A stretch of 64,000 nucleotides of DNA from Adlercreutzia sp. ZJ304 (lineage in GTDB: Bacteria > Actinomycetota > Coriobacteriia > Coriobacteriales > Eggerthellaceae), in the NCBI RefSeq assembly GCF_011039075.1, contig NZ_JAAKEG010000004.1:1-64000 (forward strand). The letters run 5' to 3'. A model generated the notes under the pieces. It had not been told where the DNA came from and did not search any database. It saw only the letters and a program-made list of their open reading frames with translations. Of this stretch, positions 1 to 64,000 are shown in pieces (position 1 is the first letter of the stretch; every line of letters begins with the position of its first letter). The position numbers and the translations under genes are program-made.

Positions 1-92
1 GATCACCCGATCCCATTCCGAACTCGGAAGTTAAGCCCCGCATCGCCGATGGTACTGCGACGTCAGGTCGCGGGAGAGCAGGTCGTTCCGCT
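1..92 (+). rRNA. rrf: 5S ribosomal RNA, 3' part
   Basis: The window opens inside a 5S rRNA gene. The conserved core CCATTCCGAACTCGGAAG is at 12-29, followed by TTAAGCCCCGC and the typical closing segment GGGAGAGCAGGTCG at 73-86. The 5' end lies outside the window, so the gene is partial, and the exact 3' end near 90-92 is approximate. It implies that an rRNA operon lies just upstream. Confidence 0.9.
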
Positions 93-140
93 CACATAGG
101 GTGCTTTATGTTTTCTTGGATAAATCAGAGTATGTATCAG

Positions 141-163
141 CCGCCCATGAGGCGGTTTTGTTT
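141..163 (+). terminator. Terminator after the rRNA operon
   Basis: A short GC-rich hairpin, CCGCC at 141-145 pairing with GGCGG at 151-155, is followed by a T-rich run. It lies about 50 bases past the 5S end and before tatA, as expected for an rRNA operon terminator. Confidence 0.7.
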
Positions 164-204
164 TATATAGACTTTGTGAGTGATAAGAGGGATGCGGTGT
201 GCGA

Positions 205-210
205 TATAAT
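205..210 (+). promoter_or_regulatory. Candidate -10 element upstream of tatA
   Basis: A perfect TATAAT lies about 90 bases before tatA. No good -35 hexamer is visible at 16-18 bases upstream, so this is a weak assignment. A start of transcription near 217 would place the palindrome at 229-248 in the leader. Confidence 0.35.
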
Positions 211-228
211 CGTACTTCAATGCAGGAT

Positions 229-248
229 TACATACGAAAACGTATGTA
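229..248 (+). promoter_or_regulatory. Perfect 8-bp inverted repeat in the tatA leader
   Basis: TACATACG at 229-236 and CGTATGTA at 241-248 are perfect reverse complements around an AAAA loop. It could be a protein operator or an RNA hairpin between the candidate tatA promoter and the tatA ribosome-binding site (GGAGG near 289-293). There is no T-tract, so it is not an intrinsic terminator. Confidence 0.45.
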
Positions 249-298
249 TATGTAGTAAAATATCGGTCGTTTACACTTAATGTTAATCGGAGGATACG

Positions 299-583
299 AT
301 GAGAATTCTTGGCATGGGCGTACCTGAATTGCTGCTTATACTTGTAGTCGTCCTTCTTATTTTTGGCCCAAAGAACCTTCCTAAATTGGGCACTGCGCTT
401 GGCAAGACTGTAAAAGGTCTTCGCGATGGAATGGGCGCAGGTAAGAAAGAAGCATCTGAGGCAACAGATGAAGAAGAAGTAGTTGAGGAAGTGGTTGTAG
501 AGAGCACAGCTTCTGAGGCAAACACTTCTTCTGATGCACCAAAGAAGACTGTTAAGAAAGTTGTTGTTAAAAAGGCAGAATAG
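299..583 (+). CDS. tatA: Twin-arginine translocase subunit TatA
   Basis: TatA is the small membrane protein that oligomerises to form the passage of the Tat pathway for folded proteins. The 94-residue product has the expected plan: a short N-terminus with a Pro-Glu step, one hydrophobic segment at about residues 9-22, the hinge FGPKNLPKLG, then an amphipathic basic helix (GKTVKGLRDGM) and a long charged tail rich in Glu, Val and Lys. The tail is at the long end for the family. The ATG at 299 follows a strong GGAGG. No tatC is next to it, so the rest of the system must be elsewhere; TatE or TatB cannot be fully excluded, but the FGP motif and short N-terminus fit TatA. Confidence 0.9.
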   Translation: MRILGMGVPELLLILVVVLLIFGPKNLPKLGTALGKTVKGLRDGMGAGKKEASEATDEEEVVEEVVVESTASEANTSSDAPKKTVKKVVVKKAE

Positions 584-599
584 CCTTTGACATAGCTTG

Positions 600-623
600 A
601 ATATAAATCTTTCGATTTATATT
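600..623 (+). promoter_or_regulatory. Hairpin 1 between tatA and greA
   Basis: AATATAAATC at 600-609 pairs with GATTTATATT at 614-623 around a four-base TTTC loop, a perfect 10-bp stem. It lies 17 bases after the tatA stop. The stem is AT-rich and not followed by a T-run, so it may protect or process the tatA mRNA rather than terminate it. Confidence 0.5.
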
Positions 624-637
624 GGTAGAGAAGTTGG

Positions 638-670
638 AGCAACACGCTTGTTTGAAACAGGCGTGTTGCT
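638..670 (+). promoter_or_regulatory. Hairpin 2 between tatA and greA
   Basis: AGCAACACGC at 638-647 pairs with GCGTGTTGCT at 661-670, with further pairing possible inside the loop (TGTTT with AAACA). It ends 23 bases before the greA start. There is no T-tract, so it may be a weak terminator, an attenuator or a processing site. Confidence 0.5.
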
Positions 671-693
671 ATGTTAATACAGGGAGAAGAACT

Positions 694-1164
694 ATGGCTG
701 ATTCAAATTACATTCTCACAAAAGAGGGACGCCAAAAACTTGAGGAAGAACTGCATTATCTCGAAACTGAGAAACGAGCTGAGATAGGCGAGAGAATTAA
801 AATTGCTCGTGAATTTGGCGACATATCAGAGAACTCTGAATACGATGATGCGAAAAACGAGCAAGGCATGATGGAAGCTCGTATTGCGGAAATAACACGT
901 ATACTGAGTGAAGCTACGGTTGTCACCACTCCAAAACGTTCTTCAAAAGTGAATGTGGGTTCTACTGTTACTGTAAACATGGCTGGTAACGAGCGCGTTT
1001 TCACTATAGTTGGTGCTGCTGAAAGCGATACTGCTAGCGGTCGTATTTCCAATGAATCGCCTGTGGGACAAGCGCTGCTTGGACATAAGAAAGGCGAAAA
1101 AGTAATAGCTGTAGGTCCTACAGGACGGCAAACCGAAATGGAAATCTTAAAAATTGAACACTAA
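694..1164 (+). CDS. greA: Transcription elongation factor GreA
   Basis: GreA rescues backtracked RNA polymerase by stimulating cleavage of the nascent RNA. The 156-residue protein has an N-terminal antiparallel coiled coil (about residues 10-75) carrying the acidic tip GDISENSEYDDAKNEQG, with Asp43 and Glu46 near the catalytic tip. A C-terminal FKBP-like domain ends in GPTGRQTEMEILKIEH. An upstream in-frame GTG at 622 is possible, but the start at 694 has a good GGGAGAAG site and gives the usual length. The stop lies 16 bases before the chosen lysS start, a greA-lysS pairing. Confidence 0.95.
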   Translation: MADSNYILTKEGRQKLEEELHYLETEKRAEIGERIKIAREFGDISENSEYDDAKNEQGMMEARIAEITRILSEATVVTTPKRSSKVNVGSTVTVNMAGNERVFTIVGAAESDTASGRISNESPVGQALLGHKKGEKVIAVGPTGRQTEMEILKIEH

Positions 1165-1180
1165 TCAAATGGGAGAGCAA

Positions 1181-2677
1181 ATGCAGGAGCCAGACAATAT
1201 AGAGCCAATAGAAGATGACCCTATCCAAGTAAGATTGTCTAAGCGGCAATCGTTAATAGATTCTGGGATAGACCCTTATGGGCACGCATTTAACAGATCG
1301 CATGATATTGCTACCTTAGATGCTATGTATGAGCATCTGGAAAATGGCGAAAGCACGGAAGATGAAGTGTCTATAGCCGGTCGAGTAATGGCTAGGCGCG
1401 TTCAAGGAAAAATTGCTTTTCTTGAAATTATGGATAACAGCGCAACCATTCAGCTTTTCTGCCGAATTAATACACTGGGAGAAGATGCATTTGCTAGTCT
1501 ATGCGATTTAGATGTGGGAGACTGGATCGGCGTACATGGAGTAATGGTTCGTACTCGCCGTGGTCAACTTTCTGTTGCGGTTGATTCTTTCGAACTTTTA
1601 TCGAAAAGCTTGCGTCCTCTTCCAGAGAAATATCACGGGCTAAACGACAAGGAAACTCGTTATCGTCAGCGCTACGTAGACCTTATTGTTAATCCGGAAG
1701 TACGCGATACTTTTCGCAAAAGGTCGGCAATTGTATCAGCAATTCGTCGCTATATGGAAGAACAGGGTTTCATGGAAGTGGAGACTCCGTTTTTGCATGG
1801 CATTATAGGTGGCGCTAACGCAAAGCCTTTTATAACCCATTTCAATGCCCTAGATCGCGATTATTATTTGCGTATTGCTACGGAGCTGCCGCTAAAGCGG
1901 CTTTTAGTTGGAGGCTTTGATAAGGTTTTTGAAATAGGTAGGCAATTCAGAAACGAGGGTATGGACCCACATCATAATCCTGAATTTACCACCATGGAGG
2001 CGTATCAGGCTTTTAGCGACTTAGACGGAATGATGCAGCTTACTGAAGGCTACATAAAGGCAGCGGCGCAGGCAGCATGTGGAACGCTTCAAATAAATTA
2101 TCAAGGAACTGAAATAGACCTTTCGGGCACGTGGAGACGCGCATCTATGATTGAGCTTGCTAGCGAATATGCAGGTGTAGATGTTTCGTTTGAGCGTACC
2201 CGCGAAGAACTTGTCGAAATTTTAGAGGATCGTGGCGGATACGCTGAAAACTCATGGGGCAAGGGAAAGCTTATCGCTGAGATATTCGAAGCTGTAGCGG
2301 AAGATAAGCTAATTCAGCCTATTTTTGTTATTGATCATCCAATAGAAGTATCTCCTCTAGCGAAAAAGCATCCCGATAATCCGGAACTAACGCAGCGTTT
2401 TGAATTGTTCATAATGGGTCATGAATACGCCAATGCCTTTACGGAACTGAACGACCCGGTAGATCAAGCCGATCGTTTCCGGGCGCAAGTAGCCGCTAAA
2501 GATATGGGCGACGATGAGGCTATGGGCTACGATTCCGACTATATTCGCGCACTTGAGTATGGCATGCCACCAGCCGGTGGTGTGGGTATAGGCATAGATC
2601 GTCTGGTTATGCTGCTTACTGATGCTCCTTCAATACGCGATGTGTTGCTCTTCCCGCACATGCGCGAAGAGGCGTAA
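1181..2677 (+). CDS. lysS: Lysyl-tRNA synthetase, class II
   Basis: It charges tRNA-Lys with lysine in the cytoplasm. The N-terminal OB-fold anticodon-binding domain (about 50-150) is followed by the class II catalytic core: motif 1 region EEQGFMEVETPFL, motif 2 FRNEGMDPHHNPEFT near residue 260 and motif 3 GGVGIGIDRLVML near residue 465. Start choice: in-frame ATGs also lie at 1154 and 1169, but 1181 is preceded by GGGAGAG at 1171-1177 and gives 498 residues, the usual size. The reading frame is intact and all class II signature residues seen are conventional. Confidence 0.95.
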   Translation: MQEPDNIEPIEDDPIQVRLSKRQSLIDSGIDPYGHAFNRSHDIATLDAMYEHLENGESTEDEVSIAGRVMARRVQGKIAFLEIMDNSATIQLFCRINTLGEDAFASLCDLDVGDWIGVHGVMVRTRRGQLSVAVDSFELLSKSLRPLPEKYHGLNDKETRYRQRYVDLIVNPEVRDTFRKRSAIVSAIRRYMEEQGFMEVETPFLHGIIGGANAKPFITHFNALDRDYYLRIATELPLKRLLVGGFDKVFEIGRQFRNEGMDPHHNPEFTTMEAYQAFSDLDGMMQLTEGYIKAAAQAACGTLQINYQGTEIDLSGTWRRASMIELASEYAGVDVSFERTREELVEILEDRGGYAENSWGKGKLIAEIFEAVAEDKLIQPIFVIDHPIEVSPLAKKHPDNPELTQRFELFIMGHEYANAFTELNDPVDQADRFRAQVAAKDMGDDEAMGYDSDYIRALEYGMPPAGGVGIGIDRLVMLLTDAPSIRDVLLFPHMREEA

Positions 2678-2775
2678 GTGGCAGACCTAGTAATTTATGA
2701 ATAGACGCTAAATAGTTATTGTTTAGTGTTTTTCAATAGAGAGTTAATGATTTTTAGCAACAAGGGGGAATTGTC

Positions 2776-4008
2776 ATGGGAGAAACAGAGGCTCAAGAAG
2801 CACCAGAGAAGTCTGCAGGTCTTGGGGAAATTGAAGACTTGCTATCAGACGGGATTAAAGCTACTCCTCCTTCGTTCGTGAGAAGCATACTTAAGGCAGC
2901 AGCAGATCCGGAAGTTATTTCATTTGCGGGTGGTCTTCCTAACCCCATTTCATTTCCGCAAAAGGCTTTGCTTGAGTCTATGCAGCGGGTAGTGGCAGAA
3001 CAAGGTGCAGCTGCGTTTCAATATTCTCTAACAGCAGGGCTGCCCGAATTGCGGCGTTGGATTGCTCAGCGTTACAACGAGCGTCATGGGCTAGATTACA
3101 CCGAAGATGATGTGCTTATTACTACGGGTTCTCAGCAAGCATTAGATTTGCTTGGTAAAGTACTTTTGAACAAAGGCGACCATGTGGCGGTTGAAATGCC
3201 AACTTATTTGGCAGCAATTCAGGCGTTTTCTATGCAGCAGCCTCAATTTCATGCTGTTGAACTTACCGAGGACGGTCTAAATATTCCTCAGCTTAAACGT
3301 GCTTTGGATGCGGGCGTGAAGATGATATATCTCATTCCTAACTTCCAGAATCCAACAGGTCTTACCTATTCGATAGAAGGGCGCGAGGCGGTGCGTGCAG
3401 CTCTTGCTGGAAGAAATGTGGTGCTTATAGAAGATGATCCGTATGGCGAACTGCGTTTTGATGGCGCTACTCTGCCATATATTGGTGCTGGACATTTGCC
3501 GCACAGCATTGTGCTTGGGTCTTTTTCTAAGGTGGTTACACCCGGTATGCGTACAGGGTTTATTCTTACTAAAGATGCGCAGCTTTTAAGGAATATTTCT
3601 ATCGCGAAAGAGGCTAGCGATCTTCACACCAATGTGTTTTCTCAGTATGTAATTTGGGATTATCTGATGCATAACGACCTAGATGAGCACTTGGTGAAGA
3701 TTAAAGATCTTTATCGTTCACAGGCTCAGGCTATGGTAGATGCTATGGAAGAATTTTTTCCTGCTAATGTTACCTACACGCGCCCCGATGGTGGAATGTT
3801 TTTATGGGTAACATTGCCCGAAGGCGTAAGTGCTATGAAAATTTTCCCAGAGGTGTTAAAGCAAAAGGTAGCGTTTGTGCCTGGCGATCCATTCTTTGTA
3901 GACGTGCAAGACTCTAACACTATGCGCCTAAATTACACCAACGCTGATTGCGCAACTATTCGTGAGGGTATTTGTCGTTTGGGGAAGATGCTTAAAGAAC
4001 TTAATTAA
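2776..4008 (+). CDS. PLP-dependent aminotransferase, class I/II (2-aminoadipate/MocR-like clade)
   Basis: This fold-type I aminotransferase of 410 residues has the cofactor lysine in GSFSKVVTPGMRTG (about residue 251), NPTG near 190, and the N-terminal FAGGLPNPISFP substrate loop typical of the LysN / 2-aminoadipate aminotransferase clade. That group uses 2-oxoglutarate with aromatic, branched-chain or 2-aminoadipate amino donors, so the substrate cannot be fixed from sequence. There is no GntR-type DNA-binding domain. A strong AGGGGGAA site precedes the ATG. It is separated from lysS by about 100 bases and from the next gene by about 150, so it may be transcribed alone. Confidence 0.85.
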   Translation: MGETEAQEAPEKSAGLGEIEDLLSDGIKATPPSFVRSILKAAADPEVISFAGGLPNPISFPQKALLESMQRVVAEQGAAAFQYSLTAGLPELRRWIAQRYNERHGLDYTEDDVLITTGSQQALDLLGKVLLNKGDHVAVEMPTYLAAIQAFSMQQPQFHAVELTEDGLNIPQLKRALDAGVKMIYLIPNFQNPTGLTYSIEGREAVRAALAGRNVVLIEDDPYGELRFDGATLPYIGAGHLPHSIVLGSFSKVVTPGMRTGFILTKDAQLLRNISIAKEASDLHTNVFSQYVIWDYLMHNDLDEHLVKIKDLYRSQAQAMVDAMEEFFPANVTYTRPDGGMFLWVTLPEGVSAMKIFPEVLKQKVAFVPGDPFFVDVQDSNTMRLNYTNADCATIREGICRLGKMLKELN

Positions 4009-4157
4009 GTTCAACACGCTTAACATATGGATGGATATTTGATGATTTTGACAGCAATTAGTTAGGAAGACCATGTGGTCGGCGTATCCTAATCGTGTGT
4101 TAAAACGCGCATTTGTGTTGCGTTGTGCTAAAAAGATTAATGGGGAGTGAAAGTACC

Positions 4158-6002
4158 TTGGTTCGCAATTCAGATTTTAGTAATGTGGCTATAAAAGTTG
4201 GTCGTGTTGGTACAGCTGCATTACTCTCTGTAGCTCTAGCCGTTCCGCCTATTGCTATTACAAGTTCTCCTGCTTTGGCGGTAAGCGAAAGCTCTGATGC
4301 GGTATCCGCTGCTGAAGCAAGCAAATCTCTTTGTGACAATCAGATTCGCCTTGGTAAAGTAATAGTTGAACTTCGTGCATCTGGAGTTGCTGGCGCTGAA
4401 GCTGTAGAGCGTTATTTGACGGGTAAAGGGTTCACTAAGGCTGATGTTTTAGGAATGGATGTTGCGGCTATTGCTCAGGTAGACGCAAATCTTTCTTCTG
4501 AAATTTCTTGGTTGAAGGGTGTTTTGACAACTCCGGTAGCAGAGGAAGTGCCCGCTCCTGAGAATCCTGCGGAAAATGAAGCCGATAGCAGCACCGATGA
4601 TAATGCCGGTAATGCAGATTCTTCTGATGCCGCAGATGATGCAAGTGTAGAGGAAGAAACCAATAGCGAATCGCAGGATGCCGAATCCGGGGATGCCGAA
4701 TCTACAAATGACGATTCTAGCAAAAACGAATCTTCTTCAAGTGATACTGCTTCAGATAATGAAAGCAGTAGCAATGATGCATCTGAAAAAGAAGAAACTC
4801 CCAGCGTACCTGAGCTAGTAGTGCCGCATCCTGTTTTTGGCGGTTTAGCCTCAGATGCTGAAAGTGATGCGCCAGCTTATCCTCAATGGAGCTACAACGG
4901 TGATGCTACTTATACGCCTCACAATATTGGCGTAAACATGACCACCGAGAAATTTGTTGCAGTTATAGGCGAACAAGCAAGACAAATCGCAGATGAAAGC
5001 GGCTTATATGCGTCTGTGATGATTGCTCAGGCTATTCTTGAGTCAGCTTCTGGCAATTCGGCTTTGGCTACTGCTCCTAATAATAATTTGTTTGGTATAA
5101 AGGGTGCCTATAATGGCAGCAGCGTTAACATGCGCACTGTCGAATATGATGATAGCGGCATGATGTATATAACCGATTCTGATTTTCGCAGTTATCCCAC
5201 TATGCGCGATTCGCTAACTGATTATGCATTGCTTTTGACTAATAGCATGGGCGGATTCTACAGCGGGGCATGGAAATTGAATGCCGAAACATATGTAGAT
5301 GCTTGCGATTTTCTGCAAGGTCGCTACGCTACCGATATTGCATATTCCGCCAAACTGCAAGATCTTATTGTTACATACGATTTAACTCGTTACGATGAGC
5401 CACTAGATTACGTTCTTACTCATACATATGAAGTAGTTGCTAACGACGGTCAGTTTTATTCTTCTGAAGCAAATTTGGAAACAGGTGAGCTTCAGATGGA
5501 GCAACGTGATTTGGTTGATTTAGTAGTTGAGGCAACTTCGCATCTTGGTGAAGATTATGTATGGGGTGGCACAACCCCCGGCTCATTTGATTGCTCTGGC
5601 TTGGTTCAGTATGCTTACCGTCAGGCAATGGGAGTTGAAATTCCGCGTACAACTCATTATCAGTGTATGCAGGGTGACGATGTAGATTTTAACGATTTAC
5701 ATATGGGCGATTTGCTTTTCTTCACCTATGAAGATAACACTGTTGGACATGTTGGTATGTATTTGGCTGAAGGGTGCTTTATCGAAGCGCCGCAGACCGG
5801 AGAAGTTATCAAAATTACTTCTATGTCAGAGAAGATGCCAACATTTGCGAAGCGTATCATAGAAAGTAAACCAGTTGATAAGGAGCTTGCGCAGAAGTCC
5901 ACTTCTGAGCGATGGGAGAAGGCAGTAGCGCTTATACGTACACAGCAAGCAAGCGATGCAGCCGATGCGCTTCCAATATCGATTGGTGGTAAGCGTGATT
6001 AA
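4158..6002 (+). CDS. Secreted glucosaminidase-NlpC/P60 peptidoglycan hydrolase
   Basis: A two-domain cell-wall hydrolase. Residues 1-41 form a signal peptide (hydrophobic core AALLSVALAVPP, cleavage likely after SPALA). A low-complexity linker of Ser, Asp, Glu and Asn spans about 140-235. A mannosyl-glycoprotein endo-beta-N-acetylglucosaminidase-like domain follows at about 265-410 (QAILESASGNS, NNNLFGIKG). The C-terminal NlpC/P60 domain at about 450-565 has the catalytic Cys in FDCSGLVQYAY (about 479) and His in GHVGMYL (about 531). Together they would cut the glycan and the stem peptide, in daughter-cell separation or turnover. The start is a TTG at 4158 behind GGGGAGTG; an ATG at 4140 in the same frame lacks a binding site. 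No anchor motif is seen, so it is probably released. Confidence 0.88.
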   Translation: MVRNSDFSNVAIKVGRVGTAALLSVALAVPPIAITSSPALAVSESSDAVSAAEASKSLCDNQIRLGKVIVELRASGVAGAEAVERYLTGKGFTKADVLGMDVAAIAQVDANLSSEISWLKGVLTTPVAEEVPAPENPAENEADSSTDDNAGNADSSDAADDASVEEETNSESQDAESGDAESTNDDSSKNESSSSDTASDNESSSNDASEKEETPSVPELVVPHPVFGGLASDAESDAPAYPQWSYNGDATYTPHNIGVNMTTEKFVAVIGEQARQIADESGLYASVMIAQAILESASGNSALATAPNNNLFGIKGAYNGSSVNMRTVEYDDSGMMYITDSDFRSYPTMRDSLTDYALLLTNSMGGFYSGAWKLNAETYVDACDFLQGRYATDIAYSAKLQDLIVTYDLTRYDEPLDYVLTHTYEVVANDGQFYSSEANLETGELQMEQRDLVDLVVEATSHLGEDYVWGGTTPGSFDCSGLVQYAYRQAMGVEIPRTTHYQCMQGDDVDFNDLHMGDLLFFTYEDNTVGHVGMYLAEGCFIEAPQTGEVIKITSMSEKMPTFAKRIIESKPVDKELAQKSTSERWEKAVALIRTQQASDAADALPISIGGKRD

Positions 6003-6027
6003 CGCATGTTTGAAATAGTTTTATCTG

Positions 6028-6058
6028 GAGCGGGACCGTTTGGTCCCGCTCTTGTTTG
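6028..6058 (+). terminator. Intrinsic terminator after the NlpC/P60 gene
   Basis: GAGCGGGACC at 6028-6037 pairs perfectly with GGTCCCGCTC at 6042-6051 around a GTTT loop, followed by TTGTTTGTG. A 10-bp GC-rich stem with a T-rich tail is a strong terminator. Confidence 0.9.
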
Positions 6059-6085
6059 TGTAGCATATGGGTATGTTGTGCTTGG

Positions 6086-6115
6086 CTAGCACTCTAGCCC
6101 AACGACTGCTAAAAT
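6086..6115 (+). promoter_or_regulatory. CIRCE (HrcA) operator overlapping the clpC promoter
   Basis: The two arms CTAGCACTC (6086-6094) and GACTGCTAA (6104-6112) match the CIRCE consensus TTAGCACTC-N9-GAGTGCTAA at 8 of 9 positions each, with the exact 9-base spacer. CIRCE is the operator of the heat-shock repressor HrcA. The right arm overlaps an extended -10 sequence, TGCTAAAAT at 6107-6115, so HrcA binding would block the promoter. The site is 50 bases before clpC and after a terminator, so it most likely controls clpC alone. Confidence 0.8.
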
Positions 6116-6161
6116 TGCATTCGAAAAAAAGATTGTGATAGCGTGTTAGAAATGAGGGAAC

Positions 6162-8744
6162 ATGTCATTTGAAAAATTTACAGATAAAGCTCGAAAGGTG
6201 CTGGTGCTGGCTCAGGATGAAGCGCGGGCTCTACATCAGCCATATGTTGGTACAGAGCATATTCTGCTTGGGCTTATAAAAGAAAAAGAGGGTTTGGCGG
6301 CACAGGCTATAGAGCGCATGAATGTATCGTATGACGATGTAGTTCAGGCTATACGTCAGGTTTCTTCAATAGATGAAGATACTGATGTGTCGGGGCATTT
6401 AGCTTTTACTCCTCGCGTAAAACGAGTGTTAGAGAATTCGCTGCGTGAAGCCATGCAGATGGGGCAAAGTTATATATCTACAGAACATTTGCTATTAGGT
6501 ATTGTTCGAGAAGGAGAGGGTACTGCCCTAGATGTGCTTTCGCGTTTAGGAATTAGTGGTGATGACATTCGGTCAACAATGAACGATATAGTTGGTCAGA
6601 CACCGGTAATGGCAGGTCGTAATTCGTTTGATCCTATGGGCGGCAGTCACGATAGCATGTTGAACGAATTTGGAACCGACCTTACTAAAAAAGCGCATGA
6701 TGGTAAGCTTGACCCTGTAATTGGTCGCGCTGCAGAAATAGAGCGCGTAATGCAGATTTTGTCTAGGCGGCAGAAGAACAATCCGCTTATTTTAGGAGAA
6801 CCGGGCGTAGGTAAAACTGCTATTGCAGAAGGGCTAGCTCAACTTATCGCATCGAATCAAGTTCCTGATTTGTTGCGCAATAAACGTCTGATAACACTTG
6901 ATGTATCGGCTCTTGTCGCTGGTAGTAAGTATCGCGGTGAATTTGAAGAGCGCATGAAGAAAGTTATCAAAGAGGTAATGGATGCAGGTGACGTACTGCT
7001 ATTCATCGATGAGATACACACGATAATAGGTGCTGGATCTGCTGAAGGCTCTATAGATGCAGCTGCAATATTGAAACCTCCGCTGTCGCGTGGCGAAATC
7101 CAGATAATTGGTGCTACTACATTAGATGAATACCGCAAACATTTAGAGAAGGACTCTGCATTTGAGCGGCGTTTCCAGCCCCTTACGATAAAAGAGCCAA
7201 ATGAAGAGCAGGCTGTACGTATTTTAGAAGGCTTGCGTGATAGATACGAAGCGCATCATCAGGTGCATTTTACTGAAGAGGCGCTTCAGGCTAGCGTTTC
7301 GCTTGCCAATCGCTACATTCAAGATAGGTATTTGCCCGACAAGGCGATAGATGTCCTAGATGAAGCCGGTGCGCGCATGCGTATACGCAATATGACGCTG
7401 CCGCCAGAATTGCGCGAATTGGATGACCAGATAAGGCGTGTTCGCCAAGATAAAGACAAAGCCATAGGTGAACAGAATTTTGAGCGTGCAGCTTCACTTA
7501 GAGACAAAGAAGCCGAGCTTAAAACCAAGCGCGAAGAAGCCGAGAAACAGTGGGAGGCTGATTCAGCGAAGAGTATCAACCAAGTTACTATGGAAGATGT
7601 CGCTGATGTTATATCGATGTCTACTGGAGTTCCGGTGTCTAGCTTGACAGAGGCCGAAACAGAGAAACTTTTGCGGATGGAAAGCGTCTTACATGAACGC
7701 GTAATTGGACAAGAAGAGGCAGTTACAGCGCTATCGAAGGCTATTAGACGTTCGCGTTCTGGATTGAAAGACCCGAAGCGCCCGGCTGGCTCGTTCATCT
7801 TCTTAGGTCCCTCTGGTGTTGGCAAAACAGAACTTGCAAAATCGCTTGCGGAATTTCTCTTTAATTCCGAAGATGCGCTGTTGTCGTTTGACATGTCGGA
7901 ATACATGGAGAAGCATGCAGTTTCGCGTTTAGTTGGTTCGCCTCCGGGGTATGTCGGCTTTGACGAGGGTGGTCAGCTTACAAAGGCGGTACGTCAGCGT
8001 CCGTATTCTGTGGTGCTGTTCGATGAAATAGAGAAAGCGCATCCGGATGTATTCAATATTTTATTGCAGATACTTGAAGAAGGTAGGTTAACCGATGCAC
8101 AGGGACGCACGGTCGATTTCCGCAATACGGTTATTATTCTTACCTCTAATGTAGGTGCGCGTGAAATTGCACAGTCCACTCCGCTAGGCTTTAGTCCGCA
8201 AGGGCAAGATGGGCTTTCCGATAAAGAAATCAAAAGCCGCGTTATGAGCGAAATGAAAAATATATTCAGACCAGAATTTCTTAACAGGCTTGACGAGATA
8301 ATTGTGTTCAAGAGCTTAACGAAGGAGCAAATTGGGCAGATAGTTGAACTAATGGTGGCAGATCTGCGAGATCGTATGATAGAGCAGAATATGACCATTA
8401 ACTTGACCGATGCGGCTCGTCAATTCATCGCTTCTGAAGGCACCGATACGACATATGGTGCACGTCCATTGCGTCGTGCTATTCAACGTTTGCTGGAAGA
8501 TCCGATATCGGAGCAGATATTGGAGGGTCGTTGGACAAGCGGTTCTGTTGTTGATGTGGATGTGGAAGGCGAAGGCGAGGATACTCACCTAGTGTTTAAT
8601 GAGGGTACAGGAAGTATTCCGGCACCGCGCAAGCGCGACTCGATTGCTCGCGAGGCTGAACTTTTGCTTACCAATTTCGATCTTGGAAATGCTGGCGTTT
8701 CTAAACCGGCACCGGCTGGAGCCATAGGAAGCGGTACTGAGTAA
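6162..8744 (+). CDS. clpC: ATP-dependent Clp protease ATPase ClpC
   Basis: ClpC is a Hsp100 unfoldase that feeds substrates to ClpP. The 860-residue product has the full plan: two N-terminal Clp repeats (about 1-145), AAA+ module 1 with Walker A GEPGVGKT (about 215), a UVR/M-type coiled linker around 420-460 ([17 protein letters not shown]), AAA+ module 2 with Walker A GPSGVGKT (about 550), the GYVG pore loop and a C-terminal D2-small domain. The ATG follows GAGGGAAC. A CIRCE operator and extended -10 lie just upstream, so heat-shock control by HrcA is likely. It is a single-gene unit between two terminators; clpP and clpX are 18 kb away in this window. Confidence 0.96.
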
Positions 8745-8769
8745 ATATTACAGATTACTTATAGATACG

Positions 8770-8804
8770 AAGAAAGCCTAGAGTTTGCTTCTCTAGGCTT
8801 TCTT
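8770..8804. terminator. Bidirectional terminator between clpC and cysS
   Basis: AAGAAAGCCTAGAG at 8770-8783 is the exact reverse complement of CTCTAGGCTTTCTT at 8791-8804, with a 7-base loop. A-run and T-run flank both sides, so it can end transcription from clpC on the plus strand and from cysS on the minus strand. Confidence 0.9.
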
Positions 8805-8824
8805 ATAGCTAAATGAAGATTAAA

Positions 8825-10321
8825 TTAGCCAGCGTAAGTTACCTTGGCACCTTGCGGTGTGTCTTCGATTATAAAACCTAACTCTATCAAGCCATCGCGA
8901 ATAGCATCAGCTTTAGCCCAATCTTTAGCAGCTTTAGCTGAAGTGCGTGCCTCTATTAGAGCGCTTAGTGCCTCATTTGTGTTTTCGCCGGTGTAATCTG
9001 CCATATCTGCTGCTAGGGATATAGTTTCTTCTGGATAGCTAGCGCTAGTCTTATCTTCAATCTTCATTCCTAACACGCCTAAAAGTTCTTTGATAAGGTT
9101 GCTTGCATGCTTGGTGCATACTGCATCTTTATCCGATAAGGTTTTACCAGCTAATGTGGTGTTCATATGACCAACTAATGTAAAAATACAACCTAGCGCA
9201 GCGGGTGCGTTGAAGTCGTCATCCATTGCAGATGTAAAATCCTCGCGCGTTTGCTCAACAACTGCTTCTATATCTTTTTCGTCAAGAGCACTTGGAGCAT
9301 CGGTCTGTGCATTTTTGCACAACCAAGCCATGTTCTCTAAGGCTGTTTCTATTCGTGATAAAGCAGAGTTGGCTTCATCAATTCGTTCCATTGAGAAATC
9401 AAGCGGGCTTCGATAATGTGTTTGCAGCATTAACATACGCAGGGCAAGCGGTCTGGCTTCTTCTAAAACTTGATGAAGCAGAAGAAAATTACCAAGCGAT
9501 TTACTCATTTTTTCGGAATTAATCTGGAGCATTCCTGAGTGCATCCAGTATCTAGAAAAAGCTCCATCGTATGCGCATTCGCTTTGCGCGCATTCATTTT
9601 CATGATGGGGAAATATAAGGTCGGCACCTCCGCCGTGGATATCAATTGGAAGTCCCAAATACTTTTCGCTCATAGCTGAGCATTCTATGTGCCATCCCGG
9701 GCGACCTAAACCCCAAGGCGATTCCCAAGATGGTTCTCCCGGTTTAGCAGCTTTCCAAAGCGCAAAATCTAAAGGATCGCGTTTTCTGTCTTCTACGCCT
9801 TTACCATCTGCGCGAAGTTCGCGATGCCCTGCTTCCATTTCATCTATATTGCGCCCAGAAAGCGATCCGTAATGGGCATCTGAGCGCACATCGAAATAAA
9901 CATCGCCTTCTTTGGCATAGGCATGTCCTTTATCGATTAGCTTTTGTACTAAAGCTATCATGGCATCTATTTCTTCGGTAGCTTTTGGTCGTATTGTAGG
10001 CGCAGCAACGCCGGCTGCATGCATGTCTGCTATGAATGCTTCAGTGTATTCCTTTGCTACATCTGCGGCGCTGCGACCTTCTTCGCTTGCCTTTGCTATT
10101 ATTTTGTCGTCAACATCTGTTACGTTTTGAACAAAAGTTACGTTGTAGCCGCGCCATTCAAAATAACGACGGATCATATCAAACGATATAAAAGTGCGCG
10201 CATTTCCTAGGTGAATACGGTTGTAGACAGTAGGTCCGCACACATACATACTAACCTTGCCCTCTTCGCGAGGTATGAAATCAACTTTGCGACGTTGCTT
10301 GGTATCGTAGAGCTTTATCAT
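8825..10321 (-). CDS. cysS: Cysteinyl-tRNA synthetase
   Basis: Class I synthetase that charges tRNA-Cys. The 498-residue product has the N-terminal zinc Cys28 in VCGPTVYN, the HIGH-type motif IHLGN at about 36-40, the WHIECS and HHENECAQ zinc-site elements, KMSKSLGN near 268, and a C-terminal helical domain with the DALR and anticodon-binding parts. The start was set at the ATG whose first bases overlap the ispF stop as ATGA (10318-10321), preceded by AAAGAGAG; an in-frame extension upstream lies inside ispF. It is the last gene of an ispD-ispF-cysS operon, a grouping common in actinobacteria and Firmicutes. Confidence 0.95.
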
Positions 10322-10818
10322 TTTGTCTCTCTTTCTTTGCTGATAAGGCAGGTAGCCCATGCGCAAATACCTTCTTCGCGACCAACAAACCCTAAGTGTT
10401 CAGTGGTGGTAGCTTTTACGCCTACGTTTTCAATAGGGATTTCAAGCGCTGCAGCTAGGTTGGCGCGCATCTGCTCGCGATAGGGAGAAAGCTTAGGCTG
10501 CTGTGCTGCTAGGACTGAATCTACATCTACGATACGAAACCCCTTGCTGCGTACCGCGCATGCTGCATCTCGCAAAAGCAACATAGAGTTCGCATCTTTG
10601 AAAGCGGGGTCGGTATCTGGGAACAGTTTGCCAATGTCTCCTATGCGTGCGGCTCCAAGAATAGAATCGGCGATAGCGTGTGCCAATACATCTGCGTCAG
10701 AGTGTCCATCAAGTCCTAGTTTGTATGGAATTTCAACGCCGCCTAATATAAGTTTGCGCCCTTCAACGAAAGCGTGCACGTCCATACCGATACCGCAACG
10801 CATATCTGGTGCAATCAT
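10318..10818 (-). CDS. ispF: 2-C-methyl-D-erythritol 2,4-cyclodiphosphate synthase
   Basis: IspF makes the cyclodiphosphate in the fifth step of the MEP route to isoprenoids. The 166-residue protein carries the metal-binding GIGMDVHAF motif (Asp13, His15), the GHSDADVLAHAIADS segment and the GDIGKLFPDTDP loop, then KATTTEHLGFVGREEGI near the C-terminus. It overlaps ispD by 4 bases at its start and cysS by 4 bases at its end (both ATGA), which suggests translational coupling through the whole operon. Confidence 0.95.
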   Translation of the reverse strand: MIAPDMRCGIGMDVHAFVEGRKLILGGVEIPYKLGLDGHSDADVLAHAIADSILGAARIGDIGKLFPDTDPAFKDANSMLLLRDAACAVRSKGFRIVDVDSVLAAQQPKLSPYREQMRANLAAALEIPIENVGVKATTTEHLGFVGREEGICAWATCLISKERETK

Positions 10819-11663
10819 CGTTCCGACTCCGGGATATAGCTTTCTGCAAGTGCGCGCACGGCAGAGACTAGCAACATGTAGTCTTCCGGCACTGTAAGCT
10901 TAATGTTGTCACGCTTGCCCTCAACTACCATTACGGTGCCGCCTAAGCGCTCTATTAGCGACGAGTCGTCTGTTCCCACAAAACCATCCGACATGGCAGA
11001 AACTTGAGCGCGGCGATATATTCCAGTGCGGAATACTTGAGGTGTTTGGGCGTTCCAAAAAACTGTTCTGTCTGGGGTTCCTACAATAACGCCATCTTCA
11101 ACAATTTTTAAGGTATCGATAGAGGGGTGTGCAACTACCGCTCCGTCTACGTCGATATTTCCTTTTACAGTATTGATGGTATGTAGCACCATGTCCGGAG
11201 AGATTAGCGGGCGCGCACCATCGTGCAATACGACAAATTCAAAATCGTCAGGAACTTTTTCAAGCCCTTTGAATGCGGATTCCTGACGAATTTGTCCGGC
11301 TGGCGCCATAACTATTGGCGTTACAAACGGAAAAGGATCGATAGCCCGTTTTAAGTATTCTTCGGTGCGTTCTTCCGGGCAAACTATTACTATAAGACCA
11401 ATATCGCCTACAGCATCAAACGCTTCGGCTGACCATGTAAGAATTGGTTTTCCGGCTATTTCTACAAGTTGTTTACCACCTTCGCGACCGAAGCGATCTC
11501 CTGTGCCGCCGGCTAAAACGATTGCTGCCGTCTTGGGGTTTTTGTCCAGTTTTCCTACAAGCTGTGATGTAGCAATGCTGAAAGCATCTAGATCGATAGA
11601 ATTCATCAACTCCGGAGCGCGTAGCGCCTCGGGAGCAAATACGGGATCGACGGTATTTGACAT
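10815..11663 (-). CDS. ispD: 2-C-methyl-D-erythritol 4-phosphate cytidylyltransferase
   Basis: IspD transfers CMP to methylerythritol 4-phosphate in the MEP pathway. The nucleotide-binding signature AAIVLAGGTGDRFG is at about 46-59, with VVLHDGARPLIS and the C-terminal TDDSSLIERLGG region intact. The family usually starts close to the signature, so the first 45 residues are an extra N-terminal segment (MSNTVDPVFAPEALRAPEL onward) without recognisable motifs. The ATG at 11663 was chosen because AAGGA lies 6 bases upstream; a second ATG at 11669 is possible. First gene of the operon with ispF and cysS. Confidence 0.92.
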   Translation of the reverse strand: MSNTVDPVFAPEALRAPELMNSIDLDAFSIATSQLVGKLDKNPKTAAIVLAGGTGDRFGREGGKQLVEIAGKPILTWSAEAFDAVGDIGLIVIVCPEERTEEYLKRAIDPFPFVTPIVMAPAGQIRQESAFKGLEKVPDDFEFVVLHDGARPLISPDMVLHTINTVKGNIDVDGAVVAHPSIDTLKIVEDGVIVGTPDRTVFWNAQTPQVFRTGIYRRAQVSAMSDGFVGTDDSSLIERLGGTVMVVEGKRDNIKLTVPEDYMLLVSAVRALAESYIPESER

Positions 11664-11755
11664 CGGCATTCCTTGCTTTTTCGTGCGTGTAAAATAATAT
11701 ACATAAGTATACATCTCGAATAATTGAAAGTTGCACTGCACGCGCCGCGTAAACT

Positions 11756-11764
11756 TGCTAAGAT
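11756..11764 (+). promoter_or_regulatory. Extended -10 promoter for the 97-residue orphan
   Basis: TGCTAAGAT fits an extended -10 (TGnTANNAT) and lies 34 bases before the ATG at 11799, in the divergent gap with ispD. No good -35 is visible at normal spacing; a TTGCAC at 11731 is too far away. Confidence 0.4.
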
Positions 11765-11798
11765 GTTAATTACAGAAATGTCGAACGAAAGGGTCAAA

Positions 11799-12092
11799 AT
11801 GGGAGTCAAATCAAACGAGGTACTCGAAATATCTTTCGACGATCTGCAGCCGTACCTCCATGCGAATCATGCTATCTACATGGAAGTAGACGGAAATTGC
11901 TACTATCTTACTGATGTGAACGATCGCTATTGGAGAGTTCAAGATTGTTCACAGAAGAACGAGAAGGGCCATTATGTAGATGCGAGTGAGTTAGTTCCGA
12001 CTATTGCCGAGTTTTTGGAGTTACCTTTCTTGGACGGGAAGTCGGTACATGACCTGTTCGATGAAGCTGAATTTTATGCGTCTGAAAAATAG
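11799..12092 (+). CDS. Hypothetical protein, 97 residues
   Basis: I do not recognise this family. The product is acidic, soluble and without a signal peptide or membrane segment; it begins MGVKSNEVLEISFDDLQPYL and contains aromatic-rich GNCYYLTDVNDRYWRVQDC and a C-terminal DGKSVHDLFDEAEFYASEK. The ATG at 11799 is preceded by AAAGGG with a 5-base spacer; in-frame ATGs further up lack a site. It has its own candidate promoter and a strong terminator, so it is a monocistronic gene divergent from ispD. Codon use looks like its neighbours and the frame is intact, which argues for a real gene. Function is unknown. Confidence 0.75.
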   Translation: MGVKSNEVLEISFDDLQPYLHANHAIYMEVDGNCYYLTDVNDRYWRVQDCSQKNEKGHYVDASELVPTIAEFLELPFLDGKSVHDLFDEAEFYASEK

Positions 12093-12132
12093 GTTGAGTG
12101 TCTGTTAAAAAAATAATAGATATAAATAAAGT

Positions 12133-12161
12133 GAAGCGGCTGATCGTAGCCGCTTCTTTTT
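12133..12161 (+). terminator. Terminator after the 97-residue orphan
   Basis: GAAGCGGCT (12133-12141) pairs with AGCCGCTTC (12148-12156) around GATCGT, followed by TTTTT. Perfect 9-bp stem and T-run. Confidence 0.9.
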
Positions 12162-12176
12162 GAAAGGTGATACGTG

Positions 12177-13043
12177 ATGTCAGAAAACGAAGAATTAACA
12201 CAAGAGGCACCAGAGGACTGCACTGGCAGTTGCTCTAGTTGTGGTGTTGCTGGGTGTGGATCGCGTACTCAGGATCAGGCACCTGCAAAACTTGAGCCCA
12301 ATAGCCGTTCAAGCATAAAAAAGGCTATAGCGGTCGTGTCGGGTAAAGGCGGCGTTGGCAAATCGCTGGTAACAAGTCTTTTAGCGGCTCAATTTTCAAA
12401 ACAGGGCAAAAAAGTTGCAATTTTGGATGCCGATGTAACCGGTCCTTCTATCCCTAAAGCTTTTGGTGCGCATGCGCATCCTGTTGCCGATGAAGATGGT
12501 ATAAACCCTGTTACTACACCATCAGGGATAAAAATTATGTCAGTTAATTTGCTTCTTCCCGGTGAAGATGTGCCTGTTGCTTGGCGAGGACCTGTTGTCA
12601 CAAATGCGCTTATGCAATTTTGGCAGGAAGTGAATTGGGGCGATGTTGATATTATGCTTATCGATATGCCTCCCGGAACATCTGATGTGTTTTTAACCAT
12701 ATTCCAAATGCTTCCAATAGATGGCATAGTTAGCGTTTCCGCTCCGCAAGAACTTGTAGCTGCAATAGTGGGCAAAGCTGTGAATTTGGCTCATAATTTG
12801 GACGTTCCGGTTATAGGTCTTGTAGAGAATATGGCTTACTTTAAGTGCGACGATTGCGGTAAAAAACATTACATTTTTGGTGAACCGCAAGGCGAATCTG
12901 TTGCCAAAAAGTACGAAATAGATGCCGTCGCTACTTTGCCTATAGATCCTGTTGCTGCTCGTTTGGTCGATGCTGGCAAGGTAGAGGAATACGATACAGA
13001 AAATGCGCTTTTGCCGATAATCGAGCAAATTGAGAAGGCTTAA
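12177..13043 (+). CDS. mrp: Mrp/NBP35 family iron-sulfur cluster carrier ATPase
   Basis: A deviant P-loop ATPase of the Mrp/ApbC group that carries or inserts Fe-S clusters. The deviant Walker A is GKGGVGKS (about residues 57-64) and IDMPPGTSD is the Walker B / switch region. A Cys-rich N-terminus, CTGSCSSCGVAGCG, resembles the NBP35-type N-terminal cluster site, and CDDCGKKH near 222 is the C-terminal CxxC that bridges the dimer. Start: the ATG at 12177 is 7 bases behind GAAAGGTG; the overlapping GTG at 12174 is less well placed. 288 residues, normal for the family. Confidence 0.92.
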   Translation: MSENEELTQEAPEDCTGSCSSCGVAGCGSRTQDQAPAKLEPNSRSSIKKAIAVVSGKGGVGKSLVTSLLAAQFSKQGKKVAILDADVTGPSIPKAFGAHAHPVADEDGINPVTTPSGIKIMSVNLLLPGEDVPVAWRGPVVTNALMQFWQEVNWGDVDIMLIDMPPGTSDVFLTIFQMLPIDGIVSVSAPQELVAAIVGKAVNLAHNLDVPVIGLVENMAYFKCDDCGKKHYIFGEPQGESVAKKYEIDAVATLPIDPVAARLVDAGKVEEYDTENALLPIIEQIEKA

Positions 13044-13054
13044 TCATAATATGC

Positions 13055-13082
13055 TTGGCAAAATGCTACGTTGTGTTATAGT
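13055..13082 (+). promoter_or_regulatory. Promoter of tRNA-Ala
   Basis: TTGGCA at 13055-13060 and TATAGT at 13077-13082 are separated by 16 bases; the tRNA begins 16 bases after the -10. This fits a vegetative sigma-70 promoter. Confidence 0.6.
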
Positions 13083-13097
13083 AGTCAACGCATTTTT

Positions 13098-13173
13098 GGG
13101 GCATTAGCTCAGCTGGGAGAGCGCATGGCTGGCAGCCATGAGGTCAGGGGTTCGATCCCCCTATGCTCCACCA
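13098..13173 (+). tRNA. tRNA-Ala (anticodon GGC)
   Basis: The 76-base gene folds as a cloverleaf. The acceptor arm GGGGCAT pairs with ATGCTCC, the anticodon stem CATGG/CCATG encloses the loop CTGGCAG with anticodon GGC, and the T arm has GGTTCGATCC. The discriminator is A and the CCA end is encoded. It reads GCC and GCT alanine codons. Confidence 0.96.
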
Positions 13174-13181
13174 GAATTTGC

Positions 13182-13213
13182 ATACGGGCACCTTTGTTGG
13201 GTGCCCGTATTTC
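13182..13213 (+). terminator. Terminator after tRNA-Ala
   Basis: ATACGGGCACC (13182-13192) and GGTGCCCGTAT (13200-13210) form a perfect 11-bp stem with a short T tail. The 3' tail runs directly into the P1 strand of the SAM riboswitch. Confidence 0.8.
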
Positions 13214-13308
13214 CATTATCAAGAGCCGGGGTAGGGAGTTGGCCCGCTGATCCTGACACCAACCTGAGGGTTTCTCTTAAGGTGGTAATGCCAACATCGA
13301 TGAAGGGA
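13211..13308 (+). promoter_or_regulatory. SAM-I family riboswitch controlling metK translation
   Basis: The metK leader matches the SAM-I (S-box) consensus: ATCAAGAG at 13218-13225, GGGTAGGGA then TTGGCCC around 13229-13245, ACCAACC in place of GGCAACC, and AAGGTGGTAATGCC near 13279-13292. P1 can form between TTCCATTATC (13211-13220) and GATGAAGGGA (13299-13308) with 9 of 10 pairs. The 3' strand of P1 contains AAGGGA, the metK ribosome-binding site 7 bases before the ATG. Binding of S-adenosylmethionine should therefore hide the site and stop translation. No terminator lies between aptamer and gene. No separate promoter was seen, so transcription may come through the tRNA-Ala terminator or from an unrecognised promoter. 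Confidence 0.85.
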
Positions 13309-13315
13309 TGCTCTT

Positions 13316-14584
13316 ATGGCGAACTTTAGCAAGGATTATATTTTCACTTCAGAATCAGTTACTGAAGGTCATCCAGATAAGATGTGTGACCAAATAAGCG
13401 ATGCTATTTTAGATGCTATTCTGGCGAAAGAGATTGAGCTTCAAGAGACGGGCTATATTGCACCTAATGGTCAGCCTGCAGACGTTAGCAAAGTGCGCTG
13501 TGCGTGCGAAACGCTTACTACGACAGGTATGGTTGTTGTTACTGGTGAAATTCGCACGCAGGCGTATGTGGATGTGCCTGCTATAGTGCGCGATGTTGTT
13601 AATGAGATTGGATACAACAGGGCAAAGTTTGGTTTTGATTGCAGCACATGCGCTGTTATGAATTCTATTCACGAGCAATCTCCCGATATAGCGCAGGGGG
13701 TGGATGAGTCGTTTGAATCACAGCGTGGAAGTGCTAAGGAAAGCGATGCTTATGAGCTAATCGGCGCCGGCGATCAGGGCATGGTTTTTGGGTATGCAGT
13801 AAACGAAACACCCACATTGATGCCCATGCCAATTTATTTGGCGCATAGGCTTGCTGAGCGTTTAACTGAAGTACGCAAAACTGGTGTATTGAAGTTTTTG
13901 CGCCCTGATGGCAAGACGCAAGTATCTGTGCGCTACGAAAACGATAAGCCGGTAGAGATTGAAAAAGTTGTTGTATCTACCCAGCATTCTGAAGATGTGG
14001 ATGCCGATACGCTGCGCAAGGCAATCATAGACAATGTGATAAAACCGGTATTTGAAGAACAGGGCGTAAAGCTGGCGGATAATGCTGAAATATTTGTAAA
14101 TCCCACAGGGCGTTTTGTTGTAGGCGGTCCGATGGGTGATGCTGGTCTTACAGGGCGAAAGGTAATCGTTGACACGTATGGCGGAATGGGACGTCATGGC
14201 GGCGGTGCATTTTCGGGTAAGGACTGTACGAAGGTTGATAGGTCGGCTGCTTATGCGGCGCGTTGGGTGGCAAAAAATGTGGTTGCGGCAGGATTAGCTG
14301 ATAGGTGCGAGGTACAAATTGCATATGCTATAGGTGTGGCTAATCCAGTATCTATAATGGTTGATACATTTGGTACCAATAAAGTTCCAGAAAAAGATAT
14401 AGAGTGCGCTGTAGGTGAAGTCTTCGATTTGCGCCCTGCTGCGATAGTGGATGAACTGGATTTACGCCGTCCGATATATCGCAAAACCGCTGCTTATGGG
14501 CATTTTGGACGCGAACTTCCAGAGTTTACTTGGGAAGCTACCGACAAAGTTGATGCCTTGAAGGCGGCTTGTGGGATGGCATAG
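13316..14584 (+). CDS. metK: S-adenosylmethionine synthetase
   Basis: MetK makes S-adenosylmethionine from methionine and ATP. The 422-residue protein shows the family signatures: [20 protein letters not shown] at the N-terminus, [12 protein letters not shown] near 153, the [20 protein letters not shown] segment near 296-315, and a C-terminal domain ending in [17 protein letters not shown]. It is slightly longer than the usual 385-400 residues. The ATG at 13316 is preceded by AAGGGA, which sits within the SAM riboswitch P1 stem, giving product feedback. priA follows after 6 bases. Confidence 0.97.
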
Positions 14585-14590
14585 GCTTTT

Positions 14591-16879
14591 GTGCGGGTAG
14601 CCGAGGTCATATTAGATATTCCAGCACAAGCGCTTGACGCGCCTTATACATATTTGGTGCCTAAAGATGCAGATGATATTGAGATAGGCTGTGCAGTATT
14701 AGTGCCTTTAGGTGGGCGCAAGGCAATTGGTTTTGTTATGCTCGTGCGCGATATTGATAAACCCGAGCGTCCATTAAAACCAATCGATCAGGTAGTTTCT
14801 AAGCCCTATTTCAACGCTAAGGGTGCTGACTGTGCGCGGTTTTTGGCAAGTAGATATGTAGCACCGCTTTCTGTATGTATTCGACTTTTTACTCCGCCTA
14901 GTGCCCTGCCGCGCATTGTGCGTTTGCGCAATGGTGGTTGGAGGCTAGAAGAGCCCACTATTGGGGAAGTTGATGATAGATGGGTTGTCGAAGGACCAAA
15001 TATAGCAACTTTTCATCCTAGGAAAAATGCTGTGAAGCAAATTGCTGTGCTAGATGCGGTTCGGCGCGGAGATGTGCGAATGGCGGAACTAGCACTTGAA
15101 TATGGCAATATTTCGCAAGTGGTGAAAAATCTTGCTGAAAAGGACGTTGTTTCAATAGTGCGAAGGCGGCGCATGCGCAACGGGGGCGGTGCGGATGGCG
15201 AGATGTTCCGTGGTGGCTATGGTCGCCCTGCTGAATTGACCGAAAGCCAGCGCAATGCACTACAAGCTATAACTTGTGCGGCAGATAAACGCAGCGGGGA
15301 TGTGGTGGTGGTAGATGGAGTTACAGGGTCGGGCAAAACAGAAGTATATTTACAGGCGATAGAGCACATTCTTACACAGGGGCGCAATGCTATCGTTTTA
15401 GTTCCTGAAATATCTTTAACACCGCAGACAGTGGCGCGCTTTCGTGGCAGATTTGGTGGTGCGGTTGCGGTTATGCACTCGCGTATGAGCGCGGGAGAGC
15501 GCTACGATCAGTGGGATTTCATAAGGAGCGGTGAAGCTAGAGTAGTTGTAGGTGCTAGGAGCGCCCTTTTTACACCACTTCAAGATGTTGGTCTTATAGT
15601 GATAGATGAAGAGCATGAGACAACATACAAACAGGAAAATGCTCCGAGATATGTTGCCCGCGACGTGGCAGAGTGGATGATGCGTGAAAATGGCGGCACG
15701 CTTGTACTGGGATCTGCGACACCATCTATTGAGGCGCTGTATCGTGCTCGAATAGATACGCATTGGAGCTTGGTTAGTATGCCCGATAGGGCTAATGGTG
15801 CTCCTTTACCGAAGATTGAAGTTGTTGATATGGCTGCCGAATTTGGAGCTGGCAACCGCTCAATGTTTTCGGCGCGACTTGCTTCTGCTTTGAAAGAGCA
15901 GCTATCTTTAGGCAATAAAGCCGTGTTACTGCTAAACCAGCGGGGATTTGCCAGTTTTCTTCTTTGTCGTGACTGCGGATTTGTGCCGGAATGTATAAAT
16001 TGCGCCACTTCGCTTACATATCATGAACAAGGAAATAAATTAGTTTGCCATCATTGCGGATACACTGTTTCAGTGCCTGCGATTTGTCCACAGTGTGAAA
16101 GTCCTTATCTTAGGCGTTTTGGGGCCGGAACGCAGAGAGTGCAGTCTGAGTTGCGCTCATTGCTGGATGAGCAATTTGGCGAAGAGGCTGCATTTCCTAT
16201 CATTCGCATGGATGCTGATACAACTTCTACCAAAGGTTCGCATCAGAGATTGTTGGAAGAGTTTGCTTCTGCACCAAGTGCTGTATTGCTAGGCACACAA
16301 ATGATAGCGAAGGGGCTAGATTTTGAAGATGTTACATTGGTTGGCGTTATTAATGCCGATACGCAGCTACATCTTCCAGATTATCGAGCAGCTGAGCGCA
16401 CCTTTGATTTGATAGAGCAGGTTGCAGGCAGAGCAGGGCGCGGCAAACTTCCCGGGAACGTGATAGTTCAAACATATTTAGCCGATTCGCTTGCTATCCG
16501 TACAGCTGCCGCATACGATCGTAAAGCATTTTTGCATGAAGAGCTGCAAAAGCGCAAGATGTTGCGTTATCCTCCGTTTGTGCGCATGGCTAATGTGCTT
16601 GTGTGGGGGCGTGAAGAGGCGGTCGTTAAGGCGGAGGCTGAGAATCTTTATAGCCAACTTGCTTCACTTGCTTTGTGTGACAATGTTGGTGATATGGAAG
16701 TTTTGCCCGCTAATCCGTGCGTATTGTCCAGAGTGCGAGGTAATTATCGCTGGCACATATTAGTGAAAGCCGATCCGGCAAGTGATATATCTAATCTTCT
16801 TCGACCCATATTTACTTCACGAAAGGCAATTAAAGAAGTTAATGTTGCTTTAGATATTGATCCTATAGATATATTGTAG
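14591..16879 (+). CDS. priA: Primosomal replication restart helicase PriA
   Basis: PriA is a 3'-5' helicase that restarts stalled replication forks. The 762-residue product has an N-terminal DNA-binding domain (about 1-110), the superfamily 2 helicase core with Walker A GVTGSGKTEVYL (about 240), DEEH box VIDEEHETTYKQ, and the zinc-binding region with eight cysteines (LCRDCGFVPECINC ... VCHHCGYTVSVPAICPQC, about 457-500), followed by motif V/VI QVAGRAGRG. It starts with GTG 6 bases after metK and has only a poor binding site, so translation is probably coupled to metK. Confidence 0.94.
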   Translation: MRVAEVILDIPAQALDAPYTYLVPKDADDIEIGCAVLVPLGGRKAIGFVMLVRDIDKPERPLKPIDQVVSKPYFNAKGADCARFLASRYVAPLSVCIRLFTPPSALPRIVRLRNGGWRLEEPTIGEVDDRWVVEGPNIATFHPRKNAVKQIAVLDAVRRGDVRMAELALEYGNISQVVKNLAEKDVVSIVRRRRMRNGGGADGEMFRGGYGRPAELTESQRNALQAITCAADKRSGDVVVVDGVTGSGKTEVYLQAIEHILTQGRNAIVLVPEISLTPQTVARFRGRFGGAVAVMHSRMSAGERYDQWDFIRSGEARVVVGARSALFTPLQDVGLIVIDEEHETTYKQENAPRYVARDVAEWMMRENGGTLVLGSATPSIEALYRARIDTHWSLVSMPDRANGAPLPKIEVVDMAAEFGAGNRSMFSARLASALKEQLSLGNKAVLLLNQRGFASFLLCRDCGFVPECINCATSLTYHEQGNKLVCHHCGYTVSVPAICPQCESPYLRRFGAGTQRVQSELRSLLDEQFGEEAAFPIIRMDADTTSTKGSHQRLLEEFASAPSAVLLGTQMIAKGLDFEDVTLVGVINADTQLHLPDYRAAERTFDLIEQVAGRAGRGKLPGNVIVQTYLADSLAIRTAAAYDRKAFLHEELQKRKMLRYPPFVRMANVLVWGREEAVVKAEAENLYSQLASLALCDNVGDMEVLPANPCVLSRVRGNYRWHILVKADPASDISNLLRPIFTSRKAIKEVNVALDIDPIDIL

Positions 16880-16886
16880 AAACTGC

Positions 16887-16915
16887 TTGATTAGATTTCG
16901 AAATTTAGGTATGAT
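16887..16915 (+). promoter_or_regulatory. Promoter of sigA
   Basis: TTGATT at 16887-16892 and TATGAT at 16910-16915 are separated by exactly 17 bases, immediately after the priA stop. The leader to the GTG start is about 65 bases. A vegetative-type promoter. Confidence 0.7.
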
Positions 16916-16986
16916 TACAGTTCGCATGTTTGTGCTCAGATTGCGCACCATGTTTTGAATGCAATTTCTTGCGAAAGGAATGTCTA

Positions 16987-18498
16987 GTGGCTAGAGTCTC
17001 AAAGCAAGCCGAGGAGAAGGCGAAGACAGAGAGCAAGAAGGGCCCGAGTAAGACATCCAAAGCCAAAACGGAAGAAACAGCTGTAAAAACTAAAACAACC
17101 GCTAAGGCTTCAAGCTCTTCTAATAAGAAGGCTGCTACAAAAGGCGATACGAAATCGACCGCAAAAACAGCAGCTAAAACAACAAAAGATACTGCGAAAT
17201 CTTCTGAGAAGACTGCAGCAGCTAAGAATACAAAAAGCACCAAAGCCAAAACAAGCACTAAGAGTGCTACATCAACTTCAAAAGCTAAATCAAGCGAAAA
17301 GGCTACGCCGAAAACGTCTTCAAAAAAGAATGCAGAAGATAAGCTGATTGTTAGTCCAGATGAAATTGATTCCAGTGAGATAGAAATTTCAGTTGATGAT
17401 GCAATTGTTGCGGGTGAGGCAGATTCGGCAGGTACTGAATCTGATGAAGAGCTTTTAGAGGGTATTCCCGAAGAAGAACTCAAAGCTACTGTGGATGTCC
17501 AGTTGCCTAAGGTTACATCGGCTCGTTCGAAGTCAAAAGCCCACAAGCGCAACGCCGAGGCTTCGGTTACGATGCTTACGGGTGATCCTGTTCGGATGTA
17601 TTTGAAAGAAATAGGCAAGGTACCCCTACTAACTGCAGCAGAAGAGATTGATCTTGCCATGAAGATAGAGGCAGGAACGGCTGCCAGCGCAGAATTGGAA
17701 AAAGCTGCCGAAGAGGGTATAGAACTAAATCGCCGCGATAAGCGTCGTCTAACCCGTGTTGAACAGGTTGGTTTTGACGCGAAACAGGCGCTTATAGAAG
17801 CGAATTTGCGTCTGGTTGTCTCTATTGCAAAACGCTATGTTGGTCGCGGCATGCTGTTTCTCGACCTTATTCAAGAGGGCAATTTGGGTCTTATTCGTGC
17901 AGTTGAGAAATTTGACTATACAAAAGGCTTCAAGTTTTCTACTTATGCAACATGGTGGATTCGTCAAGCTATAACTCGCGCTATTGCTGATCAGGCGCGT
18001 ACAATTCGTATTCCTGTTCATATGGTGGAAACGATAAACAAACTAGTGCGCATTCAGCGGCAGCTGTTGCAGAACTTAGGGCGCGAACCAACCCCGGAAG
18101 AAATTGGCGAGGAAATGGGTCTTCCGGCTGAGCGTGTTCGCGAGATACAAAAGATTTCCCAAGAGCCTGTATCGTTAGAAACACCCATAGGCGAAGAAGA
18201 AGATTCACAGTTGGGCGATTTTATTGAGGACGATGCTGCTGTTGTGCCTCCCGATGCTGCAAGCTTTAGCATGCTGCAAGAGCAATTGGGTAAGGTTCTC
18301 GATGGATTGGCAGAACGAGAGCGTAAGGTAATTGCGCTTCGATTTGGCTTGGAAGACGGGCATCCGCGTACACTTGAAGAAGTGGGTCGCGAATTTGGTG
18401 TTACGCGCGAGCGTATTCGCCAGATAGAGAGCAAGACTCTTGCGAAACTTCGCCATCCTTCCCGCTCAAGCAAATTAAAGGACTACTTAGAAGATTAG
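16987..18498 (+). CDS. sigA: Primary RNA polymerase sigma factor (RpoD/SigA)
   Basis: The housekeeping sigma-70 factor. Residues 1-115 are a low-complexity tail of Lys, Ala, Thr and Ser, followed by an acidic stretch at about 117-165. The conserved parts are region 1.2 at about 200 ([20 protein letters not shown]), regions 2.1-2.4 at about 273-330 ([29 protein letters not shown]), region 3 near 345-400 and the region 4 helix-turn-helix at about 462-491 ([20 protein letters not shown]). The start is a GTG at 16987 with AAAGGA 7 bases upstream; an out-of-frame ATG overlaps the spacer. 503 residues. Long basic N-terminal tails are known in actinobacterial primary sigma factors. Confidence 0.96.
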
Positions 18499-18501
18499 GA
18501 T

Positions 18502-18529
18502 TTGCATAGTTTTTTCTTTGATATATAAT
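18502..18529 (+). promoter_or_regulatory. Promoter of tRNA-Asn
   Basis: TTGCAT at 18502-18507 and a perfect TATAAT at 18524-18529 are 16 bases apart. The tRNA starts 31 bases after the -10. The leader between them carries a short GC-rich stem. Confidence 0.7.
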
Positions 18530-18560
18530 TATTAGCCGTCGCTTCGAGCGGCACATATAT

Positions 18561-18635
18561 TCCTCGGTAGCTCAACGGCAGAGCATCCGGCTGTTAACCG
18601 GAGGGTTGTAGGTTCGAATCCTACCCGGGGAGCCA
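18561..18635 (+). tRNA. tRNA-Asn (anticodon GTT)
   Basis: A 75-base cloverleaf: acceptor TCCTCGG with CCGGGGA, anticodon loop CTGTTAA between CCGG arms giving GTT, T arm GTAGGTTCGAATCCTAC. Discriminator G and the CCA end is encoded. It marks the left edge of the repeat-rich accessory strip. Confidence 0.96.
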
Positions 18636-18645
18636 TAAAAATTTT

Positions 18646-18681
18646 AATCAGCGTTCATTTTTTGGGCGCTGATTTGCTTTT
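18646..18681 (+). terminator. Terminator after tRNA-Asn
   Basis: AATCAGCG (18646-18653) and CGCTGATT (18667-18674) are exact complements with a 13-base loop, followed by TGCTTTT. Moderate terminator strength. Confidence 0.65.
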
Positions 18682-18852
18682 CGGGGCATGATCCTGAAAA
18701 ATAAGCTTCTTGCGCGCGTACCCAATAACCCTTTGAAGCATATAGGCAGAAAAGTGTGTAAGGCTCAGTCCATCGCAAATGGGGAAGAAGTGCTGTTGTG
18801 GAGCTCTGATCAAACCAGACCGTGTGGTGTTGTCTTCGTCACTTTTTAGGCG

Positions 18853-19015
18853 AAAAATGGTCAAAACTTCCGACTTTCCACAGTCTATAATGCCAAATTA
18901 CGTCAATTATGAATCAAAATGGAATTGAAGAACCCTGTTTGCCCAGTGTTCTCCACAATTCAAGCTAGCTATGTGGCGCTATGACCATGGAAAGCTGGAA
19001 GTTTTGACCATTTTT
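18853..19015. repeat. Inverted repeat element, about 163 bases with 27-base ends
   Basis: The 27 bases at 18853-18879 (beginning AAAAATGGTCAAAACTTCC) and the 27 bases at 18989-19015 are reverse complements with two mismatches. The enclosed 109 bases hold no open frame and no T-rich terminator. The size, long inverted ends and non-coding core resemble a MITE-like element or the fused ends of a decayed insertion sequence. No clear target-site duplication is seen, though both flanks are T-rich. Confidence 0.65.
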
Positions 19016-19029
19016 CTAACTTTTTTGAA

Positions 19030-19242
19030 CTAGTATGCGGATGAGTTGAATCGTAATCTAGCGTCAACTTTGAGAGAGTTTACCCAAAAGCCATTCAACA
19101 AACACTTTAAGCCATCTTGCGGAGGTATCGTTTTCCTAACACTAGAGCCTCCGCATAAGCTACGTCTCCACCTTTGCTTTCCAGCTTGTAAATCCTTTTT
19201 CTTCATCTTGCCGCCGCAGATTGCACATTTTCTAGTAAACAC
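19030..19242 (-). pseudogene. Transposase remnant, N-terminal zinc-ribbon fragment
   Basis: The 70-residue frame begins with two CxxC-type pairs and a basic segment: KCAICGGKMKKKDLQAGKQ followed by RWRRSLCGGSSVRK. This arrangement (CxxCG, AGKQRWR, CGxSSVRK) is typical of the N-terminal zinc ribbon of IS1249/IS256-type and related transposases of actinobacteria. The second pair has lost one cysteine (SLCGG in place of CxxCG). The frame stops after 70 residues, whereas such transposases run to several hundred, and the catalytic core is absent. A GTG start behind GGGGTGAG at 19246-19253 is present. It lies between the inverted repeats, so it is probably a decayed insertion sequence. Confidence 0.6.
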
Positions 19243-19246
19243 CGCT

Positions 19247-19300
19247 CACCCCTGTCCATAACTGACTTTTTCTTAGAAAAAGCTTGTCTAAACAGGGGTG
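19247..19300. repeat. Nested hairpin next to the transposase remnant
   Basis: CACCCCTGT (19247-19255) pairs with ACAGGGGTG (19292-19300), and inside it CTTTTTC (19266-19272) pairs with GAAAAAG (19276-19282). It lies directly upstream of the remnant's start, so it may be the terminal or promoter region of the former insertion sequence. Confidence 0.5.
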
Positions 19301-19470
19301 TCAAGTCAGAATCCTGCACACTTTTCTGCCTATATGAAAGACGAGCGGCATCGACTTCAAAGGCATCTATTTGGTATCTGAACAGGGAAAACAGCATGAA
19401 TTTTTACAACCTTTTCTGCCTATATGCCGAAATAGAACATAATGATAGTAGTAGAAAAATAGCTCAACAT

Positions 19471-19495
19471 CGGGGAAGTGGCTGAGAGGGTTAAG
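19471..19495 (+). other. Fragment resembling a TPP riboswitch start or a tRNA-Ser 5' half
   Basis: The bases CGGGGAAGTGGCTGAGAG followed by GGTTAAG resemble both the opening of a thi-box (CGGGG ... GGCTGAGA) and the acceptor and D-arm of a tRNA-Ser. Neither can be completed: no CCTGATCTGG-type thi-box end and no anticodon or T arm follow. The GAGAGGG within it (19484-19490) now serves as a ribosome-binding site for the lipoprotein start 7 bases on. Relic or coincidence. Confidence 0.3.
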
Positions 19496-19497
19496 TA

Positions 19498-19983
19498 TTG
19501 AAGAAAACATTTTTACTTATGGTGGGGTTGCTTATCATGCTAAATTTGGTAGCTTGCTCTGGGCAGAACGAAAGTTCAGAATACTTTGGGTTTAGTAAAA
19601 AGGATTTTATCATTGAAGAAGAAGCCGATACTCGCGGTGGCTTTCATGGAGATGGGTCGTACTATCTTATCTTGGACTGTTCGAAAAATAAGAACAAGGC
19701 ATTAGAAAATTTGAGTGGCTGGACGGAACTTCCTCTGTCTGAGAACCTTAATCTTATCATGTATGGTGGAGAAAAAGACGAAATGACCTATGATTATAAT
19801 TTAGCAGAAAAAGCAAAAATTCCAGAGATTGAAAACGGCTACTACTATTTTTATGACAGACATTCCGACAGCGCAAATAGTAGTGATGATTCTGAATTGT
19901 TAGACAGATCCTCATTTAACTTTTCAATAGCTGTTTATGATAGCGATATAGATAGGATGTATTACTCTGATTTTGATACCTAA
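19498..19983 (+). CDS. Putative lipoprotein of unknown function
   Basis: The 161-residue product has a lipoprotein signal: basic start MKK, hydrophobic stretch to residue 18 and the lipobox LVAC with Cys20 as the lipidated residue. The mature part is acidic and rich in Tyr, Asp and Ser (YFGFSKKDFIIEEEADTRG, GGFHGDGSYYLILDCSKNK, IENGYYYFYDRHS). I do not recognise a named domain; its style is that of small Firmicute lipoproteins. The start is a TTG with GAGAGGG 7 bases upstream. It is more AT-rich than its neighbours and follows insertion-sequence debris, so it was probably acquired by transfer. Confidence 0.7.
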   Translation: MKKTFLLMVGLLIMLNLVACSGQNESSEYFGFSKKDFIIEEEADTRGGFHGDGSYYLILDCSKNKNKALENLSGWTELPLSENLNLIMYGGEKDEMTYDYNLAEKAKIPEIENGYYYFYDRHSDSANSSDDSELLDRSSFNFSIAVYDSDIDRMYYSDFDT

Positions 19984-20128
19984 TAATTAGATTTCACGCA
20001 GCCTTTTTACTAAATTTTTTCAGTGTATTTACTGCATGTTTAATAATGGTGTTTATTATGAACATTGATTTAAGCTATGCAGTCGGTTGTTGTTTTGAAT
20101 GAATGCAAGAATACATGGAGTTTAATTT

Positions 20129-20596
20129 ATGAAGAACAGGATGCCTATCAAAATACTGTTTGTCTGTCACGGCAATATTTGCCGCTCTCCCATGGCAGAG
20201 TTTCTTTTCAAAGATATGGTTTCTAAAAGAGGCTTGTCGGAGTGTTTTCATATTGAATCGGCGGCTACAACAACTGACGAAATAGGCAATTCGCCGCATT
20301 CGGGAACCGTAAAAATACTAAAGCGTGAAGGAATAAGTTGTAAAGGGAAAACCGCGCGACAAATAACACCTAAAGACTACAATTATTTTGACGTTATTAT
20401 TGGCATGGACAGCGCAAATATGCGCAGTATGGAGCGTATATTTGGTAAAGATACCCAGAATAAGCTTCACAAGATGATGGAATTTGCGGGAAACAACAGA
20501 GACGTTGCCGACCCGTGGTATACAGGTAATTTTGAGGAAACATATTCCGATATCGCAGACGGTTGTGTGGGTTTGCTTAGTTGGTTAGGCTATTAG
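20129..20596 (+). CDS. Low-molecular-weight protein-tyrosine phosphatase
   Basis: A cytosolic phosphatase of the LMW-PTP/arsenate reductase superfamily. The P-loop CHGNICRS (Cys13 nucleophile, Arg19) sits at the N-terminus in the family position, and the general-acid Asp is in VADPWYTGNF (about 128). 155 residues, as expected. The Tyr-containing YTGNF after the acid favours a true tyrosine phosphatase over arsenate reductase. The ATG at 20129 follows TGGAG; an internal ATG at 20141 is an alternative. No tyrosine kinase or polysaccharide gene is nearby, so the substrate is unknown. MATE exporter follows after 44 bases. Confidence 0.88.
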   Translation: MKNRMPIKILFVCHGNICRSPMAEFLFKDMVSKRGLSECFHIESAATTTDEIGNSPHSGTVKILKREGISCKGKTARQITPKDYNYFDVIIGMDSANMRSMERIFGKDTQNKLHKMMEFAGNNRDVADPWYTGNFEETYSDIADGCVGLLSWLGY

Positions 20597-20640
20597 CAAA
20601 ACAACTTTACAGAACTTATAGCGTTTAGGTGTGTATTGAT

Positions 20641-22005
20641 ATGCCTGTATCTATGGATAAGCATTTTACTTGGGTAGAGCTGCTTAAGTTCACATTGCCC
20701 TCTATAGTTATGTTCGTATTTACGTCGCTGTATGGAATAGTTGACGGGCTATGTGTATCTAATTTTGCGGGCAAAACCGCTTTCGCTGCTGTAAACCTAA
20801 TAATGCCTCCAATAATGATTTTATCGACTGTTGGGTTTATGTTTGGCACGGGTGGCAGCGCGTTAGTGGCGAAAACTCGCGGAGAAGGCAGAGATGAGCT
20901 GGCGAATAGGTATTTCTCGCTTATTGTGTATACAGCCATAGTTCTTGGATTCATTCTTGCGATAGTGGGAATAATTACGCTTGAACCCATAGCTTATTTC
21001 CTTGGTGCAAATGACGATATGGTTGGGATGTGCGTGCTTTACGGGCGCATTATTATGATCTCGCTACCGTGCTATGTTTTGCAATACGTATTCCAAAGTT
21101 TCTGCGTTACTGCCGGTAAGCCCACATTTGGTCTGATTGTTATTGTTATAGCTGGCTGTGCAAACATGATTTTAGACGTAGTGTTTGTCGGTCTGCTTGA
21201 TTGGGGTGTAGCTGGCGCGGCAATGGCTACCAATGTATCGGAAATTCTCGGTGGTGGTATACCGCTGATATATTTCTTTCGAAAGAATAAAAGCTTTTTG
21301 CGCTTGGGGAAGACAAGTTTTATGCCGCGAGCGTTGGGTAAAACATGCGTTAACGGTTTATCCGAGATGATGACAAGCATAGCGATGTCGATAGTTTCTA
21401 TGCTGTATAACTTTCAGCTTATGCAAGTTGCTGGCGAGAACGGCGTGGCGGCTTATGGTGTTATAGCCTATGTTGTACTAATCTTTGCCGCAATATTTAT
21501 GGGATTCGATATGGGCTCGGCACCATTGATGAGTTATCAATATGGTGCCAAAAACAAAATAGAGATGAAAAGCCTGTTGAAAAAGGGGCTAATATACACT
21601 GGAGTTGGCGGCGTTTTAATGTTTGTGGCTGGACAGTTGCTTGCGGGGCTTATAGTTGACGTATTTGTTGGCTACGATGCCGAATTGCGAGATTTTACTG
21701 TGCATGGGTTCCGCATATATGCCATTGCGTTTTTGTTGATGGGTTTTAGCATGTATGGGTCATCCTTCTTTACAGCATTAAACAATGGTGTTGTGTCGGC
21801 AGCTATATCGTTTTTGCGCACACTTGTGTTCGAGACATCTGCGGTTATAGTTTTGCCGATGGTTTTGGGCATTGATGGTATATGGCTTTCAGTTAGTGTT
21901 GCCGAACTTGCAGCACTTGTTGTTACCGTTGCGTTCATGTTGGGCTTTGGACCTAAATATGGTTACTGGCATTCGAAGAAAAATAAACCCCGGCTTATAA
22001 CTTAA
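20641..22005 (+). CDS. MATE family multidrug/cation antiporter
   Basis: A 454-residue membrane protein with about twelve hydrophobic segments in two homologous halves, starting LLKFTLPSIVMFVFTSLYGIVDGL and continuing FGTGGSALVAKTRGEG, the typical MATE signatures; the second half repeats the pattern (GFDMGSAPLMSYQYGAKN). Members export drugs and other organic cations in exchange for Na+ or H+. The substrate cannot be deduced. The ATG at 20641 is 9 bases after TAGGTG; a GTG at 20629 in the same frame is possible. The gene ends inside a bidirectional terminator. Confidence 0.9.
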   Translation: MPVSMDKHFTWVELLKFTLPSIVMFVFTSLYGIVDGLCVSNFAGKTAFAAVNLIMPPIMILSTVGFMFGTGGSALVAKTRGEGRDELANRYFSLIVYTAIVLGFILAIVGIITLEPIAYFLGANDDMVGMCVLYGRIIMISLPCYVLQYVFQSFCVTAGKPTFGLIVIVIAGCANMILDVVFVGLLDWGVAGAAMATNVSEILGGGIPLIYFFRKNKSFLRLGKTSFMPRALGKTCVNGLSEMMTSIAMSIVSMLYNFQLMQVAGENGVAAYGVIAYVVLIFAAIFMGFDMGSAPLMSYQYGAKNKIEMKSLLKKGLIYTGVGGVLMFVAGQLLAGLIVDVFVGYDAELRDFTVHGFRIYAIAFLLMGFSMYGSSFFTALNNGVVSAAISFLRTLVFETSAVIVLPMVLGIDGIWLSVSVAELAALVVTVAFMLGFGPKYGYWHSKKNKPRLIT

Positions 22006-22016
22006 AGCCGGGGTTT
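21985..22016. terminator. Bidirectional terminator between MATE and HD genes
   Basis: AAACCCCGGCTT (21985-21996) pairs with AAGCCGGGGTTT (22005-22016), a perfect 12-bp stem with A and T runs on either side. The MATE stop codon lies at the edge of the loop. It serves both converging genes. Confidence 0.9.
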
Positions 22017-22071
22017 GTCGCTGTTTGTCGCTTGTTGTAATTATATTTATTACCAGATGCAGGTTATTCTT

Positions 22072-22674
22072 CTATTCAGCAGCTTGGAATGTATCGCGGT
22101 CGGGAGCAAAAGACTGCATAGCCTCTATTGTGCGTGCAAACAAATAATCAAGTTCCCAGCCTAACATTTCAGCTCCGCTAGTTATAACATCTCTGTCTAC
22201 TCCGGCGGCGAAGCGCTTATCCTTAAACTTTTTCTTCAATGATTTTACGTTGAAATCCATAATGCTTTTAGATGGACGCATTATTACAGCAGCACCTATA
22301 AGACCAGTCAATTCTTCAGTGGCGAAAAGTATTTTCTCCATTTGAAGTTCGGGATGGGGTAGCTCGGTATTGAAGTCTGAAGTATGTGTTTGTATGGCTC
22401 GTATAAGCTCTTCACTTCCGCCCGCTGCGCGAATATCATCTGCTGCATATATGGTGTGCATCATAGGCTCGTCGCCATGCTCTTCCCAATCTAAGTCGTG
22501 TAGCAACCCTACGATTCCCCAGAAATCTTCATTCTCTGGGTCAAATTCGCGAGCAAAATATCGCATGGTCTGTTCAACGGTTTTGCCGTGTTCTATATGA
22601 AATTCCTCTTTGTTGTGCTGGGATAGAAGCTCGAAAGCGGCTTCGCGGCTAATACCTGAATCTAGTTTAGACAT
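22072..22674 (-). CDS. HD-domain phosphohydrolase
   Basis: A 200-residue metal-dependent hydrolase. The HD pattern is H...HD...D: His in FHIEHGKTVEQ, the doublet in VGLLHDLDWEEHGD and a further His in AIQTHTSDFN. Members act on phosphate esters or nucleotides, and the exact substrate cannot be told; this sub-type is widespread as a stand-alone domain. AGGAG lies before the ATG. It is 9 bases downstream of sstT on the same strand and likely shares its mRNA. Confidence 0.8.
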   Translation of the reverse strand: MSKLDSGISREAAFELLSQHNKEEFHIEHGKTVEQTMRYFAREFDPENEDFWGIVGLLHDLDWEEHGDEPMMHTIYAADDIRAAGGSEELIRAIQTHTSDFNTELPHPELQMEKILFATEELTGLIGAAVIMRPSKSIMDFNVKSLKKKFKDKRFAAGVDRDVITSGAEMLGWELDYLFARTIEAMQSFAPDRDTFQAAE

Positions 22675-22683
22675 GTGTTTCTC

Positions 22684-24009
22684 CTAATCTAATTCGCTTA
22701 GTGAAAACGCATCCTTTCCAAGGTGAAACTCTTTGCCCTCTTTTTGAAGCTGTCTGTATTCAGCCGTGGCAGTAAATAGTACGTCAGAGGATGAATTCAG
22801 GGCTGTCTCGCACGAATCTTGCACTACGCCAATTATGAAGCCAATGGCTACAACTTCCATCGCGACAGTTGTATCTATTCCAAACAATGAGCATGCAAGA
22901 GGAATTAGCAAAAGAGATCCGCCAGCAACGCCAGATGCTCCACATGCGCTAACGGCTGCCAATACGCAAAGGATTCCAGCTGTTATTGGGTCAACCGATA
23001 GACCTACCGTATGAGCTGCTGCCATGGTCATAACGGTAATGGTTACAGCGGCACCTGCCATGTTTATTGTTGCACCAAGCGGAATAGATACAGAATAGTT
23101 GTCTTTGTTAAGTCCTAATTTACGGCACAGCTCCATATTGATAGGTATGTTTGCTGCCGAACTGCGTGTAAAGAACGCTGTTATTCCGGAATCTTTAAGG
23201 CAGCGCAGTACGAGTGGGTAGGGATTGTGTTTCGTACATATAGCCACAATTATTGGATTTGTAACAAAGGCGATAAACAGCATGCAACCTACAAGAAGCA
23301 GTATAAGTTGCCCGTATTCGACAAATATATCAAGTCCGCTGGTTGATACGGATGTATAAACAAGACCCATAATGCCAAACGGTGCCAAGTTGATTACCCA
23401 ACGCACAGCAATAGAAACAGCATCGGATATGGCTTGGAATACTTCTTTAACATTGGGACTAGCTGCACGCAGGGCAATTCCTAGCACTATAGCCCAAGCA
23501 AGTATGCCTATGAAGTTTGCGTTCGCAAGCGCATCTACTGGATTTGCGCAAATGTTCATAAGAATGGTTGATAGAACTTCCCCTATTCCGGATGGCGAGG
23601 TTTGTTCAACTTGCTCTGCAACATTTAGGGTGAGTTCCATCGGGAAGATGAAGCTGCCAATAACCGCAACAAACGCTGCTACAAGCGTGCTTATAATATA
23701 AAGCACAATAACAGTTTTCATTGAGCCAGCTGTTTTTGCTGTGGTTAGTGCGCTTATAACCAAGAAGAAAACAAGTATAGGGGCAACAGCACGCAATGCG
23801 GCTACAAATAAACTGCCCAGAAGTGAGATTATCTCACCTATGCCTAAAGCCCATTCTGGCGCATCGGTTGGTATTAGTAGTGCCAAAATAACGCCAATAA
23901 CAAGACCTACTATTATGCGTTTTATTAGGCTGATATCGGTGTATTTTTGCCAGAGATTTCGCTTCTTCTCCGGCTGATTTGTTTGTGTAGTTTTATTCTC
24001 AGTGTCCAT
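22684..24009 (-). CDS. sstT: Sodium/serine-threonine symporter SstT
   Basis: A dicarboxylate/amino acid:cation symporter (DAACS) of 441 residues that takes up serine and threonine with Na+. After a polar N-terminus come about eight to nine membrane segments with the two re-entrant hairpins: the serine-rich TRSSAANIPINMELC of HP1 and the GASGVAGGSLLLIPLA of HP2, and NMAGAAVTIT in TM7. The NxSSDV near the C-terminus also fits SstT. GGAGGG lies 7 bases before the ATG. It leads the minus-strand pair with the HD gene. Confidence 0.92.
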   Translation of the reverse strand: MDTENKTTQTNQPEKKRNLWQKYTDISLIKRIIVGLVIGVILALLIPTDAPEWALGIGEIISLLGSLFVAALRAVAPILVFFLVISALTTAKTAGSMKTVIVLYIISTLVAAFVAVIGSFIFPMELTLNVAEQVEQTSPSGIGEVLSTILMNICANPVDALANANFIGILAWAIVLGIALRAASPNVKEVFQAISDAVSIAVRWVINLAPFGIMGLVYTSVSTSGLDIFVEYGQLILLLVGCMLFIAFVTNPIIVAICTKHNPYPLVLRCLKDSGITAFFTRSSAANIPINMELCRKLGLNKDNYSVSIPLGATINMAGAAVTITVMTMAAAHTVGLSVDPITAGILCVLAAVSACGASGVAGGSLLLIPLACSLFGIDTTVAMEVVAIGFIIGVVQDSCETALNSSSDVLFTATAEYRQLQKEGKEFHLGKDAFSLSELD

Positions 24010-24185
24010 CTAACATCCCTCCAAGGTTGAACAATGCTCGTATTCTACCCCTAATGTATGCAAAAGTTAGATTTACGGGCTGTTTGTAACGCAGATTGGG
24101 GTGGTGTGGTGAGAAGACACGGTAACTGCTCGTATTTTTTAGCAGAACTAGAACTATGTGAGCATTGTGATTAACAGTGTTTGAA

Positions 24186-24271
24186 TGGTGCGGGCGAAAG
24201 GACTTGAACCTTCACGGGGATTACCCACCAGAACCTAAATCTGGCGCGTCTGCCAATTCCGCCACGCCCGC
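24186..24271 (-). tRNA. tRNA-Leu (anticodon TAG)
   Basis: The class II cloverleaf reads on the minus strand. Acceptor GCGGGCG pairs with CGCCCGC, the D arm has TGGCGGAATTGGCAGACGC, the anticodon stem CCAGA/TCTGG holds the loop TTTAGGT with anticodon TAG, and there is a long variable arm and a T arm with GGTTCAAGTCC. Discriminator A and an encoded CCA. 86 bases. Confidence 0.95.
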
Positions 24272-24301
24272 ACTTTTGCGTAAGCTATAAAGCCCGTTGC
24301 G

Positions 24302-24333
24302 CACGATTTAATATGATACCATAGCAAATCGTG
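24302..24333. repeat. Inverted repeat upstream of tig
   Basis: CACGATTT (24302-24309) and AAATCGTG (24326-24333) are exact complements 16 bases apart. A -10-like TATGAT at 24312-24317 lies between them. This arrangement suits an operator over the tig promoter or an early hairpin, but no good -35 is visible. Confidence 0.4.
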
Positions 24334-24366
24334 TTAATACTAATCTAATTATGAAAGGGAATACCC

Positions 24367-25479
24367 GTGCAGATAACAGTAAATTCACAAAAAGACAATA
24401 AAGTATCTGTTAGTGCTACCGTAGAGGCCAAAACAGTAGATTCGTATATTGCAAAGACTTACAAAGATTTTGCAAGGCGTTATAACTTCCCCGGATTTCG
24501 TAAGGGTAAAGCGCCTCGTCCGGTTGTTGATAATGCGCTTGGTCGTGAAGCGGTAATGGCTACCGCCACCGAAAATCTAATAAATGATACGTATCCGCAA
24601 ATAATAGAAGAAGAAAAACTTTATCCTGCCGGTCAGCCCGATTTCGGAAAATCTGACGAAATGATAGTGCAAGGTAGCGATTTTACGTTCGATTTCACTT
24701 TGCCTGTGCGCCCCGAGATAGAACTTACGTCTTACGACGCTTTAGAGATAGAGCTTCCGCAAAGTGGTGCCAGCGAAGCTGAGATAGAAGAGCAGATGAA
24801 GCAGCTGCTAGCACATTATCAACAAGAAGAAGCTACTGAACAGTGGGCTAAAGAAACAATGGGCTTCGAAAGCCTAAACGATATGAAGAAGCAAGTTGCT
24901 CAGTCTATTGAAGATCAGAAAGAGGCAATGCTGCCGCGCCTTAAAGAAAATGCGTGCGTGCTTAAACTGATTGAGCGCGTGGATGCAGACGTTCCGGAAG
25001 GTATGGCAGAGCAGAAAGAATCGCAACTTCTGCAAGATTTCTTCACGCAACTGCAGCGCTCTGGTGCAAGTTTTGATTCCTACCTTATGCAGCAAGGTAT
25101 AGATTCTGACCAATTTAAGGAAGATGTTAAGCGTCAAGCGGAAGACGAAGTTAAGCGCGATATGGCTTTGGATGCTTGGGCGCGTCATGCTGGAATAGAA
25201 GCCACCGATGAAGATGTAAGTCATGAGTTTGAAGTAGCGGCAGGTGAAGGCGCGAAAGACCTTGAAAAAGAATGGCGAGACAGTGGTCGTTTATATCTGA
25301 TTCGCGAAGAACTTGTTCGTTCTAAAGCTATGGAAAACATAATGGATGGCGCTAAGGTAGTTGAGGTTGACTTTGCTAAGCGCGCACAAGAAGCCGAAGC
25401 TGCCAAGAAGGAATCTGAAAAATCAGATGAAAGTGCCAATGCCGAAGCGCAAACCACAGATGAAGAGAGCGCAGAATAG
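24367..25479 (+). CDS. tig: Trigger factor lacking the PPIase domain
   Basis: Trigger factor is the ribosome-bound chaperone at the exit tunnel. The N-terminal ribosome-binding domain is present with the signature NFPGFRKGKAPRPVV (about 40-54). In ordinary trigger factors, about 100 residues of FKBP-type PPIase follow. Here the linker EIEEQMKQLLAHYQQEEA at about 139-156 passes directly into the C-terminal chaperone domain (MGFESLNDMKKQVAQSIEDQ). The product is 370 residues against a usual 420-450, and the frame is intact, so this is a domain loss and not a frameshift. An acidic tail rich in Glu, Ala and Ser ends the protein. The start is GTG with GAAAGGGA 6 bases upstream. It precedes clpP and clpX, the classic tig-clpP-clpX order. 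Confidence 0.93.
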   Translation: MQITVNSQKDNKVSVSATVEAKTVDSYIAKTYKDFARRYNFPGFRKGKAPRPVVDNALGREAVMATATENLINDTYPQIIEEEKLYPAGQPDFGKSDEMIVQGSDFTFDFTLPVRPEIELTSYDALEIELPQSGASEAEIEEQMKQLLAHYQQEEATEQWAKETMGFESLNDMKKQVAQSIEDQKEAMLPRLKENACVLKLIERVDADVPEGMAEQKESQLLQDFFTQLQRSGASFDSYLMQQGIDSDQFKEDVKRQAEDEVKRDMALDAWARHAGIEATDEDVSHEFEVAAGEGAKDLEKEWRDSGRLYLIREELVRSKAMENIMDGAKVVEVDFAKRAQEAEAAKKESEKSDESANAEAQTTDEESAE

Positions 25480-25532
25480 GATCGGCTTGGCTCATATATG
25501 GAGGAAATGCGCAGGCGTTTTTTAGCCTTCGG

Positions 25533-25538
25533 TATAAT
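25533..25538 (+). promoter_or_regulatory. Candidate -10 element for clpP-clpX
   Basis: A perfect TATAAT lies 40 bases before clpP in the tig-clpP gap, suggesting a promoter for clpP in addition to read-through from tig. The -35 region is not recognisable. Confidence 0.4.
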
Positions 25539-25578
25539 GTAGGGCGAGAAAACGAACGCGATCCGAAAGTGAGAAAAA

Positions 25579-26187
25579 ATGGCTATTGAGAGAGTAAATA
25601 ATGCGCTAATTCCGTATGTTATCGAGCAGTCGCCTCGCGGAGAGCGCAGCTACGATATCTACTCAAGATTATTGAATGATCGTATCATCTTTTTGGGTGA
25701 GCAGATTGACGATCATGTTGCAAATTCAGTTGTAGCGCAAATGCTACATCTGGAAAGCGTTGATCCTGATAAGGATATTAGTCTGTACATCAATTCTCCG
25801 GGTGGCAGCGTTACCGCCGGACTAGGTATTTTAGATACGATGAATTTCATTAAGTGTGACGTATCTACTATATGTATTGGCGAGTGTGCATCTATGGCGG
25901 CTGTATTATTGTCGTCCGGCACAAAAGGTAAGCGCTTCTGTCTGCCGAATTCCATGGTTTTAATCCATCAACCTTTAGGCGGCGCACAGGGTCAGCAGAC
26001 TGAAATTGCAATTGTGGCTGATTTCATGTTGAAAACGCGTAAGCGCTTGAATAAGATTCTGTCTGAAAATACCGGTCAGGATATGGAAACCATACAAAAA
26101 GATACCGAGCGCGATAATTACATGACTGCAGAACAGGCTAAGGATTATGGTCTTGTTGACGAAATTATTTTCCATCACGGTCAATAA
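25579..26187 (+). CDS. clpP: ATP-dependent Clp protease proteolytic subunit
   Basis: ClpP forms the barrel-shaped serine protease used by ClpX and ClpC. The 202-residue protein has the catalytic Ser in [14 protein letters not shown] (about 104), His in [13 protein letters not shown] (about 130) and Asp in [12 protein letters not shown] (about 178), plus the [10 protein letters not shown] oxyanion loop. It begins [14 protein letters not shown], with the short propeptide usual in the group. No frame defects. A strong terminator follows, so clpX may have its own promoter or rely on read-through. Confidence 0.97.
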
Positions 26188-26209
26188 GGGCGACAAAATC
26201 CGGTTCATT

Positions 26210-26245
26210 AGCTTGCGTCGGGCAAAACCGGCGCAAGCTTTTTTA
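26210..26245 (+). terminator. Terminator after clpP
   Basis: AGCTTGCG (26210-26217) pairs with CGCAAGCT (26232-26239), extended inside by TCGG/CCGG, followed by a run of six Ts. Strong intrinsic terminator. Confidence 0.85.
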
Positions 26246-26295
26246 TAATAGGCTAGTTTGAATGAGTGCCCACACTTTAGAATAGAGCGAGGAAG

Positions 26296-27702
26296 ATGTC
26301 TGGTAAGAATTACAAGGGTGACTACAACAACGGCAATCCAATGTACTGCGCTTTTTGCGGCAAGGAAGCAAGTGAAGTGCGGTCAATGATAAGCGCTCCA
26401 AATGGGATATGTATATGTGATGAGTGTATTGGGGTTTGTGCAGATGCCATGATGGCTGACATTGGGCTATCGGCGCGGCACTGGGGTGCTGATGTGGATG
26501 ATGCTGCTGTGCGTGGTGCTCATGCTGAGCAGGGGGTACGCATTGAGGTTGGCGAAGATGGTATCTATGAAGAAGGCGCAGAGCCAACTTTGAGTCCGGC
26601 GGAGCTTTTAGGAGACTTGCCTACGCCGCACGAGATACATGCGCGTTTGTCTGAGCATGTGGTGGGTCAAGAGGCAGCTAAGCGGGCACTTTCTGTTGCT
26701 GTCTACAATCATTATAAGCGCATCACCATGGATTTAGAATCCGATGCTGATGATGTTGAAATAGCTAAGAGCAACATAATGCTTTTAGGGCCTACTGGTT
26801 CTGGAAAAACGCTTCTTGCCCAAACGCTGGCTCGCACGTTGAAGGTGCCGTTTGCCATAGCCGATGCCACTACGCTAACTGAAGCGGGGTATGTTGGCGA
26901 AGATGTTGAAAACATATTGCTGAAACTTATAACAGCAGCAGATTTTGATATTCCACGCGCCGAAATAGGCATTATCTATATTGACGAGATAGACAAAATA
27001 GCCCGTAAAGCTGAAAACCTGTCTATTACGCGCGATGTTTCTGGTGAAGGTGTGCAGCAAGCGCTTCTAAAAATTATGGAGGGTTGCGATGCTAGCGTGC
27101 CGCCGCAGGGAGGACGCAAGCATCCTCAGCAAGAACTTATCCCTATCAACACCGACAATATTTTGTTCATATTAGGTGGTGCTTTTGTCGGTTTGTCTGA
27201 CATAGTTGGACAGCGCGTGGGCAAAAGCGGTCTTGGCTTTGCCTCTGAAGTGCCGCAGTCAAAAAAGCAAGCAGAAGCTGAACTTTTGGCACAGGTGCTT
27301 CCCGAAGATCTCAATAAATATGGAATGATTCCTGAATTTGTCGGACGCATACCGGTTATAACCTCTTTAGATGAACTTACAGAAGAAGATTTAGTACGCG
27401 TTCTTACTGAACCGAAAAATGCTTTAGTGAAGCAATATGGACGTATGTTTGAATACGAGGATTCGAAGCTTACTATAGAGCCTGATGCTTTGGAGGCAAT
27501 AGCAAAAGAAGCGGTAGAGCACGGCACTGGCGCTCGTGGATTGCGCAGCATATGTGAGAGAGTGCTAAACGATGTAATGTATGATCTTCCCGAAGTGGAT
27601 GGCAAAACGCGCGTCAATGTGAAGAAAAGCGACATTGTGGGCGATACGTTCCCCCGTATAGAAAAAGTTGGGGAATTGAAAATAGACGACGAATTGGACT
27701 AG
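26296..27702 (+). CDS. clpX: ATP-dependent Clp protease ATPase ClpX
   Basis: ClpX unfolds tagged substrates and passes them to ClpP. The zinc-binding domain at the N-terminus has the four cysteines in YCAFCGKEA and [10 protein letters not shown]. The AAA+ core has Walker A GPTGSGKT (about 166-173), Walker [12 protein letters not shown], the GYVGED pore loop and the RKHPQQE segment. 468 residues is longer than the usual 410-430, because of a spacer at about 55-105 between zinc finger and ATPase ([13 protein letters not shown] onward). The ATG follows GAGGAAG. valS starts 11 bases on. Confidence 0.95.
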
Positions 27703-27713
27703 GAGTATTAAGC

Positions 27714-30383
27714 ATGTCGGACGCTGGACTTGCATCTAAAGAGGGCTTTTCAGAGCGTGAAAGACCCATTTTCGAAGCGTGGCGCGATGCGGGATATTTT
27801 TTGCGTAGTGCCGGTTTCGGCGAAATGGCTAACCAGAGCTATACGATAGTAATTCCGCCACCAAATGTTACCGGTGTGCTACATATGGGTCATGCCTTAA
27901 ACGACACTATTCAAGATGCGTGTATTCGACGTGCGCGTATGCAAGGAATGCAGACCCGGTGGATTCTTGGTACCGACCATGCCGGCATTGCTACGCAGAC
28001 TAAAGTAGATAAACACTTAGCTGAACAGGGTATTAATCGCCGCGAAATAGGTCGTGAAGCATTCATTGAGGCTTGCCAAGAATGGCGCTTAGAATACGGT
28101 ACCACTATTGTGAATCAGATAGCCTCTATGGGTTGCAGCTGCGATTATGAGCATGAGCAATTTACAATGAGCCCTGAATTTAGCCGTGCGGTTCGCAAGC
28201 TTTTTGTTGATTGGTACAACGATGGCATTATTTATCGCGGCAAACGTATAGTGAATTGGTGTCCTAGTTGCACGACCGCTATTGCCGATGATGAGGCTGA
28301 ATATGAAGACGAGCATGGCAGTCTTTGGTATTTGCGCTATCCACTAAGCGAGCCTGTTGGCGATATTGAGTATCTTGTGGTGGCTACTACGCGTCCCGAA
28401 ACTATGCTGGGAGATACAGGCGTTGCTGTTAATCCGAAAGACGAGCGCTATAAAGATTTGATTGGAAAGACGGTTGACCTTCCCATAGTTGGTCGCAAAA
28501 TTCCCATTTTTGCCGATTTTTATGTAGATAGCAGTTTTGGTACTGGTGCTGTGAAGACCACCCCTGCGCATGATCCGAATGACTTTGCGATGGGTGAGCG
28601 TGCAGGGCTTGAGCGCATTAATATTTTTGACGAAACAGCGCATGTTGTTGAAGGCTTTGGAAAGTTTAGCGGTATGGATCGCGACGAAGCGCGTGCCGCT
28701 GTTGTGGATGAGTTTGAGCAGTTGGGTTTACTCGACCATATAGAAGAACATGACCACTCTGTTATGCATTGTTATAGATGTCACAATAAGTTGGAGCCTT
28801 GGCTTTCCGAACAATGGTTTGTGGCGGTGGATAAACTGAAAGCTCCGGCTGCGAAAGCGGTTGAAAGTGGTCAAATTCAATTCCACCCCGCACGCTGGTC
28901 GCAGGTTTATCTTGATTGGCTCGAAAATTTGAAGGATTGGTGCATTTCTAGGCAATTGTGGTGGGGGCATCGCATTCCGATGTTTTATTGCGACAAGTGC
29001 GGTTGGAAAGCTGCAAGTGTCGATGATATAGAGGTGTGTCCCGAATGTGGTGCGCCTGTTCGCCAAGATGAAGATGTGCTTGATACGTGGTTTTCGTCGC
29101 AGCTATGGCCATTTGCCACGCAGGGCTGGGGAGATATGGGCAACGATTCTCCAGAGCTTCAAAAGTATTACCCAACGCAGGTTCTTTCTACTGCTAGAGA
29201 CATAATGGGTCTGTGGGTGGCTCGTATGGTAATGGCTTCGGAATACTGTACAGGTAAGATTCCGTTCCAGCATGTAATTATTCATCCTACAGTTATGGGT
29301 GCCGATGGCAAACCTATGAGTAAATCGCGTGGAAACGGCGTAGATCCTGTAGAGTTAATGGCAGACTATGGTGCCGATGGCATGCGATTTGGTCTGCTTA
29401 CACAAGTAACGGGTGCGCAGGCTATGCGCTTCGATCGCCAAAAAATTGAAGGCGCTAGAAACTTTGCTAATAAGGTTCGCAATGCTGCTAGGTTTGTCTT
29501 GATGCATATGGATGGTTTTGTGCCCGGCGAACCGGAACCAGTAAAAGCTGCTGATAAGTGGATACTTTCTAGGTTGGCGCATTTGGCAAAAGCGGTTGAT
29601 GATGCCTATGACGCTTTCGAATTTGGCGAGATGACACGTGAGCTATATGGCTTTTTCTGGAATGAATTTTGCGATTGGTATATAGAGTTTTCAAAGAGCC
29701 GATTGACAGACCAATCCGATCCGGCGGATAAGTTGGCGTGTCAGCGGAATTTGGTGTTTGTGCTAGAACAGGCTATAAGGCTGCTTCATCCGGTTATGCC
29801 GTTTATTACTGAAGAAATATACAAGGAAATTCCGCACGCTTCTGCTGCACCTATGCTTATTGTGTCGGAATGGTCCGATGCTTCTTTGTTAGCAAAGTAT
29901 GCAGATGCGGATGCCGAGCGGGCTGTGCAATTGGTTTGTAATATTGTTGGTGCCGTCCGATCTGCGCGTGCTCGTTACGGCTTGTCACCTAAAACAGAGC
30001 TTAAGGTGTATGTGAAAGCTGCCGATGAAGATTGTGCGCTTATAGAAGGTCAGCGTATGTCGATAGAGTCGCTTGGACACTGCGAAGAACTTGTAGTGGG
30101 TTCTGACGTTGTCAAGCCTAGTGAATCTTCAGCTACTCTATCTTCCGATTTGGAGATTTATACAGTACTTACTGGGCATGTAGATTTCGATGCCGAATGC
30201 AAACGCGTTAAAAAAGAATTGGATAAAGCCGAAGCCGATGCAGAGAAGTTGCGTCGCAAGCTTTCAAATGAAGGCTTTTTGAAGAAGGCTGCTCCAGAAA
30301 TAATAGAGAAAGATCGTAATCATCTTAATGAGTTGGAAGATGTTATCGATAAGTTAAATGCACAGTTAAAGGACATTGCTTGA
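27714..30383 (+). CDS. valS: Valyl-tRNA synthetase
   Basis: Class I synthetase of 889 residues charging tRNA-Val. The HIGH motif appears as PPPNVTGVLHMGHALN (about 44-60), the editing domain (CP1) covers about 170-330 with TTPAHDPNDF, KMSKS appears as PMSKSRGNGVDP (about 528), and a C-terminal coiled coil (about 825-885, KRVKKELDKAEADAEKLRRK) is the tRNA-binding arm. AGGAG lies before the ATG and clpX is 11 bases upstream, so clpX-valS is probably an operon. Confidence 0.96.
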   Translation: MSDAGLASKEGFSERERPIFEAWRDAGYFLRSAGFGEMANQSYTIVIPPPNVTGVLHMGHALNDTIQDACIRRARMQGMQTRWILGTDHAGIATQTKVDKHLAEQGINRREIGREAFIEACQEWRLEYGTTIVNQIASMGCSCDYEHEQFTMSPEFSRAVRKLFVDWYNDGIIYRGKRIVNWCPSCTTAIADDEAEYEDEHGSLWYLRYPLSEPVGDIEYLVVATTRPETMLGDTGVAVNPKDERYKDLIGKTVDLPIVGRKIPIFADFYVDSSFGTGAVKTTPAHDPNDFAMGERAGLERINIFDETAHVVEGFGKFSGMDRDEARAAVVDEFEQLGLLDHIEEHDHSVMHCYRCHNKLEPWLSEQWFVAVDKLKAPAAKAVESGQIQFHPARWSQVYLDWLENLKDWCISRQLWWGHRIPMFYCDKCGWKAASVDDIEVCPECGAPVRQDEDVLDTWFSSQLWPFATQGWGDMGNDSPELQKYYPTQVLSTARDIMGLWVARMVMASEYCTGKIPFQHVIIHPTVMGADGKPMSKSRGNGVDPVELMADYGADGMRFGLLTQVTGAQAMRFDRQKIEGARNFANKVRNAARFVLMHMDGFVPGEPEPVKAADKWILSRLAHLAKAVDDAYDAFEFGEMTRELYGFFWNEFCDWYIEFSKSRLTDQSDPADKLACQRNLVFVLEQAIRLLHPVMPFITEEIYKEIPHASAAPMLIVSEWSDASLLAKYADADAERAVQLVCNIVGAVRSARARYGLSPKTELKVYVKAADEDCALIEGQRMSIESLGHCEELVVGSDVVKPSESSATLSSDLEIYTVLTGHVDFDAECKRVKKELDKAEADAEKLRRKLSNEGFLKKAAPEIIEKDRNHLNELEDVIDKLNAQLKDIA

Positions 30384-30408
30384 GGCAGCTAGGCGAAATA
30401 CATATGTT

Positions 30409-30417
30409 TGCTATAAT
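30409..30417 (+). promoter_or_regulatory. Extended -10 promoter for the zinc-ribbon gene and thrS
   Basis: TGCTATAAT at 30409-30417 is a perfect extended -10 placed 67 bases before the next start. A hairpin TGCGGC-TTCGT-GCCGCA lies in the leader around 30448-30464. The -35 is poor, as often with extended -10 promoters. Confidence 0.6.
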
Positions 30418-30483
30418 CTCTAACGCGCTACAAGTAGTTAGCGTAGTGCGGCTTCGTGCCGCAAAATTAATGGGGGGAGTAGA

Positions 30484-31017
30484 ATGAGCGAATTATTCGC
30501 GCAGCTATGGTCACCGCAAATGCAAACGGCATTTACTGTTGTAATTGTGTTGTTGATTGTGCTTTATGTTCTATCCATTGTGTGGGTAGTGCGCGATGCT
30601 TACATGCGTGGAGTTACTTGGTATGTTTGGGGAATAGTAGCTCTTGTGCCCATCGTTGGTCTAATAGCATATTGCTTAATGCGGCCTCCTATGCTTCAGA
30701 TCGATCGAGATGAACAAGAGCTAGAAGTGGCTTTGAAACAGCGCCAGCTTCTCAAATATGGCGAGTGTGCTACGTGTGGGTATCCGGTCGAGGCGGAATA
30801 CGTTATCTGTCCGAATTGTCATACGCAGTTGAAAAACTTGTGTTCGCATTGCAATCATGCACTCGATCCAGCTTGGACAATATGCCCATACTGCGCCACT
30901 CCAGTTGGAGGCGCTAGATCGTCGCAGTCAAGTTCTAGTTCTACGCGAACACCACGGCGCAGAAGAAATGCTACATCGCCATCTTCGCGCAATCGTTCAT
31001 CGTCTAGTGATAAATAA
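30484..31017 (+). CDS. Membrane protein with double zinc ribbon
   Basis: A 177-residue protein with two hydrophobic segments (about 14-36 and 44-65), then a cytoplasmic part with three CxxC pairs: CATCGYPVEAEYVICPNC, CSHCNHALDPAWTICPYC, an arrangement of two DZANK-type zinc ribbons at about 96-145. It ends in a Ser/Arg-rich tail (RTPRRRRNATS). No enzymatic motif is seen. Such proteins are thought to be scaffolds or sensors, but the function is unknown. The start ATG follows GGGGGGAGTAGA. It has its own promoter and sits 23 bases before thrS, so the two may be cotranscribed. Confidence 0.8.
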   Translation: MSELFAQLWSPQMQTAFTVVIVLLIVLYVLSIVWVVRDAYMRGVTWYVWGIVALVPIVGLIAYCLMRPPMLQIDRDEQELEVALKQRQLLKYGECATCGYPVEAEYVICPNCHTQLKNLCSHCNHALDPAWTICPYCATPVGGARSSQSSSSSTRTPRRRRNATSPSSRNRSSSSDK

Positions 31018-31040
31018 GTTTCAGATAATAGAGGTAGCAT

Positions 31041-32954
31041 ATGATAGTCAATTTACCTGATGGCTCTACAAAAGAGCTAGAAGAAGAGTCCACGGTTTTA
31101 GACGTTGCATCGTCAATTGGTGCAGGGCTTGCTCGTGCAGCTCTTGCCGGCAAGATAGATGGGGTTTTCGCCGATCTTAATTCTGCGGTTGTGCCGGGTT
31201 CAACCGTTGAGATAATTACTGAGAAGTCTCCAGAGGCATTGGGAATAATGCGTCACTCGGCTGCACATGTGATGGCTGAGGCTGTGCAAATTCTATTTCC
31301 GGGCGCACAGATTGGGTTTGGTCCACAAACTGAAGATGGTTTTTTCTACGATTTTGAACTGTCGCATCCGATATCTACTGACGACTTTGCAGCCATAGAA
31401 GAAAAAATGGCAGAGATAATAAAACGTGATGAGCCATTTGTTCGTGAAGTGGTTAGCCGCAGCGAAGCCGAAGCCATTTTTGCCGATCAGCGATTGAAGC
31501 TAGAGCATATTGCCGATCTGCCGGCTGACGAGGAAATAATTGTTTACCGCCACGGAAATTTTGTTGATTTGTGCAGTGGTCCGCATATGCCTTCTGCTGG
31601 AAAGATTGGCGCGTTTAAATTAATGAAGACGGCTGGTGCGTATTGGAAAGGTGATTCGAATCGCGAGATGCTAACACGCATCTATGGCACAGCTTTTTTC
31701 AAGAAGAAAGATTTGGACGAATATTTAGTTCGCCTAGAGGAGGCGGAGAAGCGCGATCACCGTAAGCTAGGGCGTGAACTGGGAATATACACAATGGATC
31801 CGCTAGCTGGTGTTGGTCTTCCGCTATATCTTCCTAAAGGTGCGCGTGTTATACGCACTATGCAGGAGTGGTTGCGTCGCGATTTGTATGCGCGAGGGTA
31901 TGAAGAAGTTATTACTCCACATATCTACAATGCCGATGTATGGAAGATGAGCGGTCACTACGATTTTTACGGCGAGAACATGTATTTCTTCAACATTAAC
32001 GAAGGTACCGATGAAGAACCTCGCCTAAGTGAATATGGCGTAAAGCCGATGAATTGTCCGGGGCATGTAATGCTGTACAAGAGCGAATTGCACTCATATC
32101 GCGATTTGCCCCTTCGCTATTTTGAATTCGGTACTGTGTATCGCCATGAAATGAGCGGCGTTGTGCACGGTCTGTTGCGTGCCCGCGGCTTCACGCAAGA
32201 CGATGCGCATATTTTCTGCACGCGCGATCAGGTTGTTGATGAAGTGTGCTCTATTCTCGATTTGGTAGATCATATAATGACGACCTTTGGCTTTGAATAT
32301 GAGGCAGAAATATCTACTCGCCCAGAGAAGTCGATCGGCTCTGATGATATGTGGGATCATGCGACCGAATCTTTGCGAAAAGCATGCGAGATAAAGAACT
32401 TAACCTACGACATAAACGAAGGCGATGGCGCTTTCTATGGACCTAAGATTGATATCAAGGTGAAAGATGCTATTGGTCGTACATGGCAGTGTTCTACGGT
32501 TCAGATAGATTTTAATCTTCCCGAGCGCTTTGATTTAACTTATAGAGCAGCCGATAATACCGAGCAACGTCCATGGATGCTGCATCGTGCAATTTTCGGA
32601 TCAATTGAGCGCTTCTTGGGCATATTGATAGAGCACTATGCAGGAGCTTTACCGCTTTGGCTTGCACCTGTTCAGGCGGCTGTTATTCCTATTGCTGATA
32701 GGCATAAAGAAGCGGCAGCAGAATTTGCAGGTGAGATAACTGCTCTTGGTGGTCGTGTAGAGCTATACGATCAAAACGAGCCTATGAAAGTAAAAATTGC
32801 AAAGGCTCAGCAGCAAAAGATTCCCTACATGGTCATAATGGGCGACAAGGAAATTGAAGAGCACACAGTGTCTGTTCGCGATAGGTCTGAGGGCGACCAA
32901 GGCGCATGGGCGCGCACGAAATTCCTAGATGTTATACGCGATGCAGCGCTCTAA
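31041..32954 (+). CDS. thrS: Threonyl-tRNA synthetase
   Basis: Class II synthetase of 637 residues. Domains in order: TGS domain (about 1-60, MIVNLPDGSTKELEE), the SAD editing domain with HSAAHVMAEA (about 72-81) and YRHGNFVDLCSGPH (about 170-183), the catalytic core with MNCPGHVMLYK and motif 2 YRHEMSGVVHGLLRARGFTQ, the zinc-site Cys and His residues, and the C-terminal anticodon-binding domain. GAGGT precedes the ATG. The end overlaps the converging antiporter by 4 bases, with no terminator between them. Confidence 0.97.
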   Translation: MIVNLPDGSTKELEEESTVLDVASSIGAGLARAALAGKIDGVFADLNSAVVPGSTVEIITEKSPEALGIMRHSAAHVMAEAVQILFPGAQIGFGPQTEDGFFYDFELSHPISTDDFAAIEEKMAEIIKRDEPFVREVVSRSEAEAIFADQRLKLEHIADLPADEEIIVYRHGNFVDLCSGPHMPSAGKIGAFKLMKTAGAYWKGDSNREMLTRIYGTAFFKKKDLDEYLVRLEEAEKRDHRKLGRELGIYTMDPLAGVGLPLYLPKGARVIRTMQEWLRRDLYARGYEEVITPHIYNADVWKMSGHYDFYGENMYFFNINEGTDEEPRLSEYGVKPMNCPGHVMLYKSELHSYRDLPLRYFEFGTVYRHEMSGVVHGLLRARGFTQDDAHIFCTRDQVVDEVCSILDLVDHIMTTFGFEYEAEISTRPEKSIGSDDMWDHATESLRKACEIKNLTYDINEGDGAFYGPKIDIKVKDAIGRTWQCSTVQIDFNLPERFDLTYRAADNTEQRPWMLHRAIFGSIERFLGILIEHYAGALPLWLAPVQAAVIPIADRHKEAAAEFAGEITALGGRVELYDQNEPMKVKIAKAQQQKIPYMVIMGDKEIEEHTVSVRDRSEGDQGAWARTKFLDVIRDAAL

Positions 32955-34162
32955 TTTTGCTTTTTGCTCGTAGAGCTGCTGTTCTTATCTATAGCGTACA
33001 GTGTAAGAGATGCTAGTAGTGGCATTATCAAAACGGTAATGCCACCTGCTGCCACCAGAAGAGATGCGGTGTCTGTTGTCATAGCACCTGCACCCACAGC
33101 CACATTGGTTACAGCTACTATAAGAGGCAATGCGGTAGTGCAATAAATTGCTACTGTTGCCCGGCTGCGTGTATCTAGGTTTTTTGTGTCTTGTCGTATT
33201 GATAAAGAAACAAAGATAGGCATACCGCGTATAAGCAGCAACATAACTATAAATAGAATCAGAATAAGAGGATGTTCTCCTACGGCACTTGGGTCAATTT
33301 TTGCACCGCTGACTATGAAGAACAGCGGAATGAAAAAGCCATAGCCTATCCCATTTAATTTATGCTCTAGGCTGTTGTTGCCCGCAGGCAGTATAAATCG
33401 TAGTGCAAACCCTGCGGCAAAAGCGCCCAGTACAATATCTAAATCGAATATGGCTGAAAGTGCAACTAAGCCAATAAGCAATATCATAACTGCGCGAACT
33501 GTAAGCTGCGCATTTGTTTCGGCATGGTCGGACATAAGTTTCACAAACGCTTCGCTTTTTTGACGTATGTTAGCCGGTATAACAGCCATTGCAATGGCAA
33601 TAGCTGCAAAAACGACTAGAACTAAAACAGTAACCCAAGTAGATCGTGTAGATAAGATAAATGCTATAGCAAGAATGGGGCATATTTCTCCCCATGTTCC
33701 GTACTCCAGAATAAGTTTCCCAATATTTGTCTGCATTAGGTTGCGCTCTTTTAATATGGGAACTAGCGTTCCGAATGCGGTTGTAGTTAGCGCTATTACA
33801 ACGGCTAGCCATCCAAATTCGTTGCTATGAAAACTGGGAATAAAAATAATTATGGCTACAGCTATGCCAAACGTTACAAGCCATGTGAAAAAGGCGTTCC
33901 GTCCACCCTTGCCTGTTATTTCTTTTGGATTTATTTCGTAGCCTGCTAAAAGGAACAAAAAACCAAGACCTAAGTCGGAAAGTAACGTAATAGCATCGCC
34001 AATCTGTGCAATTCCTAAGACGTGTGGTCCTACAATCATGCCGGCGATAAGTAGAAACACCGTTTCGGGGATTAGTTTTTTAGGTATAGCTGCAGATGCA
34101 ATAGGGCATATGAAAGCGCATATTGATATAGCCAATAAGGTAACAAGTTCCGTTTGTTCCAT
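32951..34162 (-). CDS. CPA2-type cation:proton antiporter (KefB-like)
   Basis: A 403-residue membrane protein with about twelve hydrophobic segments and the CPA2 signatures PETVFLLIAGMIVGPHVLG, LGLGFLFLLAGYEI and the FDLDIVLGAFAAGFALRF segment with the conserved acidic residue. It lacks the RCK/TrkA-N domain of full KefB/C. The family exchanges Na+ or K+ for H+. It converges on thrS and diverges from trxA over a gap of 217 bases. The binding site is weak (AGCGGTAG). Ion specificity cannot be read from the sequence. Confidence 0.85.
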   Translation of the reverse strand: MEQTELVTLLAISICAFICPIASAAIPKKLIPETVFLLIAGMIVGPHVLGIAQIGDAITLLSDLGLGFLFLLAGYEINPKEITGKGGRNAFFTWLVTFGIAVAIIIFIPSFHSNEFGWLAVVIALTTTAFGTLVPILKERNLMQTNIGKLILEYGTWGEICPILAIAFILSTRSTWVTVLVLVVFAAIAIAMAVIPANIRQKSEAFVKLMSDHAETNAQLTVRAVMILLIGLVALSAIFDLDIVLGAFAAGFALRFILPAGNNSLEHKLNGIGYGFFIPLFFIVSGAKIDPSAVGEHPLILILFIVMLLLIRGMPIFVSLSIRQDTKNLDTRSRATVAIYCTTALPLIVAVTNVAVGAGAMTTDTASLLVAAGGITVLIMPLLASLTLYAIDKNSSSTSKKQN

Positions 34163-34379
34163 TTTCTACCGCTCTTACAATCTTCGCATTGAGCTTCGTG
34201 CAATTTGGTACCGGAAAAGAATAGCGCAATAATATGGCTTGCGCTTTAAAGAATGTGCAATATGCTGACGAATTTTTGCGATATGGTTACACATCTTTGT
34301 TTCTCGGTTAGTATTGATGTTCATAACGCAATAATAGTAGTTAGTAAAATAGGTAGTTTGCGAAAGAAGGGTGTTAATT

Positions 34380-34685
34380 ATGAGCCATATTATCGGTTCT
34401 GCTGATTTCGATTCATTGGTTTTAAAAGCGGAGCGACCCGTGTTGGTTGACTTTTTTGCTACTTGGTGTGGGCCGTGCAAAAGGCTTGCTCCTGTTATAG
34501 ATGAACTTTCCGATGAACTTGAGGGGAAAGTTGATGTATATAAGTTAGATATCGACCAAAGCCCCGATGTGGCTGCACGCTACAAAGTAAACAGCGTGCC
34601 TACCATAATAGTTTTTGAGGGTGGCGAAATTAAGGCAAAAACGGTTGGCGCAGTACCCAAGCAGCAGCTATTGCAAATGTTGTAA
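34380..34685 (+). CDS. trxA: Thioredoxin
   Basis: The 101-residue protein is a classic thioredoxin with the redox motif WCGPCK (Cys30, Cys33), preceded by LVDFFAT, and the cis-proline loop VNSVPTIIVFEGG. It reduces disulfides in cytosolic proteins with electrons from the adjacent trxB. The ATG at 34380 was chosen over a GTG at 34371 because GAAGGGTG lies at the right distance. trxB starts 63 bases later with a hairpin between. Confidence 0.95.
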   Translation: MSHIIGSADFDSLVLKAERPVLVDFFATWCGPCKRLAPVIDELSDELEGKVDVYKLDIDQSPDVAARYKVNSVPTIIVFEGGEIKAKTVGAVPKQQLLQML

Positions 34686-34701
34686 GTTTGCATGTTATGT
34701 C

Positions 34702-34727
34702 GGTAGCCCTGCTTGTGCGGGGCTACC
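34702..34727 (+). promoter_or_regulatory. Hairpin between trxA and trxB
   Basis: GGTAGCCC (34702-34709) pairs with GGGCTACC (34720-34727) around a 10-base loop. There is no T-tract. It may stabilise the abundant trxA message or reduce read-through to trxB. Confidence 0.6.
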
Positions 34728-34748
34728 TGTGTATAGGACGGAGATGCT

Positions 34749-35699
34749 ATGGCTGACGAATCTAATGGCGCTACAAAGGTTTACGATGTTGCCGTTATAG
34801 GCGCTGGACCCGCCGGCTTGACAGCCGCTATGTATGCCGCGCGTGCTGGTTTAAGTACGGCGCTAATAGAAAATATATCTCCGGGTGGACAAATGGCTTT
34901 GACTGAGCATCTTGAAAACTATCCCGGATTCAATCAGTCTACAAGTGGCTATGAGTTATCTCAAATAATGCATGGACAGGCGCAACATTTTGGTGTTGAA
35001 ACAATATACGATGAAGTAACTAGCGCATATTTATCTGGCTCTATGAAGCGTCTCGATCTTGTGTCGGGTAAGATTTTCGCAAAAGGAATAATAATAGCCA
35101 GCGGTGCACGACCTGCGAAATTAGGCGTAGCGGGCGAGGATAAGCTTTTGGGAAGCGGCGTGTCGTATTGTGCAACTTGCGATGGCAATTTCTTCAAAGG
35201 CAAAGATGTTTGTGTTGTGGGTGGGGGCGATACTGCCGCTGCTGATGCAATCTATCTTTCGCGTATATGCAAGCGAGTTTATATATTTGTGCGGCGCAGC
35301 GAAATGCGTGCAGCCGCTATATATAAGACAAAGCTAGCTGAGCTTGCAAATGTTGAAATTGTCTGGAACACAATTGTAGAAGGGTTCATAGAAAGCGATG
35401 GAGCAATATCTGGCGTGCGTATTCGCGACCGCATGAGGGGCGAGGTGTGCGAGATGGCTCTATCCGCTGTTTTTATTGCTATCGGAACAGTTCCTAACAC
35501 AGAATTTTTAGAAGGCGAGGTGGAATTAGATCAAAGCGGCTATATCGTGGCAAACGAGATGGGCAATACTAGTATTGCTGGTGTTTTTGCGGCTGGAGAC
35601 GTGCGCACGAAAGAGCTTAGACAAGTTTCTACCGCTGTCGCCGACGGCGCTAATTGTGCCGATTCGTGTGCGCGGTATCTATTACAACAACAAAGTTGA
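34749..35699 (+). CDS. trxB: Thioredoxin reductase
   Basis: A 316-residue flavoprotein that passes electrons from NADPH to thioredoxin. The FAD motif GAGPAGLTAAMYAARAG is at 18-34, the redox pair in SYCATCDGNFF (about 139-142), the NADPH motif VVGGGDTAAADA near 158 and the second FAD site IAGVFAAGDVR near 280. GGAG precedes the ATG. trxA immediately upstream makes a complete thioredoxin system. Confidence 0.95.
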   Translation: MADESNGATKVYDVAVIGAGPAGLTAAMYAARAGLSTALIENISPGGQMALTEHLENYPGFNQSTSGYELSQIMHGQAQHFGVETIYDEVTSAYLSGSMKRLDLVSGKIFAKGIIIASGARPAKLGVAGEDKLLGSGVSYCATCDGNFFKGKDVCVVGGGDTAAADAIYLSRICKRVYIFVRRSEMRAAAIYKTKLAELANVEIVWNTIVEGFIESDGAISGVRIRDRMRGEVCEMALSAVFIAIGTVPNTEFLEGEVELDQSGYIVANEMGNTSIAGVFAAGDVRTKELRQVSTAVADGANCADSCARYLLQQQS

Positions 35700-35726
35700 C
35701 ATAATTGGTAGAATAACGTGAAACAT

Positions 35727-35752
35727 AAATGCGCACTTGAGGTGCGCATTTT
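35727..35752 (+). terminator. Terminator between trxB and prfA
   Basis: AAATGCGCAC (35727-35736) pairs with GTGCGCATTT (35742-35751) around TTGAG, ending in a T-run. It lies 9 bases before the prfA ribosome-binding site. Confidence 0.8.
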
Positions 35753-35774
35753 TCACGGTCAAAAGGAATCTAAG

Positions 35775-36848
35775 ATGCAAGATGTTAATATGCGCGAAAA
35801 ATTAGAGAAATTCATGGAAGCCTATTCTGAATTGCAGGCTAAGATGGGCGATCCTGCAGTTTTGGCTGACCAGAAAGAATACAACAGGCTAGCTAAGGAA
35901 TATGCAAATCAGGGTCCGCTTGCAAAGGCGGCAGCAGAGTATGTGGGCGCAATAGACGATCTGGAAGCGGCAAAAGAAATGCTGGCAGATCCGGATATGA
36001 AAGAATTTGCTCAGGAGGAAATAGCCGGCATAGAAGCAAAATTGCCGCAACTTGAAGAAGATATAAAGTTCATGTTAATACCGGCAGATCCGGCTGACGA
36101 AAAAGACATCATTGTAGAGATACGCGCTGCTGCTGGCGGTGATGAAGCTGCGATATTTGCGGGCGATCTTTATAAAATGTACGAGCGTTTCACCAGTTCT
36201 AGGGGTTGGAAGACTGAAACGTTAGACATATCTCCTTCCGAGGCAGGCGGGTATAAAGAAATTCAGTTCAAAGTGAAAGGCGATCATGTCTATTCGCTTA
36301 TGAAATTTGAAAGCGGCGTGCATAGAGTTCAGCGTGTTCCAAAAACAGAAAGTCAAGGTCGCATTCATACATCTACTGCTACTGTGGCAGTTTTGCCTGA
36401 AGCAGATGAGGTAGAGGTTGAAATCAACGAGGGCGATCTGCGCATAGATGTATTCCGTGCGGGTGGTCCGGGTGGTCAATGCGTAAACACAACCGATTCG
36501 GCAGTTCGTATTACTCACTTGCCAACAGGTCTTGTTGTGCAGTCGCAAGACCAGAAGTCGCAGCTTCAAAACAAAATAGCAGCCATGAGCGTTTTGCGTG
36601 CGCGCCTATACGAGAAAATGTTGGCTGAGCAGCAGGCTGCGGAAGGTGCTAAAAGGCTAGCGCAGATTGGTACAGGCGATAGAGCTGAGAAGATTCGCAC
36701 TTACAATGGACCGCAAGATCGCGTGACCGACCACAGAATAGGATTTAATTCTAGCTACAATGGCGTGCTAATGGGCGACAATTTAATAGATGTTATAACT
36801 GCGCTTCAAGCTGCTGATAGGGCGCAAAAGTTGGAAGCTGCTGTTTAG
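35775..36848 (+). CDS. prfA: Peptide chain release factor 1
   Basis: RF1 recognises UAA and UAG and releases the finished peptide. The 357-residue protein carries the GGQ motif in RAGGPGGQCVNTTDSAVR (about 232-240), the long N-terminal coiled domain, and the RIHTSTATVAVLPE region near the codon-recognition loop. The ATG at 35775 follows AAAAGGA by 7 bases; an in-frame upstream extension lies in the terminator. The stop shares one base with the prmC GTG start, so the methyltransferase that acts on the GGQ glutamine is translated right after it. Confidence 0.96.
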   Translation: MQDVNMREKLEKFMEAYSELQAKMGDPAVLADQKEYNRLAKEYANQGPLAKAAAEYVGAIDDLEAAKEMLADPDMKEFAQEEIAGIEAKLPQLEEDIKFMLIPADPADEKDIIVEIRAAAGGDEAAIFAGDLYKMYERFTSSRGWKTETLDISPSEAGGYKEIQFKVKGDHVYSLMKFESGVHRVQRVPKTESQGRIHTSTATVAVLPEADEVEVEINEGDLRIDVFRAGGPGGQCVNTTDSAVRITHLPTGLVVQSQDQKSQLQNKIAAMSVLRARLYEKMLAEQQAAEGAKRLAQIGTGDRAEKIRTYNGPQDRVTDHRIGFNSSYNGVLMGDNLIDVITALQAADRAQKLEAAV

Positions 36849-37831
36849 TGGCTTTCGGCGATGTATGGACAATCAAAAGCGCTCTGGATTGGACAATTGG
36901 CTATTTAGAGCGCAAGCAGGATGCGAATGCGCGGTTGTCGTCTGAAAAACTTATGTCGTTTGCTACTGGCTTATCTCGCATAGAGGTATATACAAATTAC
37001 GACAAACCTCTGTCTATGGAAGAGCGCAACGTGTTGCGCGAGGCTGTGCAGAGGCGCGCGGCGGGCGAACCTTTGCAATACATAATAGGCGAAGTTGGAT
37101 TTCGTCATATAGATATAAAAGTGCGCAAAGGCGTGTTAATTCCCAGACCCGAGACTGAAGTTTTGGTAAGCGAGGTTTTATCTGAACTGCCACCACCTTC
37201 GCGACCAAGAGCGAAGGATTATATAGACAGTTTGCCCGGTGAAAACATGCCAGAGGTGGCTTTGGATGAGGATGCATCTGAGCAATCGATAAAGGCATCT
37301 AGTTCTATATATGTAGCCGATTTATGTACGGGTTCTGGATGTGTGGCATGTTCGCTTGCCTATGAGCATTCTGCCATAAGGGTTGTTGCTACAGACATAT
37401 CGCAGCATGCAACAGATTTGGCTGAAGAAAATGTACAACGCTTGGGTCTTTCTGACAGGGTTCAGGTTTTGCAATGCGATTTAGGCAGCGGCATAGATAG
37501 TGAATTGTTGGGCACGTTTGATGCTGTAGTTTCAAATCCGCCATATGTGCCCAGTGCTGTTATGCAGCATTTGCCTTCTGAAGTTAGTGCTTTTGAACCA
37601 GCGTTGGCATTAGATGGGGGAGAAGACGGGTTAAGTATTTATAGGCGCATTGTTTGTTGGGCAAGATCTGCTTTGAAAATAGGCGGTGTGCTGGCTGTAG
37701 AGCTGCACGAAACATGCCTAGATTCTGCGGCGGATTTTGCCCGCAATAGCGGATTTAACGGCGTGCGAATTGTAAACGATCTTGCAGGTAAACCCCGAGT
37801 GCTTGTTGCGCGTCTTGAAGAAAGGGAATAA
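36848..37831 (+). CDS. prmC: Release factor glutamine methyltransferase
   Basis: PrmC methylates the GGQ glutamine of release factors using S-adenosylmethionine. Of 327 residues, the N-terminal helical domain contains LQYIIGEVGFRHIDIKV and IPRPETEVLV; the Rossmann core has the SAM motif VADLCTGSGCVACSLA and the substrate motif SNPPYVPS (about 230). Between PRPETE and the SAM motif there is an insertion of about 40 residues (LPPPSRPRAKDYIDSLPGEN and onward) not found in typical 280-residue members. The GTG start overlaps the prfA stop by one base (TAGTG). Confidence 0.93.
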   Translation: MAFGDVWTIKSALDWTIGYLERKQDANARLSSEKLMSFATGLSRIEVYTNYDKPLSMEERNVLREAVQRRAAGEPLQYIIGEVGFRHIDIKVRKGVLIPRPETEVLVSEVLSELPPPSRPRAKDYIDSLPGENMPEVALDEDASEQSIKASSSIYVADLCTGSGCVACSLAYEHSAIRVVATDISQHATDLAEENVQRLGLSDRVQVLQCDLGSGIDSELLGTFDAVVSNPPYVPSAVMQHLPSEVSAFEPALALDGGEDGLSIYRRIVCWARSALKIGGVLAVELHETCLDSAADFARNSGFNGVRIVNDLAGKPRVLVARLEERE

Positions 37832-37833
37832 AA

Positions 37834-38667
37834 GTGCCAGATGGTAAGAATCTTGTAGAAAAATTGCGGGAATCTGAAAGTGTGTTGCGCGATAAGTTAG
37901 GAGATTATTCTCCTGAAATAGCCGTTGTTCTTGGATCGGGTCTAGGTCCATTGGCACAGCGTATAGAAGATGCAATTTTTATTCCTTTTGCAGATGTGCC
38001 CCATATGAAAACATCTACCGCCACAAGTCATGTCGGCAGATTTGTAGCCGGTATATTGGGTGGCAAACGTGTGATGTGTATGCAGGGCAGGCTGCACGGA
38101 TACGAGGGTAATACTGCGCAAGAAGTTGCGTATCCCATATGGTTAATGGGGGCTATTGGTGCCCAAACGCTAATAACAACAAATGCAGCCGGCGCTATAA
38201 ATGAAAGCTATGAAGTCGGCGATTTTTGCATTATGAAAGACCACATCAACTTCACCGGTAGAAATCCTGTAGCAGGAGTCAGCCCGAATAACATAGCAAG
38301 TAGATTCTTTAGTATGTATGCGGCATACGACCTAAAACTTCGAAAGCTTGGTCTTAGTGTAGCGTCCGAATTGGGAATACCGGTGCATGAAGGTGTTTAT
38401 CTGGGGTTGTTAGGTCCCAGTTTTGAAACAGCTGCCGAAATACGTGCGTTTCGCACATGGGGTGCCGATACGGTGGCTATGTCGGTATGCGAAGAGGTAA
38501 TTGCAGCCCGTCATATAGGGATGCGAGTGTTTGGTATGTCTATGTGTACTAATATGGCATGTGGGATAGAGGGTGCAAACCCTACAGATGAAGAAGTGCT
38601 GGAAATTGCAAAGCATCGCGAAGCTGATTTCTGTTTATTTATACAAACACTACTGCAGCGCATATAA
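37834..38667 (+). CDS. Purine nucleoside phosphorylase, class I
   Basis: A trimeric-type PNP of 277 residues, which cleaves purine nucleosides with phosphate to base and ribose 1-phosphate. The phosphate loop GSGLGPLAQRI is at about 32-42, ATSHVGRF and the GRLHGYEG loop follow, then TTNAAGAINE, GPSFETAAEIRAFRTWGADTVAMSV (split by the active-site Glu and Met) and the base-binding Asn in CTNMACGIEG. Guanosine/inosine use is likely; activity on methylthioadenosine is possible and would pair with mtnA further on. GTG start, 2 bases after prmC. Confidence 0.9.
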   Translation: MPDGKNLVEKLRESESVLRDKLGDYSPEIAVVLGSGLGPLAQRIEDAIFIPFADVPHMKTSTATSHVGRFVAGILGGKRVMCMQGRLHGYEGNTAQEVAYPIWLMGAIGAQTLITTNAAGAINESYEVGDFCIMKDHINFTGRNPVAGVSPNNIASRFFSMYAAYDLKLRKLGLSVASELGIPVHEGVYLGLLGPSFETAAEIRAFRTWGADTVAMSVCEEVIAARHIGMRVFGMSMCTNMACGIEGANPTDEEVLEIAKHREADFCLFIQTLLQRI

Positions 38668-38679
38668 GATGGAGGGCAT

Positions 38680-39213
38680 ATGAATTACGACTGTATGAAA
38701 ATTCACCCTAGTGCAAAGATTGCTCGCAATGCAACGGTTTTAGGCAATGTGGAAATAGATGAAGATGCCTGTGTGCTGTTTGGCGCTGTTGTTCGTGGCG
38801 ATTGCGGCGGACGTATTCGCATAGGTAAAAGGACGAATTTGCAAGATCTTGTTTGTGTGCATCTTCCGGTGGGTGGCGAAACCATAATAGGAGACGATGT
38901 AGCAATAGGACATGGAGCTATTGTGCACGGCTGTGTAATAGAAGACCACACTTTAATTGGTATGGGAGCCATCGTGCTAGATGGCGCACATATTGGGCGC
39001 GATTGTTTGATAGCTGCTGGTGCTGTGGTCACTGGTACATCAGATATACCTGATGGGTCGCTTGTTATGGGAACTCCCGGGCGCGTGGTTGGTCATGTTG
39101 AGCAACGGCATTTAGATTACATCCAAGGTTCTGTGGATGAATATCTCAAAATTAGTTATGACTTAGTAGAGCAGGGGATAATAGAAGAAGGTTATGCTGC
39201 CAATGGTCATTAA
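38680..39213 (+). CDS. Gamma-carbonic-anhydrase-like hexapeptide protein
   Basis: A left-handed beta-helix protein of 177 residues with many hexapeptide repeats (IGKRTNLQD, IGDDVAIGHGAIVHGCVIED, LIGMGAIVLDGAHIG). The metal-binding histidines sit at VCVHLPVGGE and in AIGHGAIVHG, in the pattern of gamma-class carbonic anhydrases and the YrdA/PaaY group. It may hydrate CO2 or serve another trimeric role; activity is not certain from sequence. The ATG is only 4 bases after GGAGGG, a short spacer. It is 12 bases past PNP and ends that operon, before the ilv promoter. Confidence 0.85.
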   Translation: MNYDCMKIHPSAKIARNATVLGNVEIDEDACVLFGAVVRGDCGGRIRIGKRTNLQDLVCVHLPVGGETIIGDDVAIGHGAIVHGCVIEDHTLIGMGAIVLDGAHIGRDCLIAAGAVVTGTSDIPDGSLVMGTPGRVVGHVEQRHLDYIQGSVDEYLKISYDLVEQGIIEEGYAANGH

Positions 39214-39218
39214 TTTTC

Positions 39219-39246
39219 TTGCATAAGCCAAACTAAAGCGTATACT
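39219..39246 (+). promoter_or_regulatory. Promoter of the ilv operon
   Basis: TTGCAT at 39219-39224 and TATACT at 39241-39246 are 16 bases apart. Transcription should start near 39253, giving a leader of about 280 bases that holds a T-box. Confidence 0.7.
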
Positions 39247-39264
39247 GCAATCAAGTTCATAGAT

Positions 39265-39520
39265 AAATGCGTTGAAGAGGATAGTAAGGGTCAACGCATC
39301 CCACAGAGAGCCTGCGGTTGCTGAGAGCAGGTGGATGCGCGCTCTGAATGCCCCCTCGGAGCAGTTCAGCATGAACGCAATTGTATCTGTAAGACTTACC
39401 GTCTAGGTATGGTTGACAAGTAAAGCCGAACCGGTGACACCGTTACCGTCGAGTGGATCGCCTGTTTGCGGCGCGCCTTTCGATATTACGTCTCGGCTCG
39501 GCTTTGGTCGAGTTTTTTGT
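39265..39520 (+). promoter_or_regulatory. T-box leader controlling ilvDBNC
   Basis: The leader shows T-box elements in order. Stem I base GTTGAA (39271-39276) pairs with TTCAGC (39365-39370). The GAGGATAGTAA motif is at 39277-39287, the distal AGAGAG bulge at 39305-39310 and the apical GGTTG loop at 39316-39320 between CCTGC and GCAGG, and CTCGGAG closes the K-turn at 39355-39361. ACCGTTACC (39439-39447) precedes a T-box core GAGTGGATCGCC at 39451-39462. The specifier-loop 3' side reads GAATGCCC (39346-39353). The antiterminator can form between TCGAG (39449-39453) and TTCGA (39479-39483), competing with the terminator at 39492. Uncharged tRNA should allow read-through into ilvD. The core departs from the usual TGGNACCGC. 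Confidence 0.8.
39492..39520 (+). terminator. Regulated terminator of the T-box leader
   Basis: CTCGGCT (39492-39498) pairs with GGTCGAG (39506-39512) including two G-T pairs, then six Ts. Its 5' arm can instead pair with GTCGAG beside the T-box core, so it is part of the switch. Confidence 0.75.
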
Positions 39521-39536
39521 TTTAGAAAGGAGCGGC

Positions 39537-41210
39537 ATGGCACTAAGAAGCGATCAAATTAAACAAGGAATAGCTAGGGCACCGCATCGCAGTTTGTTAA
39601 AGGCTGATGGGATAACCGATGCGGAAATGGAGCGCCCTTTCATTGCGGTACTTAATTCTAGAAACGACATAATACCCGGGCATACCAATCTGGATAAAAT
39701 AGCAGAGGCTGTGTGCGCTGGCATTCGCATGGCAGGTGGCGTGCCGTTTGAAATATCAACAATAGGTGTGTGCGATGGTATAGCTATGAACCATGACGGC
39801 ATGCACTATTCTTTAGTGTCACGCGAGGTTATAGCCGATTCGTTGGAATGCGCAGTACAGGGTCATGCATTTGATGGCATAGTATGCATTCCTAATTGCG
39901 ACAAGATAGTGCCGGGTATGCTAATCGGTGCGCTGCGGGTAAATATTCCTACCGTGTTTGTGTCTGGCGGTCCCATGCTGGCTGGATGTCAGCCCGGAGG
40001 ATGCGGTCCTACAACCGATTTGAATACGCTTTTCGATGGCGCAGCATCGGTTATGAGCGGCAATATGACCGAGGAAGAACTGGCTTATTACGAGAACACT
40101 GCCTGCCCTACTTGCGGAAGCTGTTCAGGGTTGTTTACGGCAAATTCGATGAATTGTCTTTGCGAAGCGTTAGGTGTTGCGCTTCCCGGTAACGGTACTA
40201 TTCCAGCTGTATATTCCGAGCGTATACGATTAGCCAAAGACGCAGGAATGAAAATTATGGAGCTGGTAGAGCATAATGTGAAGATAGGTGACATTGTTAG
40301 CGAAGCAGCCATTCATAACGCAATGGAATGCGATATGGCGTTTGGTGGTTCCACTAATACCGTACTGCATCTTACAGCCATAGCGCGGGCTGCGGGTCAT
40401 CCGATTACTATGGATGATTGGGATGCAGCTAGTGCGCGTACTCCGCATTTGGTTAAGCTGCAGCCGAGTGGACCTAGACCGCTATCTGATTTGTATGAAG
40501 TGGGCGGTGTGCCTGTAGTTATGCACGAACTAGCACAACTTGGTCTTTTGGACATGAACGCTATAACATGCATGGGCTCTATGGATGAATATATAGAAAA
40601 CTGCACTAAACCAGCCGATGGAGACGTTTGCCGCAAACACGACAACCCATTTAGCCCGCAGGGTGCTTTGCGAGTTTTGCATGGCAATCTTGCGCCAAAC
40701 GGCTCAATTGTGAAAAAGTCGGCAGTAGATGCTTCCATGATGTGTCACACCGGTCCTGCCCGTGTATTTGAAAGCGAAGAAGAAGCGTGTGAGGTAATAA
40801 ACGCAGGCGGAATTAACCCGGGCGATGTTGTAGTTATTCGCTATGAGGGACCAAAAGGCGGACCCGGAATGCGCGAAATGTTAACTCCAACGTCTTCTAT
40901 TGTGGGAATGGGCTTGTCAAAAAGCGTTGCACTTTTAACCGATGGGCGTTTTTCCGGCGCGACAAAAGGTCCGGCAGTAGGGCATGTTAGTCCAGAGGCG
41001 GCAGCTGGTGGTCCTATAGCTCTTATAGAAGAAGGCGATTCTATTACAGTAGATATAGATGGCGGAAAGCTTAACTTGAATATTACGGACGACGAGATGG
41101 AGCGTAGGCGGGCGGCATGGGTGGCACCTGCGCCAAAGCACGACCACGGTGTGCTGTCTAAATATGCGCGTTTAGTTTCTTCTGCAGACGAAGGAGCGTA
41201 TGTGCAATGA
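39537..41210 (+). CDS. ilvD: Dihydroxy-acid dehydratase
   Basis: IlvD removes water from dihydroxy-isovalerate or dihydroxy-methylvalerate, the third step of valine and isoleucine synthesis. The 557-residue protein has the cluster-ligand regions [10 protein letters not shown] (about 121) and [19 protein letters not shown] (about 190-208), and the C-terminal [19 protein letters not shown]. The ATG at 39537 follows AAAGGAGCGG; the in-frame upstream part lies inside the T-box. It is the first gene of ilvDBNC, and the stop overlaps the ilvB start as ATGA. Confidence 0.96.
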
Positions 41211-43177
41211 GTGATAAAACTACGAAAGAGAATTCCGTTTTGAAAGCACAGCGGCGAAGTGCTGCTAGTGTTGGTGCGCCTAAAGGCATGGGGTCTAAAA
41301 CCGCCAAACAGGGGAAGAAGATGCTTGGTGCCGAGGCGATAATAGCGTCGCTTGAGGCGGAGGGAGTAGACACCGTATTTGGTTATCCCGGTGGGCAAGC
41401 TATAAAGATATACGATGCGCTTTACGACTCTAAGCAGATAAACCATGTACTTGCGCGCCATGAGCAAGGTGCCGTCCATATGGCTGATGGTTATGCTAGA
41501 GCTACCGGAAAGCCCGGAGTTGTTATAGTTACCAGTGGTCCCGGTGCTACAAATACGGTAACAGGTATAGCTACTGCGTATATGGATTCTATTCCTATGG
41601 TTGTTATAACTGGTCAGGTTCCGCGACCAGTTATAGGCACAGATTCATTTCAGGAATCTGACATTGTTGGTATAACTATGCCGGTGGTTAAACATTCATT
41701 TCTTTTGCAATCTACCGACGAGCTAACAAAGACTTTCCGCGAGGCATTTCATATTGCATCTACCGGGCGTCCCGGTCCTGTTCTGATAGATATACCTAGC
41801 GATTTAGCTGGCAGCACTATGGTGTTTGAATATCCAGACGAGGTAAACATAGCATCGTATAAGCCCACATACAGAGGAAATGCAAAACAAATACGCGCCG
41901 CATGTAAGTTAATAGAGCAGTCTAAGCAGCCCATTCTATATGTTGGTGGTGGTGTTGTTACATCCGATGCTACAGACGAGCTTATAGAACTTGCGGATAT
42001 GATGCAGATACCGGTTGTATGTACGCTTATGGGCAAGGGGGCATTTCCGGCATCGCATAAACTAAGTCTGGGCGCGGTTGGTATGCACGGTGCAAAATAT
42101 TCAAACTTAGCTATGACTGAAAGCGATTTGATAATAGCTGCAGGTGCGCGTTTTTCAGACAGGGTAACGGGTAGATTATCGGAATTTGCGCCACACGCTA
42201 AAGTCGTTCATATCGATATAGACCCTGCCGAAATAGGAAAGGTGCGCGAAGCTGATGTTCCTATTGTGGGCGATTTGAAGGGCGTTTTGGCTGGCATGGT
42301 CGAACAGCTAAAGAAAGACGATGCGAAACCCGATACATCAGATTGGCTTGCTCTTATAAGCGAGTGGCGCGAGCGCTATCCGTTCTATCATCCGAATGTG
42401 GGTGACGATAAAGGCGAAATTATTCCCGAACTTGTGATGAAAGAATTGTCCGACCAGCTAGACCCCGCATCTTCTATTGTGGTAACAGAAGTGGGGCAGC
42501 ACCAGATGTGGGCGCACCAGTTTGTTGACAGAGAACTACCCCGCACATTTTTGTCTAGTGGAGGTTTAGGAACTATGGGTTTTGGTTTCCCGGCATCTAT
42601 TGGGGCTGCCATAGCTTGTCCTAACAAGCAAGTTGTTTGCATTGCGGGAGACGGTTCTTTTCAGATGAATTCGCAAGAAATGGCTACTGCCGCAATAAAT
42701 AATGTACCTGTGAAGGTGCTTATTATGGACAACCGCGCATTGGGTATGGTTCATCAGTGGCAAAAGCTTTTCTATGGCGAGCGCTATTCGCAGACGCTTC
42801 TTGAACCCAATCCTGATTTTGTGAAGTTAGCCGATGCGTACAATTGGAAAGGTGAGCGTATAGAATCGCCAGCGCAGGTAAGCGAAGCATTGGCGCGAAT
42901 GCTTGCATCTGAGGGACCTTATTTGTTAGATGTGAAAATATCGCCTGAACAGAATGTGTATCCGATGGTGGCTCCCGGTGCGGCACTAGATGATGTTATG
43001 GGTGCTATAGATGTTGCGGTGGGTGCCGTGCGAACCGACATGCCCGAAAGTGTGGCACCGAAATCGCCCTGCGCTGTAATAGATGCGCAGTTCGGTGGGC
43101 GCTGGGAAAGCGATCCTGAAGATAAAAAGGAACGAATGCAAGTAGAGGAATTTGAAAGAGAAAGGGGTGTGGAATAA
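41207..43177 (+). CDS. ilvB: Acetolactate synthase, large subunit
   Basis: ThDP-dependent first enzyme of branched-chain synthesis. From about residue 42 it follows the family: [16 protein letters not shown], the catalytic Glu region [20 protein letters not shown], the FAD/beta domain and the ThDP-Mg motif [15 protein letters not shown] with NN ending (about 475-505). The N-terminus has about 40 extra basic residues ([17 protein letters not shown]) and the C-terminus an acidic extension of about 45 residues ending in [11 protein letters not shown]. At 656 residues it is longer than the usual 550-600. The ATG overlaps the ilvD stop; the stop shares a base with the ilvN ATG. Confidence 0.95.
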
Positions 43178-43659
43178 TGAAGCATGTCCTTTCTGTTTTA
43201 GTGGAGAATCTGCCGGGTGTGCTATCGCGTGTAACAGGTCTTATATCTCGTCGTGGATTCAATATTGAATCTCTTTCCGTTGGACCTACGGAAGACCCCA
43301 CAATGTCGCGCGTAACAGCTATAGTAAACGCCGATGATGTAGCTTATGAGCAAATTACAAAGCAGCTTCACAAACTTATTAGTGTTCATAAGATTACAGA
43401 CCTAACCGACGAAGGCGCAATAGAGCGAGAATTGGTGCTTATAAAAGTGAATGCTGCGCCAGAGCGCCGCGGAGAGATAATAGAAATTGCCAATGTATTC
43501 CGAGCAAAGATAGTTGATGTTGGTAAGAATTCTCTTACTATAGAAGCGACAGGCGATGCCGAGAAGCTAAAAGGTCTTGAAGATTTGCTTCGTGCATACG
43601 GTCTGAAAGAAATAGTTAGAACCGGCAAAATTGCAATGTCGCGCAACACAAAGGAATAA
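43177..43659 (+). CDS. ilvN: Acetolactate synthase, small regulatory subunit
   Basis: The regulatory subunit that makes acetolactate synthase valine-sensitive. The 160-residue protein has an N-terminal ACT domain ([23 protein letters not shown], then RRGFNIESLSVGPTE) and the conserved C-terminal domain (VFRAKIVDVGKNSLTIEATG). Its ATG shares one base with the ilvB stop, so the two subunits are coupled. Full length for the long form. Confidence 0.95.
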   Translation: MKHVLSVLVENLPGVLSRVTGLISRRGFNIESLSVGPTEDPTMSRVTAIVNADDVAYEQITKQLHKLISVHKITDLTDEGAIERELVLIKVNAAPERRGEIIEIANVFRAKIVDVGKNSLTIEATGDAEKLKGLEDLLRAYGLKEIVRTGKIAMSRNTKE

Positions 43660-43688
43660 TCAGCCTAGTAGACAAGGAGTAAGAAGCA

Positions 43689-44681
43689 ATGGCTGTCACA
43701 ATTTATTACGAGCAGGATTGCGATCCGTCAATCATCCAAGGGAAGAAGATAGCTGTTATAGGCTATGGCAGTCAGGGGCATGCTCATGCTCTGAACCTAA
43801 AGGATTCTGGCTGCGATGTTCGGGTGGGTTTGCGCGAAGGCTCTAAGAGCATTCAGGCTGCTGAAGAAGCGGGTTTGAAAGTGGTTGATATGGACACCGC
43901 TGCCGAGGAAGCAGATCTTATCATGATGCTGGTTCCCGACGAACTGCAGCCGCAGGTTTATGAAGAGCATATTGCTCCGCATCTGAAGGCGGGAGATACT
44001 CTTGCGTTTGCGCATGGTTTCAATATTCACTATGGCTACATAACGCCGCCCGAGGATGTAAACGTGATAATGTGTGCTCCGAAAGGTCCGGGACACATTG
44101 TTCGCCGTCAATATACCGAAGGGTCTGGTGTGCCCGATCTGATTTGTGTACAGCAAGATGCCACGGGCAACGCTTGGGATATTGCTCTGTCTTACGCATG
44201 GGGTGTAGGCGGCGCGCGCTCTGGCGTTATTAAGGCAACGTTTAAGCAGGAAACTGAAGAAGATTTGTTCGGCGAACAGGCTGTTCTTTGCGGTGGCGTA
44301 GTAGAGCTTGTTAAGGCTGGTTTCGAGACGCTGGTAGAGGCTGGATATCCGCCTGAACTTGCATATTTTGAGTGCTATCACGAAATGAAGATGATAGTTG
44401 ACTTAATGTATGAGAGCGGCATTCACTTTATGAATTACTCCATTTCGAATACTGCTGAATATGGCGAATACTATGCCGGTCCAAAGGTTATAAACGAGCA
44501 AAGCCGTGCCGCCATGAAAGAGATTCTAGGCAGAATTCAAGATGGCAGCTTTGCCGAGGAGTTTGTTAATGATTGCAAGAACGGTCATAAATGGCTTATC
44601 GAGCAGCGAGAGGCTATTAACGATCACGAGATAGAAAAGACTGGCGAGAAGATTCGCGGTATGTTTACTTGGATTAAATAA
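43689..44681 (+). CDS. ilvC: Ketol-acid reductoisomerase, class I
   Basis: It isomerises and reduces acetolactate. The 330-residue protein begins with the Rossmann motif [17 protein letters not shown] (about 25-41); the following beta-alpha loop [11 protein letters not shown] carries Arg and Ser, as usual in NADPH-using forms. The C-terminal helical domain has the Mg-binding [17 protein letters not shown] and the [15 protein letters not shown] segment. AAGGAG lies before the ATG. It is the last gene of the ilv operon; leucine genes are not present here. Confidence 0.96.
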
Positions 44682-44711
44682 CGTATTTGTAGAATTTTCC
44701 ACGGATGTACC

Positions 44712-44740
44712 TTGCAGAAAACGCCCGTAAGACATAACAT
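44712..44740 (+). promoter_or_regulatory. Candidate promoter of the rpsP cluster
   Basis: TTGCAG (44712-44717) and TAACAT (44735-44740) are 17 bases apart, in the ilvC-rpsP gap. The -10 is imperfect. Confidence 0.45.
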
Positions 44741-44791
44741 TAGCAATTGCTGATTTTTTGCTTATTAAGACAGAAGAAAGGTTTTCGCTTC

Positions 44792-45034
44792 ATGGTAAAG
44801 ATTCGCCTTGCGCGTCATGGCGCAAAGAAAAGGCCATACTATCGAATTGTTGTAGCTGATTCGCGTTGTCCGCGCGACGGTAAGTTTGTCGATGAGGTTG
44901 GTAGATACAATCCTTGCAGCAACCCTAAGAAGATTGAATTCGACATGGAGAAAGTCGATAAATGGATTTCTCAGGGTGCATGCCCAACTGATACTGTTGA
45001 GCGTCTTTTGAAGCAGGTTCGCGAGGAAGCTTAA
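44792..45034 (+). CDS. rpsP: Ribosomal protein bS16
   Basis: The small-subunit protein S16. The 80-residue product reads [20 protein letters not shown] at its start and continues [12 protein letters not shown], all family signatures. The ATG at 44792 gives the normal length; an upstream in-frame start would add 15 unrelated residues. It heads rpsP-khpA-rimM-trmD, a nearly universal cluster. Confidence 0.97.
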
Positions 45035-45035
45035 C

Positions 45036-45287
45036 ATGCCAGAGATAGAGCAGAATCTGGTCGGTCTGGTTGAGACTGTTGTAGCGCCTATTGTTGAGAA
45101 TCCTGAAGAACTAGAGATTACCTCAACAGTTGAAGATCAGTCGATTCTTATCGAGATACGCGTTAATCCCGATGATGCTGGAAAAGTTATAGGGCGTCAG
45201 GGTCGCATCATAAAGGCTATCCGCACGCTCACTCGGGCAGCTGCATCTCGTAGTGACTATATGGTAGATGTGGAGTTGATCGACTAG
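45036..45287 (+). CDS. khpA: KhpA-type KH-domain RNA-binding protein
   Basis: A single KH domain protein of 83 residues, with the RNA-binding loop GKVIGRQGRIIKAIRTL (about 50-66). It is found between rpsP and rimM in Firmicutes and actinobacteria. Homologues (KhpA/YlqC) bind many RNAs and affect cell size and division. It begins 1 base after rpsP, and its stop overlaps the rimM GTG. Confidence 0.92.
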   Translation: MPEIEQNLVGLVETVVAPIVENPEELEITSTVEDQSILIEIRVNPDDAGKVIGRQGRIIKAIRTLTRAAASRSDYMVDVELID

Positions 45288-45826
45288 TGAGCGAGTGGCT
45301 CGATATTGCCACCATAGTAAAACTGAAGAAATCAAAAGGCGGGTTCGTTGTTAAAGCGGCAACGGGTCTGCCTTTTCTTTTGCAGCCGGATATGCAGGTG
45401 CATTTTGTGCCGCCGCAAATTGATGCTCCCAGAAATGCAAAAGTTCGTGAGGTTTCTGGTTTAGATACTGATTGCGCAACTGTTCATTTTGATTTACCAA
45501 ACGATTCTTGCTTGGACGCTCTTGTTGGATGCCATTGTCTTGTGTCTTTGCAAGTTGCCAAGAATGCGGCAGAAAGCCTAAATGAAGAACTTGGCATGGC
45601 CCTTATGTATGATGGTTTTGATGGCTGGTCGTTAGAAGACGAATTGGGCAATGTGGTTGGAACTATTTGCGATTGTGTTGAGCATCCAACCCAGCTTACA
45701 CTTACATTAAAGCTATCAAGTGGGGAAGAAAAACTCATTCCACTTGTAGATGAACTTCTTATATCCATAGATGATGCTAATAAGCGAATCAAGATGAATC
45801 TTCCAGCTGGAATATTGGAGGTGTAA
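45287..45826 (+). CDS. rimM: Ribosome maturation factor RimM
   Basis: RimM helps 30S assembly at the S19 site. The 179-residue protein has an N-terminal beta-barrel ([15 protein letters not shown]) and the C-terminal PRC-barrel with [17 protein letters not shown] and [14 protein letters not shown]. The N-terminal domain is divergent, so the identification leans also on its place between khpA and trmD. GTG start sharing a base with the khpA stop. Confidence 0.9.
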
Positions 45827-45828
45827 CT

Positions 45829-46605
45829 GTGATTATTCAGACACTTTCAACTTTTCCGCATATGTACGATTCTGTCATGGGCGAATCTATGATGAAACGT
45901 GCTCAAGAAAACGGCATTATTGCGTTTGAAGCATTCGATCTTCGCGATTGGACATATGATAGGCACCGCACAACCGACGATTATCCATATGGTGGTGGTG
46001 CTGGTTTAGTTATGAAATGCGAACCTGTATTTGAAGCTGTTGAGGATATTCTGGGGTTTGGTGGCGCTTCTGAGGGCGGTCAGCAAAGATTAGACGGTAA
46101 TTCCGCTAGGGTAATTTTTCTGACACCGTCGGGTCGTACTTTCGATGATTCATATGCATGCGAATTGGCGCAAAGCAGCAGGCTTTTGTTTGTATGCGGT
46201 CACTACGAGGGGATGGACGAGCGTGTTTATACCCTTGCAACTGATATGGTGTCACTTGGCGACTATGTGCTAACAAGTGGCGAGTTGGCTTCGATGGTTA
46301 TTATAGATGCTGTTGTTCGTAAATTGCCGGGAGTACTTGGTGCAGAAAATGGTGCCGATGACGAATCGTTTGCTCATGGCTTACTTGAGTATCCACAGTA
46401 CACGCGCCCGGCAGATTTTCGCGGAATGGAAGTACCGGCAGTTTTGCTTTCAGGACATCATGCCAATATAGAGACATGGCGGCGGCAAATGAGCCTTAAG
46501 CGTACAGCAGAGTTGCGCCCCGATCTTATCCGGCAAGCCTATGATTGCGGCGATTTATCTTCTAACGATATCTTATATTTGAAATCTTTAAGCGCAGAGC
46601 CGTAA
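45829..46605 (+). CDS. trmD: tRNA (guanine-N1)-methyltransferase
   Basis: TrmD methylates G37 of tRNAs reading C-starting codons, preventing frameshifts. The SPOUT trefoil knot is visible: [41 protein letters not shown] and [19 protein letters not shown]. 258 residues. GTG start with a strong GGAGGTG 5 bases upstream, 2 bases after rimM. Confidence 0.95.
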
Positions 46606-46724
46606 GTTAGCTTTTTAGCGTTATTATGAACGCTTGTGTGAATTGAGCTTATCGGGTCAGGGCTATTCGTATATCAGAAAGAGTGTTTTGGGTGTACGCA
46701 GGCGAAAAGGAAGAGTATTTTAGG

Positions 46725-47297
46725 ATGTATACAGGCGAACATGCAGAGCCGAAAAAAAAGAATATAGGGTACACCCTTCTTTCCATTTTAGGAATGGTAG
46801 TGCTTATTGTTGCACTTTCTTGGGGTTTGCGTACATTCGTCTTCCAAGCATACGAGATACCTTCTGGTTCGATGGAAGAAACCATTATGACGGGCGACAT
46901 GGTATTCTCAGAAAAGATAAGCTATTACGTAAGCGAACCAAAACGTGGCGATATAGTTACATTTGCCGATCCTGAAATTCCGTCGCGAACACTTATAAAA
47001 CGTATTGTTGCTACCGAGGGGCAGAAGGTAAGTCTTAAAGATGGAAGCGTATATGTAGATGGTGTAAAACTAGACGAACCCTATACAAATGGGTTGCCAT
47101 CTTATCCGCTTACTACGGCTTATGGCGTTTCAATAACATATCCTTACACCGTTCCGGCAGGTGAAGTGTGGGTTATGGGGGATAATAGAACCAATTCGCA
47201 GGATTCCAGATATTTTGGCTCTATCCCTGTTGATACGATAACTGGGAAAGCTGTTCTAAAATACTGGCCTATAAGCAGTTTTGGGCTGCTTGAATAG
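46725..47297 (+). CDS. lepB: Signal peptidase I
   Basis: It cleaves signal peptides of exported proteins. One N-terminal membrane segment (about 16-36), then the catalytic Ser in YEIPSGSMEETI (about 48) and the catalytic Lys in RTLIKRIVATEG (about 92), followed by PAGEVWVMGDNRTNSQDSR. The start is uncertain: the ATG at 46725 (190 residues) has GGAAGAG 9 bases upstream, while in-frame GTGs at 46683 and 46692 would add 11-14 residues. The gene is near the ribosome cluster, as in many Gram-positives. Confidence 0.92.
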   Translation: MYTGEHAEPKKKNIGYTLLSILGMVVLIVALSWGLRTFVFQAYEIPSGSMEETIMTGDMVFSEKISYYVSEPKRGDIVTFADPEIPSRTLIKRIVATEGQKVSLKDGSVYVDGVKLDEPYTNGLPSYPLTTAYGVSITYPYTVPAGEVWVMGDNRTNSQDSRYFGSIPVDTITGKAVLKYWPISSFGLLE

Positions 47298-47346
47298 TAC
47301 GCGCGATCACGGCGCATGATGTGATAAAACTATTGGGGATGTGGAT

Positions 47347-48279
47347 ATGAAGTCTGAGGCAAGAGGTGCGGCAAATCCGAATGCACCAACCTTTCAAGAT
47401 GTAATAATGAATTTACAGCGCTATTGGGCAGATCAGGGTTGTGTAGTGCTGCAACCTTACGATAACGAGGTAGGTGCTGGCACGAATGCGCCGGCTACTA
47501 CATTGCGTGCGTTAGGTCCGCAAACTTGGCGTACCGCATATGTTCAGGGTTGTCGCCGTCCAACTGATGGTAGATATGGCGAAAATCCGAATCGCCTTCA
47601 GTTTTACTATCAGTTCCAAGTACTTATCAAGCCATCTCCTGACAATATTCAAGACCTCTATCTCGGTTCGCTTGAGGCTATTGGGATAGATGTTTCAGCA
47701 CATGATGTGCGTTTTGTGGAAGACGACTGGGAGTCTCCAACTCTTGGTGCGTGGGGTCTTGGATGGGAAGTGTGGATTGATGGCATGGAAGTTACTCAGT
47801 TCACATATTTCCAGCAAGTAGGCGGTTTTGAATGCGATCCTGTGCCAGCTGAAATTGCTTATGGTCTTGAGAGGCTGACAATGTTTGTTCAGGGTGTCGA
47901 TTCTGTCTACGATATAGTTTGGTCGCGTGGCAGCGATGGCATTACTTTTACATATGGCGATGTGTATCTTGAAAATGAACGCGAATATTCAAAATACAAT
48001 TTCGAAGTAGCCGATACGGAATTTCTTTTTAAGGAATTTGCCGATCGCGAGGCGGAGTGCATGCGCACTCTAGAGGCAAAATTGCCGCTTCCGGCTTACG
48101 ATTCAGTATTGAAATGCTGCCACACCTTTAATCTATTGGATGCACGCGGGGTAATTTCAGCAACTGAGCGCATGGCATACATTTTGCGCGTGCGTACCTT
48201 AGCGAAGGCATGCTGCGAATCGTATATGGAAAACGTTGTAGGGGTTAAGGACAAGGCTTCCTCGAAGGAAGGTGAATAA
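47347..48279 (+). CDS. glyQ: Glycyl-tRNA synthetase, alpha subunit
   Basis: The catalytic subunit of the heterotetrameric bacterial GlyRS. The 310-residue product has the family start [51 protein letters not shown] and [19 protein letters not shown]. The ATG at 47347 follows TGGGGAT; a GTG at 47341 is also in frame. glyS follows after 2 bases. Confidence 0.96.
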
Positions 48280-48281
48280 AC

Positions 48282-50369
48282 ATGGCGGACACACGCACAC
48301 TTGCTTTCGAGATAGGCACTGAGGAAATTCCTGCGTTTGACTTAAAAGCAGCTACGGTTCAGTTAGCAAAAATTATGCCAGACGCGCTTGACGCTAAGAG
48401 GATTCCGCATGGCGAGGTAAAAATTTTCTCTAGCCCGCGCAGGCTTATTGCAATTGTGGATGATGTTGCTTTGCAGACACAGCGCACAGTGGAAGAATTT
48501 CGCGGACCTAAGACAGAAATTGCCTTTGACGAAGGCGGTCAGCCTACAAAAGCCGCAATCGGGTTTGCGCGCGGCAAGGGGCTAGAGCCATCAGCGCTTG
48601 TGCGCAAAGAAGAGGGCGGCGTGGAATACGTATTTGCCACTGTAGAAACTCCTGCAATGAATGTTGTAGATTTGCTACCCGACGTTTTAGGTGGGGTAAT
48701 TCAGTCAATATACTGGCCTAAGTCTATGCGCTGGGGAAATATGCGGGCGCTTTTTAGCCGCCCTGTGCGTTGGTTGTGTGCGCTTCTTGGTAGCGATGTT
48801 GTGCCGGTAAATTTTGCTAATGTTTCTTCTGGGCGATTTACTTATGGACATAGGTTTTTAAGCCCGGGACCACATGAGGTATCTTCTGCAGAAGAATTGC
48901 TAGAGGTTGTGCGTAAGGCGAATGTGGTTCCCAGTCAAGATGAGCGCGAACAAGTAATTCGTGAAGGTGTCAAGAAGGCAGAAGCGCAAACTGGATGCAA
49001 CGCTGAACTTCCGCAAAAAACCTTAACTGAGGTCATAAATCTTTCGGAGTACCCCACGGTCATGGTTGGCACTTTTGACGAAGAATTTTTACAGGTGCCC
49101 GAAGAGATCATTGTAGATGCAATGCTTATGCATCAGCGTTATTTCCCGCTCTATGATGCTAAAGGCAAACTATCAAATAGCTTTATTGTTGTTAGCAATG
49201 GTAATCCAGAATGCGAAGCCACTATTATTGATGGCAATGAGCGTGTGGTCGCGGCAAGGCTATACGACGCAAAATTCTTCTATGAGGAAGATTTGAAGCA
49301 GCCTCTTTCTAGTTATGTTGACCGCTTAGATGAAGTTGTATTCCAAGAGCAGCTGGGAACTATGCGCCAGAAGACAGAGCGAGTGGTACAGCTTGCGAAA
49401 TGCTTAGCAGCCGACGCTTCGCTAGACGATGCGGAGTGTGTAGATGTTGAGCGTGCGGCAATGTTGGCAAAAGCAGACTTGGTTACTAATGCGGTTGTGG
49501 AATTTACTAGTGTCCAAGGCATAATGGGTTCATATTATGCCCAAGCGTCGGGCGAAACAGAGCGAGTGGCGCGTGCCATAGCTGAACACTATATGCCTCG
49601 CTTCTCAGGTGATGATGTTCCTAGCGATACTGTGGGGCGCATTGTTGCGATGGCTGACAAGCTAGATACAATTTGCGGTCTTTTTGCGGTTGATCAGGCA
49701 CCTACCGGCTCATCTGATCCGTTTGCGCTGCGCAGAGCGGCACTGGGTATTATTGCAATAATGCAGTCAGGTGTAGACATCTCTCTTTCCAAAGCTATAC
49801 AGGATTCACTTCGTATATATGAAGAATATGGTCTTAGCTTCAACGTTGCCGATGTTAAAAGCGCCGTAGAAGACTTCTTCCTAACTCGTACTCGCGTTTT
49901 ACTGCGCGATTCTGGTAGTTCAGCGGATGCGGTTGAAGCGGTTGGGGCTGTTGGCATAGTAGAGCCGGTGCTGCTAATAGAGCGCGTGCGTGCTTTAGAA
50001 GCGGCGCGCGACGAAGCGCCTGATACATTCGACGATTTAGCAACCGCTTATGCCAGAGCGAATAACTTGCGCGACTCTGCGCTTGGGGTTGATTACAACT
50101 CCGCGTTGTTCAGTGAATCGGAAAGTGCACTGGCGCAATCTATTGCAGATACTCAAGCTGCAGTCGATAAGTCGCTTGAAATTGGCGATTACCATACGGC
50201 ACTTACTCAGCTAGCGCACCTGCGTGGCCCTATAGACAATTTCTTTGATAAAACCATGGTTATGGATGAAAATATTGAGCTGCGCGAAAACCGTATAAAA
50301 TTGCTCAATAAATTTACTGGCGTTTTTGCTGGTGTGGCTGATTTTTCGGTCATGGCGAAATCGAAATAA
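48282..50369 (+). CDS. glyS: Glycyl-tRNA synthetase, beta subunit
   Basis: The tRNA-binding subunit, 695 residues. It starts FEIGTEEIPAFDLKAA and has the PKSMRWGNMRALFSRPVRW and MLMHQRYFPLYDAKGKL segments, an HD-like central domain and a C-terminal DALR-type anticodon-binding part. It pairs with glyQ just upstream. The next gene starts 3 bases after its stop. Confidence 0.96.
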   Translation: MADTRTLAFEIGTEEIPAFDLKAATVQLAKIMPDALDAKRIPHGEVKIFSSPRRLIAIVDDVALQTQRTVEEFRGPKTEIAFDEGGQPTKAAIGFARGKGLEPSALVRKEEGGVEYVFATVETPAMNVVDLLPDVLGGVIQSIYWPKSMRWGNMRALFSRPVRWLCALLGSDVVPVNFANVSSGRFTYGHRFLSPGPHEVSSAEELLEVVRKANVVPSQDEREQVIREGVKKAEAQTGCNAELPQKTLTEVINLSEYPTVMVGTFDEEFLQVPEEIIVDAMLMHQRYFPLYDAKGKLSNSFIVVSNGNPECEATIIDGNERVVAARLYDAKFFYEEDLKQPLSSYVDRLDEVVFQEQLGTMRQKTERVVQLAKCLAADASLDDAECVDVERAAMLAKADLVTNAVVEFTSVQGIMGSYYAQASGETERVARAIAEHYMPRFSGDDVPSDTVGRIVAMADKLDTICGLFAVDQAPTGSSDPFALRRAALGIIAIMQSGVDISLSKAIQDSLRIYEEYGLSFNVADVKSAVEDFFLTRTRVLLRDSGSSADAVEAVGAVGIVEPVLLIERVRALEAARDEAPDTFDDLATAYARANNLRDSALGVDYNSALFSESESALAQSIADTQAAVDKSLEIGDYHTALTQLAHLRGPIDNFFDKTMVMDENIELRENRIKLLNKFTGVFAGVADFSVMAKSK

Positions 50370-50372
50370 GTT

Positions 50373-51263
50373 ATGAATGGCTTTTTAGGGGAAGGCTCTT
50401 CGGTTGTTAAGGGCTTTCCCACAATCCATGTCGTATCCGATTCTGTAGGCGAAACAGCGCGTACAATGGCGCAAGCTGCCGCTGCTCAATTTGGAGTAAC
50501 TAACCCCAAGGTGGAGGTTTTAGGCAAGGTTACTTCTTTTGAGCAAATTCGCGACCATCTTGAAGAACATGTGCGCTATCACGTTGAACAGCTAGGCGAC
50601 AATAAATTGCTGGTGTTTTACACGCTTGTTCACCGCGAAATGCGCGATGAAGTTTCAGAATGGATACAGGGTAGAGATAATATATACGGCGTAGATTTGC
50701 TTACTGCCCCTATAGAGGCTATATCGCAAGTTAGCGGTCTTGATCCTAAATGTAGCCCCGGCGCTCTGCGTGTGGCAGATATTAATTACTTTAAGCGAGT
50801 GGACGCACTTGAGTTCACTATAGAACATGATGATGGGCGAAATCCGCAAGATTTAACAAAAGCCGACATGGTACTTTTAGGTGTGTCGCGTGCGTCCAAA
50901 ACGCCGCTTTCAATCTATTTGGCGCAGCATGGATATCGCATAGCGAACGTACCGCTAGACCCAAACACCGAGCCTCCAAAAGAAATTTTCGATGTGGATA
51001 AAACGCGCCTTTTTGGACTAATGACAAGTCCTGAAGTGCTTGCCGATATTCGCATTCGCCGTCTAGGAAATGCTAAAAGTGTTGCAAGCGAATATGCGGA
51101 TATGGAATACATCTATAACGACTTAGAAAAGGCTCGCGAGTTAATGCGGCGTTTAGGTTGTATAGTGGTGCGCACTGACAAACGCGCCGTTGAGGAAGCC
51201 GCTCAAGAGATTCTAAGCCACTACCTGCGCAATCATCCTGCGCCCGCTGATATCATGAGTTAA
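50373..51263 (+). CDS. PPDK regulatory protein (bifunctional kinase/phosphorylase)
   Basis: A DUF299 / PDRP protein of 296 residues that phosphorylates PPDK on a threonine with ADP to switch it off and removes the phosphate with Pi to switch it on. The N-terminus has IHVVSDSVGETARTMAQA, typical of the family, and a P-loop-like motif GVSRASKTPLSIYLAQHGY at about 170-188. It is 59 bases before ppdK, its expected target, so PPDK regulation by reversible phosphorylation is well supported. PEP synthase regulation, the other known function, is unlikely in this context. Confidence 0.92.
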   Translation: MNGFLGEGSSVVKGFPTIHVVSDSVGETARTMAQAAAAQFGVTNPKVEVLGKVTSFEQIRDHLEEHVRYHVEQLGDNKLLVFYTLVHREMRDEVSEWIQGRDNIYGVDLLTAPIEAISQVSGLDPKCSPGALRVADINYFKRVDALEFTIEHDDGRNPQDLTKADMVLLGVSRASKTPLSIYLAQHGYRIANVPLDPNTEPPKEIFDVDKTRLFGLMTSPEVLADIRIRRLGNAKSVASEYADMEYIYNDLEKARELMRRLGCIVVRTDKRAVEEAAQEILSHYLRNHPAPADIMS

Positions 51264-51322
51264 GCGCGGCGGCAAAAGCCCCGTGGCACAGATGGCAAAG
51301 GCTATCAAGTAAGGAGAGCAAG

Positions 51323-54043
51323 GTGTCTGATTCTGTGAAGCGCGTCTACGCATTTGGAAACGACGCGAATGGTAAAAATGTTACCGAGGGTAATACCGAT
51401 ATGAAGGCAATCCTTGGTGGCAAAGGTGCTAATTTGGCTGAGATGGCTAACATTGGGCTGCCGGTTCCGCCGGGCTTCACCATAACCTGCCAGACCTGTA
51501 TGGAATATGCCAATGCAGGTAATGTATGGCCTGAAGGTGCGCTTGATACCATAGCCGAGTACAGAGCCGATCTGGAAGAGCGCATGGGCAAAAAGATTGG
51601 GGATGCAAAAGATCCGCTGTTGGTGTCAGTTCGCTCTGGCGCTCCTATGAGCATGCCCGGCATGATGGATACTGTGTTGAATCTGGGTCTGAATGATGAA
51701 TCTATAAATGGTCTGATTGCGCAGACTGAAAATCCCCGTTTTGCGTGGGACTCTTATAGGCGTTTTATTCAGATGTTCAGCAATGTTGTTATGGGGCTAG
51801 ATGGCGATCTTTTTGAAAATGCCATTATTGCCATGAAAAACGATAGAGGCGTATCTAGTGATACCGATCTTGTCGCTGAAGACTTACAAGAACTTGTAGA
51901 TGTATTCAAAGGCATATTTAGCCAGAATGTTTCTGCTGAAGATTACCCGACGCTTGTGGTAGATGGCACTGTGCAGTTCCCGCAAGATCCGATGATTCAA
52001 CTGCAACTGGCAATTGAAGCTGTGTTCGGCAGCTGGAATAACCCGCGTGCGGTTCTTTATCGTAAGAAGAACAAGATTGCGGACGATTTGGGCACCGCTG
52101 TTAATGTACAGTCAATGGTTTTCGGTAATAAAGGAAATACGTCTGCTACAGGCGTGGCATTTACACGCAATCCCGCAAACGGTGAAAAAGAATTTTACGG
52201 CGACTACTTGGTAAATGCTCAGGGCGAAGACGTTGTTGCTGGTATTCGCAACACAAGTCCTATTGCCGAGCTGAAGAATGTGGATGGTCTTGAAGAGGCT
52301 GGTAAGCAGCTTGAAGATATCTTTGTTATTCTTGAAAACCATTTCCGCGATATGTGCGATATCGAATTCACTATTGAGCAAGGTAAACTTTGGATGCTTC
52401 AAACACGCGCAGGTAAGCGTACTGCTGCTGCTGCGCTTCATATTGCTATCCAAATGGTTGAAGAGGGCTTGATTGATAAGCGCGAGGCTGTTATGCGTGT
52501 TGAACCCGAACAGCTCGATCAACTTCTGCATCCGCAGTTTGACAAGAATGCGAAATATGATGTTGTGGCGCGCGGCTTAAATGCTAGCCCCGGTGCCGCT
52601 GTTGGTGAGGCAATGTTTAGTGCAGCTGATGTTGTTGCTGCCAAAGAAGCTGGGCGTAAATGCGTGCTTGTGCGTTGGGAAACCAACCCGGACGACCTTG
52701 CCGGCATGATAGCTGCTGAGGGCATTCTAACTTCGCATGGTGGTAAGACTTCGCACGCTGCAGTTATTGCGCGTGGCATGGGTGTTCCTTGCGTATGCGG
52801 TGTTGAAGCACTCAAGATTGATGCCGAGAAGAAAGAAGCACAAATTGCTGGTAGCGATTTGGTAATACGCGAAGGCGATCTGATTTCGCTCGATGGTACA
52901 ACTGGCATTGTGGTGTTAGGTGCAGTAGATCTGGTCAAGCCTGAACTGACGGGCGATCTTGATACTATTCTTGAGTGGGCTGACGAATTCCGTCGTCTGG
53001 GTGTGCGCGCTAATGCTGATAATCCAGAAGATGCAAAACTTTCGCGCGAGTTTGGTGCGCAAGGAATTGGTCTTTGCCGTACCGAGCATATGTTCTTGGG
53101 CGATCGCAAGCAAATAATTCAGACTTATATTCTGAACGATGATGAACTTAACCGTGAGCGCGCTGCAGAGCAATTATATGAGGCGCAAGTTGGCGACTTC
53201 TATGAAATGCTAAAGGCGATGGATGGTCTGCCTATGATTGTTCGTCTGCTTGACCCGCCACTGCATGAATTCTTGGATAATCCACGTGAGCTAGAGGTTG
53301 AGATAGCTCGCTTAGAGGCGGGCGGGGCATCCGCTTCCGATTTGGCTGAAAAGCGCGAATTGCTAGAGAAGATCGATGGTTTTGTTGAGCAGAACCCGAT
53401 GCTTGGTATGCGTGGTGTTCGCTTAGGCATAATGTATCCGCAACTGCCTGAACTACAGATACGCGCTATAGCGTCGGCTATGGCTAAGCTGAAAAAGGAA
53501 GGCTTAGATCCTAAGCCAGAGATTATGATTCCGCTGGTATCTACTGTAAATGAGCTATCTTTAATGCGCGGTAAGGCTGAAGGCGTTATAGCTGAAGTAG
53601 CACAGGAAGCCGGCATTGAATTAGAGATTCCTATTGGAACCATGATAGAGTTGCCGCGTGCAGCACTTACTGCTGACGAAATAGCTACCAAGGCAGACTT
53701 CTTCTCGTTTGGTACCAACGATCTTACGCAGACCACGTTCGGCTTCAGCCGCGACGATGTGGAAGGTGAGTTCATACCTACATACCTGTCTGAGCATCTG
53801 TTGCCGGTAAATCCGTTTGCTACTGTTGATGAAGGTGGAGTTGCGAAGCTAGTTGGTATGGGTGTTGAACTTGGACACGAGGGCAATCCCGATATAGTTT
53901 GCGGCGTTTGTGGCGAGCACGGTGGCGATCCTGACTCTATACATACATTCAACCGCATAGGAGTTGATTATGTAAGCTGCTCGCCATATCGCGTGCCGGT
54001 AGCACGTCTGGCAGCGGCACAGGCATCAATTAAGGAAGACTAA
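51323..54043 (+). CDS. ppdK: Pyruvate, phosphate dikinase
   Basis: PPDK interconverts pyruvate, ATP and Pi with PEP, AMP and PPi. The 906-residue protein has the N-terminal nucleotide-binding domain (GGKGANLAEMANIGLPVPPG at about 30), the swivelling domain with the phosphorylated His and neighbouring regulatory Thr in GGKTSHAAVIARGMG (about 473-487), and the C-terminal TIM-barrel with GLCRTEHMF and the catalytic Cys in GVCGEHGGDP. GTG start with AAGGAGA upstream. The TSH sequence includes the Thr that PDRP would modify. mtnA follows at once. Confidence 0.97.
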   Translation: MSDSVKRVYAFGNDANGKNVTEGNTDMKAILGGKGANLAEMANIGLPVPPGFTITCQTCMEYANAGNVWPEGALDTIAEYRADLEERMGKKIGDAKDPLLVSVRSGAPMSMPGMMDTVLNLGLNDESINGLIAQTENPRFAWDSYRRFIQMFSNVVMGLDGDLFENAIIAMKNDRGVSSDTDLVAEDLQELVDVFKGIFSQNVSAEDYPTLVVDGTVQFPQDPMIQLQLAIEAVFGSWNNPRAVLYRKKNKIADDLGTAVNVQSMVFGNKGNTSATGVAFTRNPANGEKEFYGDYLVNAQGEDVVAGIRNTSPIAELKNVDGLEEAGKQLEDIFVILENHFRDMCDIEFTIEQGKLWMLQTRAGKRTAAAALHIAIQMVEEGLIDKREAVMRVEPEQLDQLLHPQFDKNAKYDVVARGLNASPGAAVGEAMFSAADVVAAKEAGRKCVLVRWETNPDDLAGMIAAEGILTSHGGKTSHAAVIARGMGVPCVCGVEALKIDAEKKEAQIAGSDLVIREGDLISLDGTTGIVVLGAVDLVKPELTGDLDTILEWADEFRRLGVRANADNPEDAKLSREFGAQGIGLCRTEHMFLGDRKQIIQTYILNDDELNRERAAEQLYEAQVGDFYEMLKAMDGLPMIVRLLDPPLHEFLDNPRELEVEIARLEAGGASASDLAEKRELLEKIDGFVEQNPMLGMRGVRLGIMYPQLPELQIRAIASAMAKLKKEGLDPKPEIMIPLVSTVNELSLMRGKAEGVIAEVAQEAGIELEIPIGTMIELPRAALTADEIATKADFFSFGTNDLTQTTFGFSRDDVEGEFIPTYLSEHLLPVNPFATVDEGGVAKLVGMGVELGHEGNPDIVCGVCGEHGGDPDSIHTFNRIGVDYVSCSPYRVPVARLAAAQASIKED

Positions 54044-55240
54044 TTGACCGCTTTAGACCTTCCAAAAACCATTCGCCTTGTGCGTGTGGGGCAGGACGAT
54101 CTTGAAAATGTAGATGCGGCGGCTGCTTCGGCAGTTGCCGCATTCGTGTCTGATAACCATGTTCCCTACGGGGTTCCCATTGTGGTTATGTTAGATCAGA
54201 CGAAACTGCCTTATGAGGAGTCGTATTTTTGTACGTCCGATTGGCGTCAAGTTATTAATGCCATAAAACAGCTTGTAGTGCGCGGGGCACCTGCTATAGG
54301 TATTGCTGGTGCTGCGGCTGTAGCTTTGCGTGCCTCTGAATTTTGTTATGCAAGTGAAGATACATTTAGGCAGGACGCATCTGATTTCGACAGGGTATTT
54401 GTAATAGACGAGCAATCGTTTGACCCGCAGCTATATAAGCTAAGTATGGAATTTACGGGAAACATGATTGCAGAAGCGCGACCTACAGCTGTAAATTTGA
54501 GGCATGAAGTTGATGGTGCGCTTTCAATTATGAATGAATGTTTGGCGGATGATTATAAACCCGCCGATATACTTAATGCATTATGTAAGCATGTGTGTCA
54601 GCTTATAGCTAGCGACGAGGCAACATGTCGAGCTATTGGGAAAGCTGGTGCGAAACTTATAAAACCTAGCAGCAATATATTGACACATTGCAATGCGGGA
54701 AGTTTGGCAACTGCTTTTTATGGTACGGCGCTTGGGGTTGTATATACAGCGCATGAGCAAGGTAAGGTGCGCCGAGTTTTTGCCGATGAGACACGTCCTG
54801 TAGGTCAGGGCGCGCGCCTTACATCGTGGGAGCTATCTAGGGCTGGCATTCCGGTTACTCTTATATGCGACAATATGGCTGCTTATGTAATGGCGCAAGG
54901 CTTCATAGACGCTGTTATAGTTGGTGCCGATCGTATTGCGTGTAACGGTGATGTAGCAAATAAGATAGGTACTTTAGGTGTAGCAATTTTAGCTAAGCAT
55001 TTTGGTATTCCATTTTATGTTGCTGCTCCACTTTCTTCATTTGATCCAAAGGCAATAAGCGGCACAAGTATTGAAATAGAACAGCGGGATTCGCGGGAAG
55101 TTATAAATAAACCCATTGCGGGAGTTGATGTGTTGAATCCAGCTTTCGATGTAACACCGGCTAGTTTAATTAGCGCCATAATAACGGAGAATGGTGTATT
55201 CGCTCCGTCTGATATAGGAAATCTTATAACAACTAAGTAA
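54044..55240 (+). CDS. mtnA: S-methyl-5-thioribose-1-phosphate isomerase
   Basis: MtnA isomerises methylthioribose 1-phosphate to the ribulose form in methionine salvage. The family motifs RGAPAIGIAGA (about 86), ILTHCNAGSLATA with the catalytic Cys, ADETRPVGQGARLT and the Asp in IVGADRIACNGDVANKIGT are all present. 398 residues, with two insertions around 20-45 and 105-140 compared with the 340-residue core. TTG start directly after the ppdK stop, with AAGGAAG inside the ppdK end. No other salvage gene is seen nearby. Confidence 0.88.
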   Translation: MTALDLPKTIRLVRVGQDDLENVDAAAASAVAAFVSDNHVPYGVPIVVMLDQTKLPYEESYFCTSDWRQVINAIKQLVVRGAPAIGIAGAAAVALRASEFCYASEDTFRQDASDFDRVFVIDEQSFDPQLYKLSMEFTGNMIAEARPTAVNLRHEVDGALSIMNECLADDYKPADILNALCKHVCQLIASDEATCRAIGKAGAKLIKPSSNILTHCNAGSLATAFYGTALGVVYTAHEQGKVRRVFADETRPVGQGARLTSWELSRAGIPVTLICDNMAAYVMAQGFIDAVIVGADRIACNGDVANKIGTLGVAILAKHFGIPFYVAAPLSSFDPKAISGTSIEIEQRDSREVINKPIAGVDVLNPAFDVTPASLISAIITENGVFAPSDIGNLITTK

Positions 55241-55242
55241 AT

Positions 55243-55947
55243 ATGATGAATAGGGAACATATCCGTCAATCTTTGCAGGCGGCTATGCCGGTAATGCTTG
55301 GCTATATTGCTATTGGGATTCCATGTGGGATTCTTTGTGATTCGATAGGGCTTAATGCTTTTCAGGCACTTTTGATGTCGATAGTTTTTTATTCAGGCGC
55401 GGGTCAATTTATGATTCCAAATATGTATTTAGCTGGTGCGCCTATGGCTTCTATCATAGCTAGCGTGTCGTTTGTGAACACTAGACAGATGCTATATTCT
55501 GCTTACTTTGCTCCGTTTGCGGCAAATGTGTCAAAACGTCTAGCTTTTTTCTTTGCAGCTACTGTTACTGATGAAAGCTATGGTGTATCTGCTGCAAAAT
55601 TTCAAGAGGGTGAATGGTCTATAGATCGTGCGCTTATGGTCAACATATTCTCGCAATCTTCATGGGCTCTTTCAAACTTTATCGGCGTACTTCTGGGAAG
55701 TGCAATAGGTATTCCTCTTAATATTGCAGCATTCGCTATGACATCTATATTTATATGCTTGCTTGTTACGCAGAAATTAACTTCCGCAAATATTGTTGCA
55801 GCTGTTGTAGCTATGGTTGGTGTTTATGTCTGTAAACTTGTTGGTCTGAGTGGTCCTGCTATTTTGATAGGTGCGGTTGCGGGTGTAGTTGTGGCTATGA
55901 TTTTTTGCGCGTTGCGCGATAAAGCTGCAAAAAGGAGCGCCGTATGA
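55243..55947 (+). CDS. azlC: AzlC family branched-chain amino acid exporter, large subunit
   Basis: A 234-residue membrane protein with about seven segments and the AzlC signature (MPVMLGYIAIGIPCGIL, FYSGAGQFM, FVNTRQMLYSAYFAPF, FAATVTDESYG). AzlC with AzlD exports branched-chain amino acids and analogues. ATG at 55243, two bases after mtnA; a second ATG at 55246. It overlaps azlD by 4 bases. Confidence 0.88.
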   Translation: MMNREHIRQSLQAAMPVMLGYIAIGIPCGILCDSIGLNAFQALLMSIVFYSGAGQFMIPNMYLAGAPMASIIASVSFVNTRQMLYSAYFAPFAANVSKRLAFFFAATVTDESYGVSAAKFQEGEWSIDRALMVNIFSQSSWALSNFIGVLLGSAIGIPLNIAAFAMTSIFICLLVTQKLTSANIVAAVVAMVGVYVCKLVGLSGPAILIGAVAGVVVAMIFCALRDKAAKRSAV

Positions 55948-56267
55948 GTTGGGAAGAATTTTGGATAATACTAATTGGCTGTTCCATAACTATTCTCATA
56001 TGTCGCACTTTGCCGCTGTTTTTGTTAAAAGGTAGGGAACTGCCCGAATGGGCTATACGTTCGCTTGGACTTATTCCCGCCGCCGCATTTGCTGCACTTG
56101 TTGCAAACGATTTATTTGCGCCCGGGATGTTTGATGGTGGTATATGGCCAGCCGCTATTCCTCTTTTGGTGGCATGTTTTGTGGTTGTTGTGGCATTGAA
56201 GACGCGGTCGCTATTGTGGAGCGCTGTTACCGGAGTTGCCGTTTATGCTATTTTGCTACTCATATGA
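55944..56267 (+). CDS. azlD: AzlD family exporter, small subunit
   Basis: The 107-residue partner of AzlC with four predicted membrane segments, including TLPLFLLKGRELPEWAIRSL typical of the family. ATG overlaps the azlC stop (ATGA), so the pair is translationally coupled. There is no terminator before the rplS promoter. Confidence 0.86.
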   Translation: MSWEEFWIILIGCSITILICRTLPLFLLKGRELPEWAIRSLGLIPAAAFAALVANDLFAPGMFDGGIWPAAIPLLVACFVVVVALKTRSLLWSAVTGVAVYAILLLI

Positions 56268-56279
56268 GCGAAAATATGC

Positions 56280-56308
56280 TTGCATGCCAAGATTCGCAGC
56301 AGTATACT
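56280..56308 (+). promoter_or_regulatory. Promoter of rplS
   Basis: TTGCAT at 56280-56285 and TATACT at 56303-56308 with a 17-base spacer. It resembles the ilv promoter (same hexamers) and lies 65 bases before rplS. Confidence 0.75.
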
Positions 56309-56372
56309 AACTAATCGTGTCTGTAGCGGCACATACTAAAACGTAACCCGAAATATGAACTAGGATTTTAAA

Positions 56373-56720
56373 ATGGATGTAATTCGCGCAATTGAGCAGC
56401 AGCAGATAAAGCAAGATATTCCAGATTTTAAGACTGGCGATAATGTAAAGGTTCACTATCGCATTACAGAGGGCAATCGTGAGAGAATTCAGGTCTTTCA
56501 GGGTGATGTTATTCGTCGCCACGGTGAAAGCAGCCGAGAGACTTTTACGGTTCGCAAGATTAGCTTCTCTGTAGGTGTTGAGCGTACATTCCCGGTTCAT
56601 TCACCGAAGATTGAAAAGATTGAGGTTGTTCGCAAGGGCAAGGTACGCAGATCGAAGCTTTACTACCTGCGTGATAAAGTTGGTAAGGCTGCTAAAATTA
56701 AGGAAAAATCTTTCCGGTAA
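56373..56720 (+). CDS. rplS: Ribosomal protein bL19
   Basis: The 115-residue L19 of the large subunit, located at the 30S-50S interface. Signatures: [54 protein letters not shown] and [18 protein letters not shown]. Own promoter and terminator, so it is transcribed alone or continues weakly to rnhB. Confidence 0.97.
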
Positions 56721-56724
56721 TTTT

Positions 56725-56750
56725 AAGGCTCCATACGGAGCCTTTTTCTT
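56725..56750 (+). terminator. rplS terminator overlapping the rnhB ribosome-binding site
   Basis: AAGGCTCC (56725-56732) and GGAGCCTT (56737-56744) form a perfect 8-bp stem with loop ATAC, followed by TTTCTT. The descending arm contains CGGAG, the only plausible ribosome-binding site for rnhB at 56751. Confidence 0.85.
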
Positions 56751-57542
56751 ATGGAACAGCTAACTGTTGAACAAATACGGGCGCAGTTGCGCGTTGCTAA
56801 CGAACAGGAATTCAGCGTTCTTGAAAGATCTCTTGCGGCGGATACGCGCAAAGGTGTTCGTAGTGCACTTGATTCGGCGCGAGCTCGACTGGATGCTATT
56901 GCTGCCGAGAGCAATCGTCTTCGTTCTCTTTATGAGACACAAAAAGAAATTATGGCTAGCAAAAGGGCTAGTGTTGCTGTTGGGCTAGATGAGGTAGGGC
57001 GTGGACCTATGGCTGGTCCGCTAGCTGTTGGCGCTGTTGTTTTATCTAGCGATAATCGCATTGAGGGTTTGAATGATTCTAAGCAGCTTAGCGAGAGCGC
57101 ACGTGAACGTATTGCAAAAGAAATAAAAGATACTGCCATAGCTTGGAGTGTGCAATTTATCGATGCGTCGCAGATAGATAAATGCGGGATATCCACCGCT
57201 CTGAAAACAGCTTTCCACCGCGCTATTGTATCTATTGAAGAACAAGGTGTAATACCTGATATTGTTTTATTAGATGGAAATCCTCTTCACTTAGATGCGC
57301 GTGAAGTAAATATTGTAAAAGGCGATTCTAAGATAGCGGCCATTGCGGCAGCTTCTGTTATTGCTAAAGTTGAGCGCGATTCATTAATGAATGAATTAGA
57401 CAAAAAGTTCCCGGGGTATGGCTTCGCCGAAAATAAAGGCTACGGAACGGCAACGCATCGGCAGGCTATAAGAGAATTAGGGTTAAGTCCTATACATCGC
57501 GTATCGTTTTGTGGAGAATTTACTCAAGCTTCATTATTTTGA
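56751..57542 (+). CDS. rnhB: Ribonuclease HII
   Basis: RNase HII cuts RNA of RNA-DNA hybrids and single ribonucleotides in DNA. The first 70 residues form a coiled N-terminal extension found in Gram-positive members. The catalytic core starts at VGLDEVGRGPMAGPLAVGAVV (about 77-97, Asp and Glu metal ligands), then ALLDGN-type VLLDGNPLHLD and KGDSKIAAIAAASVIAKVERD. 263 residues. Its ATG is the first base after the rplS terminator tail. Start of the DNA-processing cluster rnhB-yraN-comM-dprA. Confidence 0.95.
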   Translation: MEQLTVEQIRAQLRVANEQEFSVLERSLAADTRKGVRSALDSARARLDAIAAESNRLRSLYETQKEIMASKRASVAVGLDEVGRGPMAGPLAVGAVVLSSDNRIEGLNDSKQLSESARERIAKEIKDTAIAWSVQFIDASQIDKCGISTALKTAFHRAIVSIEEQGVIPDIVLLDGNPLHLDAREVNIVKGDSKIAAIAAASVIAKVERDSLMNELDKKFPGYGFAENKGYGTATHRQAIRELGLSPIHRVSFCGEFTQASLF

Positions 57543-57795
57543 TCTGTATAGCTACGTAAGTTTCATGCTAGATTTATGCAAGGTTTTTGACAGATTTTTA
57601 TACATTCAAAATTGCATTCATCACAGATTTTTGTGCAATTAGATATGCATTGCATTCAAAACCAGCATGAACAGAACCATACTTGCAGTTTTATTCATGT
57701 GCATTTTCAATGTAGATGAATATCGCATTTTTGATACGTAGATGCTAGATATGAAAACTATCGTTTCCTCTACCGAAATTAAGGAGGCGATAGCA
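57543..57795 (+). other. AT-rich intergenic region with short repeats before yraN
   Basis: 253 bases without a supported gene. ACAGATTTTT occurs at 57590-57599 and again about 33 bases on, CATTCAAAA occurs twice, and ATGCTAGAT occurs at 57565-57573 and 57742-57750, each preceded by TACGTA. A TTGACA at 57587-57592 has no matching -10. It probably contains the yraN-comM-dprA promoter and a small local duplication, but I cannot place a promoter. Confidence 0.4.
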
Positions 57796-58242
57796 GTGCA
57801 ACAAGCTTTGTTAGAACAAGAACCAATTCAGAAATCTACGCATAGAGAGGCGTCAAAAAGTAAGAGTCGAAAATCGAATTGTCATAATAAAGAGCTTGGC
57901 AAGCGCGGCGAAAATGCGGCAAGCAAATTCTTATATAAGCGCGGATACGAAATAGTAGAGCGTAATTGGAAATGCAAGTTTGGAGAGGCCGACATAATTG
58001 CTCGTGATGGGAATACGATTGTATTTGTAGAAGTTAAAACGCGGTCAGGTTTAGAACATGGATTTCCCTCAGAAGCGATTGATGAAAAGAAACGCAATCG
58101 TTATGAGCGAATTGCTATGACATATTTGGCTAATTACGCCGATATAGATGTATCAGTGCGATTTGATGTTGTAGCTATTGTAGCTATTGCTCCAGATAGA
58201 GCGCTTATAAGGCATCACATAAACGCATTTGCAGGCATATGA
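57796..58242 (+). CDS. UPF0102 / YraN family putative endonuclease
   Basis: A 148-residue protein with the YraN core: NKELGKRGENAASKFLYKRG, NWKCKFGEADIIARDGNTIVFVEVKTR with the nuclease-like Glu/Asp/ExK residues of the restriction-endonuclease fold. Its role is not proven; it is often next to rnhB and comM. The GTG at 57796 was chosen because a perfect AAGGAGG lies at 57781-57787, 8 bases upstream; the in-frame ATGs at 57742 and 57751 have none. It overlaps comM by 4 bases. Confidence 0.85.
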   Translation: MQQALLEQEPIQKSTHREASKSKSRKSNCHNKELGKRGENAASKFLYKRGYEIVERNWKCKFGEADIIARDGNTIVFVEVKTRSGLEHGFPSEAIDEKKRNRYERIAMTYLANYADIDVSVRFDVVAIVAIAPDRALIRHHINAFAGI

Positions 58243-59747
58243 TGAATTCGCATTGTTTTTTACATAGCGCTGTACTGCGTGGCGTAGAGGCAATACCGGT
58301 ATGCGTAGAGGTATCGGTTGGCTCTGGCGTTGTGGGAATAAGCATTGTCGGAATGGCGGATACTTCAGTTCAGGAAGCTAGAGAACGAGTAAGGGGCGCT
58401 ATAAAGGCTTGTGGTTTTGCGATGCCTAGCGCAAAAATAGTTGTCAACTTGGCACCCGGCAACATCAAGAAGAATGGCTCGGGTTTCGATCTTCCTATAG
58501 CAATAGGTATTTTGGCTGCTAGTGGTCAAATAGATAAGGAAATATTGCGCGATAAGCTATTTGTTGGTGAGCTTTCTTTAGATGGAAGCGTGCGAAAAGT
58601 CGCCGGTATGTTGGCGTTTGGTATATGCGCAAATAAAGAAGGACTCGATTTAGTAGGTAGCGCAGATGAAATTGTGCCTATTGATAATTTGAATCAATAC
58701 AACATTGATGGACTATGGGAACTTACAAAAAGTGATCCATTTCGTTTGTCGCACTATATAAAGCTAGGCCAGAACTACATTGGTGATACCAGTTTAGATT
58801 TTAAGGATGTAGCGGGTCATGAAGCAGCAAAGCGTGCAGCGCAGATAGCTGTGGCGGGCAAACACGGTCTGCTAATGAGCGGTCCGCCCGGTTCGGGCAA
58901 AACCATGATAGCAAGCAGAATATCTACAATAATGCCTCCCTTATCGGAGGAAGAAATGTTGCAAGCTGCGGCAATACATTCTGTAGCAGAGGAAAGTATT
59001 GATGCAATTCTTCGGGGTAGGCGACCGTTTAGGCAGCCGCATCATTCAGCTACTATGGCGGGATTGCTGGGGGGTGGAAGCCCTATACGACCCGGCGAAG
59101 TGTCACTTGCGCATTGTGGCACGCTGTTTTTAGACGAACTTCCAGAGTTTAAGCCTTCTGTTTTGCAGGGTTTGCGTCAGCCGATAGAATCGGGGAAGGT
59201 TTGCATAACACGTGCCGATGGCAATGTGCAATTCCCTGCTAACTTCATGCTGATTGCTGCTGCAAATCCGTGTCCATGTGGCTATTTTGGTGATGATTCT
59301 CGTGAATGCACATGTACAATTCCGCAAATTAGATCTTATCAAGCGAGGATTGGCGGACCGCTATTAGATCGAATAGATATACAACTAGATGTGCGTCGTA
59401 TTCCATCTAAGAGCATTTTTGAAACAAGTGAAGGTAGCGATTCTGCTTCTCTGCGTGAGGGCGTTATGCAGGCTCAAGAGTTTGCATCGTGGAGAAAATC
59501 GCGTGAAGGTATCGAGCGCTGTGGGGCGAATGTCTCGCTCAGTCCACAAGAAGTTATAGCGTCGTGCTGTCTGAGAGATGAAGAGAAAAGTTTCATTGAG
59601 GCGGTATCTGAGGCAAATTCTATGAGTGGTAGGGCGCTGATTAGTTGCTTAAAAGTATCTAGAACCATTGCCGATTTAGAGCAAAGCGAAAGCGTTAAAT
59701 GTGAACATCTAGCCGAAGCTTTTGGATTTCGGGTTAGGAGTAGATGA
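58239..59747 (+). CDS. comM: ComM/YifB family Mg-chelatase-like AAA+ protein
   Basis: ComM homologues are branch-migration helicases that help integrate DNA taken up in transformation. The 502-residue protein has the N-terminal Lon-like fold (SAVLRGVEAIPVCVEV, VVNLAPGNIKKNGSGFDLPIA), Walker A GPPGSGKTMIA (about 216), the PFRQPHHSAT signature and a zinc-type CPCGYFGDDSRECTC (about 346-360). ATG overlaps the yraN stop. Next to dprA this forms a DNA-processing cluster. Confidence 0.93.
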   Translation: MMNSHCFLHSAVLRGVEAIPVCVEVSVGSGVVGISIVGMADTSVQEARERVRGAIKACGFAMPSAKIVVNLAPGNIKKNGSGFDLPIAIGILAASGQIDKEILRDKLFVGELSLDGSVRKVAGMLAFGICANKEGLDLVGSADEIVPIDNLNQYNIDGLWELTKSDPFRLSHYIKLGQNYIGDTSLDFKDVAGHEAAKRAAQIAVAGKHGLLMSGPPGSGKTMIASRISTIMPPLSEEEMLQAAAIHSVAEESIDAILRGRRPFRQPHHSATMAGLLGGGSPIRPGEVSLAHCGTLFLDELPEFKPSVLQGLRQPIESGKVCITRADGNVQFPANFMLIAAANPCPCGYFGDDSRECTCTIPQIRSYQARIGGPLLDRIDIQLDVRRIPSKSIFETSEGSDSASLREGVMQAQEFASWRKSREGIERCGANVSLSPQEVIASCCLRDEEKSFIEAVSEANSMSGRALISCLKVSRTIADLEQSESVKCEHLAEAFGFRVRSR

Positions 59748-59750
59748 TGT

Positions 59751-60671
59751 ATGGAAGCGGCGAGGCGTAAACTTACAGGGGAGAGAAACGTATTGCATTT
59801 AGGAGATAAGGCATTTCCTGAGGCTTTATGTAATATACCAAAACCCCCTAAGCAACTTTTTATTGTGGGGTCTGTTGATGCTTTATCGGAGGGTCTAGCC
59901 ATAGTTGGTGCTAGAAAAGCAACCCCATATGGAAAGACATGCGCCACTCGTTTTGCTAAGTTGGCATCAGAGCGTGGAATATCAATAATATCTGGCGGTG
60001 CTAGAGGATGTGATACTTTTTCGCATGAAGCTGCTTTGCAATGTGGTGGCAAGACAGTTGTATTTCTTGGAGGTGGTTGCGACTGCGTATATCCTCCCGA
60101 GAACTTCGATTTGTTTCAGCGCGTTGTTGATGGCGGTGGTGCTGTTGTATCGGAACAAGATTGGACTTTTATTCCCCAGCCGTGGACTTTTCGAGAAAGA
60201 AATAGGTTAATAGCTGGTCTTGCCAAGGCTACTTTAATTGTGGAGGCAGGACTTCCGTCTGGAACATTTTCTACGGCAGATGAAGCATTGGCGGCAAATA
60301 GAGAAGTACTTGTAGTTCCGGGTTCTATTACCTCTAGGCAATCGTTGGGAGCAAATAGATTAATATATCAAGGCGCAACACCAATAGTGGATGATGATAC
60401 GTTTTACGACCAGCTGTTTACTATATTTGGTTGCTTGAAACAAGATGAAGTAGACGTCTCTAAAGACAGTGAATCGCAAGGTTCTTTAAAATATTTATTG
60501 GATTCTGTTCAATCTAAGGCAATGAGCTTAGATGAAATGATTCAAGTTGCAAGAGAGGCAGGAGACAATATTAGTATGCCTGAATTAATGCTGTGGCTTA
60601 CCGAATGTTCACGAAACGGATTAATAGCTCAGTATTTTGATGGTAGGTATGGTCCGGCAACAAGTTGTTAG
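59751..60671 (+). CDS. dprA: DNA-processing protein DprA
   Basis: DprA loads RecA on incoming single-stranded DNA. The Rossmann-like core shows VGARKATPYGKTCATRFAKL, ISGGARGCDTFSHEAALQ, VFLGGGCDCVYPPEN and PSGTFSTADEALAANREVLVVPG (split here by the family G-loop). A winged-helix C-terminus (about 240-305) is present. 306 residues, at the short end. ATG at 59751 with TAGGAG upstream. topA, which often comes next, is missing; trmFO follows. Confidence 0.92.
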   Translation: MEAARRKLTGERNVLHLGDKAFPEALCNIPKPPKQLFIVGSVDALSEGLAIVGARKATPYGKTCATRFAKLASERGISIISGGARGCDTFSHEAALQCGGKTVVFLGGGCDCVYPPENFDLFQRVVDGGGAVVSEQDWTFIPQPWTFRERNRLIAGLAKATLIVEAGLPSGTFSTADEALAANREVLVVPGSITSRQSLGANRLIYQGATPIVDDDTFYDQLFTIFGCLKQDEVDVSKDSESQGSLKYLLDSVQSKAMSLDEMIQVAREAGDNISMPELMLWLTECSRNGLIAQYFDGRYGPATSC

Positions 60672-60717
60672 TGCTTATTGTCTATGCATTGGCGTATGCA
60701 ATGATATATTTATGTAC

Positions 60718-62091
60718 ATGAATAGATTAGTTCGCATAATTGGTGGCGGTCTTGCTGGAAGTGAGGCTGCTTTATGGCTGGCAGACATGGGCGTAAATGT
60801 TGAGTTATACGAAATGCGTCCGCATGTTTCTACAGCAGTACATCGCACGGGCAAAATGGCTGAGCTTGTATGTTCGAATTCGCTCAAGTCTTTTAAAAGT
60901 GATACAGCAGCTGGAATGCTGAAAACCGAATTAGATATGCTTGGGTCAAGATTATTCGCCTGTGCTTTAGAGACGAAAATTGATGCTGGCGGCGCTTTAG
61001 CGGTTGATAGAGATATGTTTTCCGACTTAGTTACAAATATGTTGGAAAGCAATGCACGCATAGACATAAAGCATCAAGAGGTTACATCATTAGAGGATGT
61101 GGCGCACGAATGCGACGCGCTACTTGTTGCTACCGGACCTTTAACGTCTGATTCGTTGGCTGATAAGTTGAAGTTTTTAACCGGTTCTGAACATTTGGCT
61201 TTTTACGATGCTGCGGCTCCTATAGTAATGGCTGACTCTATAGATAATAGTCGTGTATTTAGGCAGAGTAGGTATGTTGAAGAGCATGGTCAGGGCGATT
61301 ATTTGAACTGCCCATTTACAAAAAGTGAATACGATGAATTTATCGATGCTTTAATAGGCGCAGATAGAGTAGTTAAACGCGATTTTGAAACTAGCGATTT
61401 ATTTCAGGCGTGTCAGCCTATAGAAGAAATAGCTAGAAAAGGGGTTGACGCTCCACGATTTGGAGCGATGAAACCAGTTGGTCTTACAGACCCGGTTACG
61501 GGTAAACGTCCGTGGGCGGCGGTGCAGTTACGCGCTGAAAATGCTCATGGTTCTAGTTTTAATCTTGTGGGCTTTCAGACCAATTTAACTTTTCCTGAAC
61601 AAAAGCGCGTTTTTCGCATGATACCCGGTTTGGAAAACGCTGAATTTGCGCGATATGGCGTTATGCACAGAAACACGTATGTTGATGCACCTCGAGTTCT
61701 GCGCTCTACTGGTCAAATGATGGGTAATGTATCAAATGTTTTGGAAATACCCGTATATATTGCAGGGCAGCTTGCTGGGACTGAAGGGTATTGCGAGGCG
61801 ATGCGTTCGGGCATAAATGCAGCTATATCTATTTCGGCGCAACTCAAAAACGTGCAACCGCCTAAGGTTTCCGTTCATACGGTTTTCGGAGCGCTCATAG
61901 AATATGCAACTAATCCTTCTACAAAAAATTATCAACCCATGCATGTTAATTTCGGGATAATGGAGCCATTGCAAGTGCCAATTAGGAATAAAAGTGAACG
62001 TTATGCTGCCTATGCGCAAAGAGGGAAATGTGCTTTAGAGGAATATATAGACTGTCTGAAGCGACTAGATCTTTTTCCTAAGCGCTATTGA
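60718..62091 (+). CDS. trmFO: tRNA uracil-5-methyltransferase, folate-dependent (TrmFO)
   Basis: TrmFO makes m5U54 in tRNA with methylene-tetrahydrofolate and FADH2. The FAD-binding start RIIGGGLAGSEAALWLADMG (about 5-24), the ELVCSNSLKS motif with its Cys, NVSNVLEIPVYIAGQLAGTEGYCEA near the C-terminus, and the AVQLRAENAHG segment fit. 457 residues from the ATG at 60718, which is set by homology-like positioning; ATG 60712 is an alternative and no strong binding site is seen. It starts 46 bases after the dprA stop. Confidence 0.93.
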   Translation: MNRLVRIIGGGLAGSEAALWLADMGVNVELYEMRPHVSTAVHRTGKMAELVCSNSLKSFKSDTAAGMLKTELDMLGSRLFACALETKIDAGGALAVDRDMFSDLVTNMLESNARIDIKHQEVTSLEDVAHECDALLVATGPLTSDSLADKLKFLTGSEHLAFYDAAAPIVMADSIDNSRVFRQSRYVEEHGQGDYLNCPFTKSEYDEFIDALIGADRVVKRDFETSDLFQACQPIEEIARKGVDAPRFGAMKPVGLTDPVTGKRPWAAVQLRAENAHGSSFNLVGFQTNLTFPEQKRVFRMIPGLENAEFARYGVMHRNTYVDAPRVLRSTGQMMGNVSNVLEIPVYIAGQLAGTEGYCEAMRSGINAAISISAQLKNVQPPKVSVHTVFGALIEYATNPSTKNYQPMHVNFGIMEPLQVPIRNKSERYAAYAQRGKCALEEYIDCLKRLDLFPKRY

Positions 62092-62102
62092 TGTGATTAA
62101 AA

Positions 62103-63071
62103 ATGGCGAATCACAATTTGAAAGATATAGATTGTATCAACGACGAGGATTTGCATGGGTATGCTTTAGTAGAGGCATTTTGTGAAGCTATTTTGTTTGA
62201 GAGGGGTGCCTCTTCGCATACCGTCCGCAATTACAAAGCCGATCTTTTAGGATATTTGAGATGGGCACAACGTATGCAGATAGATCCTCTATCTGTAAAA
62301 CACAGGCAATTGCGAAGATATTTAGCCGATTTAGACGCTGCCGCCTATGAACGTACCACAATTAACAGGCATCTTTCTGCGTTGCGTTCGTTTTTTAAGT
62401 GGCTAGGCGCATCTCAGCTTGCCGACAAAGATCCCGCAGCTGCCATACAAGGACCTGCTAATCCTCATAAACTCCCCAAGCCTATGACAGATGCCGATGT
62501 GGAGCGTTTGCTGGATGTGCATATCTCCGCCATGCAGCAAGACGATTTAAATGCAATATCTATGGCGCGCGAAATGCGAGATCAAGCTATTCTGGAGTTT
62601 ATATATGCTTCCGGTGTGCGCGTATCGGAGGCTTCATCAGTAAGGCTTTTAGATGCAGATATACCTAATCGAATAGTAAAGGTATTTGGCAAAGGCTCTA
62701 AAGAACGCATCGTTTTAATTCATGATAAAGCAGCTCAGGCTATGAATGATTATTTATATCAAGCGCGTCCACTGTTGTTGAGTTCCAAAGATTGTGAATT
62801 CTTTTTCGTATCTTCTAGGGGCAATCGCTATTCTAGCGACAGTATAAGGCGTATGTTCAAACGTACTTTAGCTGCCGCTGGTTTAGATAGTGCGTATTCA
62901 CCACATTCGTTAAGACATGCTTTTGCTACCGATATGCTTGAAGGTGGTGCCGATTTGCGCAGCGTGCAGGAAATGTTGGGTCATTCAAATTTGTCCACTA
63001 CTCAAATATATACACATGTCTCGCCTGAACGATTAAGGTCGATTCACAGCATGGCTCATCCGCGAGCGTAA
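62103..63071 (+). CDS. xerC: Tyrosine recombinase XerC/XerD
   Basis: A 322-residue site-specific recombinase that resolves chromosome dimers at dif. An N-terminal core-binding (SAM-like) domain covers about 15-115. The catalytic residues are Arg173 (GVRVSE), the Lys in FGKGSKERIV, His268 and Arg271 (HSLRH), His294 (LGHSN) and Tyr303 (TQIYTHV). All are present. Its place after trmFO fits XerC, but XerD cannot be excluded. It could not be an integrase of a nearby element, since no element follows. Confidence 0.9.
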   Translation: MANHNLKDIDCINDEDLHGYALVEAFCEAILFERGASSHTVRNYKADLLGYLRWAQRMQIDPLSVKHRQLRRYLADLDAAAYERTTINRHLSALRSFFKWLGASQLADKDPAAAIQGPANPHKLPKPMTDADVERLLDVHISAMQQDDLNAISMAREMRDQAILEFIYASGVRVSEASSVRLLDADIPNRIVKVFGKGSKERIVLIHDKAAQAMNDYLYQARPLLLSSKDCEFFFVSSRGNRYSSDSIRRMFKRTLAAAGLDSAYSPHSLRHAFATDMLEGGADLRSVQEMLGHSNLSTTQIYTHVSPERLRSIHSMAHPRA

Positions 63072-63210
63072 GTGGTGCGGTAACGATACGTTTTCAAGAA
63101 TTTTCCAATAGTTACTCAATGTGGCTTTGAGCTATAAGGATGCGATTTATCCCGTTATCATCCGATATGTAAAAGGCTTAGCGACAAATTACTTACGATC
63201 GGGCGATATT

Positions 63211-63309
63211 ATGAGCAAGAGAAAAGCAAAAATGCTATTTGCAGCCGCGCTGGTAGCTTTAACATTTGCGCCATTTCTTACGCAAAGCGGTGGCATCGGC
63301 ATGATATGA
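63211..63309 (+). CDS. Possible small membrane or exported peptide, 32 residues
   Basis: A short frame starting MSKRKAKMLFAAALVALTFA and ending in TQSGGIGMI, with a basic start and a hydrophobic stretch. It could be a small membrane peptide, a truncated signal peptide or noise. GGGCGA lies upstream of the ATG. The frame can be extended up to a GTG at 63121 without good cause. Otherwise the 350-base gap between xerC and uvrA holds only the uvrA promoter and SOS box. Confidence 0.3.
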   Translation: MSKRKAKMLFAAALVALTFAPFLTQSGGIGMI

Positions 63310-63352
63310 GACGCAAAAACTCTATATCTCTAAGTAGATCTTTAAGATTTAA

Positions 63353-63381
63353 CGAACAAATTTTCGTATTTTTGCTAGAAT
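63353..63381 (+). promoter_or_regulatory. SOS (LexA) box and promoter of uvrA
   Basis: CGAACAAATTTTCG at 63353-63366 matches the Gram-positive LexA box CGAAC-N4-GTTCG at 9 of its 10 fixed positions. An extended -10, TGCTAGAAT, follows at 63373-63381, with the box where the -35 would be. LexA bound here would block RNA polymerase, as expected for uvrA. Confidence 0.7.
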
Positions 63382-63421
63382 GTTCGCGTAAGATTCATTG
63401 ATCTGTATGGAAGCGAGAAGA

Positions 63422-64000
63422 ATGTCGCAAAGCGAAATAGTTATAAAGGGCGCTCGTGAGCATAACCTTAAAAATATAGATTTAACCATACCGCGAGATA
63501 AACTAGTTGTCATTACCGGTCTTTCCGGCTCAGGAAAATCTAGTCTTGCCTTCGATACTATGTATGCCGAAGGGCAGCGTAGATATGTTGAAAGTCTTTC
63601 CAGCTATGCGCGGATGTTTTTAGGTCAAATGAACAAACCTGATATCGATTCTATAGACGGGCTTTCTCCTGCTGTATCTATTGACCAGAAGACTACATCT
63701 CGTAATCCTAGATCGACTGTGGGTACCACTACGGAAATATATGATTATCTTCGTTTGCTTTATGCGCGTGTAGGAATACCTCACTGTCCTGTTTGCGGGC
63801 GCGAAATAAAGCGTCAAACCACCGATCAAGTTACAGACGAGATTTTGGGATTAGGCTCTGATGATACACGCGCTATGATTATGGCTCCCGTTGTAACCGG
63901 GCGCAAAGGTGAATTCACAAAACTTTTTACCGACCTTCAAAAAGAAGGGTTCGTGCGCGTGCGTATTGATGGAGAAGTTGTACGTTTAGAAGGCGAACCC
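63422..64000 (+). CDS. uvrA: Excinuclease ABC subunit A, 5' part
   Basis: UvrA detects bulky DNA damage and loads UvrB. Only the first 193 residues lie in the window, and the frame is open to the end. It starts with [20 protein letters not shown], then Walker [15 protein letters not shown] (about 32-45), [19 protein letters not shown] and [13 protein letters not shown], all diagnostic, followed by the first zinc cysteines in HCPVCGR. The ATG at 63422 is preceded by AGCGAGAAG. The SOS box upstream predicts DNA-damage induction. Confidence 0.96.

Follow-up and report, generated by a model that had tools for sequence, protein, structure and literature searches.

A trigger factor without its PPIase head in Adlercreutzia sp. 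ZJ304, and apparent recurrent loss of the head in Coriobacteriia

The window analysed here, a stretch of 64,000 nucleotides from Adlercreutzia sp. ZJ304, carries a trigger factor gene, tig1, whose product passes from the ribosome-binding domain into the C-terminal chaperone domain without the FKBP-type PPIase head. The protein is probably a genuine syntenic (clade A) orthologue of the bacterial trigger factor, cut to ribosome-binding domain and cradle; on the preferred reading it is a working, ribosome-docking trigger factor that shed a probably inactive head. The gene, its domains and the conserved block downstream of it are as follows.

24367..25479, plus strand: headless trigger factor tig1 (clade A), GTG start, 370 aa, with Trigger_N, Trigger_C and TIGR00115 matches
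24370..24807, plus strand: Trigger_N, the ribosome-binding domain, motif NFPGFRKGKAPRP at residues 40-52 (Pfam; motif conservation)
24805..24864, plus strand: junction LLAHYQQEEATEQWAKETMG, 20 residues, in place of the PPIase head (spacing; alignments)
24871..25344, plus strand: Trigger_C, the C-terminal chaperone domain (Pfam)
25579..26187, plus strand: clpP, next gene 3' of tig1, order kept in relatives
26296..27702, plus strand: clpX, conserved order
27714..30383, plus strand: valS, valyl-tRNA synthetase, closing the block, conserved order

The open reading frame runs uninterrupted from the GTG codon through all 370 residues. Both Pfam matches of the product, Trigger_N over residues 2-147 (129 bits) and Trigger_C over residues 169-326 (78.7 bits), lie far above cut-off, and the NCBIfam model TIGR00115 is passed with 190 bits (cut-off 180). 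The protein has the GFRxGxxP domain of bacterial trigger factors (PGFRKGKAPRP is present), and residues G43, F44, R45, G47, P50 and R51 of this motif are invariant across 48 orthologues, the headless ones included. It also has the C-terminal chaperone domain, the tig-clpP-clpX locus and a clade A placement; the FKBP-type PPIase head, expected between Trigger_N and Trigger_C, is missing. A Pfam scan of the whole protein gave no FKBP_C match. Taken alone this says little, as headed members of the family also fall below or close to the FKBP_C cut-off, and the profile misses many genuine diverged heads. FKBP_C was for this reason dropped as a criterion, and the presence of a head was judged by how far the MGFE motif lies from the end of Trigger_N, a distance of 20 residues in tig1 vs 106-123 in 41 headed orthologues. 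The AlphaFold2 model (mean pLDDT 93.8, pTM 0.83) is confident across the junction and matches E. coli trigger factor over its full length; in the PDB it has significant matches to trigger factors and Mycoplasma MPN555 and none to an FKBP, in a structure search in which the model of a second trigger factor of the same genome (TF2, below), used as a control, does match FKBPs. On alignment, spacing and structure prediction alike, the clean loss of the PPIase domain in an intact frame, as put forward in the original prediction, is upheld, and so is the classic tig-clpP-clpX position, which extends to valS in an order conserved across Eggerthellaceae. A tRNA-Leu gene lies shortly upstream of tig1 on the minus strand (24186-24271).

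The further claim that tig1 stands alone as candidate for the cell's trigger factor was wrong. Profile searches of the window genome located Trigger_N at three loci and matched Trigger_C five times, the trigger factors themselves accounting for three of the Trigger_C matches, and the search for a second full-length tig or a stand-alone FKBP returned two of each. A further tig with a PPIase domain, named in the original prediction as its refutation, is therefore present.

C25, 48990-50294: TF2, 435 aa, GFRKGKAPRA motif and a middle domain of head length
C28, L003:625-1935: TF3, 436 aa, head present, ribosome motif degenerate (IRPEQGKSVPQLV)
C29, L005:1204-1722: second stand-alone SlyD-like FKBP, with a His/Cys-rich tail

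The first SlyD-like FKBP gene starts about 40 bases downstream of TF2, and the pair (L002:1462-3336, on C25) is kept in genus g1, to which the window genome belongs, and in other Eggerthellaceae genera. TF3 adjoins PhoU-like and phosphate-transporter-like genes, and its clade is widespread in Coriobacteriales. Two cyclophilins are also present. A detached tig1 head was not evident in the window genome, where the FKBP_C scan gave the two SlyD-like FKBPs and the TF3 head. In a tree built on the ribosome-binding and C-terminal domains, with the head columns omitted, the Coriobacteriales sequences are separate from the nine trigger factors included from other bacteria and form three groups: A, the tig-clpP gene (64/89, weak for a single group), B, TF2 (98/98), and C, TF3 (100/100), which on this sequence evidence are taken as three old paralogue clades. 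Of 140 Eggerthellaceae genomes, 20, spread over 10 genera, carry a TF2-type gene, and the ribosome-motif pattern is matched by all 11 TF2 sequences examined; in general, more than one motif-bearing trigger factor is rare, being found in 23 of 15,575 genomes surveyed (PMC11559001).

The head loss reaches beyond the window genome, so that the observation was right where the uniqueness claim was not, and the survey of related Coriobacteriia shows the same loss recurring, with headless tig-clpP genes known in at least four genera. The matches listed for the 140 Eggerthellaceae genomes include a headless tig1 in three genomes of g1 and two of genus g9 (G010 and G106), and those listed for 333 Coriobacteriia genomes with a completeness of 90% or more brought in G211 and G037, both confirmed by alignment; 7 and 13 genomes, respectively, gave no match at the thresholds of the two surveys, so weak or split headless cases were possibly missed. 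One genome of the order (G031, 93% complete) has only two tandem TF-like genes with weak Trigger_N (L120, on C187) and no strong tig1 match. The headless junctions measure 20, 23, 25 and 29 residues and are unlike in sequence. A single origin for all headless tig1 genes was rejected, as the tig1 tree requires four changes and places G211 and G037 among headed relatives. Statistically, a single loss common to g1 and g9 is tenable (p-AU 0.54 for tig1, 0.28 for ClpP+ClpX+ValS), because the trees do not settle the branching of g1, g9 and the neighbouring genus g57; the number of losses, as read from these trees, is therefore three or four. The open-access literature searched yielded no account of a head lost naturally in Coriobacteriia.

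The idea that tig1 offers a natural test of head function stands in so far as the loss is real, but the window genome is confounded by TF2 and SlyD and by the lack of most FKBP pocket residues in heads of the order, and g9 serves better. Each of the two g9 genomes, G010 (a single contig, 99% complete) and G106 (84% complete), has just one trigger factor, which is headless (loci L135, L134 and L243), and a genome scan gave no FKBP_C match in either, although diverged FKBPs could escape it; one cyclophilin match is retained. Having only this headless trigger factor and no FKBP domain that the scan could detect, g9 is the cleanest natural knock-out of the head, cleaner than the window genome. In G211, too, the only trigger factor is headless, here alongside one FKBP.

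The condition of the head before its deletion can be judged from headed relatives, using the E. coli positions key for isomerase activity (PMC9527764). In all 31 headed Coriobacteriales tig1 sequences F/Y at 168, F177, I195 and Y221 (E. coli numbering) are lacking, position 195 being P or S instead of I, in an alignment whose placement of residues at about 194-197 and of the loop close to 221 is uncertain. By comparison, six of eight controls (Bacillota, Alphaproteobacteria, Fusobacterium) retain F/Y168, F177, I195 and Y221, and the two Actinomycetes controls do not, so the decay of head and pocket may be general in Actinomycetota. The trigger factors of Tsukamurella and Microbacterium (L249:462-1871, L252:459-1865) are likewise without the FKBP pocket aromatics. 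Because key FKBP pocket residues are missing, the Coriobacteriales head was probably catalytically weak before it was deleted, with decay preceding loss. Two counterpoints bear on this account, namely that 25 of the 31 sequences retain the pocket-floor aromatic F198, and that CrTIG1 keeps roughly 1% of EcTF activity despite several changes in its pocket (PMC9527764); the head can thus only be called probably inactive. The TF2 heads lack the same pocket residues, for which reason TF2 may not supply isomerase activity, and the SlyD-like proteins and cyclophilins would be likelier cytosolic isomerase sources in the window genome.

From its domain content, motif conservation, purifying selection (below) and the dispensability of the E. 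coli head, tig1 would most likely dock at the ribosomal tunnel exit through its GFRKGKAPR loop, use its arms to shield nascent chains and be devoid of isomerase activity itself. A functional headless trigger factor is plausible because the head of the E. coli protein is dispensable for the main chaperone function (PMC8185961; PMC9287376). With key pocket residues observed to be lost in Coriobacteriales heads, deletion of the head may have been cheap, and TF2 with its head and adjoining SlyD-like FKBP, plus the motif-less TF3, all persisting in this genus, could cover whatever need for a headed trigger factor or isomerase remains.

A rival account is subfunctionalisation, in which tig1 became specialised as ribosomal holdase, TF2-SlyD took over the chains that need a head, and the presence of TF2 caused the head to be lost. 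Both tig1 and TF2 retain the ribosome motif, and TF2 with its adjoining SlyD-like gene is found in all three g1 species and in g57, whose tig1 has kept its head, so TF2 is older than the loss. Against it, no headless tig1 is among the matches listed for the 17 other TF2-bearing Eggerthellaceae genomes, g9 and G211 have headless tig1 as their single trigger factor, and the paralogues could compete for one ribosomal site instead of dividing labour. Since compensation by TF2 or an FKBP fails to cover g9, redundancy is not a necessary condition for head loss, and we regard subfunctionalisation in the window genus as possible though rather doubtful.

That tig1 is instead decaying after the loss of its head, with TF2 turning into the real trigger factor, is very improbable. 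TF2 is complete and motif-bearing and scores higher on TIGR00115 (227 bits vs 190), but the tig1 frame is intact in three species, its ribosome motif invariant and its synteny conserved. Headless tig1 occurs in all three genomes of g1, namely the window genome, the isolate record of Adlercreutzia murintestinalis (G001, L036) and a separate MAG (G002, L037), with identical junction architecture and 72-76% identity between the window protein and the other two. Between G001 and G002, the two closer species, dN is 0.072 and dS 1.03, giving a dN/dS of about 0.07, and tig1 of this genus is by this measure under purifying selection; in comparisons with the window gene dS is saturated. The status of pseudogene is ruled out by this ratio and by the conserved motif. 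The sharing of a headless tig1 under purifying selection by three species of the genus also disposes of a sequencing error that hides a longer frame: the draft status of the window genome (33 contigs) is all that speaks for a deletion by sequencing or assembly error, a practically negligible prospect given that the junction recurs in the isolate and the independent MAG and that g9, G211 and G037 have differing headless junctions. The headless tig1 is not the product of chance, frameshift or misassembly.

The preferred reading, a working trigger factor that shed a probably inactive head, bears on the purpose of the conserved PPIase head, which has been hard to pin down because E. coli is little affected when the head is deleted. 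That the head was lost repeatedly in an order where the pocket is already gone suggests that the isomerase role can go first and the head be dispensed with later, and a genus with a headed spare, as in the window, set against g9 without a detectable FKBP domain makes the question testable by comparison. Two coexisting motif-bearing trigger factors bear in turn on the proposed rule of one ribosome-binding trigger factor per cell. A broader account, plausible but put forward tentatively, is that Coriobacteriales heads decay and are then repeatedly deleted, that g9 lives with one headless trigger factor and no FKBP, and that the window genus, running a headed and a headless trigger factor that both carry the ribosome motif, would stand as a stable exception to the dosage constraint that has been proposed.

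Among known systems, the canonical trigger factor (TIGR00115; E. coli TF, PDB 1W26/2VRH) shares with tig1 the GFRxGxxP domain, the cradle, the tig-clpP-clpX position and the TIGR00115 pass. It differs in having the FKBP-type PPIase head and in its length, 432 aa vs 370 aa. The same domain content as in tig1 is found in the engineered head-deleted E. coli trigger factor (Kramer et al. 2004; reviewed in PMC8185961), which reportedly keeps the main chaperone function; unlike it, the tig1 protein is natural, fixed in its genus and under selection, with a headed paralogue in the same cell. Mycoplasma MPN555 (PDB 1ZXJ), a weak structural match to tig1, has a TF-like chaperone fold without FKBP head but is only 192 residues long, and, as far as tested, neither synteny nor sequence makes it a tig orthologue. 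The chloroplast TIG1/TIG2 pair (PMC9527764, PMC11731035) offers a weakened pocket in TIG1 and a domain-truncated trigger factor alongside a full one, but there, unlike in tig1, TIG1 keeps its head and TIG2 is a ribosome-binding domain alone. In Myxococcus and other bacteria with trigger factor duplicates that lack the RBS (PMC11559001), several trigger factors per genome occur and one copy has lost a domain, a pattern that TF3 fits; by contrast, the reduced tig1 keeps its ribosome motif and drops the head, and two motif-bearing trigger factors coexist.
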